NCBI RefSeq assembly: GCF_001866075.3
Contig: NZ_CP063356.1
Span: 2,346,164 to 2,410,163, forward strand
DNA length: 64,000 nt
Reading direction: 5' to 3'
Source: Anaerobacillus isosaccharinicus
Lineage (GTDB): Bacteria > Bacillota > Bacilli > Bacillales > Anaerobacillaceae
The notes under the pieces are model-generated. The model was not told the origin of the DNA. It did no database searches and saw nothing but the letters and a program-made list of their open reading frames with translations. The position numbers were made by a program, and so were the translations under genes. Positions 1 through 64,000 of this stretch are shown here, in pieces. The number at the start of each line of letters is the position of its first letter. The stretch's first letter is position 1.

Positions 1-1
1 C

Positions 2-1015
2 ATGGATAATATCTTAGTGAAATCCGAAGAATTGAAGAGTTTAGTTGTTAAGAAGTTAACTCAAGCAGGACTTAATGAAGGTCATGCTCATGTTGTTGCA
101 GATGTATTAGTTCATGCAGATTTACGTGGTGTCAGTTCTCATGGGGTTCTTAGAACCGAACATTATGTAAAAAGACTGTTGGAGGGGGGGGTAAATCCTA
201 ACGCCAAATTTTCTATGAAAGAAACTGGACCTTGTACTGCTGTTTTTGATGGAGATGACGGGATGGGGCATGTTGTTTTAAAAGAAGCAATGGAGCATGC
301 TATTACAATGGCAGAAAAGAATGGAATTGGTATGATGACAGCTATTAACAGCAGTCATTGTGGAGCATTGTCTTACTTTGCTCAACAAGCAGCTTCCAAA
401 AACATGATTGGGGTGGCAATGACACACACTGATAGTATTGTTGTTCCTTTTGGTGGAGCAAAACCATTCTTAGGTACAAACCCAATTGCATATGGTTTCC
501 CTGCCAAACGAAACAAACCAGTAATTTTGGATATGGCGACTAGTAATGTAGCCCTTGGTAAAATTCTTCATGCACGCGAAAGTGGAACAGCTATTCCTGC
601 TGAATGGGGAGTTGATGAAAACGGTATCGGAACAACTGATCCGCATAATGTGAAAGCGTTATCACCGTTTGCGGGGCCAAAAGGATATGGGTTAGGTTTA
701 GTTGTTGAGATTTTTTCAGGATTATTAGCTGGCGCAGCTTTTGGGCCACACATTACAAAAATGTACGGTGATTACAATAAATCTCGAAAATTAGGCCATT
801 ACCTATGTGCAATTGATCCTACAGTGTTTACTGATAAGAATGATTTCTTGGAAAATATGGATCGTATGATTGATGAGATCCATGAATTAGAACCAGCCAA
901 AGGATTTAGAAATGTAATGGTTCCAGGCGAGCCGGAACAGTTAAAAGAAGAAATGGCTTTAAAGACAGGCGTGCCAATAACAGAAAATGTTTATCAATAC
1001 CTTGTCTCTAAGTAA
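2..1015 (+). CDS. Ldh_2-family NAD(P)-dependent 2-oxoacid/sugar-acid dehydrogenase
   Basis: The product (337 residues) belongs to the malate/L-lactate dehydrogenase family that also holds ureidoglycolate dehydrogenase (AllD) and 2,3-diketo-L-gulonate reductase (DlgD/YiaK). Seen in the sequence: the N-terminal DLRGVSSHG motif with the family His near residue 48, NSSHCG near 116-121, TNPIAYG and the KGYGLGL segment. The length is normal, so the ATG at the window edge is probably the true start, although its ribosome site lies outside the window. A TRAP transporter and hexonate genes follow on the same strand, so a soluble oxidoreductase of a sugar acid or keto-acid is the likely role. The neighbour pattern resembles E. 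coli yiaK-yiaMNO, where the substrate is 2,3-diketogulonate. The substrate here is inferred and not fixed by the sequence. Confidence 0.85.
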
Positions 1016-1123
1016 AACGAAAGATAAAAGGATTACCCTTTGAAAGGGGGGCTGTAATGTAAGAGAGGTTACCTATTTCTTTAAGTTATACTACATTAAA
1101 CTAAAAATATGGGGGAATTTATT

Positions 1124-2146
1124 GTGAAAAAATTTAAATTCTTATCTGCAATTTTTGCAGCGGTCTTAGTAATGTCAGCTTGTGGATCTGATGACTCATC
1201 AGAACCGAAAGATAATGGAACACCAGCTCAAGATGAAACAGTATCGATTGAATGGAAATTTGGACACCTTGCAAATGAAGATCATATGTGGCATAAGACG
1301 GCTGAGAAGTTTAGTGAATTAGTAAGTGAAAAAACTAATCAGCAAATTAAAATTGAAATTTATCCTAATAACCAACTTGGTGGGGAAACAGATACAATTA
1401 ATAGTATTAAAGCAGGTACTGCAGACTTAGTAATCTCTGGAGAAACAATGGCAAACTGGGCTCCAAAAGCTGCTTTAATGGCTGTTCCATATGCTTTTAG
1501 AGATGAGGCACATTTAATAAAGGTAATCGAAGGTGAAATTGGACAAGGAATCGAAGCAGAAATTATTGAAAAAGTTGGCTTGACACCACTTTATTATCAT
1601 ACTCGTGCACCACGTAACTTAACATCTAATAAGCCAATTTCTACTCCGGAAGATTTATCTGGTTTTAGAATGCGTGTTCCAAACGTTCCTTTATTCTTAA
1701 GTGTTTGGGAAACAGCAGGAGCAAGACCGCAAGTGATGGATTTCAACGAAGTATTTACTGGTTTACAGCAAGGGGTAATTGATGGCCAGGAAAATCCATT
1801 AGACTTAATTCATAGTGCTGGATTTGCGGAAGTACAAGGTTATGTAAATGAAACAGAACATGTTTATTCGTGGATTTATATTTTAATAGGTAATGAACAA
1901 TTAGCTGAATTATCTGATGAACTTAAAGCCGCAGTTATGGAAGCGGCTGCAGAAGCTCAAGTATATGGTAAAGAACTTTTTGATACAGAATTTAGTGGAT
2001 ATAAAGACGATTTAATTGAAAAAGGTATGCAGTTCAATAGTGATGTTAACCAAGATGCATTCCGTGAAGCAATGCTTCCTGCAATTCAAGAAAAATTAAC
2101 AGAAGAGCAATATTCACTTTATGAGCAAATTCTAGAAGTAAAATAA
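1124..2146 (+). CDS. dctP: TRAP transporter solute-binding lipoprotein (DctP family)
   Basis: This is the extracytoplasmic binding protein of a TRAP transporter. I prefer the GTG at 1124 over the in-frame ATG at 1109, because the GGGGGA ribosome site (about 1111-1116) overlaps that ATG and sits about 8 bases before the GTG. From that start a lysine-rich n-region and hydrophobic stretch end in LVMSAC, a lipobox with Cys at residue 20, so the protein is predicted to be membrane-anchored outside the cell. Family marks include GFRMRVPN (the Arg that contacts the ligand carboxylate in this family) and the DGQENP segment. The DctQ and DctM membrane subunits follow. The surrounding uxu and aldolase genes suggest a hexuronate or aldonate ligand rather than a C4-dicarboxylate. 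That is inference. Confidence 0.93.
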   Translation: MKKFKFLSAIFAAVLVMSACGSDDSSEPKDNGTPAQDETVSIEWKFGHLANEDHMWHKTAEKFSELVSEKTNQQIKIEIYPNNQLGGETDTINSIKAGTADLVISGETMANWAPKAALMAVPYAFRDEAHLIKVIEGEIGQGIEAEIIEKVGLTPLYYHTRAPRNLTSNKPISTPEDLSGFRMRVPNVPLFLSVWETAGARPQVMDFNEVFTGLQQGVIDGQENPLDLIHSAGFAEVQGYVNETEHVYSWIYILIGNEQLAELSDELKAAVMEAAAEAQVYGKELFDTEFSGYKDDLIEKGMQFNSDVNQDAFREAMLPAIQEKLTEEQYSLYEQILEVK

Positions 2147-2158
2147 TTTTAAAGTAAG

Positions 2159-2215
2159 AAGGTTCACCACTTACTACAAACTAACAGCAGAAGTAAGTAA
2201 GTGGTGACCTTTTAA
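2159..2215 (+). terminator. Stem-loop between dctP and dctQ, probable partial terminator
   Basis: A long inverted repeat lies in the 84-base gap. The left arm (2159-2174, core GGTTCACCACTTAC) pairs with the right arm (2197-2212, GTAAGTGGTGACC) apart from one bulged T. The loop is about 22 bases and a TTTTAATTT tract follows. Such structures between binding-protein and permease genes commonly lower downstream transcription or protect the upstream message. The tail is not a pure T-run, so partial termination or 3'-end protection is more likely than complete termination. Confidence 0.6.
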
Positions 2216-2239
2216 TTTATTGATAAAGGATTGAGAAAA

Positions 2240-2716
2240 GTGAGGAGTACAAAACTATTAGACCGCACACTGGAAGCAGCGACAATATTAACTTTTACAG
2301 CACTAATTATTGTTGTGGTTATCCAAATTGTTTCCCGCTATTTGCCCTATTCATTTATTTGGACCGAAGAATTATCACGGTTCTTATTTCTATATTCGAT
2401 AGCTTTTTCGGCGCCATTAGCTTTAAAGGATAAAGAATTTATCAGTGTCGACTTACTGCTTAATTACCTTCCAAATCGAATACGACAAATTTACGAAGGT
2501 ATCGTTTACTTACTAATTGTTATTTTTTCAGCAATTGTAACTTTTTATGGTTATAAATTTATTTTGATTGGAAAAGGTCAAACTTCAGCAACTATGGCAA
2601 TAGATATGTCTATTATTCATGCTTGTATTACTGTCTCAATGGTATTTATTGGGATTTACGCGTTACTTCACGTTGTTGATTATTTTAAAGGCCTCCAAAA
2701 GGGGAGTGAAAACTAA
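2240..2716 (+). CDS. dctQ: TRAP transporter small permease (DctQ family)
   Basis: This is the small integral membrane subunit of the TRAP transporter. Four hydrophobic helices are visible. The ISRY-like VSRYLPYSF and FIWTEELSRFLF segments after the first helix are typical of DctQ. The reading frame opens at TTG 2231, but AAAGGA at 2225-2230 lies 9 bases before GTG 2240, so GTG 2240 is the better start. The stop overlaps the dctM start by one base (TAATG), which implies translational coupling. The subunit pairs with DctM in the membrane and is needed for sodium-coupled uptake from the binding protein. Confidence 0.9.
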   Translation: MRSTKLLDRTLEAATILTFTALIIVVVIQIVSRYLPYSFIWTEELSRFLFLYSIAFSAPLALKDKEFISVDLLLNYLPNRIRQIYEGIVYLLIVIFSAIVTFYGYKFILIGKGQTSATMAIDMSIIHACITVSMVFIGIYALLHVVDYFKGLQKGSEN

Positions 2717-3990
2717 TGTTAGCTCTAGTATTATTTGTATCATTTATATTATTAATTTTTTTAGGAGTCCCAATTGCTTTTAGTTTAGGTATCTCTTCTA
2801 TCACCTACCTTTTAATGGCGGATATCTCTTTATCAATTATTCCTCAAAGAATGTTTGGTGGACTAAACTCTTTCGTTCTTTTATGTATTCCTAGTTTTAT
2901 TCTAGCGGGTAACCTAATGAATGCAGGTGGAATTACGGACAGGATCATTAAGTTTACTAATAATCTTGTTGGACACATCCGTGGCGGGTTAGGACTTGCC
3001 AATGTTGGTTCTTCAATGGGCTTTGCAGGGATTTCAGGTACAGCCTTAGCTGATACTGCTAGTATCGGTTCAGTATTGATACCAGCAATGAAGAAACAAG
3101 GATATGATGCTGACTTTTCAGCAGCAGTAACTTCATCTTCTTCTACAATTGGTCCAATTATACCACCTTCACTACCATTGATTATTGTTGGTACATTAGC
3201 AAGTATTTCAATTGGTGATCTATTTTTAGCAGGTGCCATCCCAGGGCTTATCTTAGGAATCGGTTTAATGATAGCTGTTTACATTATTTCTGTAAAAAGA
3301 AATTATCCAAAAGGTGAAAGGCAAAAATTGTCCGTCATTGGTAAATCATTTATTGATGCGTTTTGGGCTTTATTAATGACAGTCGTTATTTTGTACGGAA
3401 TTTTAGGTGGTTATTTCACTCCTACAGAAGCGTCAATAGTAGCAGTTGTATATGCGTTAATAGTTGGTCTATTTGTATACAGGGATCTTAAAGTAAAAGC
3501 AATTCCTTCGATTTTGTTGACTTCTATGAAAAGCACAGCTTCTATTATGATACTTGTAGGTTTAGCTAATCTATTCGGTTGGATTTTAGTAAGTGAAAAA
3601 ATTCCACAAGTTGTAGCTAATGCAATCTTAACTATATCTGATAATAAAATAGTCGTTATTTTACTTATCGTATTACTTTTACTGTTTGTTGGTACTTTTA
3701 TGGAAACAATTGCAGCACTAGTCATTTTATTCCCAGTATTATTACCAGTAGCAGTTAGTATTGGAATGGATCCTGTTCATTTCGGTGTAGTAATGGTTCT
3801 TGGTTTAATTATTGGTCTATCGACACCTCCAGTTGGTGTATGTCTATTTGTGGCATCGAGTATAGGAAAAGTTTCGGTTGGTAAAACATCAATTGCACTA
3901 ATTCCTTTCTTAGCAGTAAGTATTTTCGTGCTATTATTAGTAGCTTTTATCCCGGAATTAACACTCTATTTACCAAGTTTATTTAAATAA
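2716..3990 (+). CDS. dctM: TRAP transporter large permease (DctM family)
   Basis: This is the large, ion-translocating TRAP subunit (424 residues), almost entirely hydrophobic with about 12 predicted segments. Recognisable family stretches are PSFILAGNLMNAGG, the GFAGISGTALADTASIG region, the TIGPIIPPSLP hairpin, YFTPTEAS and the C-terminal LSTPPVGVCLF. ATG 2716 overlaps the dctQ stop, and the zinc dehydrogenase starts 20 bases downstream, so the gene is inside the operon. Length and motifs look intact. Confidence 0.93.
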   Translation: MLALVLFVSFILLIFLGVPIAFSLGISSITYLLMADISLSIIPQRMFGGLNSFVLLCIPSFILAGNLMNAGGITDRIIKFTNNLVGHIRGGLGLANVGSSMGFAGISGTALADTASIGSVLIPAMKKQGYDADFSAAVTSSSSTIGPIIPPSLPLIIVGTLASISIGDLFLAGAIPGLILGIGLMIAVYIISVKRNYPKGERQKLSVIGKSFIDAFWALLMTVVILYGILGGYFTPTEASIVAVVYALIVGLFVYRDLKVKAIPSILLTSMKSTASIMILVGLANLFGWILVSEKIPQVVANAILTISDNKIVVILLIVLLLLFVGTFMETIAALVILFPVLLPVAVSIGMDPVHFGVVMVLGLIIGLSTPPVGVCLFVASSIGKVSVGKTSIALIPFLAVSIFVLLLVAFIPELTLYLPSLFK

Positions 3991-4010
3991 TGAAGGAGTT
4001 GCTATATTAA

Positions 4011-5027
4011 ATGAAAGCTGTTCAAGTTAAAGAAGCACTCAAACTTGAAATTATTGAAAAAGAAAAACCGGTAGTTTCTGAGGACAACCAAGTATTAGTT
4101 AAAGTAAAAATGGTTGGGATATGCGGATCTGATATGCATATTTATCACGGAACAAATCCCCTCGCAACGTTACCGAGAATTATTGGGCATGAGATTACAG
4201 GGGAAGTTGAAGAAATTGGAAAAGCTGTTACTGGACTTAGTATTGGCGATAAAGTTGTTGTTGAACCTATTGAATCTTGTGGGAAATGCTATGCATGTCG
4301 AAGTGGAAGAAGAAATGTATGTAGTGAATTAGAAGTGTATGGAGTCCATCGTGAAGGCGGAATGCAAGAATATCTAGTTATGCCGGATTATCTGGTTCAT
4401 AAAGTTAGTAACCACTTAGACTGGAAAGAGTCTGTACTTGTCGAGCCGTTTACGATTGGGGCGCAAGCAAATTGGCGTGGGAATGTTCAAGAAGGTGACA
4501 TCGTATTAATTATGGGAGCCGGTCCTATTGGTCTTTGTTGTTTAAAAATAGCAAAGGCAAAAGGGGCAGTTTGTATTATTACTGATTTAAGTGATGATCG
4601 ATTAGAGTTTGCAAAGTCATGGGGTGCTGATCTTTCGATTAATGCTGGTAAAAATAATGTGAAAAAAGAGGTAATGGCTTTCACTAATGATGAAGGCGCG
4701 AATGTAGTCATTGACGCTGTATGTATTCCAAAGACGTTTGAGGATGCAGTTGATATCGTTTCTCCTGCAGGTCGTGTTGTTGTCCTTGGGTTTGATACGG
4801 TACCGTCTAACATTTCGCAACTTCCAATTACAAAAAAGGAAGTAACAATAGTAGGATCAAGACTACAAACAAATCAATTCCCAGAAGTGATTAAATTATT
4901 TAATGAGAAATCCTTAGGAATTGAAGACATGGTTACACACCAATTTTCAGTTGATGAGATAAAAGAAGCCATTTCATTAATCGAAAACTCACCGAATGAA
5001 ATTAGAAAAGTAGTTATAGCATTTTAA
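4011..5027 (+). CDS. Zinc-dependent sugar-acid/polyol dehydrogenase (MDR family, RspB/YjjN-like)
   Basis: This is a medium-chain zinc alcohol dehydrogenase of 338 residues. The N-terminal GroES-like domain carries the catalytic-zinc motifs GICGSDMH and GHEITG. The structural-zinc loop C-G-K-C-x2-C-x7-C follows at about residues 90-104. The Rossmann half has GAGPIGLCC at about residue 165. Overall it resembles L-galactonate/L-gulonate 5-dehydrogenases and L-idonate dehydrogenases. In an operon with mannonate dehydratase and KDPG aldolase, oxidation of an aldonate to a keto-aldonate is the likely reaction. The exact substrate is not determined. A GAAGGAG ribosome site precedes ATG 4011, and eda follows after 36 bases. 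Confidence 0.85.
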
Positions 5028-5063
5028 GCAAATATTAAAGGACAAAAAAGGAGTAACAAAACA

Positions 5064-5708
5064 GTGATTCAAAAATCTAAAATACTGATGGATATAGTTG
5101 AAAATGGGGTCGTCGCTGTTATTCGGGCCGAAAGTGAAGAAGAGGCTTTTCTTACTGCAAGTGCTTGTGTAGAAGGTGGAATTAAAGCGATTGAAGTAAC
5201 GTTAACAGTACCAGGTGCTACAGAAGTGATCTCATCTTTAACAAAAAAACCAGAATTTAAAGATCTGTTAGTTGGAGCTGGTAGTGTATTGGATAGTGAA
5301 ACAGCGAGAATTGCGATTTTAGCAGGGGCAAAATATATTGTTAGTCCATGTTTTGATAAAGAGACAGCTAAACTCTGCAATCGATATCAAGTTCCTTATA
5401 TGCCAGGATGTATGACAATAACGGAAATGAAAACAGCAATGGAGTATGGGGCAGAGATTATTAAATTATTTCCAGGGAACAACTATACGCCTTCAATCGT
5501 AAAGTCTATTAAAGGGCCACTTCCCCAAGTATCAATTATGCCTACTGGTGGAATTAACTTAAATAATGCAGCAGAGTGGATAAAAAGTGGTGCCGTAGCG
5601 ATTGGAATTGGTAGTGATTTAGCCAAACCTGCAAAACTTGGTGACTATAAAGAGGTTACGGGTTTAGCAAAACAATATTGTGATCTTGTGAAAGAAGCTA
5701 GAGCATAA
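5064..5708 (+). CDS. eda: KDPG/KHG aldolase
   Basis: This is a class I aldolase of 214 residues, predicted to cleave 2-keto-3-deoxy-6-phosphogluconate into pyruvate and glyceraldehyde 3-phosphate and/or 2-keto-4-hydroxyglutarate. Visible marks are VVAVIRA at the start of the barrel, the VTLTVPGA strand (where the family has a catalytic Glu; here the tract reads AIEVTLT), the Schiff-base lysine in IIKLFPGN, and the phosphate-binding MPTGGIN. The start is GTG 5064 after AAAGGAG. It sits between the zinc dehydrogenase and uxuA and completes a hexonate route once a 2-keto-3-deoxygluconate kinase acts. No such kinase is in this window. Confidence 0.92.
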   Translation: MIQKSKILMDIVENGVVAVIRAESEEEAFLTASACVEGGIKAIEVTLTVPGATEVISSLTKKPEFKDLLVGAGSVLDSETARIAILAGAKYIVSPCFDKETAKLCNRYQVPYMPGCMTITEMKTAMEYGAEIIKLFPGNNYTPSIVKSIKGPLPQVSIMPTGGINLNNAAEWIKSGAVAIGIGSDLAKPAKLGDYKEVTGLAKQYCDLVKEARA

Positions 5709-5750
5709 ATTAAAAAGACTAACAAAGAAAAAAATATTGGAGTGGTTTTT

Positions 5751-6818
5751 ATGAGAATGGCATTTAGATGGTTTGGTGAAGGGAATGATACTGTATCATT
5801 AAAGCATATCGGTCAAATACCAGGTGTAGAAGGTATTGTTTGGTCACTTCATGATGTACCAGCTGGCGAAGAGTGGCCAACGGAAAAAATCCTAGAGGTG
5901 AAACAGCAAGCAGAGACACATGGCCTAAATATTGATGTTGTCGAAAGTGTAAACGTACATGAAGATATTAAACTAGGATTACCTTCCCGAGATATATATA
6001 TTGATAATTACAAGAAAACAATAGAAAAACTAGCACAAGTTGGAGTTAAAGTCATTTGTTATAATTTCATGCCGGTATTTGACTGGTTAAGAACCGACCT
6101 TTATAAAGAATCTGAGGATGGTTCAACTGCCCTTTTTTATGAAGCATCTAAAATTGAAAATATCGACCCTATGGATTTGGTTGAAAAAATTAACGAGAAT
6201 TCTGAATTGACAATGCCAGGTTGGGAACCAGAGAGATTAGCACATCTTTCAAAATTATTTCAACTATACAAAGATGTAACTACAGAAGACCTCTGGAACA
6301 ACTTGAAGTATTTCTTAGAAGAAATTATCCCAGTTGCCGAAAAGTATGATATAAAAATGGGGATTCATCCAGATGATCCACCATACCCTATTTTTGGGTT
6401 GCCTAGAATTATCATTAATAAAGAGAATATCCAAAGATTTTTAAAGCTTGTTGATAATCCGTATAATGGACTAACGTTATGCAGTGGTTCTTTAGGGGCT
6501 AATCCAAATAATAATGTTGGAGATATGGTTCGAGAATTTGGTGATAGAATAGCATTTGCCCATATCCGTAATGTACGAATCTTTGAAAATGGTGACTTCA
6601 TTGAAACCTCTCATAGAACAAAAGATGGTTCCGTAGACATCTATGACATTGTTAAAGCCTACCATGAAATTGGCTTTACAGGATATGCAAGACCAGATCA
6701 CGGTAGACATATTTGGGGCGAAGAGTGTAGACCCGGGTATGGATTATATGATCGAGCCCTTGGTATTATGTATTTGTGGGGTATTTGGGATACTCATGAA
6801 AGACAGAAACAAAATTAA
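5751..6818 (+). CDS. uxuA: D-mannonate dehydratase
   Basis: This enzyme dehydrates D-mannonate to 2-keto-3-deoxy-D-gluconate. It is a TIM-barrel protein of 355 residues with the UxuA N-terminus MRMAFRWFGEGND and the metal and active-site stretches GIHPDDPP, GSLGANPNNN, FAHIRNV and RPDHGR. I use ATG 5751, because the TTGGAGTGG ribosome site lies just upstream and overlaps the alternative GTG at 5742. It follows eda and is separated from uxuB by a hairpin with a T-run, so the two may be expressed at different levels. The family call is firm. Confidence 0.95.
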   Translation: MRMAFRWFGEGNDTVSLKHIGQIPGVEGIVWSLHDVPAGEEWPTEKILEVKQQAETHGLNIDVVESVNVHEDIKLGLPSRDIYIDNYKKTIEKLAQVGVKVICYNFMPVFDWLRTDLYKESEDGSTALFYEASKIENIDPMDLVEKINENSELTMPGWEPERLAHLSKLFQLYKDVTTEDLWNNLKYFLEEIIPVAEKYDIKMGIHPDDPPYPIFGLPRIIINKENIQRFLKLVDNPYNGLTLCSGSLGANPNNNVGDMVREFGDRIAFAHIRNVRIFENGDFIETSHRTKDGSVDIYDIVKAYHEIGFTGYARPDHGRHIWGEECRPGYGLYDRALGIMYLWGIWDTHERQKQN

Positions 6819-6828
6819 AAAAATTAAA

Positions 6829-6870
6829 AAATGCCCACATTCTGAATAAAGAATAAGGGCATTATTTTTA
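6829..6870 (+). terminator. Hairpin with T-run between uxuA and uxuB
   Basis: AATGCCC (6830-6836) pairs with GGGCATT (6857-6863). An inner ATTCT/AGAAT stem (6839-6843 with 6850-6854) extends the helix, and TATTTTTA follows. This is an intrinsic-terminator-like structure. The same-strand uxuB begins 31 bases later with its own AAGGAG site, so attenuation or RNA processing inside the operon is also possible. Confidence 0.65.
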
Positions 6871-6900
6871 TTAAAATTAACAGTGAAGGAGAAACCTTAA

Positions 6901-7749
6901 ATGTTAGCAATTAATGAAAATTTAAAAGGGAAAGTTGCAGTGATTACTGGTGGTAGTGGGGTACTTTGTAGTGCAATGGCAAAAGAACTTGCAAGACAAG
7001 GTGTGAAGGTAGCAATCCTTAATAGGTCAAAAGAATCAGGTCTAGAAGTGGAAAAAAGTATTAGGGAGGCTGGTGGAGAGGCTATTGCCATTCAATGTGA
7101 TGTTCTTGATATTGAAAGTATTAAAAATGCTGAAGAGATTGTGATGAAAAAATACGGAGTTTGTAATATTTTAATAAACGGTGCAGGTGGAAATCATCCT
7201 AAAGGAATTACAACGAAAGAAACCTTTAATAAAGAAGACATTGATGATGAGAATATAGCTACATTCTTTGATTTAACAAGTGAAGGGTTCGGTCATGTAT
7301 TTAATTTAAATATCCTTGGAACGATTAATCCAACTCAAATATTTCTAAAGAAAATGGTTGATAAAAAAGGTGCTATTGTTATTAATATGTCATCAATGAG
7401 TGCACCTTCACCAATGACTAAGGTTCCTGCATATAGTGCAGCAAAAGCAGGAATTGACAACTTTACGCAATGGCTAGCAGTTCACATGGCTTCAACAGGT
7501 GTACGTGTCAATGCGATTGCTCCAGGATTTTTCTTAACAGAGCAAAACAAAAATCTTTTAACAAATGAAGACGGAACCCTTACTGAAAGAGCCAATAAAA
7601 TTATTAATCACACACCAATGAGGAGGTTTGGGGATCCAGATGATTTACTTGGAACGTTGATTTGGCTGGTTGATGAAAATATGTCGCGATTTGTAACAGG
7701 TGTAACTATTCCAGTAGACGGTGGCTTTATGGCTTATTCGGGTGTCTAG
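6901..7749 (+). CDS. uxuB: D-mannonate oxidoreductase (fructuronate reductase), SDR type
   Basis: This is a short-chain dehydrogenase of 282 residues like Bacillus YjmF/UxuB, which interconverts D-fructuronate and D-mannonate. Features: the cofactor loop [12 protein letters not shown] at about 17-28, [10 protein letters not shown] near 96, an insertion with TTKETF typical of the uronate subfamily, the catalytic Ser in NMSSMSA, the YSAAK Tyr-Lys pair, and a C-terminal PVDGGF. The neighbouring uxuA supports the assignment. A GTGAAGGAG ribosome site precedes ATG 6901. Confidence 0.92.
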
Positions 7750-7785
7750 AAAAAAAATTATTGAAAGATAAGAGTGGTGAAACAC

Positions 7786-8424
7786 ATGAAAATTCAACTT
7801 GCCCTTGACCGATTATCCATTGGAAGATGTTTTCAAATTTTAAACGAATCAGTAGATTTAATTGATTGGATTGAAGTAGGCACTGGCCTTATTAAACAGT
7901 ATGGTGTAGGTATCATTAGAGAAATAAAAGATGTTTACCCAGATAAAATTCTAGTTGCGGATATGAAAACTTGTGATGCTGGAAAATATGAGACAATTCA
8001 AGCGTTTGAAGCAGGTGCGGATATAACAACAGTAATGGCTTTTTCTACAAATAAGACCATTTTAGATTCTATAAAAATAGCAAAGGACTATAAAAAAAGG
8101 GTAATGATTGACTTATTAGGAATGAATGACTCACGTAGACTTAAAGGGTTAAGTGCATTGGGAGTAGATTTAGTCAGTTTACATTTTGGTAAAGATATGC
8201 AACAAGAAGGTGAAATACAAAAAGATATGTTTTTTTTAATAAAAGCTTTTCCTCATTTTGAAGTAACTGTTGCTGGTGGGATTAATCTAGAGTCTCTTCC
8301 TAGAATAGTTGAACAAAAACCTGATACGATCATTATTGGCAGTGCAATTACTGGAGTGAATAATTGTAGAGAGGTTACAGTAAGGATGAAGGAGATGATC
8401 GATTGTTATGAAAAATGCCATTAA
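7786..8424 (+). CDS. hxlA: 3-hexulose-6-phosphate synthase / keto-gulonate-6-phosphate decarboxylase family
   Basis: This is a small TIM-barrel protein (212 residues) of the orotidine-monophosphate-decarboxylase suprafamily. It has the LALD start, EVGTGLI, the DMKTCDAG catalytic/metal cluster and VAGGIN near the phosphate-binding end. The family contains hexulose-6-phosphate synthase (formaldehyde plus ribulose 5-phosphate) and 3-keto-L-gulonate-6-phosphate decarboxylase (UlaD/SgbH). Sequence alone does not separate them. The overlapping partner is a clear 6-phospho-3-hexuloisomerase, which favours the synthase. The uronate context keeps the decarboxylase possible. Start ATG 7786 follows AGAGTGGTG. 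An upstream in-frame GTG at 7774 lies inside that ribosome site. Confidence 0.8.
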   Translation: MKIQLALDRLSIGRCFQILNESVDLIDWIEVGTGLIKQYGVGIIREIKDVYPDKILVADMKTCDAGKYETIQAFEAGADITTVMAFSTNKTILDSIKIAKDYKKRVMIDLLGMNDSRRLKGLSALGVDLVSLHFGKDMQQEGEIQKDMFFLIKAFPHFEVTVAGGINLESLPRIVEQKPDTIIIGSAITGVNNCREVTVRMKEMIDCYEKCH

Positions 8425-8959
8425 AGCAGTTGTAAACGAAGTCTCTACCGTACTTTCTAATGTTAATATTCATGAAGCTCTTTCTTTGTCTATTCATTTA
8501 TCGAAAGCAAAACGAATCTTTATTTGTGGAGAAGGACGTTCGGGACTAATGGGTAAAGTATTTGCAATGCGTTTAATGCATGGTGGATTTCATGTTTATG
8601 TGATAGGCGAGACAATTACACCTAGTATTAAATCAGGAGACTTGCTGATTACTATCTCGGGGTCAGGTTCTACTGGATCTCTATTACAGTTTGCTAAGAA
8701 AGCAAAAGAAGTAGGGGCAAAAAACTTTCTAGTAACCACAAATCGAGACTCGAAGATTTCGCAAATCTGTGATGGTGTTCTAGTTATACCAGCTGCAACA
8801 AAATTTCGACTGTCAAATGAACCAGAAACAATTCAGCCTTTAGGAAACCAATTCGATCAATCAGTTCATCTACTCCTAGATGCAATTCTTATTTTTACAT
8901 TAAGTAATAGTGGGAATACGAATGAAATGATGACGAGACGCCATGCAAACCTAGAATAA
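8408..8959 (+). CDS. hxlB: 6-phospho-3-hexuloisomerase (SIS domain)
   Basis: This is a single SIS domain of 183 residues that interconverts 3-hexulose 6-phosphate and fructose 6-phosphate. The match to the PHI subfamily is close: GEGRSGLMGKVFAMRLMH near 38-55, VIGETITPSIKSGDLL, ISGSGSTGSL, the Q-P-L-G-x2-F-D-Q stretch and the C-terminal RHANLE. The start overlaps the end of hxlA by 17 bases, so the two are translationally coupled. This is the last gene of the sugar-acid operon and about 770 bp of noncoding DNA follow. Confidence 0.92.
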   Translation: MKNAIKAVVNEVSTVLSNVNIHEALSLSIHLSKAKRIFICGEGRSGLMGKVFAMRLMHGGFHVYVIGETITPSIKSGDLLITISGSGSTGSLLQFAKKAKEVGAKNFLVTTNRDSKISQICDGVLVIPAATKFRLSNEPETIQPLGNQFDQSVHLLLDAILIFTLSNSGNTNEMMTRRHANLE

Positions 8960-9247
8960 CTTGCACATCACTTTATCATTTTTTCCTGCAATAACTTCTA
9001 AGCAATTTAGGATGTGGCAACCAAAAATTGCAAATGAAGATTATCAATGCAAACCGACCACGCGCATTACTCATAAAGATTCATAAAAGTTCACATTTGT
9101 TCCAAAAAAGTCTGTGTTTCGTTAATTTGAACACATTAAAAAGCCCTATTTTTACGCTATTTTTAACGTATTTTAGTTTCCAGAGTTCACTGGCAGCCAA
9201 AAGGTCGAGCGGACGGGTCCCTCTAGTCTCCACCATACATAGTGTAT
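8960..9247. other. Noncoding spacer after hxlB, nothing recognised
   Basis: This stretch has no convincing gene on either strand. A 73-codon open frame (9028-9249) has a basic, low-complexity product and no ribosome site, so I treat it as noncoding. The spacer ends at the repeated hairpin at 9248. Confidence 0.5.
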
Positions 9248-9291
9248 AACGACTCAGTTTCTTGCTAAAGCAAGGAATTGGGTCGTTTTTT
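9248..9291 (+). terminator. Repeated terminator hairpin, copy 1
   Basis: AACGACTCA pairs with TGGGTCGTT around an inner CTTGC-TAAA-GCAAG hairpin, followed by a T-run. This is a canonical intrinsic terminator. A near-identical copy is at 23064-23107, where the outer stem shows a paired change (A-T here, G-C there) and a G-C to G-T change. It lies far downstream of hxlB and probably ends that transcript or an ancestral one. Confidence 0.75.
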
Positions 9292-9329
9292 AATAGATAA
9301 GAAAGTATAAACTTTTTGAGCTTTAAAAG

Positions 9330-9383
9330 TGTCTAGCGTAGAGCGCCAGTTGTCAAAGCTCCACGGGCGCTCTGCGCTTTTCT
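9330..9383. repeat. GC-rich palindromic element of the type common in Bacillus intergenic DNA
   Basis: AGCGTAGAGCGCC (9335-9347) pairs with GGCGCTCTGCGCT (9366-9378) over 13 bp with one G-U, followed by TTTCT. The GTCTAGC...GCGCTTTTCT frame resembles dispersed intergenic palindromes known from Bacillus genomes. It is much richer in GC than its surroundings. The resemblance is from memory of the family and was not searched. Confidence 0.5.
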
Positions 9384-9449
9384 AATGAAGAAAAATTAAG
9401 AAGGGTGTCTCATTTTTTGATTCACCTTATTTAGTTTAATACTTCACAG

Positions 9450-9515
9450 CTAGACATGACGCCGATACTCTCCTGGTGAAACACCGTACTTTTTCTTACT
9501 AACTACGATTTCACA
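9450..9515 (-). pseudogene. Remnant of an AraC-family regulator C-terminus
   Basis: Read on the minus strand this 22-codon stretch ends in KKKYGVSPGEYRRHV followed by a stop. This is the characteristic end of an AraC/XylS helix-turn-helix domain (the F-K-x-x-x-G-x-S-P-x-x-Y-R segment). No frame continues upstream with the rest of the domain, so only the tail survives. It may be the leftover of a regulator once divergent from one of the flanking sugar operons. Confidence 0.65.
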
Positions 9516-9609
9516 GTCCCCTCAGTTTGAAGCCGCATCTTATCTAAATAAAAAAGGTATTTATCAGTGATACATGGGTTTCCCACTAAATTTGTATAAA
9601 AAAAACAAA

Positions 9610-9637
9610 TTGACCTTCCTTTGAAAAGAGTTAATAT
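9610..9637 (+). promoter_or_regulatory. Sigma-A-like promoter for the sugar ABC operon
   Basis: TTGACC (9610-9615) and TAATAT (9632-9637) are separated by 16 bases, close to the vegetative consensus. The start would fall about 80 bases before the first permease gene, upstream of the cre-like site at 9696. A small GTCTCC/GGAGAC hairpin (9661-9685) lies in the leader. Confidence 0.55.
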
Positions 9638-9695
9638 TGTGTACCATTTACGTCAATATCGTCTCCTCAAAAAAAAGTTGGAGACTTTATAATAA

Positions 9696-9711
9696 AAGAA
9701 AGCGATTACAA
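9696..9711 (+). promoter_or_regulatory. cre-like site (CcpA)
   Basis: AAGAAAGCGATTACAA fits the catabolite-responsive consensus WTGNAANCGNWWNCAW at every defined position except the T at position 2. It lies between the promoter and the ribosome site of the first sugar permease gene, a position where CcpA binding would block transcription. LacI-family operators look alike, so a local repressor is the alternative. Confidence 0.6.
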
Positions 9712-9727
9712 AAGAGAGGTGAAAAAG

Positions 9728-10669
9728 TTGAACCCTAATAACCAAACGGATATAGCTAATACAAAAAAAGTGATCGAGATTGTTCAGAAACGAAAGATAA
9801 ATTGGAAAAGTGTTTTAAGCTATGTAGCTTTCGTAGGACCGGCATTGTTATTTTTCCTAGTCATTCAAATTATTCCGTTCTTAATGGGTGTTTATTATTC
9901 CTTCACGTCCTGGAATGGTGTTAGCTCAGTTGTTGAATGGGTGGGATTTGAGAATTACAAACGAATATTTACAAATGACCCGGTATTCTTTAACTCTTTC
10001 GTATTTACAACGAAATTTATGGTTGCTGCAGTATTTTTTAGTAATTTAATTGGTTTCGGTTTCGCATTACTATTAAATTCAGCATTAAAGACTCGTAACC
10101 TTTTAAGGACTATATATTTCATTCCAAATGTTATCGGCGGATTGTTACTTGGTTTCATATGGCAGTTTATATTTGTTAGAGGTTTTTCCTCTATTGGCAA
10201 TTTAACTGGCCTATCGTTTTTTCAACAACCCTGGTTAGGTGATGAGAAAACTGCATTTTGGGGACTTGTTATTGTATTTGCTTGGCAAATTAGCGGTTAT
10301 ATGATGGTAATCTATATAGCTGCATTACAGGGTTTAGATACTAATATTTTAGAGGCTGCGAAAATAGACGGGGCTTCTAATTTTAGGATATTAATAAATA
10401 TTATTATTCCACTAATCCTACCAGCATTTACAATTTGCTTTTTCTTAACAATCTCTATGGCATTTAAAATCTTTGATTTAAATATCTCACTAACAGGCGG
10501 TGGACCATTTAATTCAACGCAGTCAGTAGCAATTAACATTTATCAAGAGGCATTTCAAAATAATCGCTATGGTTTAGGGACAGCAAAATCAATCATTTTC
10601 TTCTTAGCTGTAGCTATTTTTACGACTATTCAAGTTTGGAGTACGAAAAAGAGGGAGGTTGAGGCATAA
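9728..10669 (+). CDS. Sugar ABC transporter permease (MalF/UgpA type)
   Basis: This is an integral membrane subunit of a carbohydrate ABC importer with six predicted helices. It has the CUT1 permease EAA loop (LEAAKIDGASNFRILINIIIP) that docks on the ATPase. The frame opens at GTG 9719, but AGAGAGGTG (9713-9721) is best placed for TTG 9728, which I use. The stop overlaps the next permease start by one base. No ATPase gene accompanies the operon, so it likely borrows a shared ATPase of the MsmX type, as is usual for Bacillus CUT1 importers. Confidence 0.9.
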   Translation: MNPNNQTDIANTKKVIEIVQKRKINWKSVLSYVAFVGPALLFFLVIQIIPFLMGVYYSFTSWNGVSSVVEWVGFENYKRIFTNDPVFFNSFVFTTKFMVAAVFFSNLIGFGFALLLNSALKTRNLLRTIYFIPNVIGGLLLGFIWQFIFVRGFSSIGNLTGLSFFQQPWLGDEKTAFWGLVIVFAWQISGYMMVIYIAALQGLDTNILEAAKIDGASNFRILINIIIPLILPAFTICFFLTISMAFKIFDLNISLTGGGPFNSTQSVAINIYQEAFQNNRYGLGTAKSIIFFLAVAIFTTIQVWSTKKREVEA

Positions 10670-11496
10670 TGAGAGAAAAGTATACGAAAAAAACTCTTTT
10701 GTTAGAAATTCTAGCGATCATTATCGCGATCATATTCCTCATTCCTTTTTATTTTGTTTTAGTGAACTCAGTTAAAAGTTTCGCAGAGATTTTAATAGAT
10801 GCGGCAGCCTGGCCGAAGGAGTTTTTGTTTTCTAACTATGTAAAGGTTTGGAATATCATTGATTTTCCAAGAGCATTTTGGAACTCCTTAGTAATAACAG
10901 TTGCAAGTAATATCGGAATTGTCGTCATTACATCCATGGCTGCTTGGAAAATGGTTAGAACACCAGGGAAGTTTAGTAAACTATTATTTATCTTTTTTGT
11001 CTCAGCAATGGTTATTCCGTTCCAAACGGTTATGATCCCTTTAATGAAATTAGGAGGTACTTTAGGGATCGTTAATAGTATACCGGGGCTAATAGTAATG
11101 TATTTTGGCTTTGGTGTTCCTTTATCGCTATTTCTCTATCATGGCTTCATTAAAACGGTGCCAATCGAGATTGAAGAGGCTGCAAGAATAGATGGTTGTA
11201 ATCAATTTAATGTTTTTTGGAGAATTGTATTCCCGCTATTAAAGCCAATTACAGTAACTGTCGTCATCTTAAATACACTTTGGATATGGAACGACTATTT
11301 ACTACCATTGCTTGTGTTACAAGATGCTGAATTGCGAACGATCCCATTGGCAGCAAGTTCATTTTTTGCTCAATATACAAAGCAGTGGGACATGGGGTTA
11401 GCGGCATTAATGCTAGGTATTGCACCAGTTATTATCTTCTTCTTATTTTTACAAAAGCACATTATTAAAGGCATTGCTTCAGGTTCAATTAAGTAG
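10669..11496 (+). CDS. Sugar ABC transporter permease (MalG/UgpE type)
   Basis: This is the second CUT1 permease (275 residues). The first helix is near residues 10-32, a PFYFVLVNSVKS segment follows it, and the EAA loop reads IEEAARIDGCNQFNVFWRIVFP. Translation is coupled to the first permease (TAATG overlap). The binding protein follows after a 165-base structured gap. The product forms the heterodimeric channel with the upstream gene product. Confidence 0.92.
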   Translation: MREKYTKKTLLLEILAIIIAIIFLIPFYFVLVNSVKSFAEILIDAAAWPKEFLFSNYVKVWNIIDFPRAFWNSLVITVASNIGIVVITSMAAWKMVRTPGKFSKLLFIFFVSAMVIPFQTVMIPLMKLGGTLGIVNSIPGLIVMYFGFGVPLSLFLYHGFIKTVPIEIEEAARIDGCNQFNVFWRIVFPLLKPITVTVVILNTLWIWNDYLLPLLVLQDAELRTIPLAASSFFAQYTKQWDMGLAALMLGIAPVIIFFLFLQKHIIKGIASGSIK

Positions 11497-11504
11497 GTAT
11501 TTCG

Positions 11505-11537
11505 TTTTTGCAGTTATTTATGTAATAGCTGTAAAAA
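11505..11537 (+). other. Stem-loop after the second permease gene
   Basis: TTTTTGCAGTTATT (11505-11518) pairs with AATAGCTGTAAAAA (11524-11537) with G-U pairs and a five-base loop. No T-run follows on this strand, so it is more likely an RNA-stability or processing hairpin than a terminator. Confidence 0.45.
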
Positions 11538-11553
11538 CTTATACAATAGAGTG

Positions 11554-11623
11554 AATTTCATAATTACATGCATTCTGCCACAGAGAGCTTGGTGTCCTGG
11601 CAAGAAATATGGAATTATGAAAT
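11554..11623 (+). promoter_or_regulatory. Large hairpin in the leader of the binding-protein gene
   Basis: AATTTCATAATT pairs with AATTATGAAAT across 70 bases, and an inner TGCCA/TGGCA pair sits near the loop. The structure lies about 40 bases before the start of the solute-binding gene. It may raise the binding protein's message relative to the permeases by protecting the 5' end, or act as an operator. The function is inferred. Confidence 0.45.
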
Positions 11624-11661
11624 GCATTAAAAAAAATCATTTTTAGGAGGGTCAAGACTTT

Positions 11662-12969
11662 ATGAAACGCTATCTATTATTCTTCTTAATGTTATTGGTA
11701 ACTGTAGGCATTTTCGTTGGGTGTTCTTCGGATGGTACTAGTTCTAAGGAAACTAATACGAACGATGATAAACCTAACACTGAGGAACCAAAGCCAAATG
11801 ATGAAATTATAACACTTAATATGTTCCAATTTAAAGTCGAAATTGCTGATCAACTACAAGAACTAATTAATGAGTTTGAAGCAGAACATCAAAATATTAA
11901 AATTAAGCTTGAAACAGTTGGCGGAGGCGCTGATTATAGTGCAGCACTAAAAGCTAAATTTGCGGCTGGACAAAGACCTGATATTTTTAATAACGGTGGA
12001 TTTAAGGAGCTAGAACTTTGGAAAGAACATTTAGCAGACCTTTCAAACGAGCCATGGGTAGCTAATTTACTTCCTATCGGTGCTGTTCCTACAACTGATG
12101 AGGCTGGTGTATTATATGGTATGCCTGTAAACCTAGAAGGATATGGCTTTATTTACAATAAAGACTTGTTCGAGCAAGCGGGTATAACTACACCTCCAGC
12201 AACGATTTCTGAGTTGAAAGATGCGGCTGCAAAGCTTGAAGGAGCGGGGATTACTCCTTTCTCAGCTGGATATGCAGAGTGGTGGGTAATTGGACAACAT
12301 TTATTAAACATTGCTTTCTCACAACAAGATGATCCTGAAGCTTATATTGCTGGATTATATGATGGTACTGAGACAATTGTAGGCAATGAGAAATTTATAC
12401 AATTTAAAGAAGTACTAGATACTGAGATTGGCTATGCAAATGCTAACCCGTTAACAACGGATTACAATTCTCAAGTAACATTATTCGCATCTGGCCAAAC
12501 AGCAATGCTGCAGCAAGGTAACTGGACAGAAAATATGATTTATGAAATCAACCCAGATATTAATATGGCATTTTTACCAATAGCGATTAATGATGATGCA
12601 ACTAAGTCTGATCGTCTACCTGTTGGAGTTCCGAATAACTGGGTAATTAATAAAAATTCTGAGCATTTAGATGAAGCAAAACTATTTTTAAATTGGATGG
12701 TAAGCTCTGAAACTGGTAAGCGTTATATTACAGAGGAATTTGCGTTCATCCCTGCATTCGATAACATTGCACCAAGTGGCTTAGGCGCATTAGGTCAATC
12801 CATTTTAGAGTATTCTACAGCTGATAAAACAATTCCATGGACTTGGTTCATGTGGCCAGATGGAGCCAATAAAGACTTTGCTGCAACAATTCAGGAATAC
12901 GCTGCTAAAAGAATTGACTATGATACTGTATTAAACCGCTTTCAAGAAATTTGGAACAACTTGAAATAA
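11662..12969 (+). CDS. Sugar ABC transporter solute-binding lipoprotein (MalE-like)
   Basis: This is a family 1 extracellular binding protein of 435 residues. The signal peptide ends in IFVGC, a lipobox with Cys at residue 21, followed by an acidic Asn/Glu/Pro linker. The mature part has the usual two-lobe pattern, including MPVNLEGYGFIYNKDLFEQAG (in two parts, near 155-175), and is rich in exposed Trp (EWWVIGQH, WTWFMWPDG) as expected for glucoside ligands. An AGGAGGG ribosome site precedes ATG 11662. The ligand is probably an alpha-linked glucose disaccharide or glucoside, judged from the GH65 gene downstream. Confidence 0.92.
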   Translation: MKRYLLFFLMLLVTVGIFVGCSSDGTSSKETNTNDDKPNTEEPKPNDEIITLNMFQFKVEIADQLQELINEFEAEHQNIKIKLETVGGGADYSAALKAKFAAGQRPDIFNNGGFKELELWKEHLADLSNEPWVANLLPIGAVPTTDEAGVLYGMPVNLEGYGFIYNKDLFEQAGITTPPATISELKDAAAKLEGAGITPFSAGYAEWWVIGQHLLNIAFSQQDDPEAYIAGLYDGTETIVGNEKFIQFKEVLDTEIGYANANPLTTDYNSQVTLFASGQTAMLQQGNWTENMIYEINPDINMAFLPIAINDDATKSDRLPVGVPNNWVINKNSEHLDEAKLFLNWMVSSETGKRYITEEFAFIPAFDNIAPSGLGALGQSILEYSTADKTIPWTWFMWPDGANKDFAATIQEYAAKRIDYDTVLNRFQEIWNNLK

Positions 12970-12983
12970 AGCATCACTTAGAA

Positions 12984-13007
12984 AGCATGTCTACCTATAG
13001 ACATGCT
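12984..13007 (+). terminator. Hairpin after the binding-protein gene
   Basis: AGCATGTCT (12984-12992) pairs perfectly with AGACATGCT (12999-13007) around a six-base loop, followed by CTCTATTTAT. It could terminate the transporter transcript before the two-component genes. The T-tract is weak. Confidence 0.45.
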
Positions 13008-13166
13008 CTCTATTTATCTATATATCTTATAAAAACATATCGGGCACCTATTCCTTCAATTTTTAGTGGGCTATACCTTTATTCTTTTTAAAGAGTTAAA
13101 ATATAAGAAGAACTAAGGCTTTCGCACTAAGCCATGGTAATTTGTAAGGAGTGAGGAGGTTAGCCC

Positions 13167-14975
13167 ATGATTAAAAGAAGCATCCGTAATAAACTTATCC
13201 TTCTTTTACTTGTCGTTACGATTGTTCCATTTAGTAGTGCCATTCTGATTACTTATTATCATACAAAAGATATTTTACAAAAACAGTCTGTTCAGGAAAC
13301 TAGTAATCTTTTATACCAAGGAAAGTATAATTTAGAGAACTATATAAATCAATTAAATAAGATCACTCTTAACCTTTATAACAATGCAGATTTTATGAAT
13401 TATATGAAGTATCCAACTACCAATAATAATTTAATGAAAGTTGAGCTTTTAAAGGGGATTCTAAATAGCCTGTTATATTCTGAAGAGTATATTCAGAAGG
13501 TTCAAATTTCCTTTGCTGATGATAATCGAGTGATCTCAACAACTAAACAATCAACAATTGTCTTTTCTGATTCTCAAAAACAAGGAATTGAACAGGCGTA
13601 TATGAAAGCGAAAAACAGCCCTTATAATATGTATCTTGAAACGAGAAATACGTACAACGCTTTAGTTGAGCACCCCCAGGAAGGTATTACTGTTCATAGG
13701 GCATTTTTTAATGTTCCAACTAGTAACATCTTGGCGTATATCTCCATAGAAATCTCACCAGATAAAATTTATGAACTAAGCAAAAAGCTTTATAACAGTA
13801 ATTCAGAAGAATTTTTTATTTTATCAGCAGAGGGTGAAATTATCTATAGCTCACGATCTGATATCACAACTGCTACCAAAGATCAACAACTATGGGTCGA
13901 GACACTCCTAAAATCAGATGCAAAAAGCGGTCAAATGGAGTGGCAAGAGGGCGCATTTCATGGAATGGTGATTTATGACCGCCTTTCTGATTCAGCAGGA
14001 GGATGGATCTTAGTCAAAAGAATCCCGCATTCAATTTTATATGAAAGCGCTTTTAATGTAGCGAAGATCAACATTATTTTTGGTGGCTTCGGCCTAATTC
14101 TAGCAGTTCTTTTGACATTATTTATCTCGTTCAAGATTACGTCTCCAATTCGGGTTTTGCTACAAAACATTCAAGAAATTGAAAAAGGTAACATGGAAAT
14201 CCAGTTTAAATCACTTGGAAGTGATGAAATTGGAATACTAGGATCTAGATTTAAACAAATGATCGAGAAAATCAATCATTTAATTAAGCGAGAATATAAG
14301 CTTGAATTAGAAAATAAGACTAACCAATTAAAAGTGTTACAATCACAAATTAATCCCCATTTCTTATATAATGCACTTCAATCAATTGGTACGGTAGCAC
14401 TAAAAAATCAAGTTCCACAAATCTATACTTTAATAACACATCTTTCAAAAATTATGAGATACGGTATGGATATGAAAGACAGTACGGTTCCTTTAATAAA
14501 GGAAATTAATTATACGAAAGCATTTTTATTGTTACAAAAAGAACGGTTTGGAGATTACCTAGACTATTCTATAGATGTTTCTGAAAATGTCATGAACATC
14601 CATGTACCAAAAATGATATTACAACCAGTTATTGAAAATTACTTTAAACATGGGTTTGAAAGCCGTGATGGAATTGGCAAAATAAAAATCGAATGCAAAA
14701 AACAAGGTAAATATCTCCATATGATAATTAGTGATAACGGAGGAGGTATTACTAAAAGTCGTCTTAATGAGGTTTATCACCATATACAACAAGAGAAACA
14801 AATAACTGGAGAAGAAACGAATATTGGCTTGAAAAATATCTTTACCCGGATAAAGCTTTATTATGGAGAAGCAGCTTCATTATTGCTTGAAAATAATCAA
14901 GAAGGTGGCTTCCTAGTAACTATAAAACTTCCAATAAGTAGCGGTGGTGATAAAGATGAAAGCAATAATCGTTGA
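13167..14975 (+). CDS. Sensor histidine kinase, YesM family
   Basis: This is a membrane sensor kinase of 602 residues. It has an N-terminal helix (about 12-32), an extracellular sensing region to about 295, a second helix (about 296-320), a HAMP linker (KITSPIRVLLQNI onward) and a His_kinase domain with the phospho-acceptor His near 398 in NPHFLYNALQS. The ATPase N-box ILQPVIENYFKHG and the G-box DNGGGI follow. GGAGTGAGGAGG precedes ATG 13167. The AraC-type response regulator overlaps its end. Together they probably sense the sugar or the loaded binding protein and control this locus. Confidence 0.93.
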   Translation: MIKRSIRNKLILLLLVVTIVPFSSAILITYYHTKDILQKQSVQETSNLLYQGKYNLENYINQLNKITLNLYNNADFMNYMKYPTTNNNLMKVELLKGILNSLLYSEEYIQKVQISFADDNRVISTTKQSTIVFSDSQKQGIEQAYMKAKNSPYNMYLETRNTYNALVEHPQEGITVHRAFFNVPTSNILAYISIEISPDKIYELSKKLYNSNSEEFFILSAEGEIIYSSRSDITTATKDQQLWVETLLKSDAKSGQMEWQEGAFHGMVIYDRLSDSAGGWILVKRIPHSILYESAFNVAKINIIFGGFGLILAVLLTLFISFKITSPIRVLLQNIQEIEKGNMEIQFKSLGSDEIGILGSRFKQMIEKINHLIKREYKLELENKTNQLKVLQSQINPHFLYNALQSIGTVALKNQVPQIYTLITHLSKIMRYGMDMKDSTVPLIKEINYTKAFLLLQKERFGDYLDYSIDVSENVMNIHVPKMILQPVIENYFKHGFESRDGIGKIKIECKKQGKYLHMIISDNGGGITKSRLNEVYHHIQQEKQITGEETNIGLKNIFTRIKLYYGEAASLLLENNQEGGFLVTIKLPISSGGDKDESNNR

Positions 14976-15714
14976 CGATGAAAAACACGTGCGTGAAGGA
15001 TTGCTTCTATTAGGTCGATGGGACAAATATGGCATAAACACAATATTTGAAGCTGGGGATGGAGAAGAGGCAATAAAGCTTATCACCGAGCATCGTCCCC
15101 AACTTATTTTTACCGATATGAGAATGCCGAAAAAAGATGGCGTAAAACTACTAAAATGGATCCACGCTTCAGCAATTCCTTGTACCACAATAGTCATAAG
15201 TGGTTATGAAGATTATGAGTATATGAGAAATGCAATTCAATACAAAAGTTTTGATTATATTTTAAAACCGATTGACCCCGAGATTTTAAATGAAACATTA
15301 GAAAAAGCCGTAAAGGAATGGCAAGTGCAAGACCTATTAAGAACACCAAAGGTTAAAGAAGATCAAATTAAGAAAACAAAGTTCCAAAAGGAAAAAAATA
15401 GTATCCAAAATATTGAAGAATACCTACGCTCTAATTATCAGAGTGAGATCAACCTTCAAGAAATTGCTGAAAAATTTTTCTTATGTAAAGAATACATTTC
15501 ACGAAAGTTTAAACAAGAATATGGGGAAACACTCACAGACTACTTAATGAAAATCAGAGTTCAAAAAGCGAAGGAATTACTCGTAATTGAACATGTGAAA
15601 ATCTATGAGGTTGCCTATAATGTAGGTTACCAAAATGAGAAGTACTTTAGTAAAGTTTTTAAAAAAGTAGTAGGAGTAACCCCAAACGAATATAAGAATT
15701 CATTATCCAATTAG
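14956..15714 (+). CDS. Response regulator with AraC-type DNA-binding domain (YesN family)
   Basis: The receiver domain (about 1-118) has the acidic pair VDDE, the phospho-acceptor Asp54 in FTDMRMP, and Lys104 in LKPID. A linker rich in Lys leads to two helix-turn-helix motifs (about 150-252), ending in FKKVVGVTPNEYKNS. ATG 14956 follows GGTGGTG and lies inside the kinase gene, overlapping it by 20 bases. It is the partner of the YesM-type kinase and probably activates the transporter and the downstream catabolic genes. Confidence 0.93.
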   Translation: MKAIIVDDEKHVREGLLLLGRWDKYGINTIFEAGDGEEAIKLITEHRPQLIFTDMRMPKKDGVKLLKWIHASAIPCTTIVISGYEDYEYMRNAIQYKSFDYILKPIDPEILNETLEKAVKEWQVQDLLRTPKVKEDQIKKTKFQKEKNSIQNIEEYLRSNYQSEINLQEIAEKFFLCKEYISRKFKQEYGETLTDYLMKIRVQKAKELLVIEHVKIYEVAYNVGYQNEKYFSKVFKKVVGVTPNEYKNSLSN

Positions 15715-15890
15715 TTTAAGGTGAGTGTTCAAAATAAATAGCAAAATAAAATATGGTTAAATTCGAGAAAAATGGTGTTCAATGGTGAATTTTAAAACAA
15801 GATAGATGCCGTCGTTCACCTTTTGAAAGTATTTAAATGATCTTAAACTACTTAAATACAAATAGATAAAGCGGTTGGGAGAGGATATAT

Positions 15891-16616
15891 ATGTTAAACG
15901 TAACAGTCTGGAATGAAAATCGTCATGAACAAAAAAGTCAGGTTGTAAGAAACATTTATCCAGAAGGAATTCATGGGGCAATTGCAAGTTTTTTAAAAGA
16001 AGAACATGAAGTAAAAACAGCAACTTTAGATGAAGAGTCGTATGGGCTTACAGATAATGTTCTATATGAAACAGATGTCTTAATTTGGTGGGGACATCTT
16101 GCTCACCATGAGGTTGATGATGTGATTGTAGAAAAAGTGAAGCAGCGCGTCCTTGATGGCATGGGTCTAATCGTTCTTCATTCAGGACATTTTTCCAAGA
16201 TTTTCAAAACGCTTATGGGCACAACTTGTGATCTTAAGTGGCGTGAAGCGGATGAAAAGGAGAGACTGTGGGTTGTTGATCCAAGCCATCCGATTGCAGA
16301 AGATATCGGTGAGTATATAGAGCTTGAAAAAGAAGAAATGTATGGAGAGCATTTTGATATTCCAGCACCAGAGCAACTCATTTTTATGAGCTGGTTTGAG
16401 GGTGGGGAAGTGTTTCGAAGTGGCTGTACATATCAACGCGGAAAAGGGAAAATCTTTTACTTCCGTCCTGGACATGAAACGTATCCAACCTATTATCACA
16501 AAGATGTTCAAAAGGTCATAAAAAATGCTGTTTTGTGGGCAAAGCCTACGAAGCTGCCAAAGCCTATTTATGGGAATGCCAAACCATTAGAAGAAATCAA
16601 ACCAAAAAAAGAGTAG
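15891..16616 (+). CDS. ThuA-like glutamine-amidotransferase-fold protein
   Basis: This protein of 241 residues belongs to the ThuA/trehalose-utilisation family. It has [10 protein letters not shown] at the N-terminus, DVLIWWGH near 62, [27 protein letters not shown], and the late HETYPTYYH segment. In rhizobia ThuA works with the dehydrogenase ThuB on trehalose-type disaccharides through 3-keto derivatives. Here two Gfo/Idh/MocA dehydrogenases and a TIM-barrel isomerase follow directly, the same gene company. GGGAGAGG precedes ATG 15891. The exact biochemical role of the family is still loosely defined. Confidence 0.85.
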
Positions 16617-16629
16617 GAGATGGATAATC

Positions 16630-17655
16630 ATGAGTAAATTAAAGGTTGCAGTTATTGGTTGTGGAAGTATTGCAAAGCATCGTCATCTTCCGGAGTATGC
16701 AAGCAATAAAGAAGTTGAAATTGTTGCTGTGTGTGACATTGTTGAAGAACGTGTTGAGGAATTTGCAACAAAGTACGAAGCAAAAGCCTATACAAACTAC
16801 GAAGAATTACTTCTAAATTCTGATATTGATGCCGTGAGTGTTTGTACACCAAACTACTTGCACGCGCCGATTTCGATTGCTGCATTAAATGCTGGCAAAC
16901 ACGTTTTATGTGAAAAGCCGATGGCAACTTCCAAAGAAGACGCAGAAGCAATGATCAAAGTTGCAGAAGTTACTGGTAAAAAGCTGATGATTGCCCATAA
17001 TCAACGTTTCGTTCCTGCTCATCAAAAAGCGAGACAATTGATTGATAAAGGTGAGCTTGGAAAAATTTATAGCTTCCGCACGGCATTTGGCCATGGTGGT
17101 CCAGAAGGATGGAGTGCAGACGGGCTTGACAGCTGGTTCTTCAAAAAAGAAGAAGCATTTATTGGGGCCATGGGTGACCTTGGTGTCCATAAAACTGATT
17201 TATTACGTTTTCTATTGGGTGAAGAATTTGTTGAAGTTGGTGCTTTTGTTGAAACGAGCGCCAAGAAAAATGCCGATGTAGATGATACAGCGGTGTGTGT
17301 TTTAAAAACAGAAAGTGGCATTATTGGTACGTTAGCTGCAAGCTGGTCGTATGTTTCGAAAGAAGATAACTCAACGGTTATTTATGGTGAAAAAGGAATT
17401 ATGCGCTTATTAGATAACCCAGTAGACTCCCTTATTATTCAATACCAAAATGGCGAGGTTGCCAAATATGAGTTAGGCAAAATTCAAACGAATGAGGCTG
17501 GTGGACAAAACAATAGCCAAGTTATCGATCGATTTGTGAAGTCAATCATTGAAAATGAAGATTCACCGGTGTCAGGAATAGAAGGAATGAACTCACTGCA
17601 AGTGGTGTTAGCTGCTTTAGAATCACAAAAAACGAAAAAAATTGTGTCGCTCTAA
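16630..17655 (+). CDS. Gfo/Idh/MocA-family oxidoreductase 1
   Basis: This is an NAD(P)-dependent sugar dehydrogenase or reductase of 341 residues. The Rossmann loop VIGCGSIAKHRHLP starts near residue 8, CEKPMA (the family EKP motif) lies near 95, and GDLGVHKTDLL carries the catalytic-type His near 180. It begins 14 bases after the ThuA gene and is clearly co-transcribed. Oxidation of a disaccharide or glucoside at C3, or reduction of a keto-sugar, is the likely role in this setting. The substrate is inferred. Confidence 0.9.
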   Translation: MSKLKVAVIGCGSIAKHRHLPEYASNKEVEIVAVCDIVEERVEEFATKYEAKAYTNYEELLLNSDIDAVSVCTPNYLHAPISIAALNAGKHVLCEKPMATSKEDAEAMIKVAEVTGKKLMIAHNQRFVPAHQKARQLIDKGELGKIYSFRTAFGHGGPEGWSADGLDSWFFKKEEAFIGAMGDLGVHKTDLLRFLLGEEFVEVGAFVETSAKKNADVDDTAVCVLKTESGIIGTLAASWSYVSKEDNSTVIYGEKGIMRLLDNPVDSLIIQYQNGEVAKYELGKIQTNEAGGQNNSQVIDRFVKSIIENEDSPVSGIEGMNSLQVVLAALESQKTKKIVSL

Positions 17656-17751
17656 AAACGTAATAGGGTACACCATTAACGAGAGTGGAAGCTCTCACGA
17701 TCGATTGTTTTAAAATATAGGTGTAAGTAATATTAGAGGAGGTTTTCAAGC

Positions 17752-18720
17752 GTGAAATTAGGCGTGTTTACAGTGTTATTTTCACAAAGTAATTTTGAAG
17801 AAATGTTAGATATCGTACAAAAAGCCGGAGTCAATGCAGTAGAAATCGGAACGGGATGTTATCCAGGAAATGCTCATTGCAACCTTGATGAACTATTGGA
17901 AAGTGATGAATTACGTAAAGAATACCTAGAGAAAATAAAAACTCGTGATCTACAAATTAGTGCTTTTAGCTGCCACGGAAACCCGATTTCACCTGAAAAA
18001 ACATTTGCAGAAAAGTCACATGACACATTATTGAAAACGATTAAGCTTGCTAGTCTTATGAATGTACCGGTTGTTAATTGTTTTTCAGGAACAGCAGGAG
18101 ATCACGAAGGAGCAAAATATCCAAATTGGCCAGTAACTCCATGGCCAAATGAATATGGTGATGTATTGAAGTGGCAATGGGAAGAAAAGCTAATTCCATA
18201 TTGGAAGGAAGTCGGTCAGATCGCACAAGACCATAACGTGAAGATTGGCTTAGAGCTTCATGGCGGATTTTTAGTGCACACTCCATACACACTTCTAAAA
18301 CTGAGAGAAGCAACTTGTGAAGCGATCGGTGCTAATCTTGATCCAAGTCACCTCTGGTGGCAGGGGATAGATCCAGTGGCAGCAATTAAAATTCTTGGTA
18401 AAGAAAATGCCATCCATCATTTCCATGCAAAAGATACCTACATTGACCAAGAGAATGTCAATATGTACGGTTTAACCGACATGCAGCCTTATGGAGATGT
18501 GCAAACAAGAGCTTGGACATTCCGCTCTGTCGGTTGTGGTCATAGTATCCAAGACTGGTCCGATATGATCAGTGCATTACGCACATATGGCTACGATTAT
18601 GTTGTAAGTATCGAACACGAAGATCCGCTGATGTCGGTTGAAGAAGGTTTTCAACGTGCGGTAACAAATTTGAAATCGGTAATTATTTCAGAGAAGCCTA
18701 CATCAGCATGGTGGGTTTAA
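17752..18720 (+). CDS. Sugar phosphate isomerase/epimerase-like TIM-barrel protein
   Basis: This AP-endonuclease-2/xylose-isomerase-like TIM barrel has 322 residues. Metal-site strands are visible: VEIGTGCYPGN, SAFSCHGNPI, KIGLELHGGF, ANLDPSHLWWQG, HHFHAKDTY and a late SIEHEDP. It starts at GTG 17752 after AGGAGGT. Relatives in 3-keto-sugar pathways act as isomerases or as lyases of 3-keto-glycosides. Placed between two Gfo/Idh/MocA dehydrogenases, it may process the keto-sugar they make. The specific activity is not determined. Confidence 0.85.
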   Translation: MKLGVFTVLFSQSNFEEMLDIVQKAGVNAVEIGTGCYPGNAHCNLDELLESDELRKEYLEKIKTRDLQISAFSCHGNPISPEKTFAEKSHDTLLKTIKLASLMNVPVVNCFSGTAGDHEGAKYPNWPVTPWPNEYGDVLKWQWEEKLIPYWKEVGQIAQDHNVKIGLELHGGFLVHTPYTLLKLREATCEAIGANLDPSHLWWQGIDPVAAIKILGKENAIHHFHAKDTYIDQENVNMYGLTDMQPYGDVQTRAWTFRSVGCGHSIQDWSDMISALRTYGYDYVVSIEHEDPLMSVEEGFQRAVTNLKSVIISEKPTSAWWV

Positions 18721-18745
18721 AGGTTACTAGAGGAGTGATTATGGT

Positions 18746-19798
18746 ATGAAAATGAAACTGGGGATCATTGGTTATGGGGGCATGGGTTACTGGCATGGTG
18801 AGTACGCACCTCGTGCTGGTGTTGAAGTTGTCGCAGCATATGATGTCGATCCAAAGAGATTAGAAATGGCCAAAGATAATGGCATTTCAGCTTATGATAG
18901 TCTTGAAGATTTCTATAAACATGATGGAATGAATTTTGTCGTCATTGCAACACCAAATGATGTTCATAAAACGTTAACAATAAAATCTTTACACGCAGGA
19001 ATGCACGTGATGGTAGAAAAGCCTGCAACGATGTCTGTCGCTGACTGGGATGAAATGGTCGCAGAAAGTGAGAAAACTGGTCAAATCTTAACTGTTCATC
19101 AAAATCGCCGTTGGGATAAGGATTATAATGTCATGCGTAAAGTTATCGAGGAAGGCAATATTGGGAAGATTCAGTCGATTGAGAGTCGAGTGTTTGGTAC
19201 AGGTGGTGCCTTCTTTGGTTGGCGCAGTTTTCCTGAATATGGCGGTGGAATGATACTGGACTGGGGGGTACATCTCTTTGATCAATTACTAGATATGTTT
19301 CCTAATACAAAAGTAACAAGTGTGTATGCGAAACTGATGACCGTACTTGACCAAAAGGTAGACGACTACTTCAAGGTGACTCTTACATTGGAGAACGGAC
19401 CATTGTTACATGTCGAGGTGGGGACTTACGCGTTTTATAAGTTACCACGATGGTATGTAATTGGTAATGATGGGACGTTACAAATAGATGATTTTGATTG
19501 CCAAACAGGTGGGTATACGAAACCACGTTACACCGATAATCCGGTAGCAGAGGTAGTGGTTATGACGTCAGCAGGGCCTACGCGAATGATGGCTCCGCGT
19601 CCACCGGAAACAAAAGAGGACTTTCCGCTCCCAAAGGTAGAAACAGACTGGACAGAACTTTATCAAAATTTAGTTGGAGTGATGGAAGGGAAAGAAGAAC
19701 TTCTAATTAAGCCACACCAAGTTCGTAGAGTCCTAGAACTAATTGAAGTAATCTTTAAATCAGCAAATGAAGCCCGGTCATTAGAGGTTAGTATTTAA
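18746..19798 (+). CDS. Gfo/Idh/MocA-family oxidoreductase 2
   Basis: This is a second dehydrogenase of the family (350 residues), clearly diverged from the first. It has IGYGGMGYWHGEY at the cofactor site, VEKPAT near 92, HQNRRWDKDYNV, and GGGMILDWGVHLFDQLLD with the catalytic-region His. AGAGGAGTG precedes the start. A short out-of-frame ATG-GTA-TGA at 18741 sits just before ATG 18746, so initiation must skip it. It probably carries out the second redox step, regenerating cofactor or re-reducing the freed keto-glucose. Confidence 0.9.
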   Translation: MKMKLGIIGYGGMGYWHGEYAPRAGVEVVAAYDVDPKRLEMAKDNGISAYDSLEDFYKHDGMNFVVIATPNDVHKTLTIKSLHAGMHVMVEKPATMSVADWDEMVAESEKTGQILTVHQNRRWDKDYNVMRKVIEEGNIGKIQSIESRVFGTGGAFFGWRSFPEYGGGMILDWGVHLFDQLLDMFPNTKVTSVYAKLMTVLDQKVDDYFKVTLTLENGPLLHVEVGTYAFYKLPRWYVIGNDGTLQIDDFDCQTGGYTKPRYTDNPVAEVVVMTSAGPTRMMAPRPPETKEDFPLPKVETDWTELYQNLVGVMEGKEELLIKPHQVRRVLELIEVIFKSANEARSLEVSI

Positions 19799-19894
19799 TT
19801 AAGCCTAAAAAAACTATTAAGAATCGCTAATAGTTGTAGCTTGATTTGGCAGGTTTATTTAAATAATGAAATTAACACGACAGAGGTGTAAAAC

Positions 19895-22135
19895 ATGACT
19901 TGGACACTTTCAAGCGAAAAGCTTGATCAGCAAAATATAGTAATCGATGAAAGCTTATTTGCATTAGGAAATGGTTATTTAGGAATTCGTGGGAATTTTG
20001 AAGAAGGATACCCTGAAGGATTTAAATCTATTCGTGGAACATATATCAATGCCTTTCATGATATCACAGAGATTCAATATGGAGAAAAGCTATTTGCATT
20101 TCCAGAAACACAACAAAAGCTATTAAATGTTATTGATTCTCAAACAATAGAAATTCATATTGATGGCGAGCACTTTTCATTAGAGAATGGAGAGGTTGTT
20201 TCGTTTGAGAGAAAGCTACATCTTGATCGAGGCTATTCTGAAAGAATTATTCATTGGAAATCACCTAATCAAAAAGAAGTAAAGCTGATCATCCGACGCC
20301 TTGTTTCTTTTTCAAAAAAAGAGCTATTTGCTATTGATATTCAAATCATCCCTATTTCGATGATTAATGAAATAAAACTCTTTTCTACGATTGAGGGTGA
20401 TGTTTCCAACTATGTTGATAAAAATGATCCTCGCTTAGCATCAGGACATGCAAAGCTACTTTCAGTGATCGATGTCCGTCGTGACGAAAATGTCAACATC
20501 GTTCAGAATAAAACTGAGACTTCGAATTTAGAAATTGCCTGCATTTCCGAAAGTATTGCATCGGTTGAGTATGATTGTGATGTGACAGTAACGAATACAG
20601 GCATTCGTGAGAGCCTAACCTTCCCTGGTAGTGAGCGAATTCAATTTACAAAACTTAACGTCTATGTAGATACGCTTCGACACGGTCCAGCCATTGTTGA
20701 AGCGGGGCTAGGTGTAATTCAAAATGCTAGAACTGAAACGTTCGAAGAAATGCTAGAAGCACAAAAGCAATATTTAGATCGCTTTTGGAGCAATGCAGAT
20801 ATCGAAATAAAAGGTGACGAAAAACTACAAGAAGGAATTCGCTTTAATCTGTTTCAACTACTTCAGTCTGTAGGTAAGGATGGAGTTAGTAACATTGCCG
20901 CCAAAGGATTGTCTGGAGAAGGCTATGAAGGACACTACTTTTGGGATACGGAGATTTATATTTTGCCAGTGTTTACAATGACAAATCCGCAAATTGCGAA
21001 AAAGTTGTTAAAATACCGTCATTCCATTTTAGAATTTGCAAAGGCTCGGGCCAGAGAAATGGGTCATAAGCAAGGCGCCCTTTTTCCGTGGAGAACAATC
21101 TCAGGAACCGAATGCTCTGCATTTTTCCCAGCAGGAACTGCTCAGTACCATATAAGTGCAGATATTGCTTATAGCTATATTCAATATTACTTGGTCACTG
21201 GAGATCTTGAATTTTTAAAAGAATTCGGAGCAGAGGTATTATTTGAAACAGCTCGGCTATGGATCGATGTTGGTCATTATTATGAAGGAACGTTCCGAAT
21301 AGACGATGTCACAGGTCCTGATGAATATACATGTATCGTTAATAACAACTATTACACGAATGCAATGGCAAAGTGGAATTTGTCTTGGGCGGCAAAAGTT
21401 GCTGACATGATCAATAGTGAACAAGTTTCGAAAGAAGAAGCGAAAGAGTGGCAAGAAGCAGCAGAAAAAATGTACTTGCCTTATGATGAGAAGGTACAAA
21501 TTAATCCGCAAGATGATACATTTTTACAAAAAGCGGTATGGGACTTTGAAGCAACACCAAAAGAAAAGTATCCACTACTGCTACATTATCATCCACTAAC
21601 ACTTTATCGATATCAAGTGCTAAAACAGGCTAATACAGTTTTAGCTCATTTCTTACTAGAAGACGAGCAAACGTTGGAAACAATGAAGCGTTCTTATGAT
21701 TACTACGAAAAAATTACAACACACGACTCTTCTTTGTCGTATTGTATATACAGCATTATGGCAGCAAAACTTGGTTATAAAGATAAAGCGTATAACTACT
21801 TTATCGAGACCGCCCGTCTTGATCTAGATAATACCCACGGTAATACGAAAGACGGACTTCATATGGCGAACATGGGTGGAACATGGCTAGCGATTGTTTA
21901 TGGCTTTGCAGGGATGCGTGTAAAAGAAAATGGAATTTCCTTTGCGCCATTTGTTCCTGAACAGTGGCAAGGGTATTCGTTTTTTGTTCAATATCAAAAT
22001 CAGAAGTTAAAGCTAGAGCTTACCAAGACAGATTTGAATATTACGTTAGTTGAAGGTGACGAGTTAGAAGTAACTGTTTATGATGAGGTCTTTGTTGTTC
22101 AAAAAAGCGCAGCGAATAGCATTAAGCTCCGTTAA
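19895..22135 (+). CDS. Glycoside hydrolase family 65 phosphorylase (disaccharide phosphorylase)
   Basis: This is an inverting alpha-glucoside phosphorylase of 746 residues, the usual family length. The N-terminal beta-sandwich starts with LFALGNGYLGIRGNFEEGYP. The (alpha/alpha)6 catalytic barrel contains GYEGHYFWDTEIY and VTGPDEYTCIVNNNYYTNAM, with the general acid Glu at about residue 477 in GPDEY. TGGTWLAIVYGFAGMR-like phosphate-site residues appear near 665. Family members split maltose, trehalose, kojibiose, nigerose or glucosylglycerol into beta-glucose 1-phosphate. No beta-phosphoglucomutase gene, its usual partner, is present in the window. A strong terminator follows. Confidence 0.92.
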   Translation: MTWTLSSEKLDQQNIVIDESLFALGNGYLGIRGNFEEGYPEGFKSIRGTYINAFHDITEIQYGEKLFAFPETQQKLLNVIDSQTIEIHIDGEHFSLENGEVVSFERKLHLDRGYSERIIHWKSPNQKEVKLIIRRLVSFSKKELFAIDIQIIPISMINEIKLFSTIEGDVSNYVDKNDPRLASGHAKLLSVIDVRRDENVNIVQNKTETSNLEIACISESIASVEYDCDVTVTNTGIRESLTFPGSERIQFTKLNVYVDTLRHGPAIVEAGLGVIQNARTETFEEMLEAQKQYLDRFWSNADIEIKGDEKLQEGIRFNLFQLLQSVGKDGVSNIAAKGLSGEGYEGHYFWDTEIYILPVFTMTNPQIAKKLLKYRHSILEFAKARAREMGHKQGALFPWRTISGTECSAFFPAGTAQYHISADIAYSYIQYYLVTGDLEFLKEFGAEVLFETARLWIDVGHYYEGTFRIDDVTGPDEYTCIVNNNYYTNAMAKWNLSWAAKVADMINSEQVSKEEAKEWQEAAEKMYLPYDEKVQINPQDDTFLQKAVWDFEATPKEKYPLLLHYHPLTLYRYQVLKQANTVLAHFLLEDEQTLETMKRSYDYYEKITTHDSSLSYCIYSIMAAKLGYKDKAYNYFIETARLDLDNTHGNTKDGLHMANMGGTWLAIVYGFAGMRVKENGISFAPFVPEQWQGYSFFVQYQNQKLKLELTKTDLNITLVEGDELEVTVYDEVFVVQKSAANSIKLR

Positions 22136-22143
22136 TATATAGA

Positions 22144-22180
22144 GAAACCCATAGCAGTTTATCCTGCTGTGGGTTTCTTT
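22144..22180 (+). terminator. Strong intrinsic terminator after the GH65 gene
   Basis: GAAACCCATAGCAG (22144-22157) pairs over 14 bp with CTGCTGTGGGTTTC (22164-22177), with a six-base loop followed by TTTATT. It ends the glucoside operon. Confidence 0.85.
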
Positions 22181-22189
22181 ATTAGTTAC

Positions 22190-22309
22190 CATGAACATTT
22201 AATATTAAGAAATACTGGACGGCAACCTTTTATTAATAATGGTGACATTACAGTTGTATTTGATTCTTGGACGAAAGACTGGAAGAGTTTGTGGCCTTTT
22301 ATGAATTAA
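22190..22309 (+). pseudogene. Unidentified C-terminal coding remnant
   Basis: A 39-codon open stretch ends in FDSWTKDWKSLWPFMN and a stop. It has no start codon or ribosome site and its frame runs back into the terminator. The Trp-rich tail looks protein-like, but I do not recognise the family. It is probably debris at the edge of the degraded region that follows. Confidence 0.25.
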
Positions 22310-22310
22310 A

Positions 22311-22342
22311 TTTCTAAATTTTCTACATAGAAAATTTAGAAA
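22311..22342. repeat. AT-rich perfect inverted repeat
   Basis: TTTCTAAATTTTC (22311-22323) and GAAAATTTAGAAA (22330-22342) are perfect 13-bp inverted copies around TACATA. No T-run follows. It could be an operator or a weak bidirectional hairpin. Confidence 0.45.
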
Positions 22343-22497
22343 AGAGAGGTTCCGCAGTCTCTGCGATAAGGAGAGCTAAAGAAGGCCCCATGGAAAAGTC
22401 ATTAAACTTTACCAATTGATTCAGTCTTTTATAGTATTTAATTGCTTACCAACTAGTTATCTTAAAGAAATAGAACTATTGGCAAGGGTGAAATATC

Positions 22498-22658
22498 GTG
22501 CTTTTCGAAAATCTAACTGAACAAATAAAAGAATATCCAAAATTATATGAAGTAATTCAAACTATGCTTCGTGAAGATTTTATTATAACCAATATTTCGG
22601 CAAGTTCTATGTTAGTTGGTACGAAGAGGAGATGCGGGAGTTTTATGAAAACAACTAA
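22498..22658 (+). pseudogene. Frameshifted antitoxin of a PemK/MazF-type toxin-antitoxin module
   Basis: Translation begins at GTG 22498 after AAGGGTG and reads MLFENLTEQIKEYPKLYEV, which looks like the N-terminal part of a small antitoxin. The frame is then lost near 22575-22590. In the frame two bases further the sequence continues FGKFYVSWYEEEMREFYENN to TAA 22656-22658, an acidic/aromatic tail typical of toxin-binding antitoxin ends. That stop overlaps the likely toxin ATG at 22645, the usual coupling in such modules. One indel therefore seems to break an antitoxin of about 50 residues. A sequencing error would look the same. Confidence 0.5.
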
Positions 22659-23018
22659 CGGTGTGGACAGCAAAAAAAGCTTACCCGCGATCGAAACAAT
22701 GCTGATCAGGGTGAGCTCTTTTTTGCTAAGGTATTAACATCTGATGGAAGATCATTTCCTAGACCGGTATTTATTATAGGGAAAAAAGATGCTTCTAACG
22801 ATAGTGAAGATGTAATTGTATGTACTTGCACTAGCCAACCATCAAGAACTAGTTATGATAAATTAATACAGTTAAAAGAACCGACATGTGTAAGAACTAA
22901 TAAAATATATACGATTAGTAAAAAGCAACTAGAATTTAAGATTAGACATAATATAGAAGCAAGTAAATTAAGAGAAATTATAGATTCAGCAAATAGCGCT
23001 ATAAGTAATAAAATTTAA
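22645..23018 (+). pseudogene. Frameshifted PemK/MazF-like endoribonuclease toxin
   Basis: From about 22705 one frame reads DQGELFFAKVLTSDGRSFPRPV, then FIIGKKDASNDSEDVIVCT, VRTNKIYTISKKQL and a stop at 23016. The GE-(hydrophobic)-x-F/A-x-V start, RPV-FIIG, and PTCVRTNKIYTI blocks match PemK/MazF-type toxins. The start codon (ATG 22645, MKTTNGVDSKK) is in another frame. One base is missing somewhere between the A7 run at 22672-22678 and 22710. The toxin is therefore probably dead, or the sequence has a homopolymer error. Confidence 0.6.
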
Positions 23019-23063
23019 GATTTTATCCTACATATATTAATGTCGATTAAAAATCATATATAT

Positions 23064-23107
23064 AACGACTCGGTTTCTTGCTAAAGCAAGGGACTGGGTT
23101 GTTTTTT
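23064..23107 (+). terminator. Repeated terminator hairpin, copy 2
   Basis: AACGACTCGG...CTGGGTTGTT with the inner CTTGC-TAAA-GCAAG hairpin, then six T. It is the second copy of the element at 9248-9291, about 85% identical by eye, with the base-paired shape kept. It follows the broken toxin gene by 45 bases. Confidence 0.75.
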
Positions 23108-23166
23108 ATTGGACTTTCGGCTGTCAGTCAGAAGAAGTCCAGACTAAACGGGTGGTCAGAGCAACT

Positions 23167-23420
23167 AGGACAGTGGTTCCTTTATTTACTTTAATAATGC
23201 TATTTTGAGAGAGTTTGAGGACACTAGTTCCGTTAAAAGTCAAAAAAACGCGTATTTTTCATCTGATATTGGCAAATAACGTACCTGGTGGCCGATAAAG
23301 TTAAGAATAGTAAGAAATTCGCAATATAACGGATCTGGTGTCCACCTATTCGGTGTCAGACACCACAAAAAGACAAAAGGTTGTAAATGTCTTTTTGAGA
23401 TGGACGTTTACAGCCTTTTT
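23167..23420. repeat. Dispersed noncoding repeat, copy A
   Basis: This 254-bp segment is a diverged copy of 52646-52930. It contains four related 19-base units, two direct (GGACAGTGGTTCC..., GGACACTAGTTCC...) and two inverted (AATAACGTACCTGGTGGCC, TATAACGGATCTGGTGTCC). A GGTGTCAGACACC palindrome and a terminator-like hairpin follow. In the hairpin AAAAGGTTGTAAATGTCT (23375-23392) pairs along all 18 positions with 23402-23419, then T. No reading frame is conserved, so it is noncoding. Confidence 0.75.
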
Positions 23421-23475
23421 ATGACGTGTATTTTTACTTTTTCTCGCAGCGAAAGGATCGAGCAGACAATAGTAT

Positions 23476-24177
23476 TTAAATCTCGTTCTTTAACAATTCC
23501 TCATTAATAATAAGTCTACCTTGTTGATCTCTTTCAATCATACTATTTCCTTCAAGTTTATTCATAATTCTACTAACCGTTTCCCGCGTAGAGCCTATGA
23601 TACAAGCTAACTCTTTGTTTTGAAATGGAGTTAGAAATAAAATGGTTCCATTTGAAAGGCGGACTCCGTGTTTTTTGGCTAGTCGTAAAAGGAGTTTAAT
23701 GACTTGCTCATGGATACTACTTAATAGTTTTTCTTCTAAGCGACATTGAAGATCAATCATTTTTTCTCCCATTACTTTTAAGAGAATGATGCTAATGCTC
23801 GGATAGTCTGTAAGTAATTTTCTAATGTTTTCGCTAGGAACATATAGCAAATGAGTATCTTCTAAAACTAATGCGCTAGCAGGGTATCCTCTATTGTCAA
23901 AATAATAACCGAGATGTGGAAACATCTCTCCATCATTACAAACTCCTACTAGTTGTTCTCTCCCATGGTTATCACCTCTTGAGATTTTGACTCGACCATT
24001 AAATAAGAAATAAATGGAGTGAAAACGATCCCCTTGTAGAAAAATATGATTATTTTTTTTAACTTTTTTGTAAGAAAAATAACATGACATTTCCTTTAGT
24101 TCTATTTCATCTATGTTAATAAAGGACGGAAATTCACTGAGAAATGTATGTACTTCATTTTCATAAAAAAAACCCAT
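23476..24177 (-). CDS. Crp/Fnr-family transcription regulator
   Basis: This regulator has 233 residues. The N-terminal cyclic-nucleotide-binding-type jelly roll (about 20-140) contains FLQGDRFHSIYFLFNGRVKI. The C-terminal winged helix has the recognition segment IIGSTRETVSRIMNKLE near 189-205. There is no N-terminal Cys cluster, so it is not a canonical iron-sulfur Fnr. The effector is unknown. GGGGTGA precedes ATG on the minus strand. It is divergent from the methyltransferase/ABC operon, and the shared gap holds a perfect dyad of the family's operator type, implying control of both directions. Confidence 0.92.
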   Translation of the reverse strand: MGFFYENEVHTFLSEFPSFINIDEIELKEMSCYFSYKKVKKNNHIFLQGDRFHSIYFLFNGRVKISRGDNHGREQLVGVCNDGEMFPHLGYYFDNRGYPASALVLEDTHLLYVPSENIRKLLTDYPSISIILLKVMGEKMIDLQCRLEEKLLSSIHEQVIKLLLRLAKKHGVRLSNGTILFLTPFQNKELACIIGSTRETVSRIMNKLEGNSMIERDQQGRLIINEELLKNEI

Positions 24178-24206
24178 AGTTCACCCCACAAAAAAATAGT
24201 TTTGGA

Positions 24207-24226
24207 AACGTGATTTAGATCACGTT
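24207..24226. promoter_or_regulatory. Crp/Fnr-type operator dyad
   Basis: AACGTGATTTAGATCACGTT has perfect 8-bp half-sites (AACGTGAT/ATCACGTT) around four bases. This is the TGTGA-N6-TCACA type of site with GTGA/TCAC cores. It lies 30 bp from the regulator start and about 80 bp from the methyltransferase start, so the adjacent Crp/Fnr protein is the obvious binder. Confidence 0.75.
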
Positions 24227-24229
24227 AAT

Positions 24230-24248
24230 GATAATGATAATCATTTAC
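24230..24248. promoter_or_regulatory. Fur box
   Basis: GATAATGATAATCATTTAC matches the classical 19-base Fur consensus GATAATGATAATCATTATC at 17 positions. It lies 3 bp from the Crp/Fnr dyad and upstream of the methyltransferase/ABC genes. Iron-dependent repression of that operon, and perhaps of the regulator, is therefore likely. Confidence 0.75.
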
Positions 24249-24303
24249 AATCTTAATTGTAATCTAATTGAGTTTAATTATCAATAAGCGAGGGGAAATT
24301 ATC

Positions 24304-25083
24304 ATGACACAAACAACGAAACGATTACCTACACATTTGTTTCTAGCATCTTTAGGTAAGACAATGTTAAGACCTGGAGGAAGAGAAGCATCTAATCGAA
24401 TTATTGAGGCTTGCCAAATTACAAAAGATACGAAAGTTCTTGAAGTAGCACCAAATATGGGGACAACAGCTATCCATTTAGCTAAAACATTTGGTTGTCA
24501 TGTGACAGGAATTGATATTCATAAAGAAAGTGTTGAGAAGGCGAAAGAAAATATTAGTGCTCATAACCTTAACGAACTAATCGAAATCCAACATGGGAAT
24601 GCCCTTGAACTTCCTTTTGACGATAACACATTTGACGTGGTTATTAATGAAGCGATGTTAACGATGCTCCCAAATGAACATAAGATGAAGGCTATTTCAG
24701 AATATTATCGCGTTTTAAAACCAGGTGGAAGACTTGCGACCCATGATTTACTTCTTAAGCAAGACCCAAGTGACGCAAGTGTCGAGGAGCGGTTAAAAGA
24801 AATGCGAAAGCTAGTAGTCGTGAATGCTCAACCTTTAACTGAAGATGGTTGGAAACAAATTTTTGCAGTTTGTCCTTTTAAAGAGTTAAACAACCAGTCA
24901 GGTAAAATGTGTTTACTTACATTGAAAGGTTTAATTGTAGATGAAGGCTGGGATAAACTCATTGAAATGATCGAAAATGCGAAAAAGGATCAGGATAAAC
25001 TTGATTATTTATTTCAGTTAATCGAAGCGTTTGATGACAATGATGATTTATATGGTCATATCACGTTTACAGCAGTAAAGTAG
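24304..25083 (+). CDS. Class I SAM-dependent methyltransferase
   Basis: This is a Rossmann-fold methyltransferase of 259 residues. Motif I is VLEVAPNMGTTAIHLAK (about 45-61), the acidic post-I residue is in VTGIDIHKES, and motif VLKPGGRLATHD lies near 150. I use ATG 24304 after GAGGGG. The upstream in-frame TTG lacks a site. It is followed directly by an ABC importer and preceded by Fur and Crp/Fnr sites, so the substrate may be a small metabolite linked to iron or low-oxygen growth. The sequence gives no substrate. Confidence 0.85.
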   Translation: MTQTTKRLPTHLFLASLGKTMLRPGGREASNRIIEACQITKDTKVLEVAPNMGTTAIHLAKTFGCHVTGIDIHKESVEKAKENISAHNLNELIEIQHGNALELPFDDNTFDVVINEAMLTMLPNEHKMKAISEYYRVLKPGGRLATHDLLLKQDPSDASVEERLKEMRKLVVVNAQPLTEDGWKQIFAVCPFKELNNQSGKMCLLTLKGLIVDEGWDKLIEMIENAKKDQDKLDYLFQLIEAFDDNDDLYGHITFTAVK

Positions 25084-25113
25084 TTGAGCAGAAGCCTAAT
25101 TGGAGTGATGGAA

Positions 25114-25845
25114 ATGAGCTTGCTAGTTCAATTTAATGAAGTAACGAAAAAATATAATGATCAAACCGTTATAGATAAGTTTTCATATCGGTTGAAAAAT
25201 GGAGAAGTAATTGCATTGTTGGGTCCTTCTGGTTGTGGAAAAACAACGATTTTAAATTTAACGGCAGGATTAACAAATCATACCGCAGGAGAAATTCAAC
25301 GCAATACAGATGACATTGGTTACGTATTTCAAGAGCCGAGGTTAATTCCGTGGAAGACAGTTTTGGATAATGTCGTTTTTGCTGTAAAGAGCGGCAGTAA
25401 ACAAGATAAGTTGGAGAAAGCACACCATTTGTTAGCAAAAGTTGGACTAGAGAAATCTATGAAATGTTATCCAAAACAATTATCAGGCGGAATGAGACAG
25501 CGTGTTTCCATTGCGAGAGCATTGGTTTCAAATCCTAAGATTATTTTAATGGATGAGCCGTTTTCAGCTTTAGATGTTTCATTAAAAAGAGAACTGCAAG
25601 AAGATGTCATTTCTATTATCGAAGAAAAAAATATCGGAATTGTTTATGTGACACATGATCCCGAAGAAGCTGTAAGAATGGCAGATCGCATCATTATGTT
25701 AGAAGATAAACTATGTAAAGTAAAAAGAGAGATCTCGTTAGAAAGAGTACGCAAAAAGAGGGATCATCATTATATCCAAAAAATGAAATGTGAACTAAGC
25801 GAATGTATAATTGGAGGTCAAAGTAGATATGTTGAAACAGTATAA
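25114..25845 (+). CDS. ABC transporter ATPase (NitT/TauT/SsuB type)
   Basis: This ATPase has 243 residues: Walker A GPSGCGKTT (about 37-45), Q-loop VFQEPRLIPWKTV, signature LSGGMRQR, Walker B IILMDEP and the switch His in VYVTHDPEEA. This is the pattern of nitrate/sulfonate/taurine/thiamine-precursor importers. GGAG at 25102 supports ATG 25114 over the ATG at 25108 and TTG 25084. The binding-protein gene overlaps its end by 17 bases. Confidence 0.92.
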   Translation: MSLLVQFNEVTKKYNDQTVIDKFSYRLKNGEVIALLGPSGCGKTTILNLTAGLTNHTAGEIQRNTDDIGYVFQEPRLIPWKTVLDNVVFAVKSGSKQDKLEKAHHLLAKVGLEKSMKCYPKQLSGGMRQRVSIARALVSNPKIILMDEPFSALDVSLKRELQEDVISIIEEKNIGIVYVTHDPEEAVRMADRIIMLEDKLCKVKREISLERVRKKRDHHYIQKMKCELSECIIGGQSRYVETV

Positions 25846-26890
25846 AACCCAAGTATTATCAAGCATTTTTATCCTCTTACTAGCATTAGTTGTGGGATGC
25901 TCAGCAGAAGAGAAAACAACTATTGATAGTGATCAAAAAGATATAAGTACTGAAACCGAAGTGGTAGAAGAGGCACCGGCACTCTCGAATTTAACCATTC
26001 AAGCTCCGATGGGAATTTCAATTGCTGCACCTATTTATAAAGTGCTAGAAGATAATGAGTTACATAGTCTTGTAGATGAAGTTACATTTCTACCTTGGAA
26101 AAACCCAGATGAGTTACGCTCAAGAATTGTAAGTGGTCAAGCGCAAGTATCAGCAGTTCCTACGAATGTTGCTGCCAATTTATACAATAAAGGAATGGAT
26201 GTGCAATTAATTAACACTCTTGTTTGGGGAATGCTCTACATGATTGGTCCAGACGGTGAAGAGGTAACTTTTGAAAACTTAAAAGGAAAGACGATTCATG
26301 TTCCATTTAGAGGTGATATGCCTGACTTGGTTTTCCAATATTTATTGCAAAAAAACAATCTAGATATAACAAAGGATGTAACGATTGAGTATGTTGCAAC
26401 ACCACAAGAGGTTGTCCAATTATTAGCATCAGGTAAAGCAGAGTATGCGATTTTACCAGAGCATACAGCTTCGCTTGCCGTAGCAAAAGCAAATAAAGAA
26501 GGACAAAACGTTAAGAAAACGATGAACTTACAAGCGGAATGGGCAAAGGTAACTGGTAAGGAGCCAAGAATTCCTCAAGCAGGTATTATTGTGACTGGTG
26601 AACTAGTGAGGGAATACCCAGAAGTAATCGAAGAACTTCAAAATCAAATAGCCCAGTCAGTTCAATTTTTAAATGAACAACCAGCAGAGGGAGCTGAGTT
26701 ATTAGCCAAGTATCAAGAAGGTCTTGAAGCACCATTTATTGAAAAACTAATTCCAGCTATTAATTTACAATTTGTTCCGGCACAGGATGCTAGAGAAGAA
26801 CTTGAATTTTTCTTTACTGAATTGTCAACGGTCTCGCTAGACATTATTGGAGGTAAACTCCCAGATGAAGGTTTCTACTACCAAAAATAA
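25829..26890 (+). CDS. ABC transporter solute-binding lipoprotein (NitT/TauT type)
   Basis: This lipoprotein has 353 residues. The signal sequence ends in LLALVVGC with the lipid-bearing Cys at residue 24, and an acidic linker follows. The body has the family layout: APMGISIAAPIYKVL, VSAVPTNVAANLYNKG, KGKTIHVPFRGDMPDLVF, YAILPEHTASLA. GGAGGT precedes ATG 25829. The permease start lies inside its 3' end. Ligands of this class are small anions or thiamine-like and pyrimidine compounds, and no specific ligand can be named here. Confidence 0.9.
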   Translation: MLKQYKTQVLSSIFILLLALVVGCSAEEKTTIDSDQKDISTETEVVEEAPALSNLTIQAPMGISIAAPIYKVLEDNELHSLVDEVTFLPWKNPDELRSRIVSGQAQVSAVPTNVAANLYNKGMDVQLINTLVWGMLYMIGPDGEEVTFENLKGKTIHVPFRGDMPDLVFQYLLQKNNLDITKDVTIEYVATPQEVVQLLASGKAEYAILPEHTASLAVAKANKEGQNVKKTMNLQAEWAKVTGKEPRIPQAGIIVTGELVREYPEVIEELQNQIAQSVQFLNEQPAEGAELLAKYQEGLEAPFIEKLIPAINLQFVPAQDAREELEFFFTELSTVSLDIIGGKLPDEGFYYQK

Positions 26891-27638
26891 ACGAAACTAT
26901 ATGATACAAATTTGTTCAATATTACTTTTACTTTGTGTTTGGTTCGGTTTGTCGCTTCATTTTCCTAGAATTCTAATTGCCTCTCCAATGGAAACACTAC
27001 TAGCCTTAATGGGGATGGTCGAAAGTGGGGAGTTACAAAACCAATTAGTTCTTTCGGCTACAAGGATGATGATAGGATTTATGATTGGGATGTCGATTGC
27101 GGTTATTTTTGGCTTACTTGCGGGAAGATTTTCATTTGTTTATGAAGCATTTCGACCGATTATATCGTTAATTCTAGGTATTCCTCCAATCATCTTAGTC
27201 GTTCTTACGATGGTATGGTTTGGAACAGGTGCACTGGTACCAATTGTTGTTATAGCTGTTCTTGTTTTTCCTACTTTTTTTCTAAATACGGCAGAAGGTT
27301 GGCGAAATATAGACCAGCAATTGCTTGAAATGGCAACAGTTTATAATAGCAGTCCGTTTCATACGCTGAAAAATATTATTTTACCTGGACTAACAGTACC
27401 TATTTTTACTGCTGTTTCATTAGCTGTGGGAGCTGCGGTTAGAGTTGGAATTATGGCTGAATTACTAGGGTCTGATAGTGGAATTGGCTTTTCATTAGCT
27501 TTAGCTCGAATAAATATCGATACTGCAAAAGTATTTGCTTGGACGATTGTTAGCATTTTGATCATTATTACCATTGATCATCTAATTATTAGTCCGTTGA
27601 AAAAAATTATCTTGAAATGGGATGTTAAGGAAGGGTAG
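26865..27638 (+). CDS. ABC transporter permease (NitT/TauT/SsuC type)
   Basis: This permease has 257 residues and six predicted helices. The EAA-like loop reads LEMATVYNSSPFHTLKNIILPG, and the late SDSGIGFSLALARINIDTAKVFAW segment is typical of SsuC/TauC. ATG 26865 lies 26 bases inside the binding-protein gene and is served by GGAGGT at 26848. An insertion sequence begins within about 240 bases downstream, separating this operon from the two cupin genes. Confidence 0.92.
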   Translation: MKVSTTKNKRNYMIQICSILLLLCVWFGLSLHFPRILIASPMETLLALMGMVESGELQNQLVLSATRMMIGFMIGMSIAVIFGLLAGRFSFVYEAFRPIISLILGIPPIILVVLTMVWFGTGALVPIVVIAVLVFPTFFLNTAEGWRNIDQQLLEMATVYNSSPFHTLKNIILPGLTVPIFTAVSLAVGAAVRVGIMAELLGSDSGIGFSLALARINIDTAKVFAWTIVSILIIITIDHLIISPLKKIILKWDVKEG

Positions 27639-27877
27639 CACGGGATTAGCGGAAATTAGTCACCAGCTAACATTAATACAATTCAACCAAAATAAAAAAG
27701 TAAATAGTGATAAGGAATTATTATTATAGACTCTCGGAATAAATGATGAGTTTATCGAAGATTTGTAAAAAATTTACTGGGAATTTCATTAACAGGACAG
27801 CAAAGTGATGTGTTTTCATAGTGTTTTCAAAAAAGTGTATACCAAATAAGCCTACGGCTGCTATTTTTTAAAAATGA

Positions 27878-29377
27878 CTAGGCGCTCTTAGAAAAGATGA
27901 TTTCTTGGATGTTCAAAGTCTCTTTCTGACTACTGTACCAAGCATCTATGTGTTGACACATCATGATTGAATATAAGCGGACATACCACATTTTTGTAGA
28001 GCGATGACGCCCAGATTCTAAGTGATAGTCGACTTTTTCTCTTTTGTTCGAACGTTCAACTGAAGTTCTTCGTTTATAAATCAGTTTCCACTTTTCAGAA
28101 GACCTCGGTGTTTTAGTGAACAGACGAAGATTATCTTGCTTAAACGTATGAAATGTCCGGCCATACTTCGCTTTAGAACACGGAGTGGAACATGTATTTT
28201 TCGATCCGCAAGCTAGTGGACAACGCCACTTTTGGCGGTTTTGAGATATGTCAAAACCGTTGGGTTTCATTTCCTTACCGATTGGACAAATAGGCACGCC
28301 TATGGGAGAAATTTGAATATCACTTTCCGTACTGAAGTTTTTCTTTGTTCGAACATTAAGATCAATAAACGGTTCCACATTATGATGGTCCAGTAATTCG
28401 TAAATCGGTTCTGCATCATGTGCGGCATCGAGAAGGATTTTATCAATTGTGCCCAAGGTGTACCGTTGCGAAAATTCAATTGAGCTAACCACTAGGCTGA
28501 CTGAATCATGCCGGGAAGCAGGATGTAGCCGTGGATATAGCGGTAAGTCGAATCGGCTATCGCTAGTGGATATCATGTAGAGATGATATCCGTTGAAGTA
28601 CCTCTCCCTTGAACTATCCCAACCTGAGTCGATGTCAGGTTGAGAATATCGACGAGGATGAGTACAATTCGTTAGTCCTTGGGCACTACAATCACAAATA
28701 GGTTTGCTTCTTGGGTAACTCGCTGTTTCCACAGGTGTCCCATCTCCAACAACACCAAGGGAATGGGGATCTCCAAGCAAACCCAATCTCGCTGAAACCT
28801 CAAGAAATTGAGATTGAAAAAACGCGTATAATTGATCTCCCGGCAATTGTTTTTGTTTTGAACCATGGCGTAAATGACGATCTACTAATTTTCTAATAAT
28901 ACCAGGGTTTCTAGGAGTTGCTTTTTCACCCTTTTTCGGTTTTTTCTTCTGCTTCTTTTTTCGTTTGAGCTTAATAAAAGGTTTTACATTAGCCTTCTCA
29001 AAACCTGATAGCCGTCTGAAGAAGTCATAAAAAGTACCGACCCCTGGAACATCCCCAGGTTCAAAGCCGCTAAGGATCGTGTAAAGAGGAACACGATGGA
29101 GTTGGTTCACCCATTCTGTAATACTCAGGGTCGGACTTGTCAATAAACACAAAAGATAAGAGCGAAGCATGGAAGCAGGATCACGTGGCTCAGGACCTTT
29201 AACTGAATATGAATCATGAAGCCACGTAGTGGTAAACGAAAGATCCGTGATCCATAACTTCGAGATAATAGTCCAATCTTTTTGTACGAGAGTCAGTATA
29301 CCGCCTGAGTAATGAGTATTTAATTGGTCTAAAACGAAGTTTTGATATGAGATATGTGGTATTAGCGCAGGTTTCAT
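27878..29377 (-). CDS. DDE-type transposase of an insertion sequence (copy 1)
   Basis: This transposase has 499 residues and is clearly related to the one at 60336-61838. Shared blocks are VPGVGTFYDFF, DSGWDSSRERYF, DLPLYPRLHPASRHDSV, PICPIGKEM, KYGRTFHT and the C-terminal RRTSVERSNKREKVDYHLE (DDE E-region). The middle holds a lysine-rich stretch and Cys-rich segments (CDCSAQ, WRCPLACG) that may bind zinc. I cannot fix the family beyond an IS1182/IS4-like DDE group or the terminal repeats. A hairpin with a T-run (about 27843-27870) lies beyond its 3' end, as in the other copy. The frame is intact. Confidence 0.88.
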   Translation of the reverse strand: MKPALIPHISYQNFVLDQLNTHYSGGILTLVQKDWTIISKLWITDLSFTTTWLHDSYSVKGPEPRDPASMLRSYLLCLLTSPTLSITEWVNQLHRVPLYTILSGFEPGDVPGVGTFYDFFRRLSGFEKANVKPFIKLKRKKKQKKKPKKGEKATPRNPGIIRKLVDRHLRHGSKQKQLPGDQLYAFFQSQFLEVSARLGLLGDPHSLGVVGDGTPVETASYPRSKPICDCSAQGLTNCTHPRRYSQPDIDSGWDSSRERYFNGYHLYMISTSDSRFDLPLYPRLHPASRHDSVSLVVSSIEFSQRYTLGTIDKILLDAAHDAEPIYELLDHHNVEPFIDLNVRTKKNFSTESDIQISPIGVPICPIGKEMKPNGFDISQNRQKWRCPLACGSKNTCSTPCSKAKYGRTFHTFKQDNLRLFTKTPRSSEKWKLIYKRRTSVERSNKREKVDYHLESGRHRSTKMWYVRLYSIMMCQHIDAWYSSQKETLNIQEIIFSKSA

Positions 29378-29532
29378 TTAAATCCCCCATTTCACCGTAT
29401 TGTTAGGAAGTCAATTCCTCCTCGGCGATTATTGGGGTTCCACTAAAAAGTCAAGTGTTTTTTTAGTTTTTTTATGATATTTTTCAACAATTAATTTCCA
29501 ATTGAAGAAGAAAACTAAAGTAAAAATCCCAC

Positions 29533-29603
29533 CTAGAAATAGGAGGGATACAAATAAATTGGTTCAAGAAAACCTTGAGCCACAAGGCTCGGCAAATGCC
29601 GAG
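29533..29603 (+). promoter_or_regulatory. Structured leader before the first cupin gene
   Basis: Successive hairpins can form: CCACCTAGAAATAGGAGGG-type pairing near 29528-29547, then CCTTG/CAAGG (29573-29577 with 29583-29587) or GAGCC/GGCTC (29577-29581 with 29586-29590), then CTCGGC/GCCGAG (29588-29593 with 29598-29603). The last three share bases, so they are mutually exclusive. The ribosome site AGGAGG starts at 29621. It could be an attenuator or riboswitch-like leader. The function is unknown. Confidence 0.4.
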
Positions 29604-29633
29604 AGTCTATTTATTATACGAGGAGGAAATAAA

Positions 29634-29972
29634 ATGCAAGAACTAATTAAGAATATCGAGTTATCAAAAAGTATTGATTTTAATAGTTTAGTAAGTCCAA
29701 AAGAAGGTCAAATTGAGACAGTGACATTAGCCCAGAAAAAAGGTGTCGGTGTAACCTTATTAGCCTTTGGTAAAGGTGAAGGTGTTGGACCTCATGCAGC
29801 AAAAGGAGATGCACTCATTTACATTCATGAAGGTGTTGCAACGGTTAAAATCGGCGAAGAAATAATGGAAGCAACAAAGGGACAAATGGTTGTTATGCCA
29901 GCAAACATCCCCCATCAAGTAACGGCAAAGGAAGATATGTCATTTCTTCTTGTAGTAGTTAAAGAGGATTAA
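29634..29972 (+). CDS. Small cupin protein 1
   Basis: This is a single-domain cupin of 112 residues. The barrel motifs are [20 protein letters not shown] (motif 1, with His and Glu-type metal positions) and [10 protein letters not shown] (motif 2 His). ATG 29634 follows AGGAGG. The frame stays open upstream for 44 codons, but that part has hairpin-forming sequence and no conserved look. The second cupin starts one base after its stop. The two probably belonged to the Crp/Fnr-controlled operon before the insertion sequence came in. Such cupins often bind a metal, and the substrate is unknown. Confidence 0.8.
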
Positions 29973-29973
29973 C

Positions 29974-30309
29974 ATGAAATATTTAAAAAATGTTCAGCCG
30001 TATTTACCACTAGCAGCAACAGATGTAGTTTCTCATACAGGAAAAAAGATTGCAAGTAAGGCATTTATCAATAGCGAACATACAGAAGTTAGATTTTTTT
30101 CCTTTGCAAATGGTGAAAGTATTGATAAAGAATACTATGAAATGGAAACAATCTTTCACATTTTAGAAGGTGAAGTAAAAATTTCCTATAATGAAGTCGA
30201 TGAAATCATTTTAAAAGCCGGTGAGATCTTAGCGCTTGAAGCAGAAATAAATTATGGTGTAGAAGCCCTAACAGATGCTAAATATTTTAATATTCTTGTA
30301 AAAGGGTGA
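29974..30309 (+). CDS. Small cupin protein 2
   Basis: This is a second cupin-fold protein of 111 residues. It has VRFFSFANGESIDKEYYEME where cupin motif 1 lies, but without the His pair, then IFHILEGEVKISYNEVDE, and ILALEAEINYGVEAL at motif 2, again lacking the usual His. It may therefore be non-metal-binding and work with cupin 1. AGAGGA precedes ATG 29974, two bases after the first cupin stop region, so translation is coupled. Confidence 0.75.
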   Translation: MKYLKNVQPYLPLAATDVVSHTGKKIASKAFINSEHTEVRFFSFANGESIDKEYYEMETIFHILEGEVKISYNEVDEIILKAGEILALEAEINYGVEALTDAKYFNILVKG

Positions 30310-30318
30310 CACCCGTGT

Positions 30319-30384
30319 AAATTGGGGTCAGACACCCTAAAAAGACAAAAAGACCATAAATGTCCGTTTGAGATAGACAATTTG
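30319..30384. repeat. Dispersed noncoding repeat, partial copy C
   Basis: GGGGTCAGACACCCTAAAAAGACAAAA and the following ATAAATGTCCGTTTGAGAT-like stretch match the 3' part of the repeats at 23167 and 52646. The right arm of the hairpin has decayed (AGACAATTTGG in place of GGACGTTT...). The 5' part with the 19-base units is absent. It sits directly after the cupin genes. Confidence 0.65.
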
Positions 30385-30784
30385 GAGTTATTGTTTCTAA
30401 AAAACCTCCCTCTATAAATATTGATATATCAACGGTTTGAGCCGTCGTTGAAGTGCCAAAAAAATATTTTTCGACACGACCACTAACATTATTTTTATAA
30501 TATGTGAAACTATACCAATTGGTGGGTGCGCTACGCGGTCACTACTGGATTTTAATGGTAAGTAGTGCTAAGAATTATATGATGCACAATGGATCTCTGC
30601 GTAGCTTATGATGACGTACCCTCCCATGTCTCTGGGCATCTATGTGCCTACATTCCTTCGTTCGGTCTAGTCATAAGGCAGAGGCTAGCGAAGCTCCTTT
30701 AGGGACTCTAGGTCGAATGGTGAAAATAGTGCCAGCTTCTCCGTGTCATCCTGTTATCTAGGTCTATTAAAAGGGTGTAGGGTT
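30385..30784. other. Noncoding flank 3' of the IS110 transposase
   Basis: About 400 bp carry no gene. A small TCAACG/CGTTGA hairpin near 30429 may end the cupin transcript. The rest, with GC-richer blocks such as GGTGGGTGCGCTACGCGGTC at about 30521-30540, is probably part of the mobile element. IS110-family elements encode a structured guide (bridge/seeker) RNA in one noncoding end, and this long 3' flank is one candidate location. No boundary or RNA fold is established here. Confidence 0.4.
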
Positions 30785-32062
30785 TTATACAGCCTCTACG
30801 AGACTAGGGATATCCCTCATCATTCGCTGTGCATCGAATGCTTTGTGCTTTGTACTAATTCCATGTAAAACTTTTAGTAGTTTTCCGCAAAGGACCACAA
30901 TTGACTGCTTCTTACGTAACGGATTGATCGAGCGATTCGTGTAATATTCATGTAGTTTACGAAATGCTTCATTGTGACGGAGCATCGGCATCATGACACG
31001 AAATAGGAGTGCTCGTAACTTCCTTCTTCCTCGTTTAGAAATACGTTTTTGGCCTTTGTGCTGCCCCGATGAATTTTCACGTAATGTAAGTCCCGCTAGT
31101 TTGATAAGTTGGCGTGGATCTTCATAGTGTGAAAAGCTACCGATTTCAGCTAGAAGGTCAACGATTGTCGAGTCTCCAAGACCCGGAACCGTCTTGAGCG
31201 ATTCGTATTCTACAGAAGTTTGTACGAGTTCTACTAATTGTTGTGTGATGTCATCGATTTTTTTTTCTAATTGGTGATAACGTTGAACGAGTGTGGTGAT
31301 TTCATAACGGGCCATCTGACGTCCTTCAGTTATTCCAATTGAATTTGCAGCGACTTCAATTAGGCGCATAGCTTTCGGTTTCTGAGGAGATTTTATCCCA
31401 TCAACCTCTCGATAAAGAGTCATTACCTCTTCAAGTTGTCTCTCATGAAGATCACTTGGAAATGGTGTACATTCCAGTACTGCTAACGCCATTTTCCCAA
31501 ACGAGGGAAACACTTGTGTAAACTCAGGAAAATAACGATCTAACCAGCGAATCATCATATTTTTGACAGCACCCAACTCCTCTGTCAATTTACTTCTAAA
31601 AGTCGAACCTGCACGAAGCTCAGCTTCCATATCTTTTAATATTCTTGGGTAGCTGAAACGGCCATCTTTGACCAAGCGGGCAATCACTAACGCATCTTTA
31701 CGATCATGCTTTGTTGGAAGGTTGTCATCCAACTCTTTTGATCGTTTCACATGCATCGGATTGGTCATGACAAGAGAAATACCAAGATCCTCTAGAAAGT
31801 AGGCTAGATTAAGCCAATAATGCCCTGTAGGCTCAATACCGACGATGACTTCCGATTTATCATGTTCTCTTAGTGCCGCTAAAATTTTCTGATAAAATTG
31901 TTCAAAGCCATCATGTGATTGAGAAACAGGAAATGATTTTTGGAGCACGCGTCCACGATCATCGGTAAAACAAGCGAAATGAGTTCGTTTCGCAATGTCC
32001 ATTCCAACAACGAGTGTCTTTTCAGTGACTTGATTTATTTTTTCGTTTTGTTTAAAATTCAT
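30785..32062 (-). CDS. IS110-family transposase (RNA-guided recombinase type)
   Basis: This transposase has 425 residues. The N-terminal RuvC-like DEDD domain starts VVGMDIAKRTHFACF, continues IVGIEPTGHYW, and has NLPTKHDRKDALVIARL carrying later acidic residues. A coiled segment leads to the C-terminal Transposase_20 domain with VPGLGDSTIVDLLAEIG, LIKLAGLTLRENSSG and KRGRRKLRALLF. This is the complete IS110/IS1111 architecture. The frame is intact, so the element may be active. Such enzymes recombine target and donor DNA using a guide RNA made from the element's own noncoding end. Confidence 0.93.
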   Translation of the reverse strand: MNFKQNEKINQVTEKTLVVGMDIAKRTHFACFTDDRGRVLQKSFPVSQSHDGFEQFYQKILAALREHDKSEVIVGIEPTGHYWLNLAYFLEDLGISLVMTNPMHVKRSKELDDNLPTKHDRKDALVIARLVKDGRFSYPRILKDMEAELRAGSTFRSKLTEELGAVKNMMIRWLDRYFPEFTQVFPSFGKMALAVLECTPFPSDLHERQLEEVMTLYREVDGIKSPQKPKAMRLIEVAANSIGITEGRQMARYEITTLVQRYHQLEKKIDDITQQLVELVQTSVEYESLKTVPGLGDSTIVDLLAEIGSFSHYEDPRQLIKLAGLTLRENSSGQHKGQKRISKRGRRKLRALLFRVMMPMLRHNEAFRKLHEYYTNRSINPLRKKQSIVVLCGKLLKVLHGISTKHKAFDAQRMMRDIPSLVEAV

Positions 32063-32182
32063 TATGGAGTCCTCCTTGGTTAACTAAGTTAGGGGTCATC
32101 TCGGCAGACGATTTGACACCCCGTATCATACCAAGAAGGCTCTTTTTTGTTCAAGTCCCCGAAAATACTTCTAACAGGAATG

Positions 32183-32212
32183 CTCCTTAAATCAATATTT
32201 AAGGAGGTTTTT
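32183..32212. terminator. Hairpin between the phn operon and the IS110 element
   Basis: CTCCTTAAAT (32183-32192) pairs perfectly with ATTTAAGGAG (32197-32206) around CAAT, followed on the plus strand by GTTTTT. The T-run orientation would stop plus-strand transcription. On the minus strand it could still end the phn message. Confidence 0.6.
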
Positions 32213-32255
32213 ACATTGATCCGTCACTTCAGAAGTGGGGGGAAGATTTGACGAA

Positions 32256-33125
32256 TTAATGCGAAACTCTTAATTTAGACTTGATTTTTGTTGCGAGAAC
32301 TTCAAGCATAATGGCGATAAATAATACGAAATAGGTGATTGTTCCTAACTCCCGTATATCGTAATAAAAGGCGCTTGCCATAAATAGTTCAAAGCCAATA
32401 CCACCAGCTGCCGCAGCAGCCCCCATGGCAATTGCAACACCGAAATTTATTTCAAACCGCAAAAATGTCCATGAAATTAAGTAAGACATGGTTGATGGAA
32501 TGACAGCTTGAAAGACAATTTGCCACCAGCTAGCACCACTTGCTTTTAATGCTTCAATAACGCCCTCGTCAAGCTCTTCAAATGATTCTGAATAAACTTT
32601 AACTAAGTAACTGACTGAGTGAAAGGTCATCCCAACGACTGCAGCCACACTTCCAAGACCTGCAGCAATGGCAAAAATCAACACCCATAAAACAGTTTGG
32701 ACAGCCCGAACGATTGCAACAACACCGCGGATCGCATTTGATACGCCAGGTGTTGATAAATTTCGTGCGGCTAGTAACCCTAAAAATAACGCAATCATTG
32801 CCCCAAATAATGTCGTCAACACAGCAAGACTCAATGTCACTGTGGCGGCATAGACTCCCTCAGTGAAAGTGAAATTATTAAAATGCGCTTCTGTAAACAT
32901 AATTTTAAAGTTTGCAATTGTACCGATAATCGCTTCAAAGACATTAATTCCTTTATAATCATAAAAGTAAAAACCGTAAATCGTAATCAATAATAAAGAG
33001 AGAAGTGTTGCTCGAATAACAAGAACAGATTTTGTTAGTTGTTTTACTTTTATCGGCTTTGCTAAATATTGTTCGATTAACACGCTTGCATTCGGCTCAG
33101 CTTTAGTGAATTTTTCAAGTACCAC
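32256..33125 (-). CDS. phnE: Phosphonate/phosphate ABC transporter permease 2
   Basis: This PhnE-family permease has 289 residues. An N-terminal cytoplasmic stretch precedes a helix near 35-52. A binding-protein-dependent transport domain follows, with the ATPase-docking loop GVIEALKASGASWWQIVFQAVIP and the conserved IRGVVAIVRAVQTVLWVLIF region. It overlaps the upstream phnE by one base and is the last gene of the operon. The permease pairs with the preceding homologue. Confidence 0.92.
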   Translation of the reverse strand: MVLEKFTKAEPNASVLIEQYLAKPIKVKQLTKSVLVIRATLLSLLLITIYGFYFYDYKGINVFEAIIGTIANFKIMFTEAHFNNFTFTEGVYAATVTLSLAVLTTLFGAMIALFLGLLAARNLSTPGVSNAIRGVVAIVRAVQTVLWVLIFAIAAGLGSVAAVVGMTFHSVSYLVKVYSESFEELDEGVIEALKASGASWWQIVFQAVIPSTMSYLISWTFLRFEINFGVAIAMGAAAAAGGIGFELFMASAFYYDIRELGTITYFVLFIAIMLEVLATKIKSKLRVSH

Positions 33126-33910
33126 TACAAAATCACCCTTCTAACATAGTTTGATATATATTCAATTAGTAAGATTGTTAAGACGATGACGATGACAACT
33201 AAGCTTGCCGCGTTATAATTCATACTTTTATAATACAAGTCAAATGCAAAGCCAATCCCGGTTCCAGTTAAAATTCCAATTAGGGTTGCGCTTCTTATAT
33301 TCGTTTCAGCTACAAACAAAACCCAACTAAGCATCATCGGAATGCTCGAAGGAATGACAGATTGAAAGATCGTGGTCATATAGGGCGCCCCAGTTGCTTG
33401 TAATGCTTCTACGGAACTACTACTTGCTTCATCAATTACTTCAATAAAAGCACGTGTTAAAAAACCGAATGAAACAAAAAATAATGCAAAAAAACCAGTT
33501 AGTGAGCTTTGACCAAATGTAAAAAGTAAAACCATCGACCAAACGGCAATATCAATATTACGAAACAAAGTAGCAAACCCACGGGCGATCCCACTTAAAA
33601 AAGGACTCACTCTTGTTGTTGCAGAGCCCATCACTGCAAAAGCGAGAGCGAAAATAGCTGCAACAGTTGTAGCTCCGATCGAAACGAGAATTGTTTCAAA
33701 TAGTTTTTCTAAAATGTTCGGAAGTCTCTCAAGCGATTTTGCATTCGGATAGAAATTGGTTATTCCCCATTCAAACGCTTTTGGCAGTGAAGCTAGACCT
33801 TTCGCAATACTAAATTCAGTAATTAGCATCGCGCCGTAAGTAATAAGTAAGATGATAGAAATGATAATGGAAGACTTAAATCTTTTTTTTAGAAAAAAAT
33901 TATCCTGCAT
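33125..33910 (-). CDS. phnE: Phosphonate/phosphate ABC transporter permease 1
   Basis: This is the first of two PhnE-type permeases (261 residues). It has ARGFATLFRNIDIAVWSMVLLF and the docking loop SVEALQATGAPYMTTIFQSVIPS. Its start overlaps the end of phnC by 11 bases. Two permease genes per operon are common in phosphonate transporters of Firmicutes. No C-P lyase or phosphonatase gene is in the window, so the substrate could be a phosphonate or phosphite. Confidence 0.92.
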   Translation of the reverse strand: MQDNFFLKKRFKSSIIISIILLITYGAMLITEFSIAKGLASLPKAFEWGITNFYPNAKSLERLPNILEKLFETILVSIGATTVAAIFALAFAVMGSATTRVSPFLSGIARGFATLFRNIDIAVWSMVLLFTFGQSSLTGFFALFFVSFGFLTRAFIEVIDEASSSSVEALQATGAPYMTTIFQSVIPSSIPMMLSWVLFVAETNIRSATLIGILTGTGIGFAFDLYYKSMNYNAASLVVIVIVLTILLIEYISNYVRRVIL

Positions 33911-34688
33911 TTCTTCCTCCTATATCTAACATTAGATCTCCAGCTTCTGATCCGTAAATACTATGAATCTGACTATTTGTAATATCTTTCGGAGAACCGT
34001 GATAAACAATTTCCCCTTTGCTTACGCCAATGATTTGATCGGAATAATTTAAGGCAACATCAACTTGGTGTAAGTTTACGATGACAGTAATTCCCATAGT
34101 TGTAGAAACCGTCTTTAAATAATCCATAATTACTTTTGAAGCATTTGGATCAAGAGAAGCTATTGGTTCGTCACATAAAAGTAATTTAGGATCTTGAATT
34201 AACGCTCTAGCAATTCCGACTCGCTGCTTTTGACCACCACTTAATTGATCGCAACGTTTATATATTTCTTGTTCTAACCCTAGCATTCCCAACAATTTAA
34301 TCGCCTGCCGTTTTTCTTCTTCACTATAAATCCCTAACATTCCTGCGAACGTTGATTTATAGCCAAGGCGACCGTGAAGAACGTTTTCAATGACACTTAA
34401 TCGATTTACTAAATTGTAATGCTGAAAGATCATTCCGATTTTTGATCTACACTTACGTAGGTCTTTCTTGTTATAATTTAGGATGTTTTCGTTATCTAAA
34501 ATGATTTCTCCATCAGTTGCATCAATCATTCGATTAATACAGCGAAGGAGAGTAGATTTTCCTGCTCCGGATGGACCGATGATGGAAACAAACTCTCCTT
34601 CGTTAACAGAGAAGCTAACATTGGATAACGCTAATGTTTCTTGACTATATCGTTTTGATACATTCCGAACATCTAGTAACGTTTTCAT
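33900..34688 (-). CDS. phnC: Phosphonate ABC transporter ATPase
   Basis: This ATPase has 262 residues: Walker A GPSGAGKSTLLR (near 38-49), Q-loop MIFQHYNLVNRLSV, signature LSGGQKQRVGIARAL, Walker B LLLCDEP and the switch His in VNLHQVDVAL. The HYNLVNRLSVIENVLHGRLG segment is specific to PhnC. AAAGGAG precedes the minus-strand ATG. It follows phnD by 24 bases. Confidence 0.94.
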   Translation of the reverse strand: MKTLLDVRNVSKRYSQETLALSNVSFSVNEGEFVSIIGPSGAGKSTLLRCINRMIDATDGEIILDNENILNYNKKDLRKCRSKIGMIFQHYNLVNRLSVIENVLHGRLGYKSTFAGMLGIYSEEEKRQAIKLLGMLGLEQEIYKRCDQLSGGQKQRVGIARALIQDPKLLLCDEPIASLDPNASKVIMDYLKTVSTTMGITVIVNLHQVDVALNYSDQIIGVSKGEIVYHGSPKDITNSQIHSIYGSEAGDLMLDIGGRNAG

Positions 34689-34712
34689 AGCTAACTCCTT
34701 TTATAAATAATA

Positions 34713-35804
34713 TTAGCGTAACTCTCTTAATGGATTGAACCAAGCATCATTAACATGAACAAAGCGCTCATCAGCCCGCTTATTAAATAACCCAATAAAA
34801 TCAGAACCAGCCGGAACAAAAACAGATGTGTTATTGGCTACTTCATCTGAAGTAAGTGCTTCAATAAGTTTAGTAGCTAAGTCATCATTTATATTATCCT
34901 TATTTACAACGATTGGCGCATTTAACACAGGTGTAACAGAGATAAGGGTAAACTCTTCACCTGGAAAATTATTAAAAGGATCATCTGCATTGTCTTTCAC
35001 CATATAAATGGCACCTGGACGGTTTTCTTCTCCTTCAATTAACTCAATATATTGACTTACACAAGCATCGCAAAATGCGGCTACATCAACACGATTAGTA
35101 AGAAGGTTTACTAATGAACCTTGGTGTGAATTTCCATATGCAACTTCACTAAAAAGTTTGTTGCTGCCGCCTTCTAGTAAATCTTCAGCGATAAGATTCT
35201 TCCACTCATCTTTTTGACTAAAATAAGAAACAATGCTATTGGCTGGGACAACAAATCCCGAAGTAGAACTTGTTGACACAAAAGAGAATTTCTTCCCTTT
35301 AATATTTTCAATTGAATAGTCCGAACTATCCTTATAAAGGTCAGCATTTTCTTTTTTTACACCTAACCATCCATAGTAAACAGCATCATCAGCAGTTCCA
35401 GATTGTCCGCTTGGAATGACTAACGGCTGAACAGCGTTGTTGCGAATATTTGCTTCAATATAACCAATCGCTCCCATAAATGCTAAGTCAGCATTTCCAT
35501 TTGCAATTGTTTCGATGGCAATATTGTAATCTGTTGTTGTGCGATGTTGTACTTCTAATCCTGTGGCCGCTGTAATGACATCTCCTAATGCTTCACGTGC
35601 ACCAGCAAGTTCAGAGCCAGATTCGTTAGGATACCAAACAATAGTTAATGGGCCAGTTGGTGCAGTTACTTCACTTTTTGTTTCAGTTTTTTGCTCCGAA
35701 GAAGAAGCATCATTAGAACTTGAGTCAGAATTTGAAGTTGAGTTGCTACAACCTACAAGAAAGATCAAAAAAAGAGCAAACGTTATAATTACAAATTTTT
35801 TCAA
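34713..35804 (-). CDS. phnD: Phosphonate ABC transporter binding lipoprotein
   Basis: This is a PhnD-family binding protein. I use TTG 35804 on the minus strand, served by GAGGGGA. The frame is open further to an ATG at 35858, but that leaves the signal peptide internal. From the TTG the lipobox LVGC gives Cys at residue 19, followed by a Ser/Asn-rich linker. Body motifs are TIVWYPNESGSEL, NADLAFMGAIGYIEA, KKFSFVSTSSTSGFVVP and a Cys pair in FCDACVSQY. It delivers the ligand to PhnE/PhnC. Confidence 0.92.
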   Translation of the reverse strand: MKKFVIITFALFLIFLVGCSNSTSNSDSSSNDASSSEQKTETKSEVTAPTGPLTIVWYPNESGSELAGAREALGDVITAATGLEVQHRTTTDYNIAIETIANGNADLAFMGAIGYIEANIRNNAVQPLVIPSGQSGTADDAVYYGWLGVKKENADLYKDSSDYSIENIKGKKFSFVSTSSTSGFVVPANSIVSYFSQKDEWKNLIAEDLLEGGSNKLFSEVAYGNSHQGSLVNLLTNRVDVAAFCDACVSQYIELIEGEENRPGAIYMVKDNADDPFNNFPGEEFTLISVTPVLNAPIVVNKDNINDDLATKLIEALTSDEVANNTSVFVPAGSDFIGLFNKRADERFVHVNDAWFNPLRELR

Positions 35805-36209
35805 AGTGAAATCCCCTCTCAAATTAGCTGAAATTTTAATTTTGTGAAAATTGTCCAAACTAATATCCTATTATGAATACCCCCTATTGATATTGTCTTC
35901 GTACAGTTGCTATTCTAGCTTTATATTTTTAAGGTAGTATAAAGGTTTTTTAGAATAATTGTAAAAAATGTAAAAAAATAAGACTTATTATTTAGAAAGA
36001 ATAGAAACCTTTACATCAGTTGCATTGCTGTCTTTTCTATAAAACTACTAAGAGAGTTATGTATAGTAGGTATTATTAATGTTAACGAGGATGTTAATTC
36101 TTTAATATAATTTACATATTTTACAATTTATTAATTCTTTCTTTAAAGTAGGTTCAAATGCGATTGCTACTATAGTTCTGAACATTAACTCAAGCATTAG
36201 GAGGAGCAA
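35805..36209. other. Divergent promoter region between phnD and the HAD gene
   Basis: These 405 bp of AT-rich DNA carry no gene. TAAAGGTTT near 35940 and AAACCTTTA near 36005 are inverted copies that could form a large loop. TTTACA-like hexamers occur (TTTACATATTTTACA near 36113), but their 9-base spacing does not fit PhoP boxes. Promoters for both directions must lie here, but I could not fix them. Confidence 0.4.
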
Positions 36210-37007
36210 ATGACAAACTTTAAAGCAATCGTATTAGATTTAGACGGTACACTATTAAATGGTGATGGAAAAATTCTAGCAAAGACGAAATTAGCTTTGC
36301 AAAAGGAAATGGAAAATGGTACAAAAATCATTCTCGCAACCGGGCGACCGGTAAACATGACATTGGAATTTCATAAGGAACTAGGTCTTGAGACACCTAT
36401 GATATGTCTAAATGGTGCAGTCGTTTTTGACCGTTTGAACGGCAAAGTGATTTCTTATGAGGCGTTAAAGAAGCAAGAAATAGCTCATATTTATAAATTG
36501 GTCTCAAATGAAGCTAAATTAGTACTCTTTCATACGGCGCATGCTAATTTTCAAATGAAAAATGAATTGGAGCTGAACGTGGAAGACTATTATCCAATTG
36601 AACCACTTGGCTCTGTTCCAAGTGAAGATGAGCAAATTTTGAAAATTTCAGCATATATGCATGATCGAAAAAGATATGAAGCAATTATGGCGTTAGAAGA
36701 TGATTACCAAATTGCTGAATGGCCAGATAATATTGAAATTACAAAAATGTACATTACTAAATGGCATAGTCTACAATTTGTTTTGGAACAATTAAACATT
36801 AGCTCTAGTGAAACGATTGCCTTTGGTGATGGAGCAAACGATATAGCGATGATAAAAAATGTTGGACTTGGGGTTGCGATGGGGAATGCTATTCCAAAAC
36901 TTATCGAAGTTTGTCATTTCGTGACAACTACTAACGAGGAAGAAGGTATTTACCAATTTCTAAATAAAAACTTAATTGATTCAAAGTTACTTCATAAAGC
37001 AAAATGA
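36210..37007 (+). CDS. HAD-superfamily hydrolase, Cof/YwpJ type
   Basis: This Cof-type HAD phosphatase has 265 residues. Motif I is VLDLDGTLLN (nucleophile Asp10, acid/base Asp12), motif II IILATGRP, and motif IV AFGDGANDIAMIK with VGLGVAMGNA. The C2B cap lies between motifs II and III. Family members dephosphorylate sugar phosphates or flavin precursors, and the specificity is unknown. AGGAGGAGC precedes ATG 36210. The MFS gene begins 19 bases after its stop. Confidence 0.92.
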   Translation: MTNFKAIVLDLDGTLLNGDGKILAKTKLALQKEMENGTKIILATGRPVNMTLEFHKELGLETPMICLNGAVVFDRLNGKVISYEALKKQEIAHIYKLVSNEAKLVLFHTAHANFQMKNELELNVEDYYPIEPLGSVPSEDEQILKISAYMHDRKRYEAIMALEDDYQIAEWPDNIEITKMYITKWHSLQFVLEQLNISSSETIAFGDGANDIAMIKNVGLGVAMGNAIPKLIEVCHFVTTTNEEEGIYQFLNKNLIDSKLLHKAK

Positions 37008-37026
37008 CTATAATGGTACACACTTT

Positions 37027-38265
37027 ATGAAAATAGAGAAAGGAAACGATAAATCATCTCGTCAGATTATAGTTACCGCACTCGTAACAGCTTTATGTTT
37101 AATTGGAGACTCTATGCTATATATCGCGTTGCCGATATATTATAAGGGTGTTGGTTTACAATCATTATGGGAAGTAGGGTTAATCTTATCCTTAAATCGT
37201 TTGGTCAGGATACCTTTAAATCCAATGATCGGATGGTTATATCGAGTTTTGACAATAAGGACAGGGATATTAGTTTCAATCGTTTTGGCTGTCATTACAA
37301 CAGTGGGTTATGGATTTGTTCAAGGATTGGTAGGCTGGATCATCTTACGGGTTTTGTGGGGAATTGCTTGGTCATTTTTAAGATTTGGAGGATTTCTTAC
37401 TGTTATTGAGTGCTCGAACGAATTTAATCGGGGAAAGTTAATGGGTACTTATAACGGTCTTTTACGATTAGGGTTTTTAGTTGGAATGTTAGGTGGAGGC
37501 GTTCTCGTTAGTATATTTGGATTTAATTCGATTGCCATTTTCTTCGGAGTACTAATGCTTATTGGAATTCCGTTAGTCTTACTAACAGTTCCTTCTAAGA
37601 AAGCTGAAGAAAAGCGAGAACCATTAAACGATAGGTTCGTTACAATTTTTACTAGATCCGTGATTGTTGTACTCTGCAGTGGATTACTATTAGCATTTAT
37701 TATTCAAGGAATGTTTACCTCAACGATTAGTTTAGTCATGAGTTATCATTTTGGTGAGCAAATCGATTTATTGGGCTTAACAGTCGGAGTAACTGCCTTG
37801 GCAGGTATTTTGCAAGGGATACGATGGCTTTGGGAACCTATTCTAACAGTAAAAGTTGGAAGTCTCTCTGATGGTGAGAAGGGAAGGGCACCTTTACTAA
37901 TTTTATTTTTAGTTTGTGCAGCAATTCCGCTAATTGTTATCCCAATTTCTACACCTATTTATTTATGGTTGGCTAGTAGTCTCATTTTTATGGCTGCTGG
38001 AACACTCGTTACAACACTCGTTGATACATTGGCAACTGATGTAGCAAAACATAATGCGCACACAAACGCAGTAATCACATATTACACGGTATGTGTAGAT
38101 ATCGGGGCAGCTCTTGGTCCTTTAGTCGTTTACCTTGTAATGAGCATTGAAAATGGGATTTTACTCACTTATTGTTTTGGATCATTCATTTTATTACTGC
38201 TAGCATTGTTTTGGAGTAAGGAAAATACAAATATTTTGGAAAATAAGTTACAAATTCGAAATTAA
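37027..38265 (+). CDS. MFS transporter
   Basis: This major-facilitator protein has 412 residues and about 12 predicted helices. LNRLVRIPLNPMIGWLYR occupies the loop 2-3 position of the family. The frame opens earlier (TTG 36976), inside the HAD gene, but ATG 37027 is the first plausible start, although its ribosome site is poor. An efflux pump for an unknown compound is likely. Co-expression with the HAD phosphatase is suggested by the short spacing. Confidence 0.82.
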   Translation: MKIEKGNDKSSRQIIVTALVTALCLIGDSMLYIALPIYYKGVGLQSLWEVGLILSLNRLVRIPLNPMIGWLYRVLTIRTGILVSIVLAVITTVGYGFVQGLVGWIILRVLWGIAWSFLRFGGFLTVIECSNEFNRGKLMGTYNGLLRLGFLVGMLGGGVLVSIFGFNSIAIFFGVLMLIGIPLVLLTVPSKKAEEKREPLNDRFVTIFTRSVIVVLCSGLLLAFIIQGMFTSTISLVMSYHFGEQIDLLGLTVGVTALAGILQGIRWLWEPILTVKVGSLSDGEKGRAPLLILFLVCAAIPLIVIPISTPIYLWLASSLIFMAAGTLVTTLVDTLATDVAKHNAHTNAVITYYTVCVDIGAALGPLVVYLVMSIENGILLTYCFGSFILLLLALFWSKENTNILENKLQIRN

Positions 38266-38270
38266 ATACC

Positions 38271-38432
38271 ATGGTTAAGAGCAACCCAACTTTTGATAAG
38301 GGTTATGTAGCTAGGAGAGTTGAAAGTCTGGATGAACAAAAATTGCAAGCAAGTCATTTATCAAGCGAATTGATAATTCACATTCAATTGAAGTTAGTAG
38401 CTTTTCTAGAACAACTTATCAAAAAGGCTTAG
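38271..38432 (+). CDS. Small hypothetical protein (54 residues)
   Basis: The frame from ATG 38271 encodes MVKSNPTFDKGYVARRVESL, a middle part and a leucine-rich helical end (HIQLKLVAFLEQLIKKA). There is no clear ribosome site and no family I recognise. It lies 5 bases after the MFS stop, so it could be a real small gene or the tail of a decayed regulator. A terminator follows. Confidence 0.3.
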   Translation: MVKSNPTFDKGYVARRVESLDEQKLQASHLSSELIIHIQLKLVAFLEQLIKKA

Positions 38433-38470
38433 TGCTAGGAACTTTATTAACTTAACTCTATAAATTTCAC

Positions 38471-38507
38471 AAAGGAGTGCTGTCCATTAAAGGAAGCACT
38501 CCTTTTA
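38471..38507. terminator. Bidirectional terminator hairpin
   Basis: AAAGGAGTGCT pairs with AGCACTCCTTT around a 13-base loop, with A-run and T-run on the two sides. It separates the MFS region (+) from the convergent coiled-coil gene (-). Confidence 0.75.
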
Positions 38508-38572
38508 AATTTTTTGGACTAAAACATCAAGTAGGTATAAAGCGTGGGGGTTTCTGTAGGTTTGGGGTTCAC

Positions 38573-38977
38573 TTAACTTAATTGTCTTTTGATGTTCCCA
38601 AGTTCTCTTTCGTTTCGTACTGCTTTTTCCCAAATGAAGTCCTGGTCATTTTCAAGCGTTTTAAACTGATTCATAATTGCCTCGTGTCGTTCTTCACTTT
38701 TTGCTTTAAAATCACGAGCATCTGCTTTGATTTCTTGTATATCGGTTTTAATACCCTGCACATCAGATTGCAGACCTTGAATATCAGATTTCATTCCTTG
38801 CACATCAGATTGCAGACCTTGAATATCAGATTTCATCCCTTGAATATCAGATTTCATCCCTTGGATATCAGATTTCATTCCTTGGATATCAGATTTCATC
38901 CCTTGGATATCAGTTTGCATATTGCCGACAATTTTAATTAATTGAGTTAACATATTTTCTATTTTTTCATTGTTCAT
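38573..38977 (-). CDS. Heptad-repeat coiled-coil protein
   Basis: This protein has 134 residues. Between about residues 19 and 85 it repeats a seven-residue unit of the form DIQGMKS, alternating with GLQSDVQ, encoded by a 21-bp tandem DNA repeat (about 38740-38930). The a/d positions are Ile/Val and Met/Leu, so a long parallel coiled coil is predicted. The end is charged (ERHEAIMNQFKTLENDQDF). There is no signal or membrane segment. AGGAGGTGA precedes the ATG. Similar short repeat coils are common in Bacillus and of unknown role. Repeat number is prone to change by slippage. Confidence 0.75.
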   Translation of the reverse strand: MNNEKIENMLTQLIKIVGNMQTDIQGMKSDIQGMKSDIQGMKSDIQGMKSDIQGLQSDVQGMKSDIQGLQSDVQGIKTDIQEIKADARDFKAKSEERHEAIMNQFKTLENDQDFIWEKAVRNERELGNIKRQLS

Positions 38978-39069
38978 TTCTATTCACCTCCTTCTGAATA
39001 TAGTATACAAGATGAGTAGTTGCTTGTCATCGCAAAATTTAGCTACCCAACACATAGAAAGCTAGTCCA

Positions 39070-39249
39070 TCACGAACTAGCTTTTTGCGTCTTCATATGT
39101 TTGCTCTCACTAGGCTTTTGCAGCGAATGGGCCAGACTCTTAATCGAATCGTTTAATGTGTCTAGCTTTACCTCTATACGATGCAGCAAGTAAAGGGTAA
39201 TCATCACCGGAAAACCATATTCGCTAATGAGCGGGATCCACAACTCCAT
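39070..39249 (-). CDS. yvrJ: YvrJ-family small membrane protein
   Basis: From the ATG at 39249, preceded by AAAGGAGGGTG, the product is 59 residues: MELWIPLISEYGFPVMITLY, then LLHRIEVKLDTLNDSIKSL and a polar tail. This single membrane segment with the LLHRIE-KLD pattern is the YvrJ family. A longer frame starts at 39315, but its extra 22 codons cover the ribosome site. It is the third gene of a DUF1659-DUF2922-YvrJ set transcribed from the promoter at 39812-39844. The function is unknown. Confidence 0.8.
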   Translation of the reverse strand: MELWIPLISEYGFPVMITLYLLHRIEVKLDTLNDSIKSLAHSLQKPSESKHMKTQKASS

Positions 39250-39321
39250 TTCACGCCACCCTCCTTTCGAAAAATTCATACTAACAAAGGGGGAGAAGTT
39301 CCCTTCGTCCCCCAAACTAAA

Positions 39322-39546
39322 TTAATTTACTGGAATTTCAATTGGTTCAACATTGCGCTCAACGATACGCGCAGCCGCCTTGCCCACCAATAAACCTCCG
39401 CCTGAAACGAATGCTTGTTGGGCGATCACCTGATCCATCACTAACGATACTTTTTCTGTATCGACTGGCTCAATTGGGTCATCTAATGAAATCGTTACGT
39501 TTCTACCAATCTCATTTTTAAAAATTAATTCGATTTTCTTCGCCAT
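39322..39546 (-). CDS. DUF2922 protein
   Basis: This small beta-rich protein of 74 residues begins MAKKIELIFKNEIGRNVTIS and has VDTEKVSLVMDQVIAQQAF and VERNVEPIEIPVN, the DUF2922 pattern. GGAGGTGAACAAT precedes the ATG. It lies between the DUF1659 and YvrJ genes. A decayed second copy of its first 37 codons is at 45788-45899. The function is unknown. Confidence 0.82.
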   Translation of the reverse strand: MAKKIELIFKNEIGRNVTISLDDPIEPVDTEKVSLVMDQVIAQQAFVSGGGLLVGKAAARIVERNVEPIEIPVN

Positions 39547-39583
39547 TATTGTTCACCTCCCGTCCAACTGAATTTAAACGCTC

Positions 39584-39790
39584 TTAAAATACGTTGTACA
39601 TATTTGTTCTTGTGACGCTTTCTAACGTGTGCATCTGCAATGTTACTAATGCTTGGGCTGCTTGGAGTAGTTGTTCTTCTGTCGCTAAATTGTTAACGTT
39701 TGAGAAGTTCTTTGTTTTAAAAACTTCCTGACCGTCCTGGTCAAAGCCCGCATGCACCGTAATTGTTAACCGTGATTTTAAAATGTTCAT
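39584..39790 (-). CDS. DUF1659 protein
   Basis: This protein of 68 residues begins MNILKSRLTITVHAGFDQDG and continues KTKNFSNVNNLATEEQLLQAA, a typical DUF1659. GGGGGTGAG precedes the ATG. It is the first gene of the three-gene set and lies about 20 bases downstream of the predicted special promoter. In the decayed locus at 45788-45942 this gene has been deleted and the promoter sits directly on the DUF2922 remnant. Confidence 0.82.
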   Translation of the reverse strand: MNILKSRLTITVHAGFDQDGQEVFKTKNFSNVNNLATEEQLLQAAQALVTLQMHTLESVTRTNMYNVF

Positions 39791-39811
39791 CTAGTCTCAC
39801 CCCCTTCACTT

Positions 39812-39844
39812 TATAAATACAATCTTTTTTGAAAAAGGGTGGGG
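39812..39844 (-). promoter_or_regulatory. Special sigma-type promoter P1 (DUF1659 operon)
   Basis: Read on the minus strand: CCCCACCC, 14 bases, TTGTATTTATA, then AAGTGAAGGGGG and the ATG. The same two boxes at identical spacing precede the gene at 46725 and the DUF2922 remnant. It does not match the vegetative consensus at -35. Recognition by the sigma-like factor encoded at 45971-46486 is inferred. Confidence 0.65.
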
Positions 39845-39873
39845 TGGTTTCAAAAAATAATATTTGAATATAC

Positions 39874-39963
39874 TTAAACTTCCCTGAAGAAATAGAGACA
39901 ATGAATCGCTTGGCGAAGGTTCCATATGAGGATGTTGAGGAAGATCAACTAATACAAAAATAA
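39874..39963 (+). pseudogene. Unidentified C-terminal remnant
   Basis: A 29-codon open stretch reads FPEEIETMNRLAKVP and ends DVEEDQLIQK before TAA. It looks protein-like and acidic but has no start or ribosome site, and I do not recognise it. It is probably debris. Confidence 0.25.
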
Positions 39964-40082
39964 TTTGCTACACATTCATTCATGTATTTAAAAACCAGAG
40001 ATACACCACCGAGAATGAAAATAAGTATTTTCATGGAAGTCCAACGATACTAGTAATAGAAAAGCTAGTCGCCGTTGAGTAG

Positions 40083-40116
40083 AAAAGGGTAGATAGTCAA
40101 GCTATCTACCCTTTTT
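40083..40116. terminator. Strong bidirectional terminator
   Basis: AAAAGGGTAGATAG (40083-40096) pairs over 14 bp with CTATCTACCCTTTT (40102-40115), loop TCAAG. It ends the natAB message on the minus strand and works from the other side too. Confidence 0.85.
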
Positions 40117-40255
40117 AACGTTCTTCTTTATTGCTAAATGGTTTCTTTCTTCCGGTCTTTGGATTCGAATGGTTAGTAAAATTCACGCGGAGGTCATCTA
40201 GATGGAAAGACTTTGGCTTTGAACGTAGTTGAATGATCTTCTCCAAACCTTCCAC
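40115..40255 (-). CDS. Small basic hypothetical protein after natB
   Basis: In the same frame as natB and 15 bases after its stop, a GTG opens a 46-codon frame: VEGLEKIIQLRSKPKSFHLD, a middle part, and NPKTGRKKPFSNKEER. It looks like genuine protein and ends exactly at the terminator. There is no clear ribosome site. It could be a small gene or the tail of a decayed one joined to natB. No family recognised. Confidence 0.35.
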   Translation of the reverse strand: MEGLEKIIQLRSKPKSFHLDDLRVNFTNHSNPKTGRKKPFSNKEER

Positions 40256-40270
40256 TCGACTATCTTTAGC

Positions 40271-41497
40271 TTATGCACGTAACCACTTCACAATTTCTTT
40301 TAGAGAAGCATTCTTGCCATACATCAATATTCCAACTTTAAATATCTTACCGGCTAGTTTCATAAATAACCAAGCACTAATAGCTAAAATAGCTAAAGCA
40401 ATTATAATTTCAACCCAAGGCCATTCTTCCAATAAGGAAAGGCGAAGAATGAGCACTCCTGGTGTTGTGAATGGGATATAGGTGCCGATTTGTGCCATAA
40501 GTCCACTGGGGTCACTAAATACTGGCCCAATAAATATAAATGGAGCAAATGGTAGCATCATAATTAGACCTTGGAAGTTACCAGCGGTACTAATGTCTGA
40601 CATCGTAGCACCGACTCCTACAAATAGTGCAGCAAAGAGTAAATATCCTAACAGAGCTATAAGTATTAGTATCACTAGTTCTGGAACAAATAAATACTCG
40701 ATGAATGGAATATCGATTTTCCAACTAAGAACTGGGAGTACTAAAACAATAGAAACGAAAGTCTGAATAATTCCTAAAGCAAAATATCCAATTATTTTTC
40801 CTTGCATTAATTCTGAGGGTGTTAATGATGATAGGATAATTTCAGCGATTTTATTTTTCTTTTCATCAGATGCGCTTTGAAAAATCGCCATTCCAGTAAA
40901 AACTATTGAAAGCATAATGAATCCAGCAAAGGCCCCAGGTACCATCCGTTCTAGTTCTTTTGCTGTCATGCCACCACTAGACTCTTTAGATGAGGTTTCT
41001 TCAGTTGCTGGCTCGATGAAAGTAATACCTTTAGTAATTATTGCTAGTTCATCTGTAGACAAACCCAATTGTTCCATTTGCACAGCTTGGATTGGTGTTG
41101 CTAATAGTTGAACTTGATTAATAAAAAGGGAATCTATTTCATCACTCATATAAACAGGAACTACTCCTTCATTGAGTGCTCGCTCATCTATGAATAGATA
41201 TGCCATATCTTCGCTTTCTTTTAATTCGTTTTCGACATCTGACTCTTTCATATCTGATGGTTCTAAAACCCAATTAAACTCACTTTGGTCAACTATTGCC
41301 TCTAACTCTGTATAAATATATAACTGATCATTAACCATTACTTTCGTTGGTGTTGCTTCTTTATCGTTACTAAAAAGACTGGGTACTACCATAAATAATA
41401 TAAAAATCAGGGGTGTTATAAATAGGCTAATTAGAAATGACTTATTCTTAATATTACGTTTAATTTCCCACTTCGCTACTTTCAGGGTGTTACGCAT
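40271..41497 (-). CDS. natB: ABC-2 type exporter permease (NatB-like)
   Basis: This protein has 408 residues. One N-terminal helix (about 20-38), a large extracellular domain to about 180, then five or six helices with EKKNKIAEIILSSLTPSELMQGKIIG, the hallmark cytoplasmic loop of the NatB/YhaP group. ATG 41497 follows AGGTGA and overlaps natA. With NatA it forms an ATP-driven exporter. Sodium extrusion is known for B. subtilis NatAB but not shown here. Confidence 0.85.
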   Translation of the reverse strand: MRNTLKVAKWEIKRNIKNKSFLISLFITPLIFILFMVVPSLFSNDKEATPTKVMVNDQLYIYTELEAIVDQSEFNWVLEPSDMKESDVENELKESEDMAYLFIDERALNEGVVPVYMSDEIDSLFINQVQLLATPIQAVQMEQLGLSTDELAIITKGITFIEPATEETSSKESSGGMTAKELERMVPGAFAGFIMLSIVFTGMAIFQSASDEKKNKIAEIILSSLTPSELMQGKIIGYFALGIIQTFVSIVLVLPVLSWKIDIPFIEYLFVPELVILILIALLGYLLFAALFVGVGATMSDISTAGNFQGLIMMLPFAPFIFIGPVFSDPSGLMAQIGTYIPFTTPGVLILRLSLLEEWPWVEIIIALAILAISAWLFMKLAGKIFKVGILMYGKNASLKEIVKWLRA

Positions 41498-42416
41498 TTG
41501 ATTCACCTACTTTCTTCATTCCACTTTTACCTGTCGCGATATCAATGAAGATTTCATGTAAGGTAACTCGATCAATGTTTAATTCATTTATAATTAATTG
41601 TTCAGGTAGATGTTTTATCCATGTGGCTGGATTCACATTATTGTTTAAGTATAAAATCGATGTATTCCCATCTTGTTCCACTCGCTGTACTTCTGGGAGT
41701 CGCTCTAGGGTGCTTTTTTCATTTTTTCCTCGGATGGTACATTTGAAATTGGCATATTCCGTTTTAACTTCATCCATCGTTCCATAGATAACTTTTTGCC
41801 CTTTGTTTATCATAAATAAGCGATCTGCTAGCTCCTCTACTAAATTCATTTGATGAGAGGATAATAGAATAGCGGTCCCTTTTTCGGCTAATTTACGAAT
41901 TTCCTCTTTGAAGATATCTTGACTAACTGGATCAAGACCCGAGAATGGCTCATCCAGAATAAGGAATTCAGGTTCATGGATAATTGAAGCTATAAACTGT
42001 ACTTTTTGTCCCATCCCTTTTGAAAGCTCTTCAACGGGTACATTTTCTTTTCCTTCTAAGTCAAATTTTTCCAGGTAATCTAGTGCTCGTTCTTTTGCTT
42101 TCTTAAGTGGATAATCTTTGAGTTCTGCAAGGTACAATAAAACGTCCATTATTTTTACATTCTTGTATAATCCACGCTCTTCAGGCAGGTAGCCAATTTT
42201 GTTACGTGGGATATCAAGGTAGTTGTGAAATGTAATTGAACCCTCATCCGGATACATAATCCCCATAATATTACGTATTGTAGTTGACTTCCCAGCACCA
42301 TTAGGGCCTAGTATGGCCATGATTTCCCCTTTCCTAACTTCAAAGGAAATATTTCGAAGAACTCTTGTTTCTTTAAATGACTTGCCCAAATTTTCTATGG
42401 TTAACATTGTTTCCAT
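41490..42416 (-). CDS. natA: ABC exporter ATPase (NatA-like)
   Basis: This ATPase has 308 residues. Walker A is GPNGAGKSTT, the Q-loop area IGYLPEERGLY is typical of NatA/YhaQ, the signature is LSKGMGQKV in place of LSGGQ, and Walker B is FLILDEP followed by SGLDPVSQD. The C-terminal 80 residues form the DUF4162 domain. Starts are ambiguous: TTG 42428, ATG 42416 (used) or ATG 42407. The last gives the most typical N-terminus MLTIENLGKSF. The natB start lies inside its 3' end. Confidence 0.88.
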   Translation of the reverse strand: METMLTIENLGKSFKETRVLRNISFEVRKGEIMAILGPNGAGKSTTIRNIMGIMYPDEGSITFHNYLDIPRNKIGYLPEERGLYKNVKIMDVLLYLAELKDYPLKKAKERALDYLEKFDLEGKENVPVEELSKGMGQKVQFIASIIHEPEFLILDEPFSGLDPVSQDIFKEEIRKLAEKGTAILLSSHQMNLVEELADRLFMINKGQKVIYGTMDEVKTEYANFKCTIRGKNEKSTLERLPEVQRVEQDGNTSILYLNNNVNPATWIKHLPEQLIINELNIDRVTLHEIFIDIATGKSGMKKVGESNA

Positions 42417-42540
42417 CCAAACACTCAACCTTTCTAATTCTTTAGTTGAAGGTACAATCTACTTCATTTACGTTATAGTGGGAAGAAGGTTTCAGTAATG
42501 AGATATAAAAGTTTGACAATTTCTGTTGAACTTTTAACTT

Positions 42541-42561
42541 CGTAGTAGACTTTATACTACG
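42541..42561. promoter_or_regulatory. Operator-like dyad upstream of the ArsR-like/MFS pair
   Basis: CGTAGTA-GACTTTA-TACTACG is a perfect 7-bp inverted repeat overlapping a TATACT hexamer. It lies about 130 bases after the natA start and 275 bases before the regulator at 42835. Binding by that regulator is plausible but unproven. The remaining spacer to 42834 shows no gene. Confidence 0.4.
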
Positions 42562-42834
42562 CAATAAAGTTTTACATAAATGTGGGAAATATGGACAATA
42601 ATTAGCCATCTTCTGGTATGATTTTTTAGTATGAAGATATGCATTATTGTGAAGTTATTCACTTAAATTATCGCAGAATAATGCAAAAAGAAATTGCCTT
42701 ATCTGAAGGTAGTTGACTACCAATTTTCAAGGAATATTATCCAAATAAATGTAGACATATTTTATTTGAAGTGATAATCTATTTTTACAGATTAATGATC
42801 TAAAAAAACAGATCGATATTAGGGAGACCATAAT

Positions 42835-43335
42835 ATGAACAATAAACCGTTAAATGTATCAGTTGAACAAGCAAAACTACTTGGAAATGCGCTTCGAATT
42901 AAAATTATTAGTAAGTTATTAGATGAACCCAGAACAGCAAAACAGGTTGCTGACTTATTGGGGGAATCTGGAGGAAATGTACATTATCATATGAAGAAGC
43001 TTTACGAAGGAGATCTAATTGAACTTGTGGAAGAAAAACAATTTGGTGGAGTAATGGAGAAATATTACAAGTCAAAATCTAAATGGTTTAATTCTTTTGG
43101 AGCAGAACCGATTGATCCTGTTTTAAAAGACGATTTTATCTCTAATGATTCAACGGCACTTAGTATACGATTAAACCTTACTCGAGACCAACAAGATCAA
43201 ATAAAAGAGGAATTTAGGTTATTTCTTGAAGATTGGGTGAAAAAAACATCCGTCAACGAAACTGTAGGGGCTCAAGAATATAGTATCGGTGTTAAAATAA
43301 ATTCCACGATTCCAAAGATGGAGGAGGGGGAATGA
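42835..43335 (+). CDS. ArsR-like winged-helix regulator (HTH_20)
   Basis: This regulator has 166 residues. Its N-terminal winged helix reads QAKLLGNALRIKIISKLL, then EPRTAKQVADLLGESGGNVHYHMKKLYEGDLIE, the HTH_20/ArsR pattern. There are no Cys or His clusters for metal binding, so the signal is not arsenic-like. The C-terminal half is helical and charged. AGGGAGACC precedes the ATG. Its stop overlaps the MFS start by four bases (ATGA), so it probably controls that pump. Confidence 0.88.
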   Translation: MNNKPLNVSVEQAKLLGNALRIKIISKLLDEPRTAKQVADLLGESGGNVHYHMKKLYEGDLIELVEEKQFGGVMEKYYKSKSKWFNSFGAEPIDPVLKDDFISNDSTALSIRLNLTRDQQDQIKEEFRLFLEDWVKKTSVNETVGAQEYSIGVKINSTIPKMEEGE

Positions 43336-44609
43336 ATCTATTTTTAAACAAAAATTTTAGGTATATGTTTTTGGGAAGAGTAGTAACCAACATCGGAGAT
43401 AGCCTTTATGTGGTCGCTGCAATGTGGCTAGTATACGATTTAGGGGGTTCAACTTTTTATACCGGATTAGCAGGTTTCCTTACTATTTTTCCAAGATTGA
43501 TACAGTTTTTGAGTGGACCACTAATTGATAAAATATCTATTCGTCCATTGTTAATCAACACACAACTTATACAATGCGCCCTTTTATTGATTATTCCTTT
43601 GGCTTACTATTTTGAATTCCTTAGTGTTGCACTTGTTCTAACATTATCACCAATAATAATGATTTTTAACATGTTGGTATACCCAGCTCAAATGGCTTCA
43701 CTTCCTACCTTCGTAGAAAATAATGATTTAACGAAAGCTAATTCTTATTTTACACTTGCATACCAGGGGATTGAGATAGGGTGTAATGCGGTAGCAGGTG
43801 TTTTAATTGTTATCATTGGCGCTGTTTCCATTTATCTACTGGACTCTTTCCTATTTTTAATGGGTGCTTTAATATTTTCAATGATCAAATTTGAGAATAA
43901 ACCAGAAAATAAACAGGATAGTATTCTAAAAACCTCAATAAAAAATCAGTGTAAAACATACCAACATGAACTAAAAGATGGTGTGAAAGTTTTACTTAGC
44001 AAAAAATTTTCAAGACTTCTTTTTGGTATGATAGTCATAAATCTTGTGGGCGGAGCAACTTTTGTGGTTCTCCCTGCATTTAGCGACTATAAGGGTGGAG
44101 CTGAAATCTATGGCTTATTATTAATGGCACAAGCAATCGGTAGCTTGTCAGGAGCGTTATTAGCCCCTTATCTCAAATTAGAGCGCTTTAAAATGGGTAA
44201 GGTATATGCAATTGCATTTTTAATTAGTGGTGTACTGTGGGCAGTATCTGTTTTAATGCCATGGACATGGTTGATGATTATTATTTATGGAATTGCGTGG
44301 TTACCTGGTGGTATTACAAATATCTTGATAAATACATGTTTACAAAAAGGTATACCTAAAGAATTATTAGGCAGGGTATTTTCAGCTTCTTTTAGTTTAA
44401 GTGGTATTGCAATGCCACTTGGCTCGTTACTTGGGGGTAGTTTAGGTGTAGTAATGGGAAGCTCTTATGTCATTTTTTCCAGTGGAATAGCTGTAGTTTT
44501 TGTTGGTCTGTTTTGGCTAGTTGATAAAACAACTTCCAATTTACCTACGATAGAGGACATAGATGAAAAGACGTTTATTTACCAAACACTTAATACTCAA
44601 GCAAATTAG
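43332..44609 (+). CDS. MFS efflux-type transporter
   Basis: This 12-helix major-facilitator protein has 425 residues with the MFS_3/macrolide-efflux look: NFRYMFLGRVVTNIGDSLYVVAAMW in two parts at the N-terminus, FLSGPLIDKISIRPLLI at loop 2-3, and LINTCLQKGIPKELLGRVFSA in the second half. It is translationally coupled to the upstream ArsR-like regulator through ATGA overlap and GGAGG. Probably drug or lipid efflux. The substrate is unknown. Confidence 0.88.
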   Translation: MNLFLNKNFRYMFLGRVVTNIGDSLYVVAAMWLVYDLGGSTFYTGLAGFLTIFPRLIQFLSGPLIDKISIRPLLINTQLIQCALLLIIPLAYYFEFLSVALVLTLSPIIMIFNMLVYPAQMASLPTFVENNDLTKANSYFTLAYQGIEIGCNAVAGVLIVIIGAVSIYLLDSFLFLMGALIFSMIKFENKPENKQDSILKTSIKNQCKTYQHELKDGVKVLLSKKFSRLLFGMIVINLVGGATFVVLPAFSDYKGGAEIYGLLLMAQAIGSLSGALLAPYLKLERFKMGKVYAIAFLISGVLWAVSVLMPWTWLMIIIYGIAWLPGGITNILINTCLQKGIPKELLGRVFSASFSLSGIAMPLGSLLGGSLGVVMGSSYVIFSSGIAVVFVGLFWLVDKTTSNLPTIEDIDEKTFIYQTLNTQAN

Positions 44610-44820
44610 ATTGAGAGCTATCCTTTACAGTCGATCTTTTGCAGCACAGCAACGATACTATGCTGCAACAGAAAATGACCTTATTTTTCAGTACTCGTAT
44701 TATAGTTCCTAACTTTCAAGAAATCAGAGTTGATATCTTACATGATTAAGTTTTATTTTCTATAAAGTGTACTAATTCCAAATGACATGGCTGATTTCTA
44801 AAAATCATTGCATCTTATGA

Positions 44821-44973
44821 AGTGCATTGCTTCATGAAGGAATTGACAATTTGAAAGAACTATCGAAGTACACTGAAAAAGAAATATTAAAAATTCATGG
44901 AATTGGGCCAGCTTCCTTAACTGTTTTGAGAACTTCATTAGAAGAAGAAGGGTTATCATTTATGATTAAATAA
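44821..44973 (+). pseudogene. C-terminal remnant of a helix-hairpin-helix (RpoA-CTD-like) protein
   Basis: Fifty codons read LLHEGIDNLKELSKYTEKE, then ILKIHGIGPASLTVLRTS and LEEEGLSF before the stop. KIHGIGPASL is a helix-hairpin-helix DNA-binding loop. Small Bacillus proteins resembling the RNA polymerase alpha C-terminal domain end the same way. A TGA precedes the homologous part and the N-terminal half is missing, so it is a fragment. Confidence 0.6.
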
Positions 44974-45010
44974 TCTATAATATGTGACGTGCTTTACTTT
45001 TCAAACGGAG

Positions 45011-45041
45011 GCGAATGCTTAATAACCATATTCGCTTTTTT
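45011..45041 (+). terminator. Hairpin terminator upstream of the SRPBCC gene
   Basis: GCGAAT (45011-45016) pairs with ATTCGC (45030-45035) followed by TTTTTT. It ends the transcript of the remnant or of the MFS operon. Confidence 0.6.
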
Positions 45042-45118
45042 GCTTAAGAGGAGAATAGTACAATAAGTAACCATATTTAAGAAAATAGTAATAAATTCGG
45101 AAAAAGGAGGTGGCATTC

Positions 45119-45595
45119 ATGAATAACTTTGGCAGTCTTCATGAAAAAGATGGAAGGTTTGTTTTGGTTTTTGAACGTAAATATCCATTTAGTCCTGAAA
45201 AAGTATTTCGTTATCTAACGGATCCGTATTATTTCACTCAGTGGTATCCATTTGCAACTGGAGTTATGAATCTTAGAGTTGGTGGAAAGATAAAGTTCGA
45301 TGATGGTGAAGGGTCAATCTATGAGGCGGTAATTACCGAATTAAATCCTCCATATTCTTTTTGTTTTCAAGAAGTTGATGATTTATTAGAGATAAGCCTA
45401 TATGAAACGTATCAAGGGTGCACCTTGAAGTTTAGCCATACGTTTAATGATCGAGCAATGGCTATATATACAGCTGCAGGGTGGCATAGATGCTTGGAGG
45501 TCCTTGGCCAATTAATCCATGATCGTACAATTGAATGGGAAGATAATGCACTTGAATTACGTGAATACTACAAAAAAAGTTTGTTTAAAAATTAA
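45119..45595 (+). CDS. SRPBCC/AHSA1-like ligand-binding protein
   Basis: This START-like protein has 158 residues with FERKYPFSPEKVFRYLTDPYYFTQWYPFA, MNLRVGGKIKFDDG, ITELNPPYSFCFQ and GWHRCLEVLGQL, the AHSA1 pattern. ATG 45119 follows AAAGGAGGTG. An in-frame GTG at 45110 lies within that site. The family binds hydrophobic ligands or acts as co-chaperone-like, and no partner is apparent. Transcribed alone. Confidence 0.8.
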   Translation: MNNFGSLHEKDGRFVLVFERKYPFSPEKVFRYLTDPYYFTQWYPFATGVMNLRVGGKIKFDDGEGSIYEAVITELNPPYSFCFQEVDDLLEISLYETYQGCTLKFSHTFNDRAMAIYTAAGWHRCLEVLGQLIHDRTIEWEDNALELREYYKKSLFKN

Positions 45596-45644
45596 GCGTT
45601 TTTTAGATAACTTACATATGATGGCCGAATGCACAATAAGTAAT

Positions 45645-45786
45645 GAGGCTGGGACATAACTAAAGTGTTTAACTGAAAATCCGAACAATACAAAACCATA
45701 GCGAAGTATATTTCCGAAGCGATTGATATGTACCAACTACCATTGTTCGGATTTCTCATTGATTAAAACACTTTTGTCCCAGCCTC
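45645..45786. mobile_element. MITE-like inverted-repeat element (142 bp)
   Basis: The ends are 12-bp perfect inverted repeats GAGGCTGGGACA/TGTCCCAGCCTC. They continue inward as AAAGTGTTT/AAACACTTT and AAATCCGAACAAT/ATTGTTCGGATTT with small offsets. No coding capacity. GGCTGGGACA-type short elements are widespread in Firmicutes. Its right end abuts the truncated DUF2922 remnant, so insertion or recombination here probably cut that copy. Confidence 0.65.
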
Positions 45787-45787
45787 C

Positions 45788-45899
45788 GATGACCAGTGAT
45801 ACTTTCTCTGTATCGACTGGCTCAATTTGGTCACCTTATGAGTTCGATACGTTTCTACCAATCTCATTATTAAAAAATTAATTCGATTTTCCTCGCCAT
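45788..45899 (-). pseudogene. Decayed partial copy of the DUF2922 gene
   Basis: Read on the minus strand it starts ATGGCGAGGAAAATCGAATT and follows the first 37 codons of the gene at 39322-39546 at roughly 85% identity. It has an inserted T that shifts the frame into stops and other small changes. It is cut at the MITE boundary. The promoter at 45910-45942 is joined directly in front, whereas in the intact operon the DUF1659 gene lies between. Confidence 0.75.
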
Positions 45900-45909
45900 T
45901 ATTGTACTT

Positions 45910-45942
45910 TATAAATACAAACTTTTTCGAAAAAGGGTGGAG
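45910..45942 (-). promoter_or_regulatory. Special sigma-type promoter P2 (on the decayed locus)
   Basis: On the minus strand: CTCCACCC, 14 bases, TTGTATTTATA. It has the same boxes and spacing as P1 and P3, with only one change in the upstream box. It now drives only the DUF2922 remnant. Confidence 0.55.
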
Positions 45943-45970
45943 TGACACTGAAGTTTTTTTCGTTGTTAGG

Positions 45971-46486
45971 TTAAGTTGTTGAAACGTAGGTGCCATCGCA
46001 GGGAGTATTGAGGTGTAGTTTCAACTTTTTAATCGCTTCAAGTCGCCAAGTTTTCACTGTGTTGACTGAGACGTTATGTTCTTTGGCAATTTGCTTCGGA
46101 CCTTTGCCGTGCTCAAGATGTTCAACCAACCACAACTTTTCTCTGTCAGATAAATAGGAAAGAACTGGCCTGAGTGGAATTGTCATCACAACGGTCGCTG
46201 CTTGTGCAGGTAACTGTTCAATGATTTCCGGCTCGTCGAACATAACCGTTCGCTCGCGAATTTTCTTTTCTTTATTTAAAAAATGTAACATCTTGCCCCG
46301 AATGTATTTTTTGACGTAACTAGGGAAGTGCCCTTTTTCTCCCGAGAAGCGTTCCGAAGCCTCCCAGATCGCAATTAAGCCGATTTGGTATAGCTCATCA
46401 AAATGTTTCGTTCCGTGCAGCTGTCTAATCTGCTTTTTCACAAGTGGTGTAAATGCCTCGACTATTTCTTCAAACGATCTATTCAT
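45971..46486 (-). CDS. Sigma-70-like factor
   Basis: This protein has 171 residues. The N-terminal region 2 part reads FEEIVEAFTPLVKKQIRQLH, then FDELYQIGLIAIWEASERF with the DELxQxG core-binding pattern and YVKKYIRGKMLHFL. The C-terminal region 4 helix-turn-helix reads KQIAKEHNVSVNTVKTWRLE. No region 1 or 3 is seen. The frame continues upstream to 46603, but the ATG at 46486, with GGAGAG 8 bases before it, gives the conserved start and leaves the operator array outside the gene. The three P1-P3 promoters nearby are its best candidate targets. Confidence 0.8.
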   Translation of the reverse strand: MNRSFEEIVEAFTPLVKKQIRQLHGTKHFDELYQIGLIAIWEASERFSGEKGHFPSYVKKYIRGKMLHFLNKEKKIRERTVMFDEPEIIEQLPAQAATVVMTIPLRPVLSYLSDREKLWLVEHLEHGKGPKQIAKEHNVSVNTVKTWRLEAIKKLKLHLNTPCDGTYVSTT

Positions 46487-46574
46487 TTCACTAACTCTCC
46501 AGCGGAAAGCGCGCTCTCCAAATATTCCGCGGTTACCCTTATTATTGCGCCCCAGAGGTTGGCTGTCATATCGC

Positions 46575-46655
46575 CAAACTTCATGTTTCACATGCCCAAA
46601 CATGAAGTTTGACTAGGTGAAACTTCACGTTTGGATAGGTCAAACTTAAAGTTTG
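46575..46655. promoter_or_regulatory. Array of four 15-bp dyads with 22-bp period
   Basis: CAAACTTCATGTTTC (46575), CAAACATGAAGTTTG (46597), GAAACTTCACGTTTG (46619) and CAAACTTAAAGTTTG (46641) are imperfect palindromes, each separated by seven bases (ACATGCC, ACTAGGT, GATAGGT). The period is exactly 22 bp, about two helical turns, so four proteins would bind on one face. The array lies 18 bp upstream of promoter P3 and 89 bp upstream of the sigma start. It may be a cooperative operator or an iteron array. Confidence 0.8.
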
Positions 46656-46672
46656 GCCATATTTTGAAAATG

Positions 46673-46705
46673 CCCCACCCCTTCTTAAAAAAACTTGTAT
46701 TTATA
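46673..46705 (+). promoter_or_regulatory. Special sigma-type promoter P3
   Basis: CCCCACCC (46673-46680), 14 bases, TTGTATTTATA (46695-46705), then CAATGAAGGGGGAG and ATG 46725. Boxes and spacing are identical to P1. The short leader means the transcript starts only about 10-15 bases before the coding region. Confidence 0.65.
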
Positions 46706-46724
46706 CAATGAAGGGGGAGTTCAA

Positions 46725-47585
46725 ATGTTAAAAAATGGACAAATCGAAAATTTCAAAAATTACTCACAGTTTCAATCAGTCGCGGAGTTTAATGAGCATT
46801 TTGGTTCATGGATGGAGAAATTTGGACGCGAGTTTACGAGAAGTGAAAAAATTGCTCTTGTGCAGCTGAGCCGTTTTGCGGTGAAGGTTGTCGGTGTCAC
46901 GAATTTGAAGATCGGAACGGCTCTGAAGGTTTTACATGAAAAATACAATGGTAACGGCATTTCTCGCTCAACTTGGAAGCGTATGAGCGCTAAAGCAAAA
47001 AAGATCGGCCTTCTTGTTGTCCACGAAATGAAGCGTGACAGCGGCGGCCAATCGAGTAATTTATATGTGTTTATGCGCTTTGAAGGTGGGGGAGGGAACT
47101 TGGACGATTCGGGAGGTGACAGGCACTTGTCGAATCGGAACTTGTCGAACCAACCTGAACCACCTTGCGCCGAAAAATTGAACCACCATAAAACTAATAA
47201 TTTAGAAACTATAAAAAAAGATATAGAAAAGAATTGTAATGCCGTGTCTGAACTAGCGGCTGAACCACTGGATCATACATACACAAGTGACCATGTTCCA
47301 AGACCGTTTGTGAATCTGGTCAAAGTTTTTTTCAACAACTGCGACACCATTGAAGAATACTGGAAGATGGCCAAACTAGCAGCCTATAAGTATGTCCTCG
47401 AAAAAGACCATACTCTCGTGTTAGATGTGGCGATCCAAGCGTTTAAACAGATGATCCGAAAGCTAAAGAAGGTGCGACTTAAAAAGCCGATTGCCTATTA
47501 CTATACAATTGCTCTAAACAAATTTGCTGATCAGTTCTACCAGGAGCTAGACGAAATAGGAGAGAAAGATGTTTATGGAATGTAA
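46725..47585 (+). CDS. Winged-helix-like protein of unknown function (possible replication or regulatory protein)
   Basis: This protein has 286 residues and is not firmly recognised. The N-terminal 120 residues (FTRSEKIALVQLSRFAVKVV, then ISRSTWKRMSAKAKKIGLL and SSNLYVFMRF) look like a winged-helix domain of the sort found in plasmid or phage replication proteins. A low-complexity linker follows (about 120-190). The C-terminal half is helical and basic (AFKQMIRKLKKVRLKKPIAYY). ATG 46725 follows AAGGGGGAG. The frame extends upstream to TTG 46695, but that lies in the -10 box. Four 22-bp-spaced dyads precede it, which fits either an autoregulated DNA-binding protein or a Rep-like initiator. Confidence 0.6.
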   Translation: MLKNGQIENFKNYSQFQSVAEFNEHFGSWMEKFGREFTRSEKIALVQLSRFAVKVVGVTNLKIGTALKVLHEKYNGNGISRSTWKRMSAKAKKIGLLVVHEMKRDSGGQSSNLYVFMRFEGGGGNLDDSGGDRHLSNRNLSNQPEPPCAEKLNHHKTNNLETIKKDIEKNCNAVSELAAEPLDHTYTSDHVPRPFVNLVKVFFNNCDTIEEYWKMAKLAAYKYVLEKDHTLVLDVAIQAFKQMIRKLKKVRLKKPIAYYYTIALNKFADQFYQELDEIGEKDVYGM

Positions 47586-47754
47586 CAAATTTGCTAGTTT
47601 TTAAGTCTTAGGAGAGTGATCCTAGTGCATACTTTTAAATTTATTATACAAATCATATACATATATCAAGCATATTATTTTTTTTCTATATCTAAATCGT
47701 TTATAGTAATTCATAGAATACAAACTAGTCAACAAGGAAAGAGAGGACGTATCT

Positions 47755-49830
47755 ATGTTTAAATGGAAGGACTTAAAGATTAAAAGGAAGATTATGGTGT
47801 TAGTTATTTTTGTTTCTTTTCTACCATTAGTGGGTCTAAGTACACTGTTTTATAGTGGGTCTAAGGAAAATATTACAAATGAAGTTTTAAGAGGAAATAG
47901 CGTGTTTTTAAAGCTGACCAAGTCGAAGCTTAATAATTATTTTTTGGAGCGCGCGGGAGATGGTCAAGTGTTAGCTGCTTCTTTATATGATAAGATTGCT
48001 GATTTAAATCGTGTAGAAAGGAATAGCCCACAGTGGCGAACATATTATCAGGAAATGGACGAGATATTATCAGTTGTTACTAGTTCATATGGATTTACGA
48101 ATATATACCTAACAGATGAAAAGGGAACGATTACCTATTCAACGATACAAAAAGAGACTGAAGGTAGTGATATTTCCTACCGACCATACTTCACCGCAGC
48201 AAAAAATGGTGATCAGTTCTGGTCTAACTTATTCTACTCTGACCTATATTTGTCCAATGTAAAAGTATTATCTACACCTATTTATAGAAATGGAGTTTCT
48301 GGTAGTTTTATAGGAACAATCAATATTTTGTTAGACAACGAGGCAATTTCTGCATTAGTACATAATGAAATTCATCGGATAGGACAAAGTGGTGATGCCT
48401 ATTTGATAAATGCTGAAGGGTTATTGCATACTGAAACAAGGCTTGGTGAGTATACTGAAGATGCTACGCTAAGCGTGACAATTGATACTAAAGCTGTCGA
48501 TATATTGCGGCAGCCAATCCAAAATCGTGATTTGAATTTTGAATTCGCTGACGTATATCATGATTACCTTGGCAATCCAGTACTAGGTGCTGTTGGAACG
48601 GTTTTAATTGGAAATGAAGTTTTAGGGTTAGTTATTGAAGTAGATGAAGACGAAGCGTTTACTAACTTAATTTCACTTCGAAATTTCGTCATAATAATTG
48701 CTATTGGTATTATTGCAATATGCTCAATCTTTTCAATTTGGTTTTCTACCAACATGAGTAATAAAATTAACTATCTTCGTCGTGAGCTTAATATTTTAGC
48801 TTCTAGTGGTGGAGATTTAACAAAGGAATTAAATATTACCGGTAAGGATGAGATTGGAGAGCTTGCAGGTGCTACAAACAAGTTTATAACCAATGTTCGA
48901 AGTATCGTAACTAATGTGATGAGAAACGCAGAACACGCAACTGCGGCTTCACAGCAATTAAATGCGAGTGCTGAAGAAATCGAACAATCGGCAAATCAAA
49001 TGGCTGTAAGTATTCAGGAAGTATCTGATGGAGCTCAACAGCAGAATGAGTTAGCAGTATCGACACTTACTTTAGTAGAAAAATCTATGAAGGAAGTAGA
49101 AATAGGAAATGAACAGGTAAATCAAACGTCATTGGCAGCGGCTTCCTCTACAGAGATTGCCAAAAAAGGAAAGCAAGCAATAGTTACTGCAATTAATCAA
49201 TCAGAAGAAATGAAGCAAACGGTTTTATCGGCTTCAAATTCGGTCGATTTGCTTGGAAGACATTCTCAAGAAATTAGTGGCATCATTACGATCATTACTG
49301 AAATAGCTGATCAAACGAATTTACTAGCATTAAATGCAGCAATCGAAGCAGCACGCGCTGGAGAGCAAGGAAAAGGATTTGCCGTTGTTGCTGATGAAGT
49401 CCGCAAATTAGCAGAACAGTCTAGAAATTCCGCTGGAAAAATTACGGAATTAATCAATAACATTCAGCAGGAAACATCGGTGACAGTAAAATTAATGAAC
49501 GATAATTTACAGGCTGTTGAAGAACAAGTTTGCTTAATAGGAAGCGGAGGACAATCGTTAGAAGCAATTGTCAAACAAGCAGAGGAGACAGAGTTTTTTG
49601 CCAAGTCAACAAAAGAGATTTTTAATCGCCTACAAGAAAACACTCAAAATGTTCTTCAGGCAGTAGAAGAGATTTCAAGCATTATTGAAGAAACAGCAGC
49701 TTCTTCCCAAGAGGTGGCAGCAGGAGCAGAAGAACAAGCAGCAACAGTAGAAGAAATAACCGCAAGTTCTGAAGAATTAGTGGAGATGGCTGAACAGTTA
49801 AACGAAGAAGTGAAGAAGTTTAAAGTTTAA
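47755..49830 (+). CDS. Methyl-accepting chemotaxis protein
   Basis: This chemoreceptor has 691 residues. TM1 is near 13-33, a periplasmic-type dCache domain (about 40-300) contains [13 protein letters not shown] and [14 protein letters not shown], and TM2 is near 303-325. HAMP and a methylation/signalling coiled coil follow. The hairpin tip reads [20 protein letters not shown], then [18 protein letters not shown]. No C-terminal receptor pentapeptide. AAGAGAGGA precedes ATG 47755. Transcribed alone, so the ligand cannot be inferred from neighbours. Confidence 0.95.
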
Positions 49831-50211
49831 GCTATTTGATGCTAGGCAACTAACGTATTAAAAATTATCACAAATGAGCAATTAAACAGGAGCAACAATT
49901 ATTAGTATTTCTGCTTTAATTTCAGGACTATTTATCTTTGCGGGCATATCAGCAAGAAGATAGAGAGTTTAGTTTTTATATAATGAAGATTTGCTTAGGT
50001 GTAGGGTTTTTAGTTTAACTCTGTGCCTAGGCAATTTGTGTTTAGGGATAATTGCATTCTTGTGCAAGATTAGTTAAATAGGAAGAATTACACTATTTAG
50101 TGTTTCAAAGTATGTGGAGTAAACTCTTTAGGGCTATTTTTGTTGCTGTTTTATAGGTAAATCAAGTGTGCCTAGACTACTTCGCGCAAAAAAAGCCGCT
50201 CCACTATCTTA
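49831..50211. other. Noncoding spacer with possible coding debris
   Basis: No gene is supported. A short frame near 49900-49963 (SALISGLFIFAGISARR and stop) looks like a membrane-protein tail without a start. Nothing else recognised. Confidence 0.35.
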
Positions 50212-50325
50212 ATGAATTTCATAATACCGTATTATCGCCATTAGGGTACTATATGTAGTTGTTCAAGTATGCTCGCAACTACATATAGCTTGATATGGCT
50301 CGTTTTTGGTAAATATGAAATTCAT
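50212..50325. repeat. Nested inverted repeat between convergent genes
   Basis: The outer arms ATGAATTTCATA (50212-50223) and TATGAAATTCAT (50314-50325) enclose inner arms CTATATGTAGTTG (50249-50261) and CAACTACATATAG (50276-50288), all perfect. It could be a bidirectional termination structure for the chemoreceptor and ahpF, or a small transposable remnant. Confidence 0.6.
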
Positions 50326-50355
50326 TCACTAAGTAGTAAAACGACTTTTAAGATC

Positions 50356-51885
50356 TTAATTACGGATTAGATAATCAAATGCACCTAATGCTGCATTCGC
50401 TCCTGATCCCATTGAAATAATGATTTGCTTATATGGACTATTTGTACAATCGCCTGCAGCAAACAAGCCAGGTACGTTTGTAGCACCATGATTATTGACA
50501 ACGATTTCGCCGAAACGAGTACGGTCAACGGTTTCACCTAACCAATCGGTATTTGGTACAAGTCCGATTTGAACAAACACACCTTGTAATTCGATATGTT
50601 TTACTTCTTCGGTATCACGCTCAATGTAGGAAATACCGTTTACTTTGTCTGAACCGGTAATTTCTTTTGTTTGAACGTTCTTTAATACAGTTACGTTCGG
50701 AAGGCTGTATAGACGTTTCTGTAGAACAGCGTCAGCTTTCAGTTCTGGCATAAACTCAAGAACCGTTACATGATTAACAATTCCAGCCAGATCAATAGCT
50801 GCCTCAACACCTGAGTTTCCTCCACCGATAACAGCTACGTCTTTTCCTTCAAACAATGGGCCGTCACAATGTGGGCAATAGGCTACACCTTTGTTCTTAA
50901 ATTCTTGTTCACCTGGCACGCCGACATTACGCCAACGGGCACCTGTTGAAATGATGACACTTTTACTCTTAAGAACAGCGCCGTTTTCTAGCTCAAGTTC
51001 GAAAAGATCGTTCTTCACTAAATGTTTAGCACGCTGTAAATTCATCACATCAATATTGTACTCTTTCACATGCTCTTCAAGGCTTGCTACTAGTTTAGGT
51101 CCTTCTGTTTGCTTCATGCTAATAAAATTCTCAATACTCATCGTATCTAGAACCTGACCGCCAAAGCGTTCTGCAACTATTCCTGTCCGAATCCCTTTAC
51201 GTGCTGCATAAATCGCGGCACTTGCACCCGCTGGCCCGCCGCCGATAACAAGTACGTCGTATGGATCTTTGTCAGCAAACTCTGAAGCATCTGGGCCATT
51301 CCCCATCTTAGCTAATATTTCTTCAAGTGTCATACGCCCGCCACCAAAGAATTCCCCATTTAAGAAAATTGAAGGGACGTTCATGACATTTCTAGTGTCT
51401 ACTTCGTGCTTAAACGCCGCACCATCAATCATCGTATGAGTAATGCCAGGGTTAAGAACGCTCATCATGTTTAAGGCTTGGACGACATCAGGGCAGTTAT
51501 GACAACTTAAACTCACGTAAGTTTCAAAGTCATATTCCCCGCTAATGTTTTTCACTTGGTCAATAATCTTCTGATCAACCTTTGGTGCTCTTCCACTAAC
51601 TTGTAAGAGAGCTAGCACTAAGGAGGTAAATTCGTGACCTAAAGGGATACCAGCAAAGGTAACTCCAGTATCTTCGCCAACGCGATTTACACTAAAGCTT
51701 GGTGTTCGGTATAACTCTGTATGTTCAACAGAAATTCTTGGTGACATAGAAGCAATCTCATCAACAAGAGCTTTCATTTTCGTAGAGATGTCATCCGATA
51801 CTGCACTAACTTTCAGGACCACATCGCCTTCCATCATTTGAAGGTATTGGTTTAGTTGTGCTTTAATTTCAGTTTCAAGAACCAT
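50356..51885 (-). CDS. ahpF: Alkyl hydroperoxide reductase subunit F
   Basis: This flavin disulfide reductase (509 residues) passes electrons from NADH to AhpC. The N-terminal tandem thioredoxin fold has CHNC at 128-131. The FAD site VLVIGGGPAGASAAIYAAR is near 210, the redox-active CPHC is in GVAYCPHCDG, the NADH site is VIGGGNSGVEAA, and a C-terminal GLFAAGDCTNSPYKQ FAD motif is present. Length is normal. It follows ahpC by 12 bases on the minus strand. Confidence 0.97.
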   Translation of the reverse strand: MVLETEIKAQLNQYLQMMEGDVVLKVSAVSDDISTKMKALVDEIASMSPRISVEHTELYRTPSFSVNRVGEDTGVTFAGIPLGHEFTSLVLALLQVSGRAPKVDQKIIDQVKNISGEYDFETYVSLSCHNCPDVVQALNMMSVLNPGITHTMIDGAAFKHEVDTRNVMNVPSIFLNGEFFGGGRMTLEEILAKMGNGPDASEFADKDPYDVLVIGGGPAGASAAIYAARKGIRTGIVAERFGGQVLDTMSIENFISMKQTEGPKLVASLEEHVKEYNIDVMNLQRAKHLVKNDLFELELENGAVLKSKSVIISTGARWRNVGVPGEQEFKNKGVAYCPHCDGPLFEGKDVAVIGGGNSGVEAAIDLAGIVNHVTVLEFMPELKADAVLQKRLYSLPNVTVLKNVQTKEITGSDKVNGISYIERDTEEVKHIELQGVFVQIGLVPNTDWLGETVDRTRFGEIVVNNHGATNVPGLFAAGDCTNSPYKQIIISMGSGANAALGAFDYLIRN

Positions 51886-51897
51886 TTATAGCACTCC

Positions 51898-52461
51898 TTA
51901 AATCTTTCCTACAAGGTCTAAGCTTGGTTTAAGTGTTTCAGAACCTTCCTGCCATTTAGCAGGGCAAACCTCACCAGGATTGTTACGAACGTATTGTGCT
52001 GCCTTGATTTTGTTAACAAGGATACTAGCATCACGGCCAATGCCTCCTGCACTAATTTCTACAGTTTGGATAACGCCGTCTGGATCAATGATAAAAGTAC
52101 CGCGATCAGCAAGACCTTCTTCTTCATTTAAAACCTCGAAGTTACGAGAAATTTTTTGTGATGGGTCACCAATCATCGCATAAGTAATTTTGCCAATCGT
52201 TGGCGAACTATCATGCCAACCTTTATGTGTAAAATGAGTATCAGTAGAAACAGAGTAAACTTCAACGCCAAGATCTTTTAATGTAGCATATTCATTTTGT
52301 AGGTCCTCAAGCTCTGTTGGGCATACGAATGTAAAATCTGCTGGATAAAAGCAAAAAATACTCCATTGACCTTTTAAACTTTGTTCAGTAACATCAATAA
52401 ATTCACCGTTTTTGTACGCTTTTGCTGAGAATGGTAATACTTCTTTTCCGATTAAAGACAT
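51898..52461 (-). CDS. ahpC: Alkyl hydroperoxide reductase subunit C (peroxiredoxin)
   Basis: This typical 2-Cys peroxiredoxin has 187 residues and reduces peroxides. The peroxidatic Cys47 is in FTFVCPTE, the resolving Cys in GEVCPAKWQ near 166, and the GGIGRD and C-terminal segments match the family. ATG 52461 follows AGGAGGA. An upstream extension to 52512 is unlikely. A PerR-like box lies about 60 bases upstream. It forms an operon with ahpF. Confidence 0.97.
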
Positions 52462-52520
52462 TATAATTTTCCTCCTAGTATGTGTTTTTTGAATTGATAA
52501 TAGAATAAACAAATCATTTT

Positions 52521-52535
52521 CTATATTAATTCTAA
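52521..52535 (-). promoter_or_regulatory. PerR-box-like site upstream of ahpC
   Basis: On the minus strand TTAGAATTAATATAG agrees with the PerR consensus TTATAATNATTATAA at 11-12 positions. The place before ahpCF is where PerR sites are found in Bacillus, so peroxide-induced expression is likely. Confidence 0.55.
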
Positions 52536-52645
52536 TTCAATAGCTATTATTATATAGTAGTCATTTCTTTGTCAAGAGAAACAACTTGTGATGGGAAATT
52601 AGTAATTAGAGGGAATGGCTTGTTGGAATGGAGGTAAGCTAAATT

Positions 52646-52930
52646 AGGACAGTGGTTCCGTTATTTAATGTAATATTGCTATTTTGAGAGAGTTTGAGGA
52701 CACCAGTTCCGTTATTCGTATAAAAAGCGCATATTTTTCAGCTATTATCGGCAAATAACGTACCTGATGTCCGATAAAGTTAAAATATGAGGTAACTTTC
52801 AAAATTAACGGATCTGATGTCCACCTTTTAAGTTGCGAGCTGTTTTAAAGCTTATTTACAGGGGTCAGACACCATAAAAAGACAAAAGGCCACGAATGTC
52901 CGTTTGGGATGGACGTTTGTGGTCTTTTTT
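52646..52930. repeat. Dispersed noncoding repeat, copy B
   Basis: This 285-bp copy contains units GGACAGTGGTTCCGTTATT (52647), GGACACCAGTTCCGTTATT (52698), and the inverted AATAACGTACCTGATGTCC (52754) and ATTAACGGATCTGATGTCC (52804). Then comes GGGGTCAGACACC and a hairpin pairing 52884-52901 with 52911-52928, followed by T. Compared with copy A the hairpin keeps all 18 pairs although its sequence differs. Confidence 0.78.
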
Positions 52931-53686
52931 AAGTTCTAGATCAGCTTTTCTTGAGAATCGGTCACTTCTCTTCGCTGACTTATAAAAAACACAGTATAAA
53001 CAAGAAATAAAGGTCTTAATGGTATCGAAAATTAAATAACGACTTTTACTCTTTATTAATCTTATAAATCAAATAACTAATATATAGTTGCATTAGGTCT
53101 GTATAATTTTTAGGGTTTTTTCCAGTTACTACTTCGATTTTCTGCAACCGGTAGGATGGCTTCAGCATTATTTCGGAAGGCTTTGTCATACTCATGTACT
53201 CTAAAGGCCCATTGATACAAAAACTCTTCTATTAGCTGTTCTTTTACTCTTAGAAATTATAGGAGTAATTGGTGTTAGCGGAGATCCTTAAATTGGCATA
53301 TGATACAGCTAGGTCTCCAGAAAATGAAAACCTTCTTTCCTTCTGTAGTCTATTTATATTATGTAGAAGGAAAGAGGATGCTATCAAAACAAAGATTTCT
53401 AATGCACTATTATATATGTACAATTTTTTTTTTGTTTTTTTAAAATTTTTTGTTAAATCACAACATAGATTAATAGCTTGAATAAATTTAAAATTAATTA
53501 TGTATAATGTCAATCATATATGACTTACTAAGTAGGAGGTTTTCGAACTGTAGTTTTTACAAACAAAGTAATTTAAATTGGTTTAGATAACAATAATATT
53601 TTCAATAGTAAAAAAACTGAATTTATTAGTAAATTAATAGGGGTATTTATTGTGAGTAATAACAACTTACAGAAAGAGGGGAAAAA
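52931..53686. other. Noncoding stretch with remnant and hairpin
   Basis: No intact gene is supported across 750 bp. It holds the remnant at 53110-53256 and a 10-bp hairpin CTTTCCTTCT/AGAAGGAAAG (53335-53344 with 53365-53374). It also holds long T/A tracts (about 53428-53455). The promoter for glycerate kinase must lie in the last 200 bp but I could not identify it. Confidence 0.4.
53110..53256 (-). pseudogene. Unidentified coding remnant
   Basis: On the minus strand about 48 codons read VKEQLIEEFLYQWAFRVHEY, then DKAFRNNAEAILPVAENR and a stop. The composition is clearly protein-like, but there is no start codon and a stop lies just upstream. I do not recognise the family. Confidence 0.35.
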
Positions 53687-54841
53687 GTGAAAATTATCAT
53701 TGCTTCTGATTCTTATAAAGGTAGTTGTTCTACATTAGAAGTTGCTATTGCTATAGAAAAAGGAATAAGGAAAATTGATCAAAAATCAGAAATAATAAAA
53801 ATTCCAGTTGCTGATGGTGGAGAAGGTACTGTTGAAGCTTTAGTTTTAGGAACAGGTGGTAGGTATGAAGAAGTGGAAGTCTTATGTCCGCTTGGGAGAA
53901 AAATTAAGGCTAAATATGGAATTCTAAAAGGGAATACTGCTGTAATTGAAATGGCTGAAGCTTCAGGATTAACTAGAGTTAATGCCGATGAACTTAATCC
54001 AAGAATAACTACTACATATGGCACAGGTCAAATAATCAAAGCGGCAATGGATAAGGGGTGTAAAAAGATACTTATAGGTATTGGTGGAAGCGCTACCAAT
54101 GATGGTGGCTCAGGTATGGCTCAAGCCTTAGGGGCGTCATTAATAGATAGAGATGGAAAAGAGATTGGTTATGGTGGATCAGAGCTTAGTCGTCTTTATG
54201 ATATTGATATAAAGAATATTGATCAACGAATTTATCAAACTGAAATTATTGTGATGTCAGATGTTGCTAACCCGTTATGCGGTCCAAGTGGTGCATCTTA
54301 TATATATGGCCCCCAAAAAGGTGCAACAAAAGTAATGGTGAAAGAACTCGATGAAAATTTAAAACATTATTCAAATGTAATAAAACAAAAATTAGGAATT
54401 GATGTAGAAAAAATTCAAGGTGCAGGTGCAGCAGGTGGTCTAGGTGCTGGGTTAATTGCTTTCTGTAATGCTAGTCTTCATTCAGGTATAGAGAAGGTTT
54501 TAGACGTAACGGACATTGACCAACATCTTATTGATGCTGATATTGTAATTACCGGGGAAGGAAAAATAGATAATCAATCAGTGTACGGAAAAGTGCCTGT
54601 TGGCGTAGCGCAAAGGGCAGCAAAGTATAATGTTCCCGTAGTTGCCATAGTAGGAAGTATTGGTGAAGGAGCTTCAGCTGTTTATGATTACGGGGTAGAT
54701 GCCATAATAGCGATAGTTCCGAAGCCTATGTCACTAAATATGGCAATGGAAAATGGTGCTAAGCTAATTGAGCAAACTGCTGAAAACGTCATAAGATTGT
54801 TAAATTTACGAAAACCGTTCAGAAATCAGAGGAAGGTTTAA
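53687..54841 (+). CDS. Glycerate kinase (GarK/GlxK family)
   Basis: This family I glycerate kinase has 384 residues and phosphorylates D-glycerate, usually at position 2 in this family. Markers are IIIASDSYKGSCSTLEVA, PVADGGEGTVEAL, IGIGGSATNDGGSGMAQALG, DVANPLCGPSGAS, GAGAAGGLGAGL and TGEGKIDNQSVYGK. GTG 53687 follows AGAGGGG. It leads a same-strand cluster of hydrolase, dehydrogenase and TTT-transporter genes, so the cluster probably ends in glycerate. Confidence 0.95.
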   Translation: MKIIIASDSYKGSCSTLEVAIAIEKGIRKIDQKSEIIKIPVADGGEGTVEALVLGTGGRYEEVEVLCPLGRKIKAKYGILKGNTAVIEMAEASGLTRVNADELNPRITTTYGTGQIIKAAMDKGCKKILIGIGGSATNDGGSGMAQALGASLIDRDGKEIGYGGSELSRLYDIDIKNIDQRIYQTEIIVMSDVANPLCGPSGASYIYGPQKGATKVMVKELDENLKHYSNVIKQKLGIDVEKIQGAGAAGGLGAGLIAFCNASLHSGIEKVLDVTDIDQHLIDADIVITGEGKIDNQSVYGKVPVGVAQRAAKYNVPVVAIVGSIGEGASAVYDYGVDAIIAIVPKPMSLNMAMENGAKLIEQTAENVIRLLNLRKPFRNQRKV

Positions 54842-55008
54842 CATACATGTAAACTAACCCATTGAAGGCTTTTCAATTATTGTTTCCTATTAGAGTCAAA
54901 CCCCCCTAATAAATTCATTCATAATAGGTTCAAGATTTTTTATAGTTAATACCGTCATCAATAAGTATATAAAAGCCTCAAAATATATTGAAAGAAGGAG
55001 AGATTTTC

Positions 55009-55890
55009 ATGAGATTAGCTACTGTTAAGATCGATGGAGAAGAAAAAGGAGCAATTATAACTCAAAAGGGTGCAGTGTTAATTAAAACTATAAATGAAAA
55101 TTTAAAAGGGGAATGGGATACTGATTTATTTAATCTTATTCAATCTAATCAATTAGTAGAAATGACTGAATGGTTTAATGCTGAGGGAAACGCACTAGTT
55201 GAGGATATCAAAGAATATATTGCTACAGGTGATATTGAATATGCTCCACTATATCGACGCCCTCGCAAGATTTGGGGAATTGGTCTAAATTATGTAGAAC
55301 ATGCTTCAGATTTGAAAGAAAAAGCACCAAATACTGAACCAGCAAGTTTTATGAAACCAGATACTACTATTATTGGACCAAATGATACGATTGAAATCCC
55401 ATACCAGTCAGAACGTACTACAGCTGAATCTGAATTAGGTGTCATCATTGGGAAAAGTTGCAAAGATGTATCTGAAGAAGAGGCTTCAACTGTTATTGCT
55501 GGTTTCACAACAATAATCGATATGACTGCTGAGGATATTTTAGAAAAAAACCCTCGTTATTTAACACGGTCTAAGAGTTTTGATACTTTTTTTAGCTTTG
55601 GACCGCAATTGGTAACTCCTGATGAAGTTAAGAACGTTCTAAAATTAAGTGTATCAACTGTCATTAATGGACAGGTACATCGAAAGAATGTCATATCAAA
55701 TATGACTTTCAATCCATGGCATTTGGTTTCTTTTCATTCAAAGGTGATGAGTCTATTACCTGGTGATATTATTTCAACGGGGACTCCTGGTGCTATTCAC
55801 ATTAATGATGGTGATGTTGTAGAATGCCAAATTGATGGCTTTGAGACATTAATTAATAATGTTAAGGATCTTAAAGTGAATAATAAATAG
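55009..55890 (+). CDS. Fumarylacetoacetate-hydrolase-family protein 1
   Basis: This protein has 293 residues. An N-terminal small domain leads to the FAH catalytic domain beginning IWGIGLNYVEHASDLKEKAP. The metal ligands are in AESELGVIIGK and the Asp of IDMTAEDI, and STGTPGAIHINDGDVVE is near the end. ATG 55009 follows GAAGGAGAG. An upstream in-frame start at 54988 lies before that site. The family hydrolyses C-C bonds of diketo acids. Relatives in sugar-acid pathways cleave 2,4-diketo-3-deoxy acids. Confidence 0.9.
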   Translation: MRLATVKIDGEEKGAIITQKGAVLIKTINENLKGEWDTDLFNLIQSNQLVEMTEWFNAEGNALVEDIKEYIATGDIEYAPLYRRPRKIWGIGLNYVEHASDLKEKAPNTEPASFMKPDTTIIGPNDTIEIPYQSERTTAESELGVIIGKSCKDVSEEEASTVIAGFTTIIDMTAEDILEKNPRYLTRSKSFDTFFSFGPQLVTPDEVKNVLKLSVSTVINGQVHRKNVISNMTFNPWHLVSFHSKVMSLLPGDIISTGTPGAIHINDGDVVECQIDGFETLINNVKDLKVNNK

Positions 55891-55960
55891 AGGTTAAAGG
55901 GTTAGCTGCGCCAAGCTTGTAAAAAACTAGCATTTCAATTGAATTGGAGGACAGGTGTAA

Positions 55961-56947
55961 ATGGCAAACAAAACAATTCTCTATTTTGATAAGGTTTTTG
56001 GTGATTTCAAAAATATTTTACGTGAGCAAGTACCGGTTGGTTTTGATTTATTGTTTTGGAGTGAGATGAATACAGATGAGCAAAATGAAATACTCTCAAA
56101 AGCAGATTATTTGTTGGTAGCAACAGAAAAAATTGATCAAAGTAAAATTCTTAAGGCTAGAAATGCGAAGTTGATTCAGAAAACAGGTATTGGTGTTGAT
56201 AATATTGATATTGAATTTGCGAGATTAAATCAATTACCAGTAGCTAATACTCCAGGGGCAAATTCAACAGGCGTTGCTGAGCTTACAATCCTATTAATTT
56301 TAGCTTTATACAGAAAGCTAACAGTTGCAAATCAAGCAACTAAGGATGGGGAATGGTTGATGTGGGAACTACGGCCAAACTCATTTGAAATGGAAGGCAA
56401 AACTCATGGCTTTATCGGTTTTGGAAACATTGGGCGTGAGGCTGCAAGAAGATCTCAAGCTTTTGGTACGAATATTATTTACTATGATAAGTTTCGAGCT
56501 TCGAAAGAACAGGAAAAAGCCTTAAACGCTACATACAAGACATTAGAAGAAGTGCTTATACAATCTGATATTATTAGTCTTCATGTGCCACTTTTGCCAG
56601 AAACGACTGGGTTAATTGGGATGAAAGAATTACAACTTATGAAAGAAAATGCAGTTTTAATTAATGTTTCTCGTGGGGGAATTGTCAATGAAGAGGATTT
56701 ATACCACGCTATAAAAGGAAAGCTTATTGCAGGAGCTGGTGTGGATGTTTGGGACACAGAGCCACCAAAACCAAATCACCCCCTTTTAACGTTAGATAAC
56801 GTCATAGCTACACCGCATTTAGGAGCTGGCACGCGTGATACATTATCTAGAGTTCTTAAAATGTGTTTTGAGAACATTGTACGTGTTGAAAGTGGAGAAA
56901 AGCCAAATTTTGTTGTAAATAATAGTGTAGAAATGAAAAAATTATAA
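55961..56947 (+). CDS. D-isomer-specific 2-hydroxyacid dehydrogenase
   Basis: This protein has 328 residues. The NAD loop is GFIGFGNIGREAARRS near 149-164. The catalytic Arg is in NVSRGGIVNE near 236, the Glu in DVWDTEPP and the His in TPHLGAGTRDT near 289. This is the glyoxylate/hydroxypyruvate/phosphoglycerate dehydrogenase superfamily. GGAGGACAGG precedes ATG 55961. Next to a glycerate kinase, reduction of hydroxypyruvate or glyoxylate to glycerate or glycolate is possible. The substrate is unproven. Confidence 0.92.
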   Translation: MANKTILYFDKVFGDFKNILREQVPVGFDLLFWSEMNTDEQNEILSKADYLLVATEKIDQSKILKARNAKLIQKTGIGVDNIDIEFARLNQLPVANTPGANSTGVAELTILLILALYRKLTVANQATKDGEWLMWELRPNSFEMEGKTHGFIGFGNIGREAARRSQAFGTNIIYYDKFRASKEQEKALNATYKTLEEVLIQSDIISLHVPLLPETTGLIGMKELQLMKENAVLINVSRGGIVNEEDLYHAIKGKLIAGAGVDVWDTEPPKPNHPLLTLDNVIATPHLGAGTRDTLSRVLKMCFENIVRVESGEKPNFVVNNSVEMKKL

Positions 56948-56966
56948 AAATTAGGGGAGATTGTTA

Positions 56967-57752
56967 ATGAACTTAAATTTAGCAGGAAAAGTAGCGCTTG
57001 TAGTAGCGTCAAGTCAAGGTTTAGGAAAGGCAATTGCAGCACAATTAGTTGAAGAAGGCGCATATGTCATGATTACTAGTCGTGATGAAGAAAAGCTCCA
57101 GAAAACAAAACAAGAACTTGAGTTTATAGGAAAAGGAAAGGTCGAGTATTTCCGTGCTGATATTACTAACCCTGATGAGATTAAATTACTAGTAAAAGTG
57201 ACAAATGAAGTATTTGGTGAAATTGATATTTTAGTAAATAACGCAGGAGGCCCTCCAGGTGGAGACTTCGAAAAATTTTCAGATGAAGATTGGATAAGCG
57301 CATTTAATCTAAACCTATTAAGCTATATTCGTGTTATTCGTGAGGTCCTTCCGGATATGAAAAAGCGCGGTGGTCGTATCATAAATATAGCGTCTTCTTC
57401 AATTAAAGTACCAATCCCCGGATTAATTTTATCTAACACATTCCGTACTGGAATTGTTGGGTTAAGTAAAAGCTTGGCAGAAGAGCTTGGGCAATTTAAT
57501 ATTTTAGTAAATGTAATTGCACCGGGACGAATTGCAACAGATCGAGTAGCATTCTTAGATCAAATGAAAGCAGATAAACAGGGAGTTACACGTGAAGAAA
57601 TAGAAGAAAAGTCAAAAAATACTATACCTCTTGGGCGATATGGAAAACCGGAAGAATTTGCAAAAGTTGTAGCTTTCTTGGTATCAGATGCAAGCACATA
57701 TATAACAGGAAGTTCACTCATTATTGATGGTGGTTTAGTCAAGGCGATTTAA
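56967..57752 (+). CDS. SDR-family protein with altered catalytic Tyr-Lys
   Basis: This short-chain dehydrogenase fold has 261 residues: cofactor loop VASSQGLGKAIA near 13-24, NNAGGPPGGDF near 87, Ser in IASSSIKV. Where SDRs carry YxxxK it reads LSNTFRTGIVG, so the Tyr is replaced (Ser at the aligned place) and the Lys is Arg. A group of SDRs with this change exists and their reaction is unclear. AGGGGAG precedes ATG 56967. Gene order puts it between the 2-hydroxyacid dehydrogenase and a second FAH-family gene. Confidence 0.88.
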   Translation: MNLNLAGKVALVVASSQGLGKAIAAQLVEEGAYVMITSRDEEKLQKTKQELEFIGKGKVEYFRADITNPDEIKLLVKVTNEVFGEIDILVNNAGGPPGGDFEKFSDEDWISAFNLNLLSYIRVIREVLPDMKKRGGRIINIASSSIKVPIPGLILSNTFRTGIVGLSKSLAEELGQFNILVNVIAPGRIATDRVAFLDQMKADKQGVTREEIEEKSKNTIPLGRYGKPEEFAKVVAFLVSDASTYITGSSLIIDGGLVKAI

Positions 57753-57936
57753 TCTTAATTTTTAGGTGTGTGTTTTACAAGTTGAAATACATACCTTTCT
57801 TATGTCACTTTTGCCATACTAGAAGGCAAAGGAATTTGCTAAGAAAAATCTTTTTCTCGTAGTTTAAATTTGAGAGAATCCATTACAAAATCTACAAGAA
57901 AAATAATAAGGTGTACATTAATAGGAGGAGAGAATA

Positions 57937-58587
57937 TTGAATAACTTTCAACATATTCGTAATATTTTTTGTGTAGGTAGGAATTATGCTTTACATGCAA
58001 CAGAGCTTGGAAATAAAATACCAACAAAGCCGATGATATTTTCTAAACCAACTCATGCTCTTTTTCCTTCAGAAGGTGAGCTTGTTATCTCTGCTAAAAA
58101 AGGTAATATTCATTATGAAGTAGAACTTGTTGTTCTTATTGGAGAAACATATGAACAAGGCAAACCTATTGAGCAGATAGTGAAGGGTATTGCTATGGGA
58201 ATTGATTTAACAGCCAGAGAAATCCAATCCGAGTTAAAGGAAAAGGGCCATCCATGGCTACTAGCTAAAGGATTTAGAGGTTCAGCTATTCTAAGTAATT
58301 TTATACCTTTTTCTAGTTTAGAAGACTTTAATCAGCTTGAATTTAAGTTAGTTAGGAATGGAGAAATGGTTCAAATTGGGAATCCGAAAAATATGATTTT
58401 CCCTTTGCAAATCTTAATTGAATACATTGGGACTAATTTCGGTTTAGGGAAAGGTGATATAATTTATACCGGTACTCCTGAAGGTGTTGGATCTATTCAA
58501 AATGGTGATGTTTTGAATATGCAACTAACCAATAAAAACAATGGGATTGATATCGAGTATGGTCCTCTTTTGGTAAAAATTAAATAA
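57937..58587 (+). CDS. Fumarylacetoacetate-hydrolase-family protein 2
   Basis: This compact FAH domain has 216 residues: IFCVGRNYALHATELGNKIP, metal ligands in HYEVELVVLIG and GIDLTAREIQ, and YTGTPEGVGSIQNGDVL. It resembles fumarylpyruvate hydrolases and oxaloacetate decarboxylases of the YcgM/YisK type. The start is TTG 57937 after AGGAGGAGAG. It differs from FAH protein 1 in lacking the N-terminal domain, so the two probably act on different steps or substrates. Confidence 0.9.
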   Translation: MNNFQHIRNIFCVGRNYALHATELGNKIPTKPMIFSKPTHALFPSEGELVISAKKGNIHYEVELVVLIGETYEQGKPIEQIVKGIAMGIDLTAREIQSELKEKGHPWLLAKGFRGSAILSNFIPFSSLEDFNQLEFKLVRNGEMVQIGNPKNMIFPLQILIEYIGTNFGLGKGDIIYTGTPEGVGSIQNGDVLNMQLTNKNNGIDIEYGPLLVKIK

Positions 58588-58948
58588 AATTTAATTTCAC
58601 CACTTTCAGGAAGTAATAATAATGAGGAAGAATTTTTATAATTTAAGTTTTAAACTAAGAAATGGCTTGTGTCAGCGAGGTTGCGTTAATTCCTTGTCGT
58701 TTTGAATAGTAACCCAAGAATTTTCAATAGAGCTTTTATAGTATCTTGGCGCTAGTATTTAAACTTGCGCTATTTATTTTTTATCAAGATGGGAGGAATA
58801 TTAGTACTTAAAATTCTTTCGTAATCCCTGAGGTGAGTTGCTTTAATAGTGAAAACTAATTTATTTGATGTTGTATAGTGAAAAATGCACAAAAAATCAA
58901 TCGGTTAGTTATCTGAATTTTTGTGCAATAAAGTCATTACAGTACGCG
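58588..58948. other. Noncoding spacer before tctC
   Basis: No gene is supported on either strand in this stretch. It leads to the cre-like site at 58949. I saw no convincing terminator or promoter, although one is expected between the enzyme genes and tctC. Confidence 0.4.
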
Positions 58949-58964
58949 AAGAAAACGCTTACAA
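58949..58964 (+). promoter_or_regulatory. cre-like site upstream of tctC
   Basis: AAGAAAACGCTTACAA agrees with WTGNAANCGNWWNCAW except at position 2, the same deviation as in the site at 9696-9711. It lies about 90 bases before tctC, so carbon-catabolite control of the transporter is likely. Confidence 0.55.
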
Positions 58965-59055
58965 TAAATCTATGATATTTAATGATCCTCAATGGAGGTG
59001 AAAAGAAGAGCTTCATTTTTGTCGTAAACTAAAAATTATATAAGGGGGATTTAAG

Positions 59056-60057
59056 ATGAAGAAGTTTAGTTTATTACTATTAGTTTTATCTTTCGTGGTA
59101 TTTCTAGGGGCATGTGGCAATACGACTGTTGAGAATTCAAATGGATCTAGTGATAAAAAAGCGAGTGAAGAATTTCCAACAAAGCCGATAACGGTAATTG
59201 TTTCTTTTGGAGCAGGTGGAGGAACAGATATTGGTGCGAGAATATTACTTCCATATGTTGAGAAGGAATTAGGTGTTCCTATTACAGTTGTTAATAAAGA
59301 TGGTGGTGGGGGCTGGGTTGGCTGGACTGACTTACTTAACCAGAAAAAAGATGGCTACACAATTGGATATATTAATACACCAAACTTAATGACAGGTTAC
59401 TTAAATCCTGAATTAAAAAGAAATAACAGCCTGGAAGACTTTGATGTAATTGCTAATCATGTATTAGATTATGGTGCAATTGCAGTAAGAGCCGATGATG
59501 ACCGTTTTGAAACAATTGAAGATTTGATTGAGTATGCAAAAGGACAGGAGCTTACAACAACATCAACTGGTGTAGCTAGTGACGATCATGTTGCTGCTTT
59601 AAAGGTAAACAAAGCGCATGGGACACAATTTGTGGCAGTACACGGAAGTGGTGCTGTTTATGGTAAGGCAGGAGTACTAGGTGGACATATTGATGTATAT
59701 TTTGCAAATGTTGGAGAAGTTACTGTTCCTGAAAAGAATGGTGAGCTCAGAGTTTTAGCAGTAATGGCACCAGAACGTTCAGATTTTCTACCACATGTTC
59801 CAACATTGGAAGAAAAGGGCTTTGGTGAAATTTACTCTTGGTCAGCTCGTGGTATCGCAGCCGCTAAGGGAGTAGATCAAGCAAAGTTAGATATTATTAT
59901 TGCAGCATTTGAAAAAGCATTAAATGACCCTGAGCATATCGAGAAAATGGAAAATATGGGATTAGAAGTAAAACCAATGTATAGAGATGAATATCGCAAT
60001 TTCTTAACAGAGGATGAAGCGGGAGTTAAAGAAGTATTAGATTTATTAGGCTGGTAA
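59056..60057 (+). CDS. tctC: Tripartite tricarboxylate transporter binding lipoprotein
   Basis: This TctC/Bug-family binding protein has 333 residues. The lipobox VVFLGAC puts the Cys at residue 20. Ligand-loop motifs are PTKPITVIVSFGAGGGTDIGAR and NKDGGGGWVGWTDLL. AAGGGGGA precedes ATG 59056. TctB and TctA lie 2 kb downstream beyond an insertion sequence. Ligands of this family are carboxylates, and the adjacent enzymes suggest a sugar acid or diacid. Confidence 0.93.
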   Translation: MKKFSLLLLVLSFVVFLGACGNTTVENSNGSSDKKASEEFPTKPITVIVSFGAGGGTDIGARILLPYVEKELGVPITVVNKDGGGGWVGWTDLLNQKKDGYTIGYINTPNLMTGYLNPELKRNNSLEDFDVIANHVLDYGAIAVRADDDRFETIEDLIEYAKGQELTTTSTGVASDDHVAALKVNKAHGTQFVAVHGSGAVYGKAGVLGGHIDVYFANVGEVTVPEKNGELRVLAVMAPERSDFLPHVPTLEEKGFGEIYSWSARGIAAAKGVDQAKLDIIIAAFEKALNDPEHIEKMENMGLEVKPMYRDEYRNFLTEDEAGVKEVLDLLGW

Positions 60058-60065
60058 GTGTAGGA

Positions 60066-60169
60066 GGCTGATTTTGAGAGCAATCCAAATACAATACAAT
60101 ATGTAGAGTTCAAGGAGTTTGACAAAACTATTTATTGTATTGGGGATATCTTTCAAATCAGCTTTTTTT
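60066..60169 (+). terminator. Large stem-loop with T-run after tctC
   Basis: The outer arms GGCTGATTT (60066-60074) and AAATCAGCT (60155-60163), inner arms AATACAATA (60088-60096) and TATTGTATT (60133-60141), and TTTTTTT after the right arm. It lies directly between tctC and the insertion sequence and would reduce transcription beyond tctC. Confidence 0.65.
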
Positions 60170-60335
60170 CATCTATATAGAGACTCGGAAATTAAATGAT
60201 TAATTTGCGGTCTCCTGGAGTGTATCAGCTGGATTTAAGAAGGAAAAATGGAATTTTCAAAGCCATTTTCAAAAGAATGCATGACAAATAAACCACATGT
60301 TGTGGATTTTTTGAAAATTGTTCTTTATGATGGGT

Positions 60336-61838
60336 TTATAAGGACAAAAGAGATTGAATAATTGGGTTCGCAGCCACAAAGTTATTCTTTTTTGCTTCCT
60401 TTATCCACGCATCGGCATGTTGGCACATGCCGATGATATATGTACGAATATTCCAATGCCGAGAACTTCGTCCTCTTGAATCTTCTAAACGATAATCCAC
60501 TTTTTGACGTTTGATACAACGCTCGACTCCAGTTCGTAAAGAATAGCGTTTTCGCCATTCCTTACTACCTCGCTTGACGCGAGGAAAAAGACGAGGATTA
60601 TCCTTCGTCGCTGTATAAAATGTTCGACCATATTTTGAATCGGAACATGGATTTGGACATTCCCACTTCCCACAAACGGCTGGACAACGCCATTTGCGGC
60701 GGTAGGTTTTCTGATTTAGTCCCCAATGGATCATCTCTCGACCGATTGGGCAAATTGGAACCCCTTTAAGGTTTATATCCATTTGTTTGTGCTGAAATTG
60801 TTTAGAACGTCTTGGATTAAGGTCAATGATGGCTGAAACATCATAGTGTTCTAACATTTCATAGATAGGGGTTGCATCTAAGGCTGAATCTAAAATGACT
60901 TCACCAATTTTCCAATCAGAATACCATTGTTGGAGTTCGCTAAATGCGCTTATAAACAAAACAGAATCGTGTTTACTGGCTCGGTAGAGCCTTGGATAAA
61001 TAGGTAAGTCATAAGGACTATCAGAAGCAGATACCATGAAAAGACTTCTACCATAATAGTACTTTTCTCTAGAACTATCCCAACCATAATCAGCATCAGG
61101 GTCTGAGAATTGACGCTTACATTGGCACTTCCAGTTCCCTTGTTTACGACATTCACAAAGAAACTTACCGTAAGGTTTACCACCGGTCAGAACTGGAGAA
61201 CCATCACCTAGAATGCTTAGAGATTTTGTGTTTCCTAATAATCCTGCTTCTGCTGATTTATTGACAAACAAAGACTGAAAGATTATTTGAAGCTGATCAT
61301 GAGCCTTCGGTATATAGTTTTGATGTTTATTTTTCAAAGTGCGTTTAACTAGCTTTTCTACAATCTTTGGGTTTTTAGGATCTAGTTTCTGATTCTTTTT
61401 TCCTTTCTTTCGAGGTTTTGCTAACTTTCTTTTATTTCTTTTTGATAAATGTGGAGTTGAAGCAAGCCATAGACGATTGAAAAAGTCGTAAAACGTTCCG
61501 ACTCCAGGAACGTTGCTTGGAGAAAATCCACTAAGGACAGCATAAATCGGTGTTGTTTTTAAATGGTAAACCCATTGATCAACACTCGTTACATTGTGAT
61601 AATGCATTAGCATTAAACTTCTCAACATATCACAAGGATTACGCGGTTTTCTTCCTCTTGGATTAGAGGAATAACGGTGTCTAAGCAACATGGCGGCATC
61701 GGTTAGGTCAATCAAGGAACACCAAATTATTGGTCTAGAGTAAAAGGTTTTTAAAAATGTTTTATCCTTATAGAGTTCTTCTAATTGCTCAACAACAAAA
61801 GACAGATAGGATTCATGAGAACGGACGTTTTTTAGCAT
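60336..61838 (-). CDS. DDE-type transposase of an insertion sequence (copy 2)
   Basis: This transposase has 500 residues and is homologous along its length to the one at 27878-29377, but clearly diverged (VPGVGTFYDFFNRLW, DYGWDSSREKYYYG, YDLPIYPRLYRASKHDSV, PICPIGREM, TGVERCIKRQKVDYRLE). It is therefore a different element of the same family, not a recent duplicate. The Cys pairs (CECRKQGNWKCQC, WRCPAVCGKWECPNPC) suggest zinc binding. The frame is intact. It sits between tctC and tctB in the opposite orientation. Ends were not resolved. Confidence 0.88.
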   Translation of the reverse strand: MLKNVRSHESYLSFVVEQLEELYKDKTFLKTFYSRPIIWCSLIDLTDAAMLLRHRYSSNPRGRKPRNPCDMLRSLMLMHYHNVTSVDQWVYHLKTTPIYAVLSGFSPSNVPGVGTFYDFFNRLWLASTPHLSKRNKRKLAKPRKKGKKNQKLDPKNPKIVEKLVKRTLKNKHQNYIPKAHDQLQIIFQSLFVNKSAEAGLLGNTKSLSILGDGSPVLTGGKPYGKFLCECRKQGNWKCQCKRQFSDPDADYGWDSSREKYYYGRSLFMVSASDSPYDLPIYPRLYRASKHDSVLFISAFSELQQWYSDWKIGEVILDSALDATPIYEMLEHYDVSAIIDLNPRRSKQFQHKQMDINLKGVPICPIGREMIHWGLNQKTYRRKWRCPAVCGKWECPNPCSDSKYGRTFYTATKDNPRLFPRVKRGSKEWRKRYSLRTGVERCIKRQKVDYRLEDSRGRSSRHWNIRTYIIGMCQHADAWIKEAKKNNFVAANPIIQSLLSL

Positions 61839-62028
61839 AAAAATTCCCCCAATACGAGTTTTTTAATGTCTTCAACTCGATTGTTGGGGCGATCTGAATT
61901 TGTCAAGAGGAAAATTTGTTCGTACCCTTTAATTAGGGGTGAAACAATAAAAAGCCCAAGTCGAAAGACTAGAGCTGAAGCGGAAATTTAATTTCCGAGA
62001 GACTATTCTATAAGATAGGGGTGGGAAA

Positions 62029-62481
62029 ATGAGGCGTTTACATCAAGATGTTTTTATTGGAGTCGGAATTTTAATTTTTTCAATTATTTTTTATCTTAAA
62101 ACCGGTACTATGCCGAGCGGGGCAGCTACATTTCCAAAAGTTATATTAACGACTTTCGGATTGTTTGGTATAGGTATCGCACTTTTTGGACTGAAGAAAA
62201 GTAAATACAAAAACGAAGGTGTTATTGACGAAGATGAGCTTGATATTCCAACTATCAAATTACCAATGTTTTCATTATCTATAGTTATTGGCTATGTTAT
62301 TTTAATGACATTATTAGGATTTTTTGTATCAACATCAATTTTTGTTATTGGTTTTATGATTTTTTATAAAATAAAAAGCATTATAGCCATTTCTCTAACT
62401 GTAGTGTCTTTAAATCTGTTTATCTATTTATTATTTGTCTATCAACTAAATGTAAGACTACCACAAGGGATTTTATTCTAG
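62029..62481 (+). CDS. tctB: Tripartite tricarboxylate transporter small membrane subunit
   Basis: This protein has 150 residues and four predicted helices, beginning RRLHQDVFIGVGILIFSIIF, a typical TctB N-terminus, with GAATFPKVILTTFGLFGIG. AGGGGTGGG precedes ATG 62029. tctA starts 20 bases after its stop. It works with TctA and the distant TctC, now separated by the insertion sequence. Confidence 0.88.
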   Translation: MRRLHQDVFIGVGILIFSIIFYLKTGTMPSGAATFPKVILTTFGLFGIGIALFGLKKSKYKNEGVIDEDELDIPTIKLPMFSLSIVIGYVILMTLLGFFVSTSIFVIGFMIFYKIKSIIAISLTVVSLNLFIYLLFVYQLNVRLPQGILF

Positions 62482-62501
62482 ATTAGAGAGGAGGAGAAAC
62501 T

Positions 62502-64000
62502 TTGGATGGCCAACTTTTTTTACAAGTTTTAGATCAGTTATTTACAGTAGAAACCTTAGTAGCGATTTTCCTTGGTACACTGGGAGGTACTATGATAGGT
62601 GCTCTACCTGGACTTAGTGCTACGATGGCCGTTGCTCTATTAATACCAGTTACGTTTGGTATGCATCCTGTTACGGGTCTATCCATGTTAACAGCAATTT
62701 ATACTTCAGCTATTTATGGAGGCTCTATTTCTGCAATCCTACTACATACCCCTGGTACTCCAGCTTCTGCTGCTACCGCCATGGACGGGTATGCAATGAC
62801 GAAACAAGGAAAAGGATTAAAAGCGTTAGGGATTTCAACTATCGCTTCAATGATTGGAGGGTTTATTAGCGCTTGTTTATTACTTTTTCTAGCACCTCCA
62901 TTATCACTGATATCACTTAAATTCAATGCTCCAGAATATTTTCTAATAGCTATTTTCGGTTTAACAATTATCGGTAGTTTATCTTCTGGAAAAATGTTAA
63001 AAGGCTTAGCTTCAGGTGTATTTGGCCTTGCAATTGCATTAATTGGTACAGATATTTTAACCGCATATCCGCGTTACACATTCGGAATTACCTCTTTAGA
63101 ATCCGGAATATCCTTAGTACCAGCATTAATAGGGATGTTCTCTTTATCACAAGTACTCATACAAGTAGAAGACATGCATAGTGCTAAAAAGAAAGTCAAA
63201 TTAACTGAGGAACTTAAGGGCAAGGTCTTGCCTTCCTGGAAAGAATTTAAAAGTATAACACCAACAATATTTAAGTCGAGTTTCATAGGAACATTTGTAG
63301 GAATTCTTCCAGGTGCTGGTGGGGATATTGGATCATGGGTAAGTTATAACGAAGCAAAAAGATCTTCAAAAAATCCTGAAAATTTTGGGAAAGGCTCAAT
63401 CCAAGGGATAGCCGCTTCAGAGAGTGCCAATAACGCAGTAACCGGAGGTGCTCTAATTCCCCTTTTAACTTTGGGAATTCCCGGAAGTGCAGCCACAGCG
63501 ATTTTATTAGGAGGGCTTTATATTCAGGGCTTAGTTCCTGGCCGGGAGCTTTTTACAACGTATGCGAATATAACGTATGCAGTTATCATTGGATTTATAT
63601 TGGCCAACATCCTAATGGGGTGTATTGGTTTATTCTCTGCAAAGTATATTGTAAAAGTTACTCAAGTTCCTATTGGGATAGTCGCTCCAATAATTGTTGT
63701 CCTGTCGGTAGTAGGTTCTTATGCCATCAATAACAATATATTTGATGTGTATGTAATGGTTGCATTTGGTATTATTGGATACTTCATGAGAAAAACTGGT
63801 TTCAATGCGGCTCCTGTGGTATTAGCAATAATTTTAGGACCGATGGCTGAAAACGGATTTAGACAATCCTTAATCATGTCAAAAGGAGATATGTTTGGCT
63901 ACTATTTTGGTCGACCAATAAGTTTAGTTATTATCCTACTAATAATTGTTTCTATTCTATCTCCTTTTATTATCCAAATGATAAAAAAGAGAAGAGCGAT
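62502..64000 (+). CDS. tctA: Tripartite tricarboxylate transporter large membrane subunit (3'-truncated by the window)
   Basis: From TTG 62502, after AGAGGAGGAG, the frame is open to the window end (about 499 codons, nearly the full family length). Family motifs: GTLGGTMIGALPGLSATMAV near the start, YGGSISAILLHTPGTPASAATAMDG, GILPGAGGDIGSWVSY and ESANNAVTGGALIPLLTLGIPGSA in sequence. About 10-12 helices. This is the ion-coupled channel subunit. The C-terminus lies beyond the window. Confidence 0.92.
   Translation, partial: MDGQLFLQVLDQLFTVETLVAIFLGTLGGTMIGALPGLSATMAVALLIPVTFGMHPVTGLSMLTAIYTSAIYGGSISAILLHTPGTPASAATAMDGYAMTKQGKGLKALGISTIASMIGGFISACLLLFLAPPLSLISLKFNAPEYFLIAIFGLTIIGSLSSGKMLKGLASGVFGLAIALIGTDILTAYPRYTFGITSLESGISLVPALIGMFSLSQVLIQVEDMHSAKKKVKLTEELKGKVLPSWKEFKSITPTIFKSSFIGTFVGILPGAGGDIGSWVSYNEAKRSSKNPENFGKGSIQGIAASESANNAVTGGALIPLLTLGIPGSAATAILLGGLYIQGLVPGRELFTTYANITYAVIIGFILANILMGCIGLFSAKYIVKVTQVPIGIVAPIIVVLSVVGSYAINNNIFDVYVMVAFGIIGYFMRKTGFNAAPVVLAIILGPMAENGFRQSLIMSKGDMFGYYFGRPISLVIILLIIVSILSPFIIQMIKKRRA

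Follow-up and report, generated by a model that had tools for sequence, protein, structure and literature searches.

A phased array of four short dyads beside a sigma factor gene in Anaerobacillus isosaccharinicus is probably a four-site operator at which a ComK2-type activator switches on a dedicated sigma factor. The window, meaning the whole 64-kb stretch of DNA analyzed, holds the array between a minus-strand gene for the sigma factor and a plus-strand gene for a 286-aa winged-helix (HTH) protein. The basis computed here is the sequence of the array, its recurrence upstream of sigma relatives, its helical spacing, its fixed distance from the promoter, and the linkage of the sigma gene to comK. 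From these we infer binding of ComK2 to the boxes, activation of the sigma gene by that binding in A. isosaccharinicus, and whatever influence the system has on the divergent winged-helix gene. The features of the locus are as follows.

45971-46486, minus strand: sigma-70 family factor P0002, 171 aa (PRK06759, 134.1 bits; cutoff, 133)
46508-46532, minus strand: two palindromes at the sigma start site and in the leader, CCGCGG (46527-46532) and AGCGCGCT (46508-46515)
46541-46569, minus strand: sigma gene promoter, -35 ATGACA (46569-46564), 17-bp spacing, -10 AATAAT (46546-46541)
46575-46589, no strand assigned: box 1, CAAACTTCATGTTTC, read directly and scanned; close to the -35 of the sigma promoter
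46597-46611, no strand assigned: box 2, CAAACATGAAGTTTG, read directly and scanned
46619-46633, no strand assigned: box 3, GAAACTTCACGTTTG, read and scanned; retained in the 1118-kb paralog
46641-46655, no strand assigned: box 4, CAAACTTAAAGTTTG, read and scanned; retained in the 1118-kb paralog
46678-46716, plus strand: inverted repeat CCCCTTC (46678-46684)/GAAGGGG (46710-46716), covering the ribosome-binding site of the HTH gene
46725-47585, plus strand: divergent winged-helix (HTH) protein P0001, 286 aa (phrog_1835, 1.9e-31)

The array is regular and rare. Direct reading and scans agree with the original prediction that it consists of four 15-bp dyads at an exact 22-bp period with seven-base spacers, which read, in order, ACATGCC, ACTAGGT, and GATAGGT; the outermost pair is mismatched in two of the four dyads. 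The strict pattern SAAACN5GTTTS matched four times in the window, at the four boxes only, and in 200 dinucleotide shuffles it averaged 0.465 matches per window, with a maximum of 4 and no pair at 22 bp. Moreover, when sets of four phased 5-5-5 dyads were sought without a fixed motif, each dyad with at least 4 of 5 arm pairs and at periods of 16 to 39, the window yielded a single array, 46575 to 46655, and 20 shuffles yielded a mean of 0.2 arrays (maximum, 2). When the tandem pattern was sought in the whole genome with up to two mismatches, six of the 10 places found were in two sigma loci, that of the window and that of the paralog at 1118 kb. Counts at two mismatches were no better than a reversed control (10 versus 12 in genome G000), and thus only matches with zero or one mismatch are informative; all of those lie in the two sigma loci, and the remaining four places have two mismatches. 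Genome positions 4368836 to 4368870 (L118 2837-2871) hold a less exact dyad pair, with a 22-bp period, two mismatches, and an ACTAGGT spacer like that of the array; jetD/jetA-like genes of a Wadjet-type system lie 63 bp downstream of it, and the pair may be due to chance.

Phased boxes recur upstream of related sigma genes. The paralog at 1118 kb, a second copy of the sigma gene that is 87% identical, retains four units spaced at 22 bp, of which a single arm is worn, though its HTH gene is broken. Within the genus, two sigma genes at loci without the HTH gene are preceded by boxes that match at 6 to 8 of 8 positions, spaced at 31, 22, and 21 bp in G003 and at 22, 32, and 31 bp in G002, and G001 has both genes with a worn array between them. 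More broadly, 112 sigma loci were taken (32 of the 53 matches of one search and 80 kept of the 225 of another), and removal of 17 near-copies left 95 upstream regions. There, AAACN5GTTT (at least 6 of 8 positions) formed 30 pairs at a lag of 22 bp versus 3.0 expected from shuffles, with further excess at lags of 20, 21, 23, 31, 32, 40, 51, and 53. Lags of 20 to 23 accounted for 80 pairs versus 0 to 7 at nine other offsets in the same loci, and lags of 31 to 32 accounted for 27 versus 1 to 12 at nine other offsets. Pairs at either spacing (20 to 23 or 31 to 32 bp), here called K-type, were found upstream of 45 of the 95 nonredundant sigma relatives and, at eight control offsets, in 9/95, 1/95, 7/94, 5/92, 1/90, 12/89, 3/60, and 3/60 regions; the pooled Fisher value of 5e-23 comes from related loci and is not a strict probability. 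Conservation of the period in orthologous loci, set beforehand as the observation on which the original prediction could fail, was partial, with pairs at those 45 loci and none by score at the other 50. Off-phase pairs were also commoner at the sigma upstream regions (17 of 95 versus 2 to 10 at controls), and AAAA-N5-TTTT at 7 of 8 positions peaked there as well (lag 21; 18 pairs versus 0.7 expected). Among Priestia sigma upstream regions, the script pattern detected a dyad pair at 22 bp in one of nine loci (G049), five more showed by eye a pair with a GTAA right arm, and three (G217, G087, and G143) had no dyad pair upstream of the sigma gene.

The boxes also keep a fixed distance from the sigma promoter. 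Five bases separate box 1 from the -35 element, with box 1 upstream. A promoter scan of the window is by itself no evidence, as it found 5 where 5.3 were expected, and the ATGACA-17-AATAAT promoter is assigned to the sigma gene because it is conserved, both in L007 and L036 and, as TTNG/TATNNT, in 83 relatives. The array had been placed 18 bp upstream of a promoter designated P3, a placement we abandon: the scan contains no plus-strand promoter 18 bp away, and the adjoining promoter is on the minus strand. In the 83 loci, a set selected with the start-site palindrome motif, box centers measured from that motif peaked at 56 to 57 bp (24 centers; about 2 expected), 78 to 79 bp (17), and 87 to 89 bp (29), with smaller peaks at 65 to 66, 99, 107, 109 to 111, 130, and 140 bp. 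The positions of box 1 (56 to 57 bp) and box 2 (78 to 79 bp) thus both recur in relatives, and the peaks put the first box just upstream of the TTNG/TATNNT promoter.

The sigma leader carries conserved palindromes of its own. The one at the likely start site reads ACC-NN-GGAAT in sigma relatives, with versions CCGCGG, CCCGGG, CCTAGG, and CCGGCGG, and the other precedes the ribosome site of the sigma gene and is centered on GCGCGC; in 54 of 83 leaders, the longest palindrome has GCGCGC at its center. RNA structure in the leader was considered and rejected, as RNAalifold returned no pairs for 45 of the 83 leaders and four single folds gave z values of -1.52 to 0.30. With no RNA pairing detected, the two palindromes look like DNA sites, and a second DNA-binding regulator at the sigma start region is possible. 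They differ in this from the 13-bp inverted repeat in the 5' UTR of Staphylococcus aureus sigH, which, in the accessible parts of the sources, limits sigH expression and acts after transcription. On the far side of the sigma gene, downstream of it at window positions 45640 to 45790, inspection by eye shows a long but imperfect inverted repeat, GAGGCTGGGACATAACT ... TTTGTCCCAGCCTC.

That a ComK-family protein reads the boxes is suggested by their geometry. The K-box of Bacillus subtilis consists of two AAAA-N5-TTTT boxes on the same face of the helix, separated by 8, 18, or 31 bp, according to the accessible part of one report (PMC3536758), and activation is elsewhere stated to depend on helix face. 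Like the K-box so described, the window array has half-dyad boxes with N5 between the arms upstream of a promoter, at a spacing that would set them whole helical turns apart on one face. Unlike it, the window has AAAC/GTTT arms, a spacer of 9 (31 between alternate boxes), and four boxes; a CTAGG-like spacer is conserved in Anaerobacillus, and G003 also has spacers of 8 and 18.

Regulation of a related sigma gene by ComK2 is on record in Bacillus cereus. In the accessible part of one report, the single source for a link between ComK2 and a neighboring sigma factor, overexpression of comK2 raised expression of the adjacent sigma gene BC5251 more than 1,000-fold, and BC5251 rose 2.6-fold with comK1 and 1.9-fold with B. 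subtilis comK (PMC3128618). The BC5251 quantitative PCR primer given there encodes QCGLIGLW, read by hand, and fits the motif of the window's sigma family, and the primer pattern matched once in 397 genomes, in G024 and away from its sigma gene. As described there for B. cereus, comK2 and the sigma gene are convergent in Priestia. The window is like B. cereus in having a sigma of the same motif family as one that lies beside a second comK and is strongly induced by comK2, but the window sigma lacks an adjacent comK and has the HTH gene divergent, and the accessible part of the B. cereus report names no operator. The fixed place of the array upstream of the -35 element is computed here, and control by ComK2 is known, within the accessible sources, only for BC5251. 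A sigma factor and two ComK proteins also appear in one circuit in S. aureus, where competence involves SigH with ComK1 and ComK2, again according to the accessible parts of the sources.

Sigma and comK genes are linked in many genomes. ComK matches turned up in 58 of the 61 genomes searched. In 16 of the 49 sigma-positive ones (G005, G011, G013, G014, G024, G028, G033, G037, G043, G044, G045, G046, G049, G054, G056, and G059), a noncanonical ComK gene lay no more than 1 kb from the sigma gene, divergently in 13 of the 16; both figures are hand counts, and the G005 copy contains stops. With the canonical line drawn in the phylogenetic profile at an E value of 1e-50, our own choice, noncanonical ComK was present in 46 of 49 sigma-positive versus 6 of 12 sigma-negative genomes (Fisher, 0.001; a hand count over related and sometimes incomplete genomes). 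The exceptions were G040 (none), G029 (fragments), and G035 (4.2e-50, counted as lacking). In a 74-row ComK tree, the 29 canonical ComKs grouped in a clade (97/91) that included none of the sigma-locus rows; all 33 of those rows, two of which are one gene fetched twice, fell outside it, but not as one clade (six label changes). The label "sigma locus" covers distances of up to about 8 kb (G010), and a sigma match lies beside L253 of G028 even though that row is labeled as not seen. Every Anaerobacillus ComK row in the tree lies outside the canonical clade.

How the array might work can be stated simply. Just upstream of the -35 element of a housekeeping-type promoter, ComK2 would bind cooperatively to the boxes, which share one face, and, once bound, would help RNA polymerase start the gene for the small sigma-70 factor, which in turn would relay the signal to a regulon of its own. 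Against this account we count several results. The positive control gave no K-type lag across the upstream regions of 29 canonical comK genes, and therefore the scan cannot be claimed to recognize K-boxes generally. The boxes are AAAC/GTTT with a spacer of 9, not AAAA/TTTT with a spacer of 8, and both the sigma loci without a pair and the off-phase pairs weigh on the same side. Moreover, sigma loci with ComK in view scored no better (13 of 26 versus 32 of 69 without), G040 has a sigma gene and no ComK match, and no comK lies near the window sigma copy, the nearest places in the genome being at 1187.7 and 4291.8 kb. Finally, the effect of comK2 on BC5251 in B. cereus may be indirect.

An indirect effect would fit a different binder. 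Some other regulator that shares the history of the sigma gene could occupy the boxes while ComK2 acts on sigma indirectly, and the negative canonical-comK control, the departure of box letters and spacer from the published K-box, and the presence of another conserved palindromic element, at the start site, which marks further control, all speak for it. We nevertheless regard it as unlikely given the spacing rule, the linkage to comK, and the expression data from B. cereus. The original prediction had raised a cooperative same-face operator as one possibility, with the 46725 product and the sigma protein as candidate binders; the operator is supported in kind, but comparison points to a ComK-family protein as its binder. 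That the boxes serve the divergent winged-helix protein in controlling itself and the sigma gene seems a rather poor prospect. The protein is divergent with a winged-helix-like N terminus, the two genes are neighbors in several lineages, and G001 retains an array, though worn, between them. If the operator belonged to the HTH gene, it should precede that gene wherever it occurs, and yet K-type pairs preceded only 2 of 16 HTH-family genes whose upstream region is separate from that of a sigma gene (one, in G058, in tandem upstream of sigma, and one, in G006, near a contig end), compared to 42 of 88 sigma genes at loci that lack an HTH gene (Fisher, 0.012). Only three of the seven loci with both genes score, and the paralog keeps its units without an intact HTH gene.

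The same tie to the sigma gene makes both this reading and a plasmid origin fit less well. Plasmid iterons of the R6K type are about 22 bp, and the array resembles them in unit length, in tandem phasing, and in a neighbor with plasmid relatives, such that the boxes could be iterons of a captured replicon with the 46725 protein as initiator. Relatives of that protein occur on 16 plasmid records, 11 of them covering at least 80% of the protein; the gene tables of p16118 and the pBM19 stretch, which are incomplete, show no other initiator; fold matches include phage replication proteins; and pBM19 has an array of different repeats at 21 to 44 bp. The array is chromosomal, however, stands at a fixed distance from the sigma promoter, and occurs without the HTH protein, and iterons should lie next to, and be conserved with, the initiator gene, whereas none of the four plasmids read has a 22-bp AAAC-N5-GTTT pair by the HTH relative. 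Each 700- to 800-bp plasmid stretch does hold single pairs at 21 or 31 to 32 bp, a raw occurrence not set against chance. The iteron proposal is thus set aside as highly improbable, and we conclude that a ComK2-type activator remains the better account of the boxes.

The divergent HTH protein nonetheless has a history of its own. An AlphaFold2 model (mean pLDDT, 76.3; pTM, 0.46) has a helical C terminus and supports the earlier suggestion of a winged-helix-like N terminus. The protein had no Pfam match above the cutoff, and a PDB fold search gave none under an E value of 0.001, the best being weak PadR-like winged helices. Its relatives adjoin the sigma gene in several lineages and lie about 130 bp or less downstream of a ComK gene in G000, G001, G002, G003 (twice), G004, G005, and G050. 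All three genes share a locus in G001, Bacillus taeanensis, Neobacillus niacini MER TA 87, and, if a weak HTH match is accepted, Bacillus sp. 7884-1; Calidifontibacillus erzurumensis (G022) has them in a stretch of about 6 kb. Perhaps, the HTH protein is a plasmid initiator that was recruited into a sigma/ComK circuit.

Several further observations concern the HTH family. The inverted repeat at 46678 to 46716 has a TATA-like loop, and similar repeats precede HTH relatives by eye. On pBM19 (L316 29-221), iteron-like repeats, ACCATTTTTGTTATA, occur at 21- to 44-bp spacing, and the HTH relative is some 0.8 kb downstream of them. The plasmid loci L314, L315, and L317 share by eye a leader of hairpin-like repeats with a terminator-like stem before the HTH gene; an Rfam search was negative for L314, L315, L316, and L001 as well as for the window. 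A plasmid of Heyndrickxia oleronia that encodes an HTH relative also has, about 6 kb from it, a gene of the sigma-70 family (L315 12593-12759). In L043 (5823-7478, at 1.18 Mb in the genome), one frame fuses a comM/YifB-like Mg-chelatase N-terminal part to the C-terminal half of the HTH protein.

A direct role of the window sigma in comG transcription was considered and rejected. Upstream of comGA, five of seven genus genomes have GGAAAA-N10-11-GTCGAA, which resembles a SigH promoter. Matches to the pattern were not above a reversed-pattern control, one gene besides comGA (MarR-like by eye) recurred with it in two genomes, and nothing ties it to the window sigma.

Open-licence literature on ComK2 and sigma, K-boxes, BC5251, and BAS5102 yielded no title or abstract start naming the array. 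A recurrent and well-placed array offers a direct binding test and a route to the role of the sigma factor across Bacillales, including species that have DNA-uptake genes and no known transformation. We speculate, tentatively, that Bacillales have an old second K-state: phased boxes would be read by an activator of the ComK2 type, which would fire a dedicated sigma factor with a regulon other than the canonical ComK regulon. In Anaerobacillus, this relay may be the only ComK pathway left, with a plasmid-initiator-like winged-helix protein drawn in.
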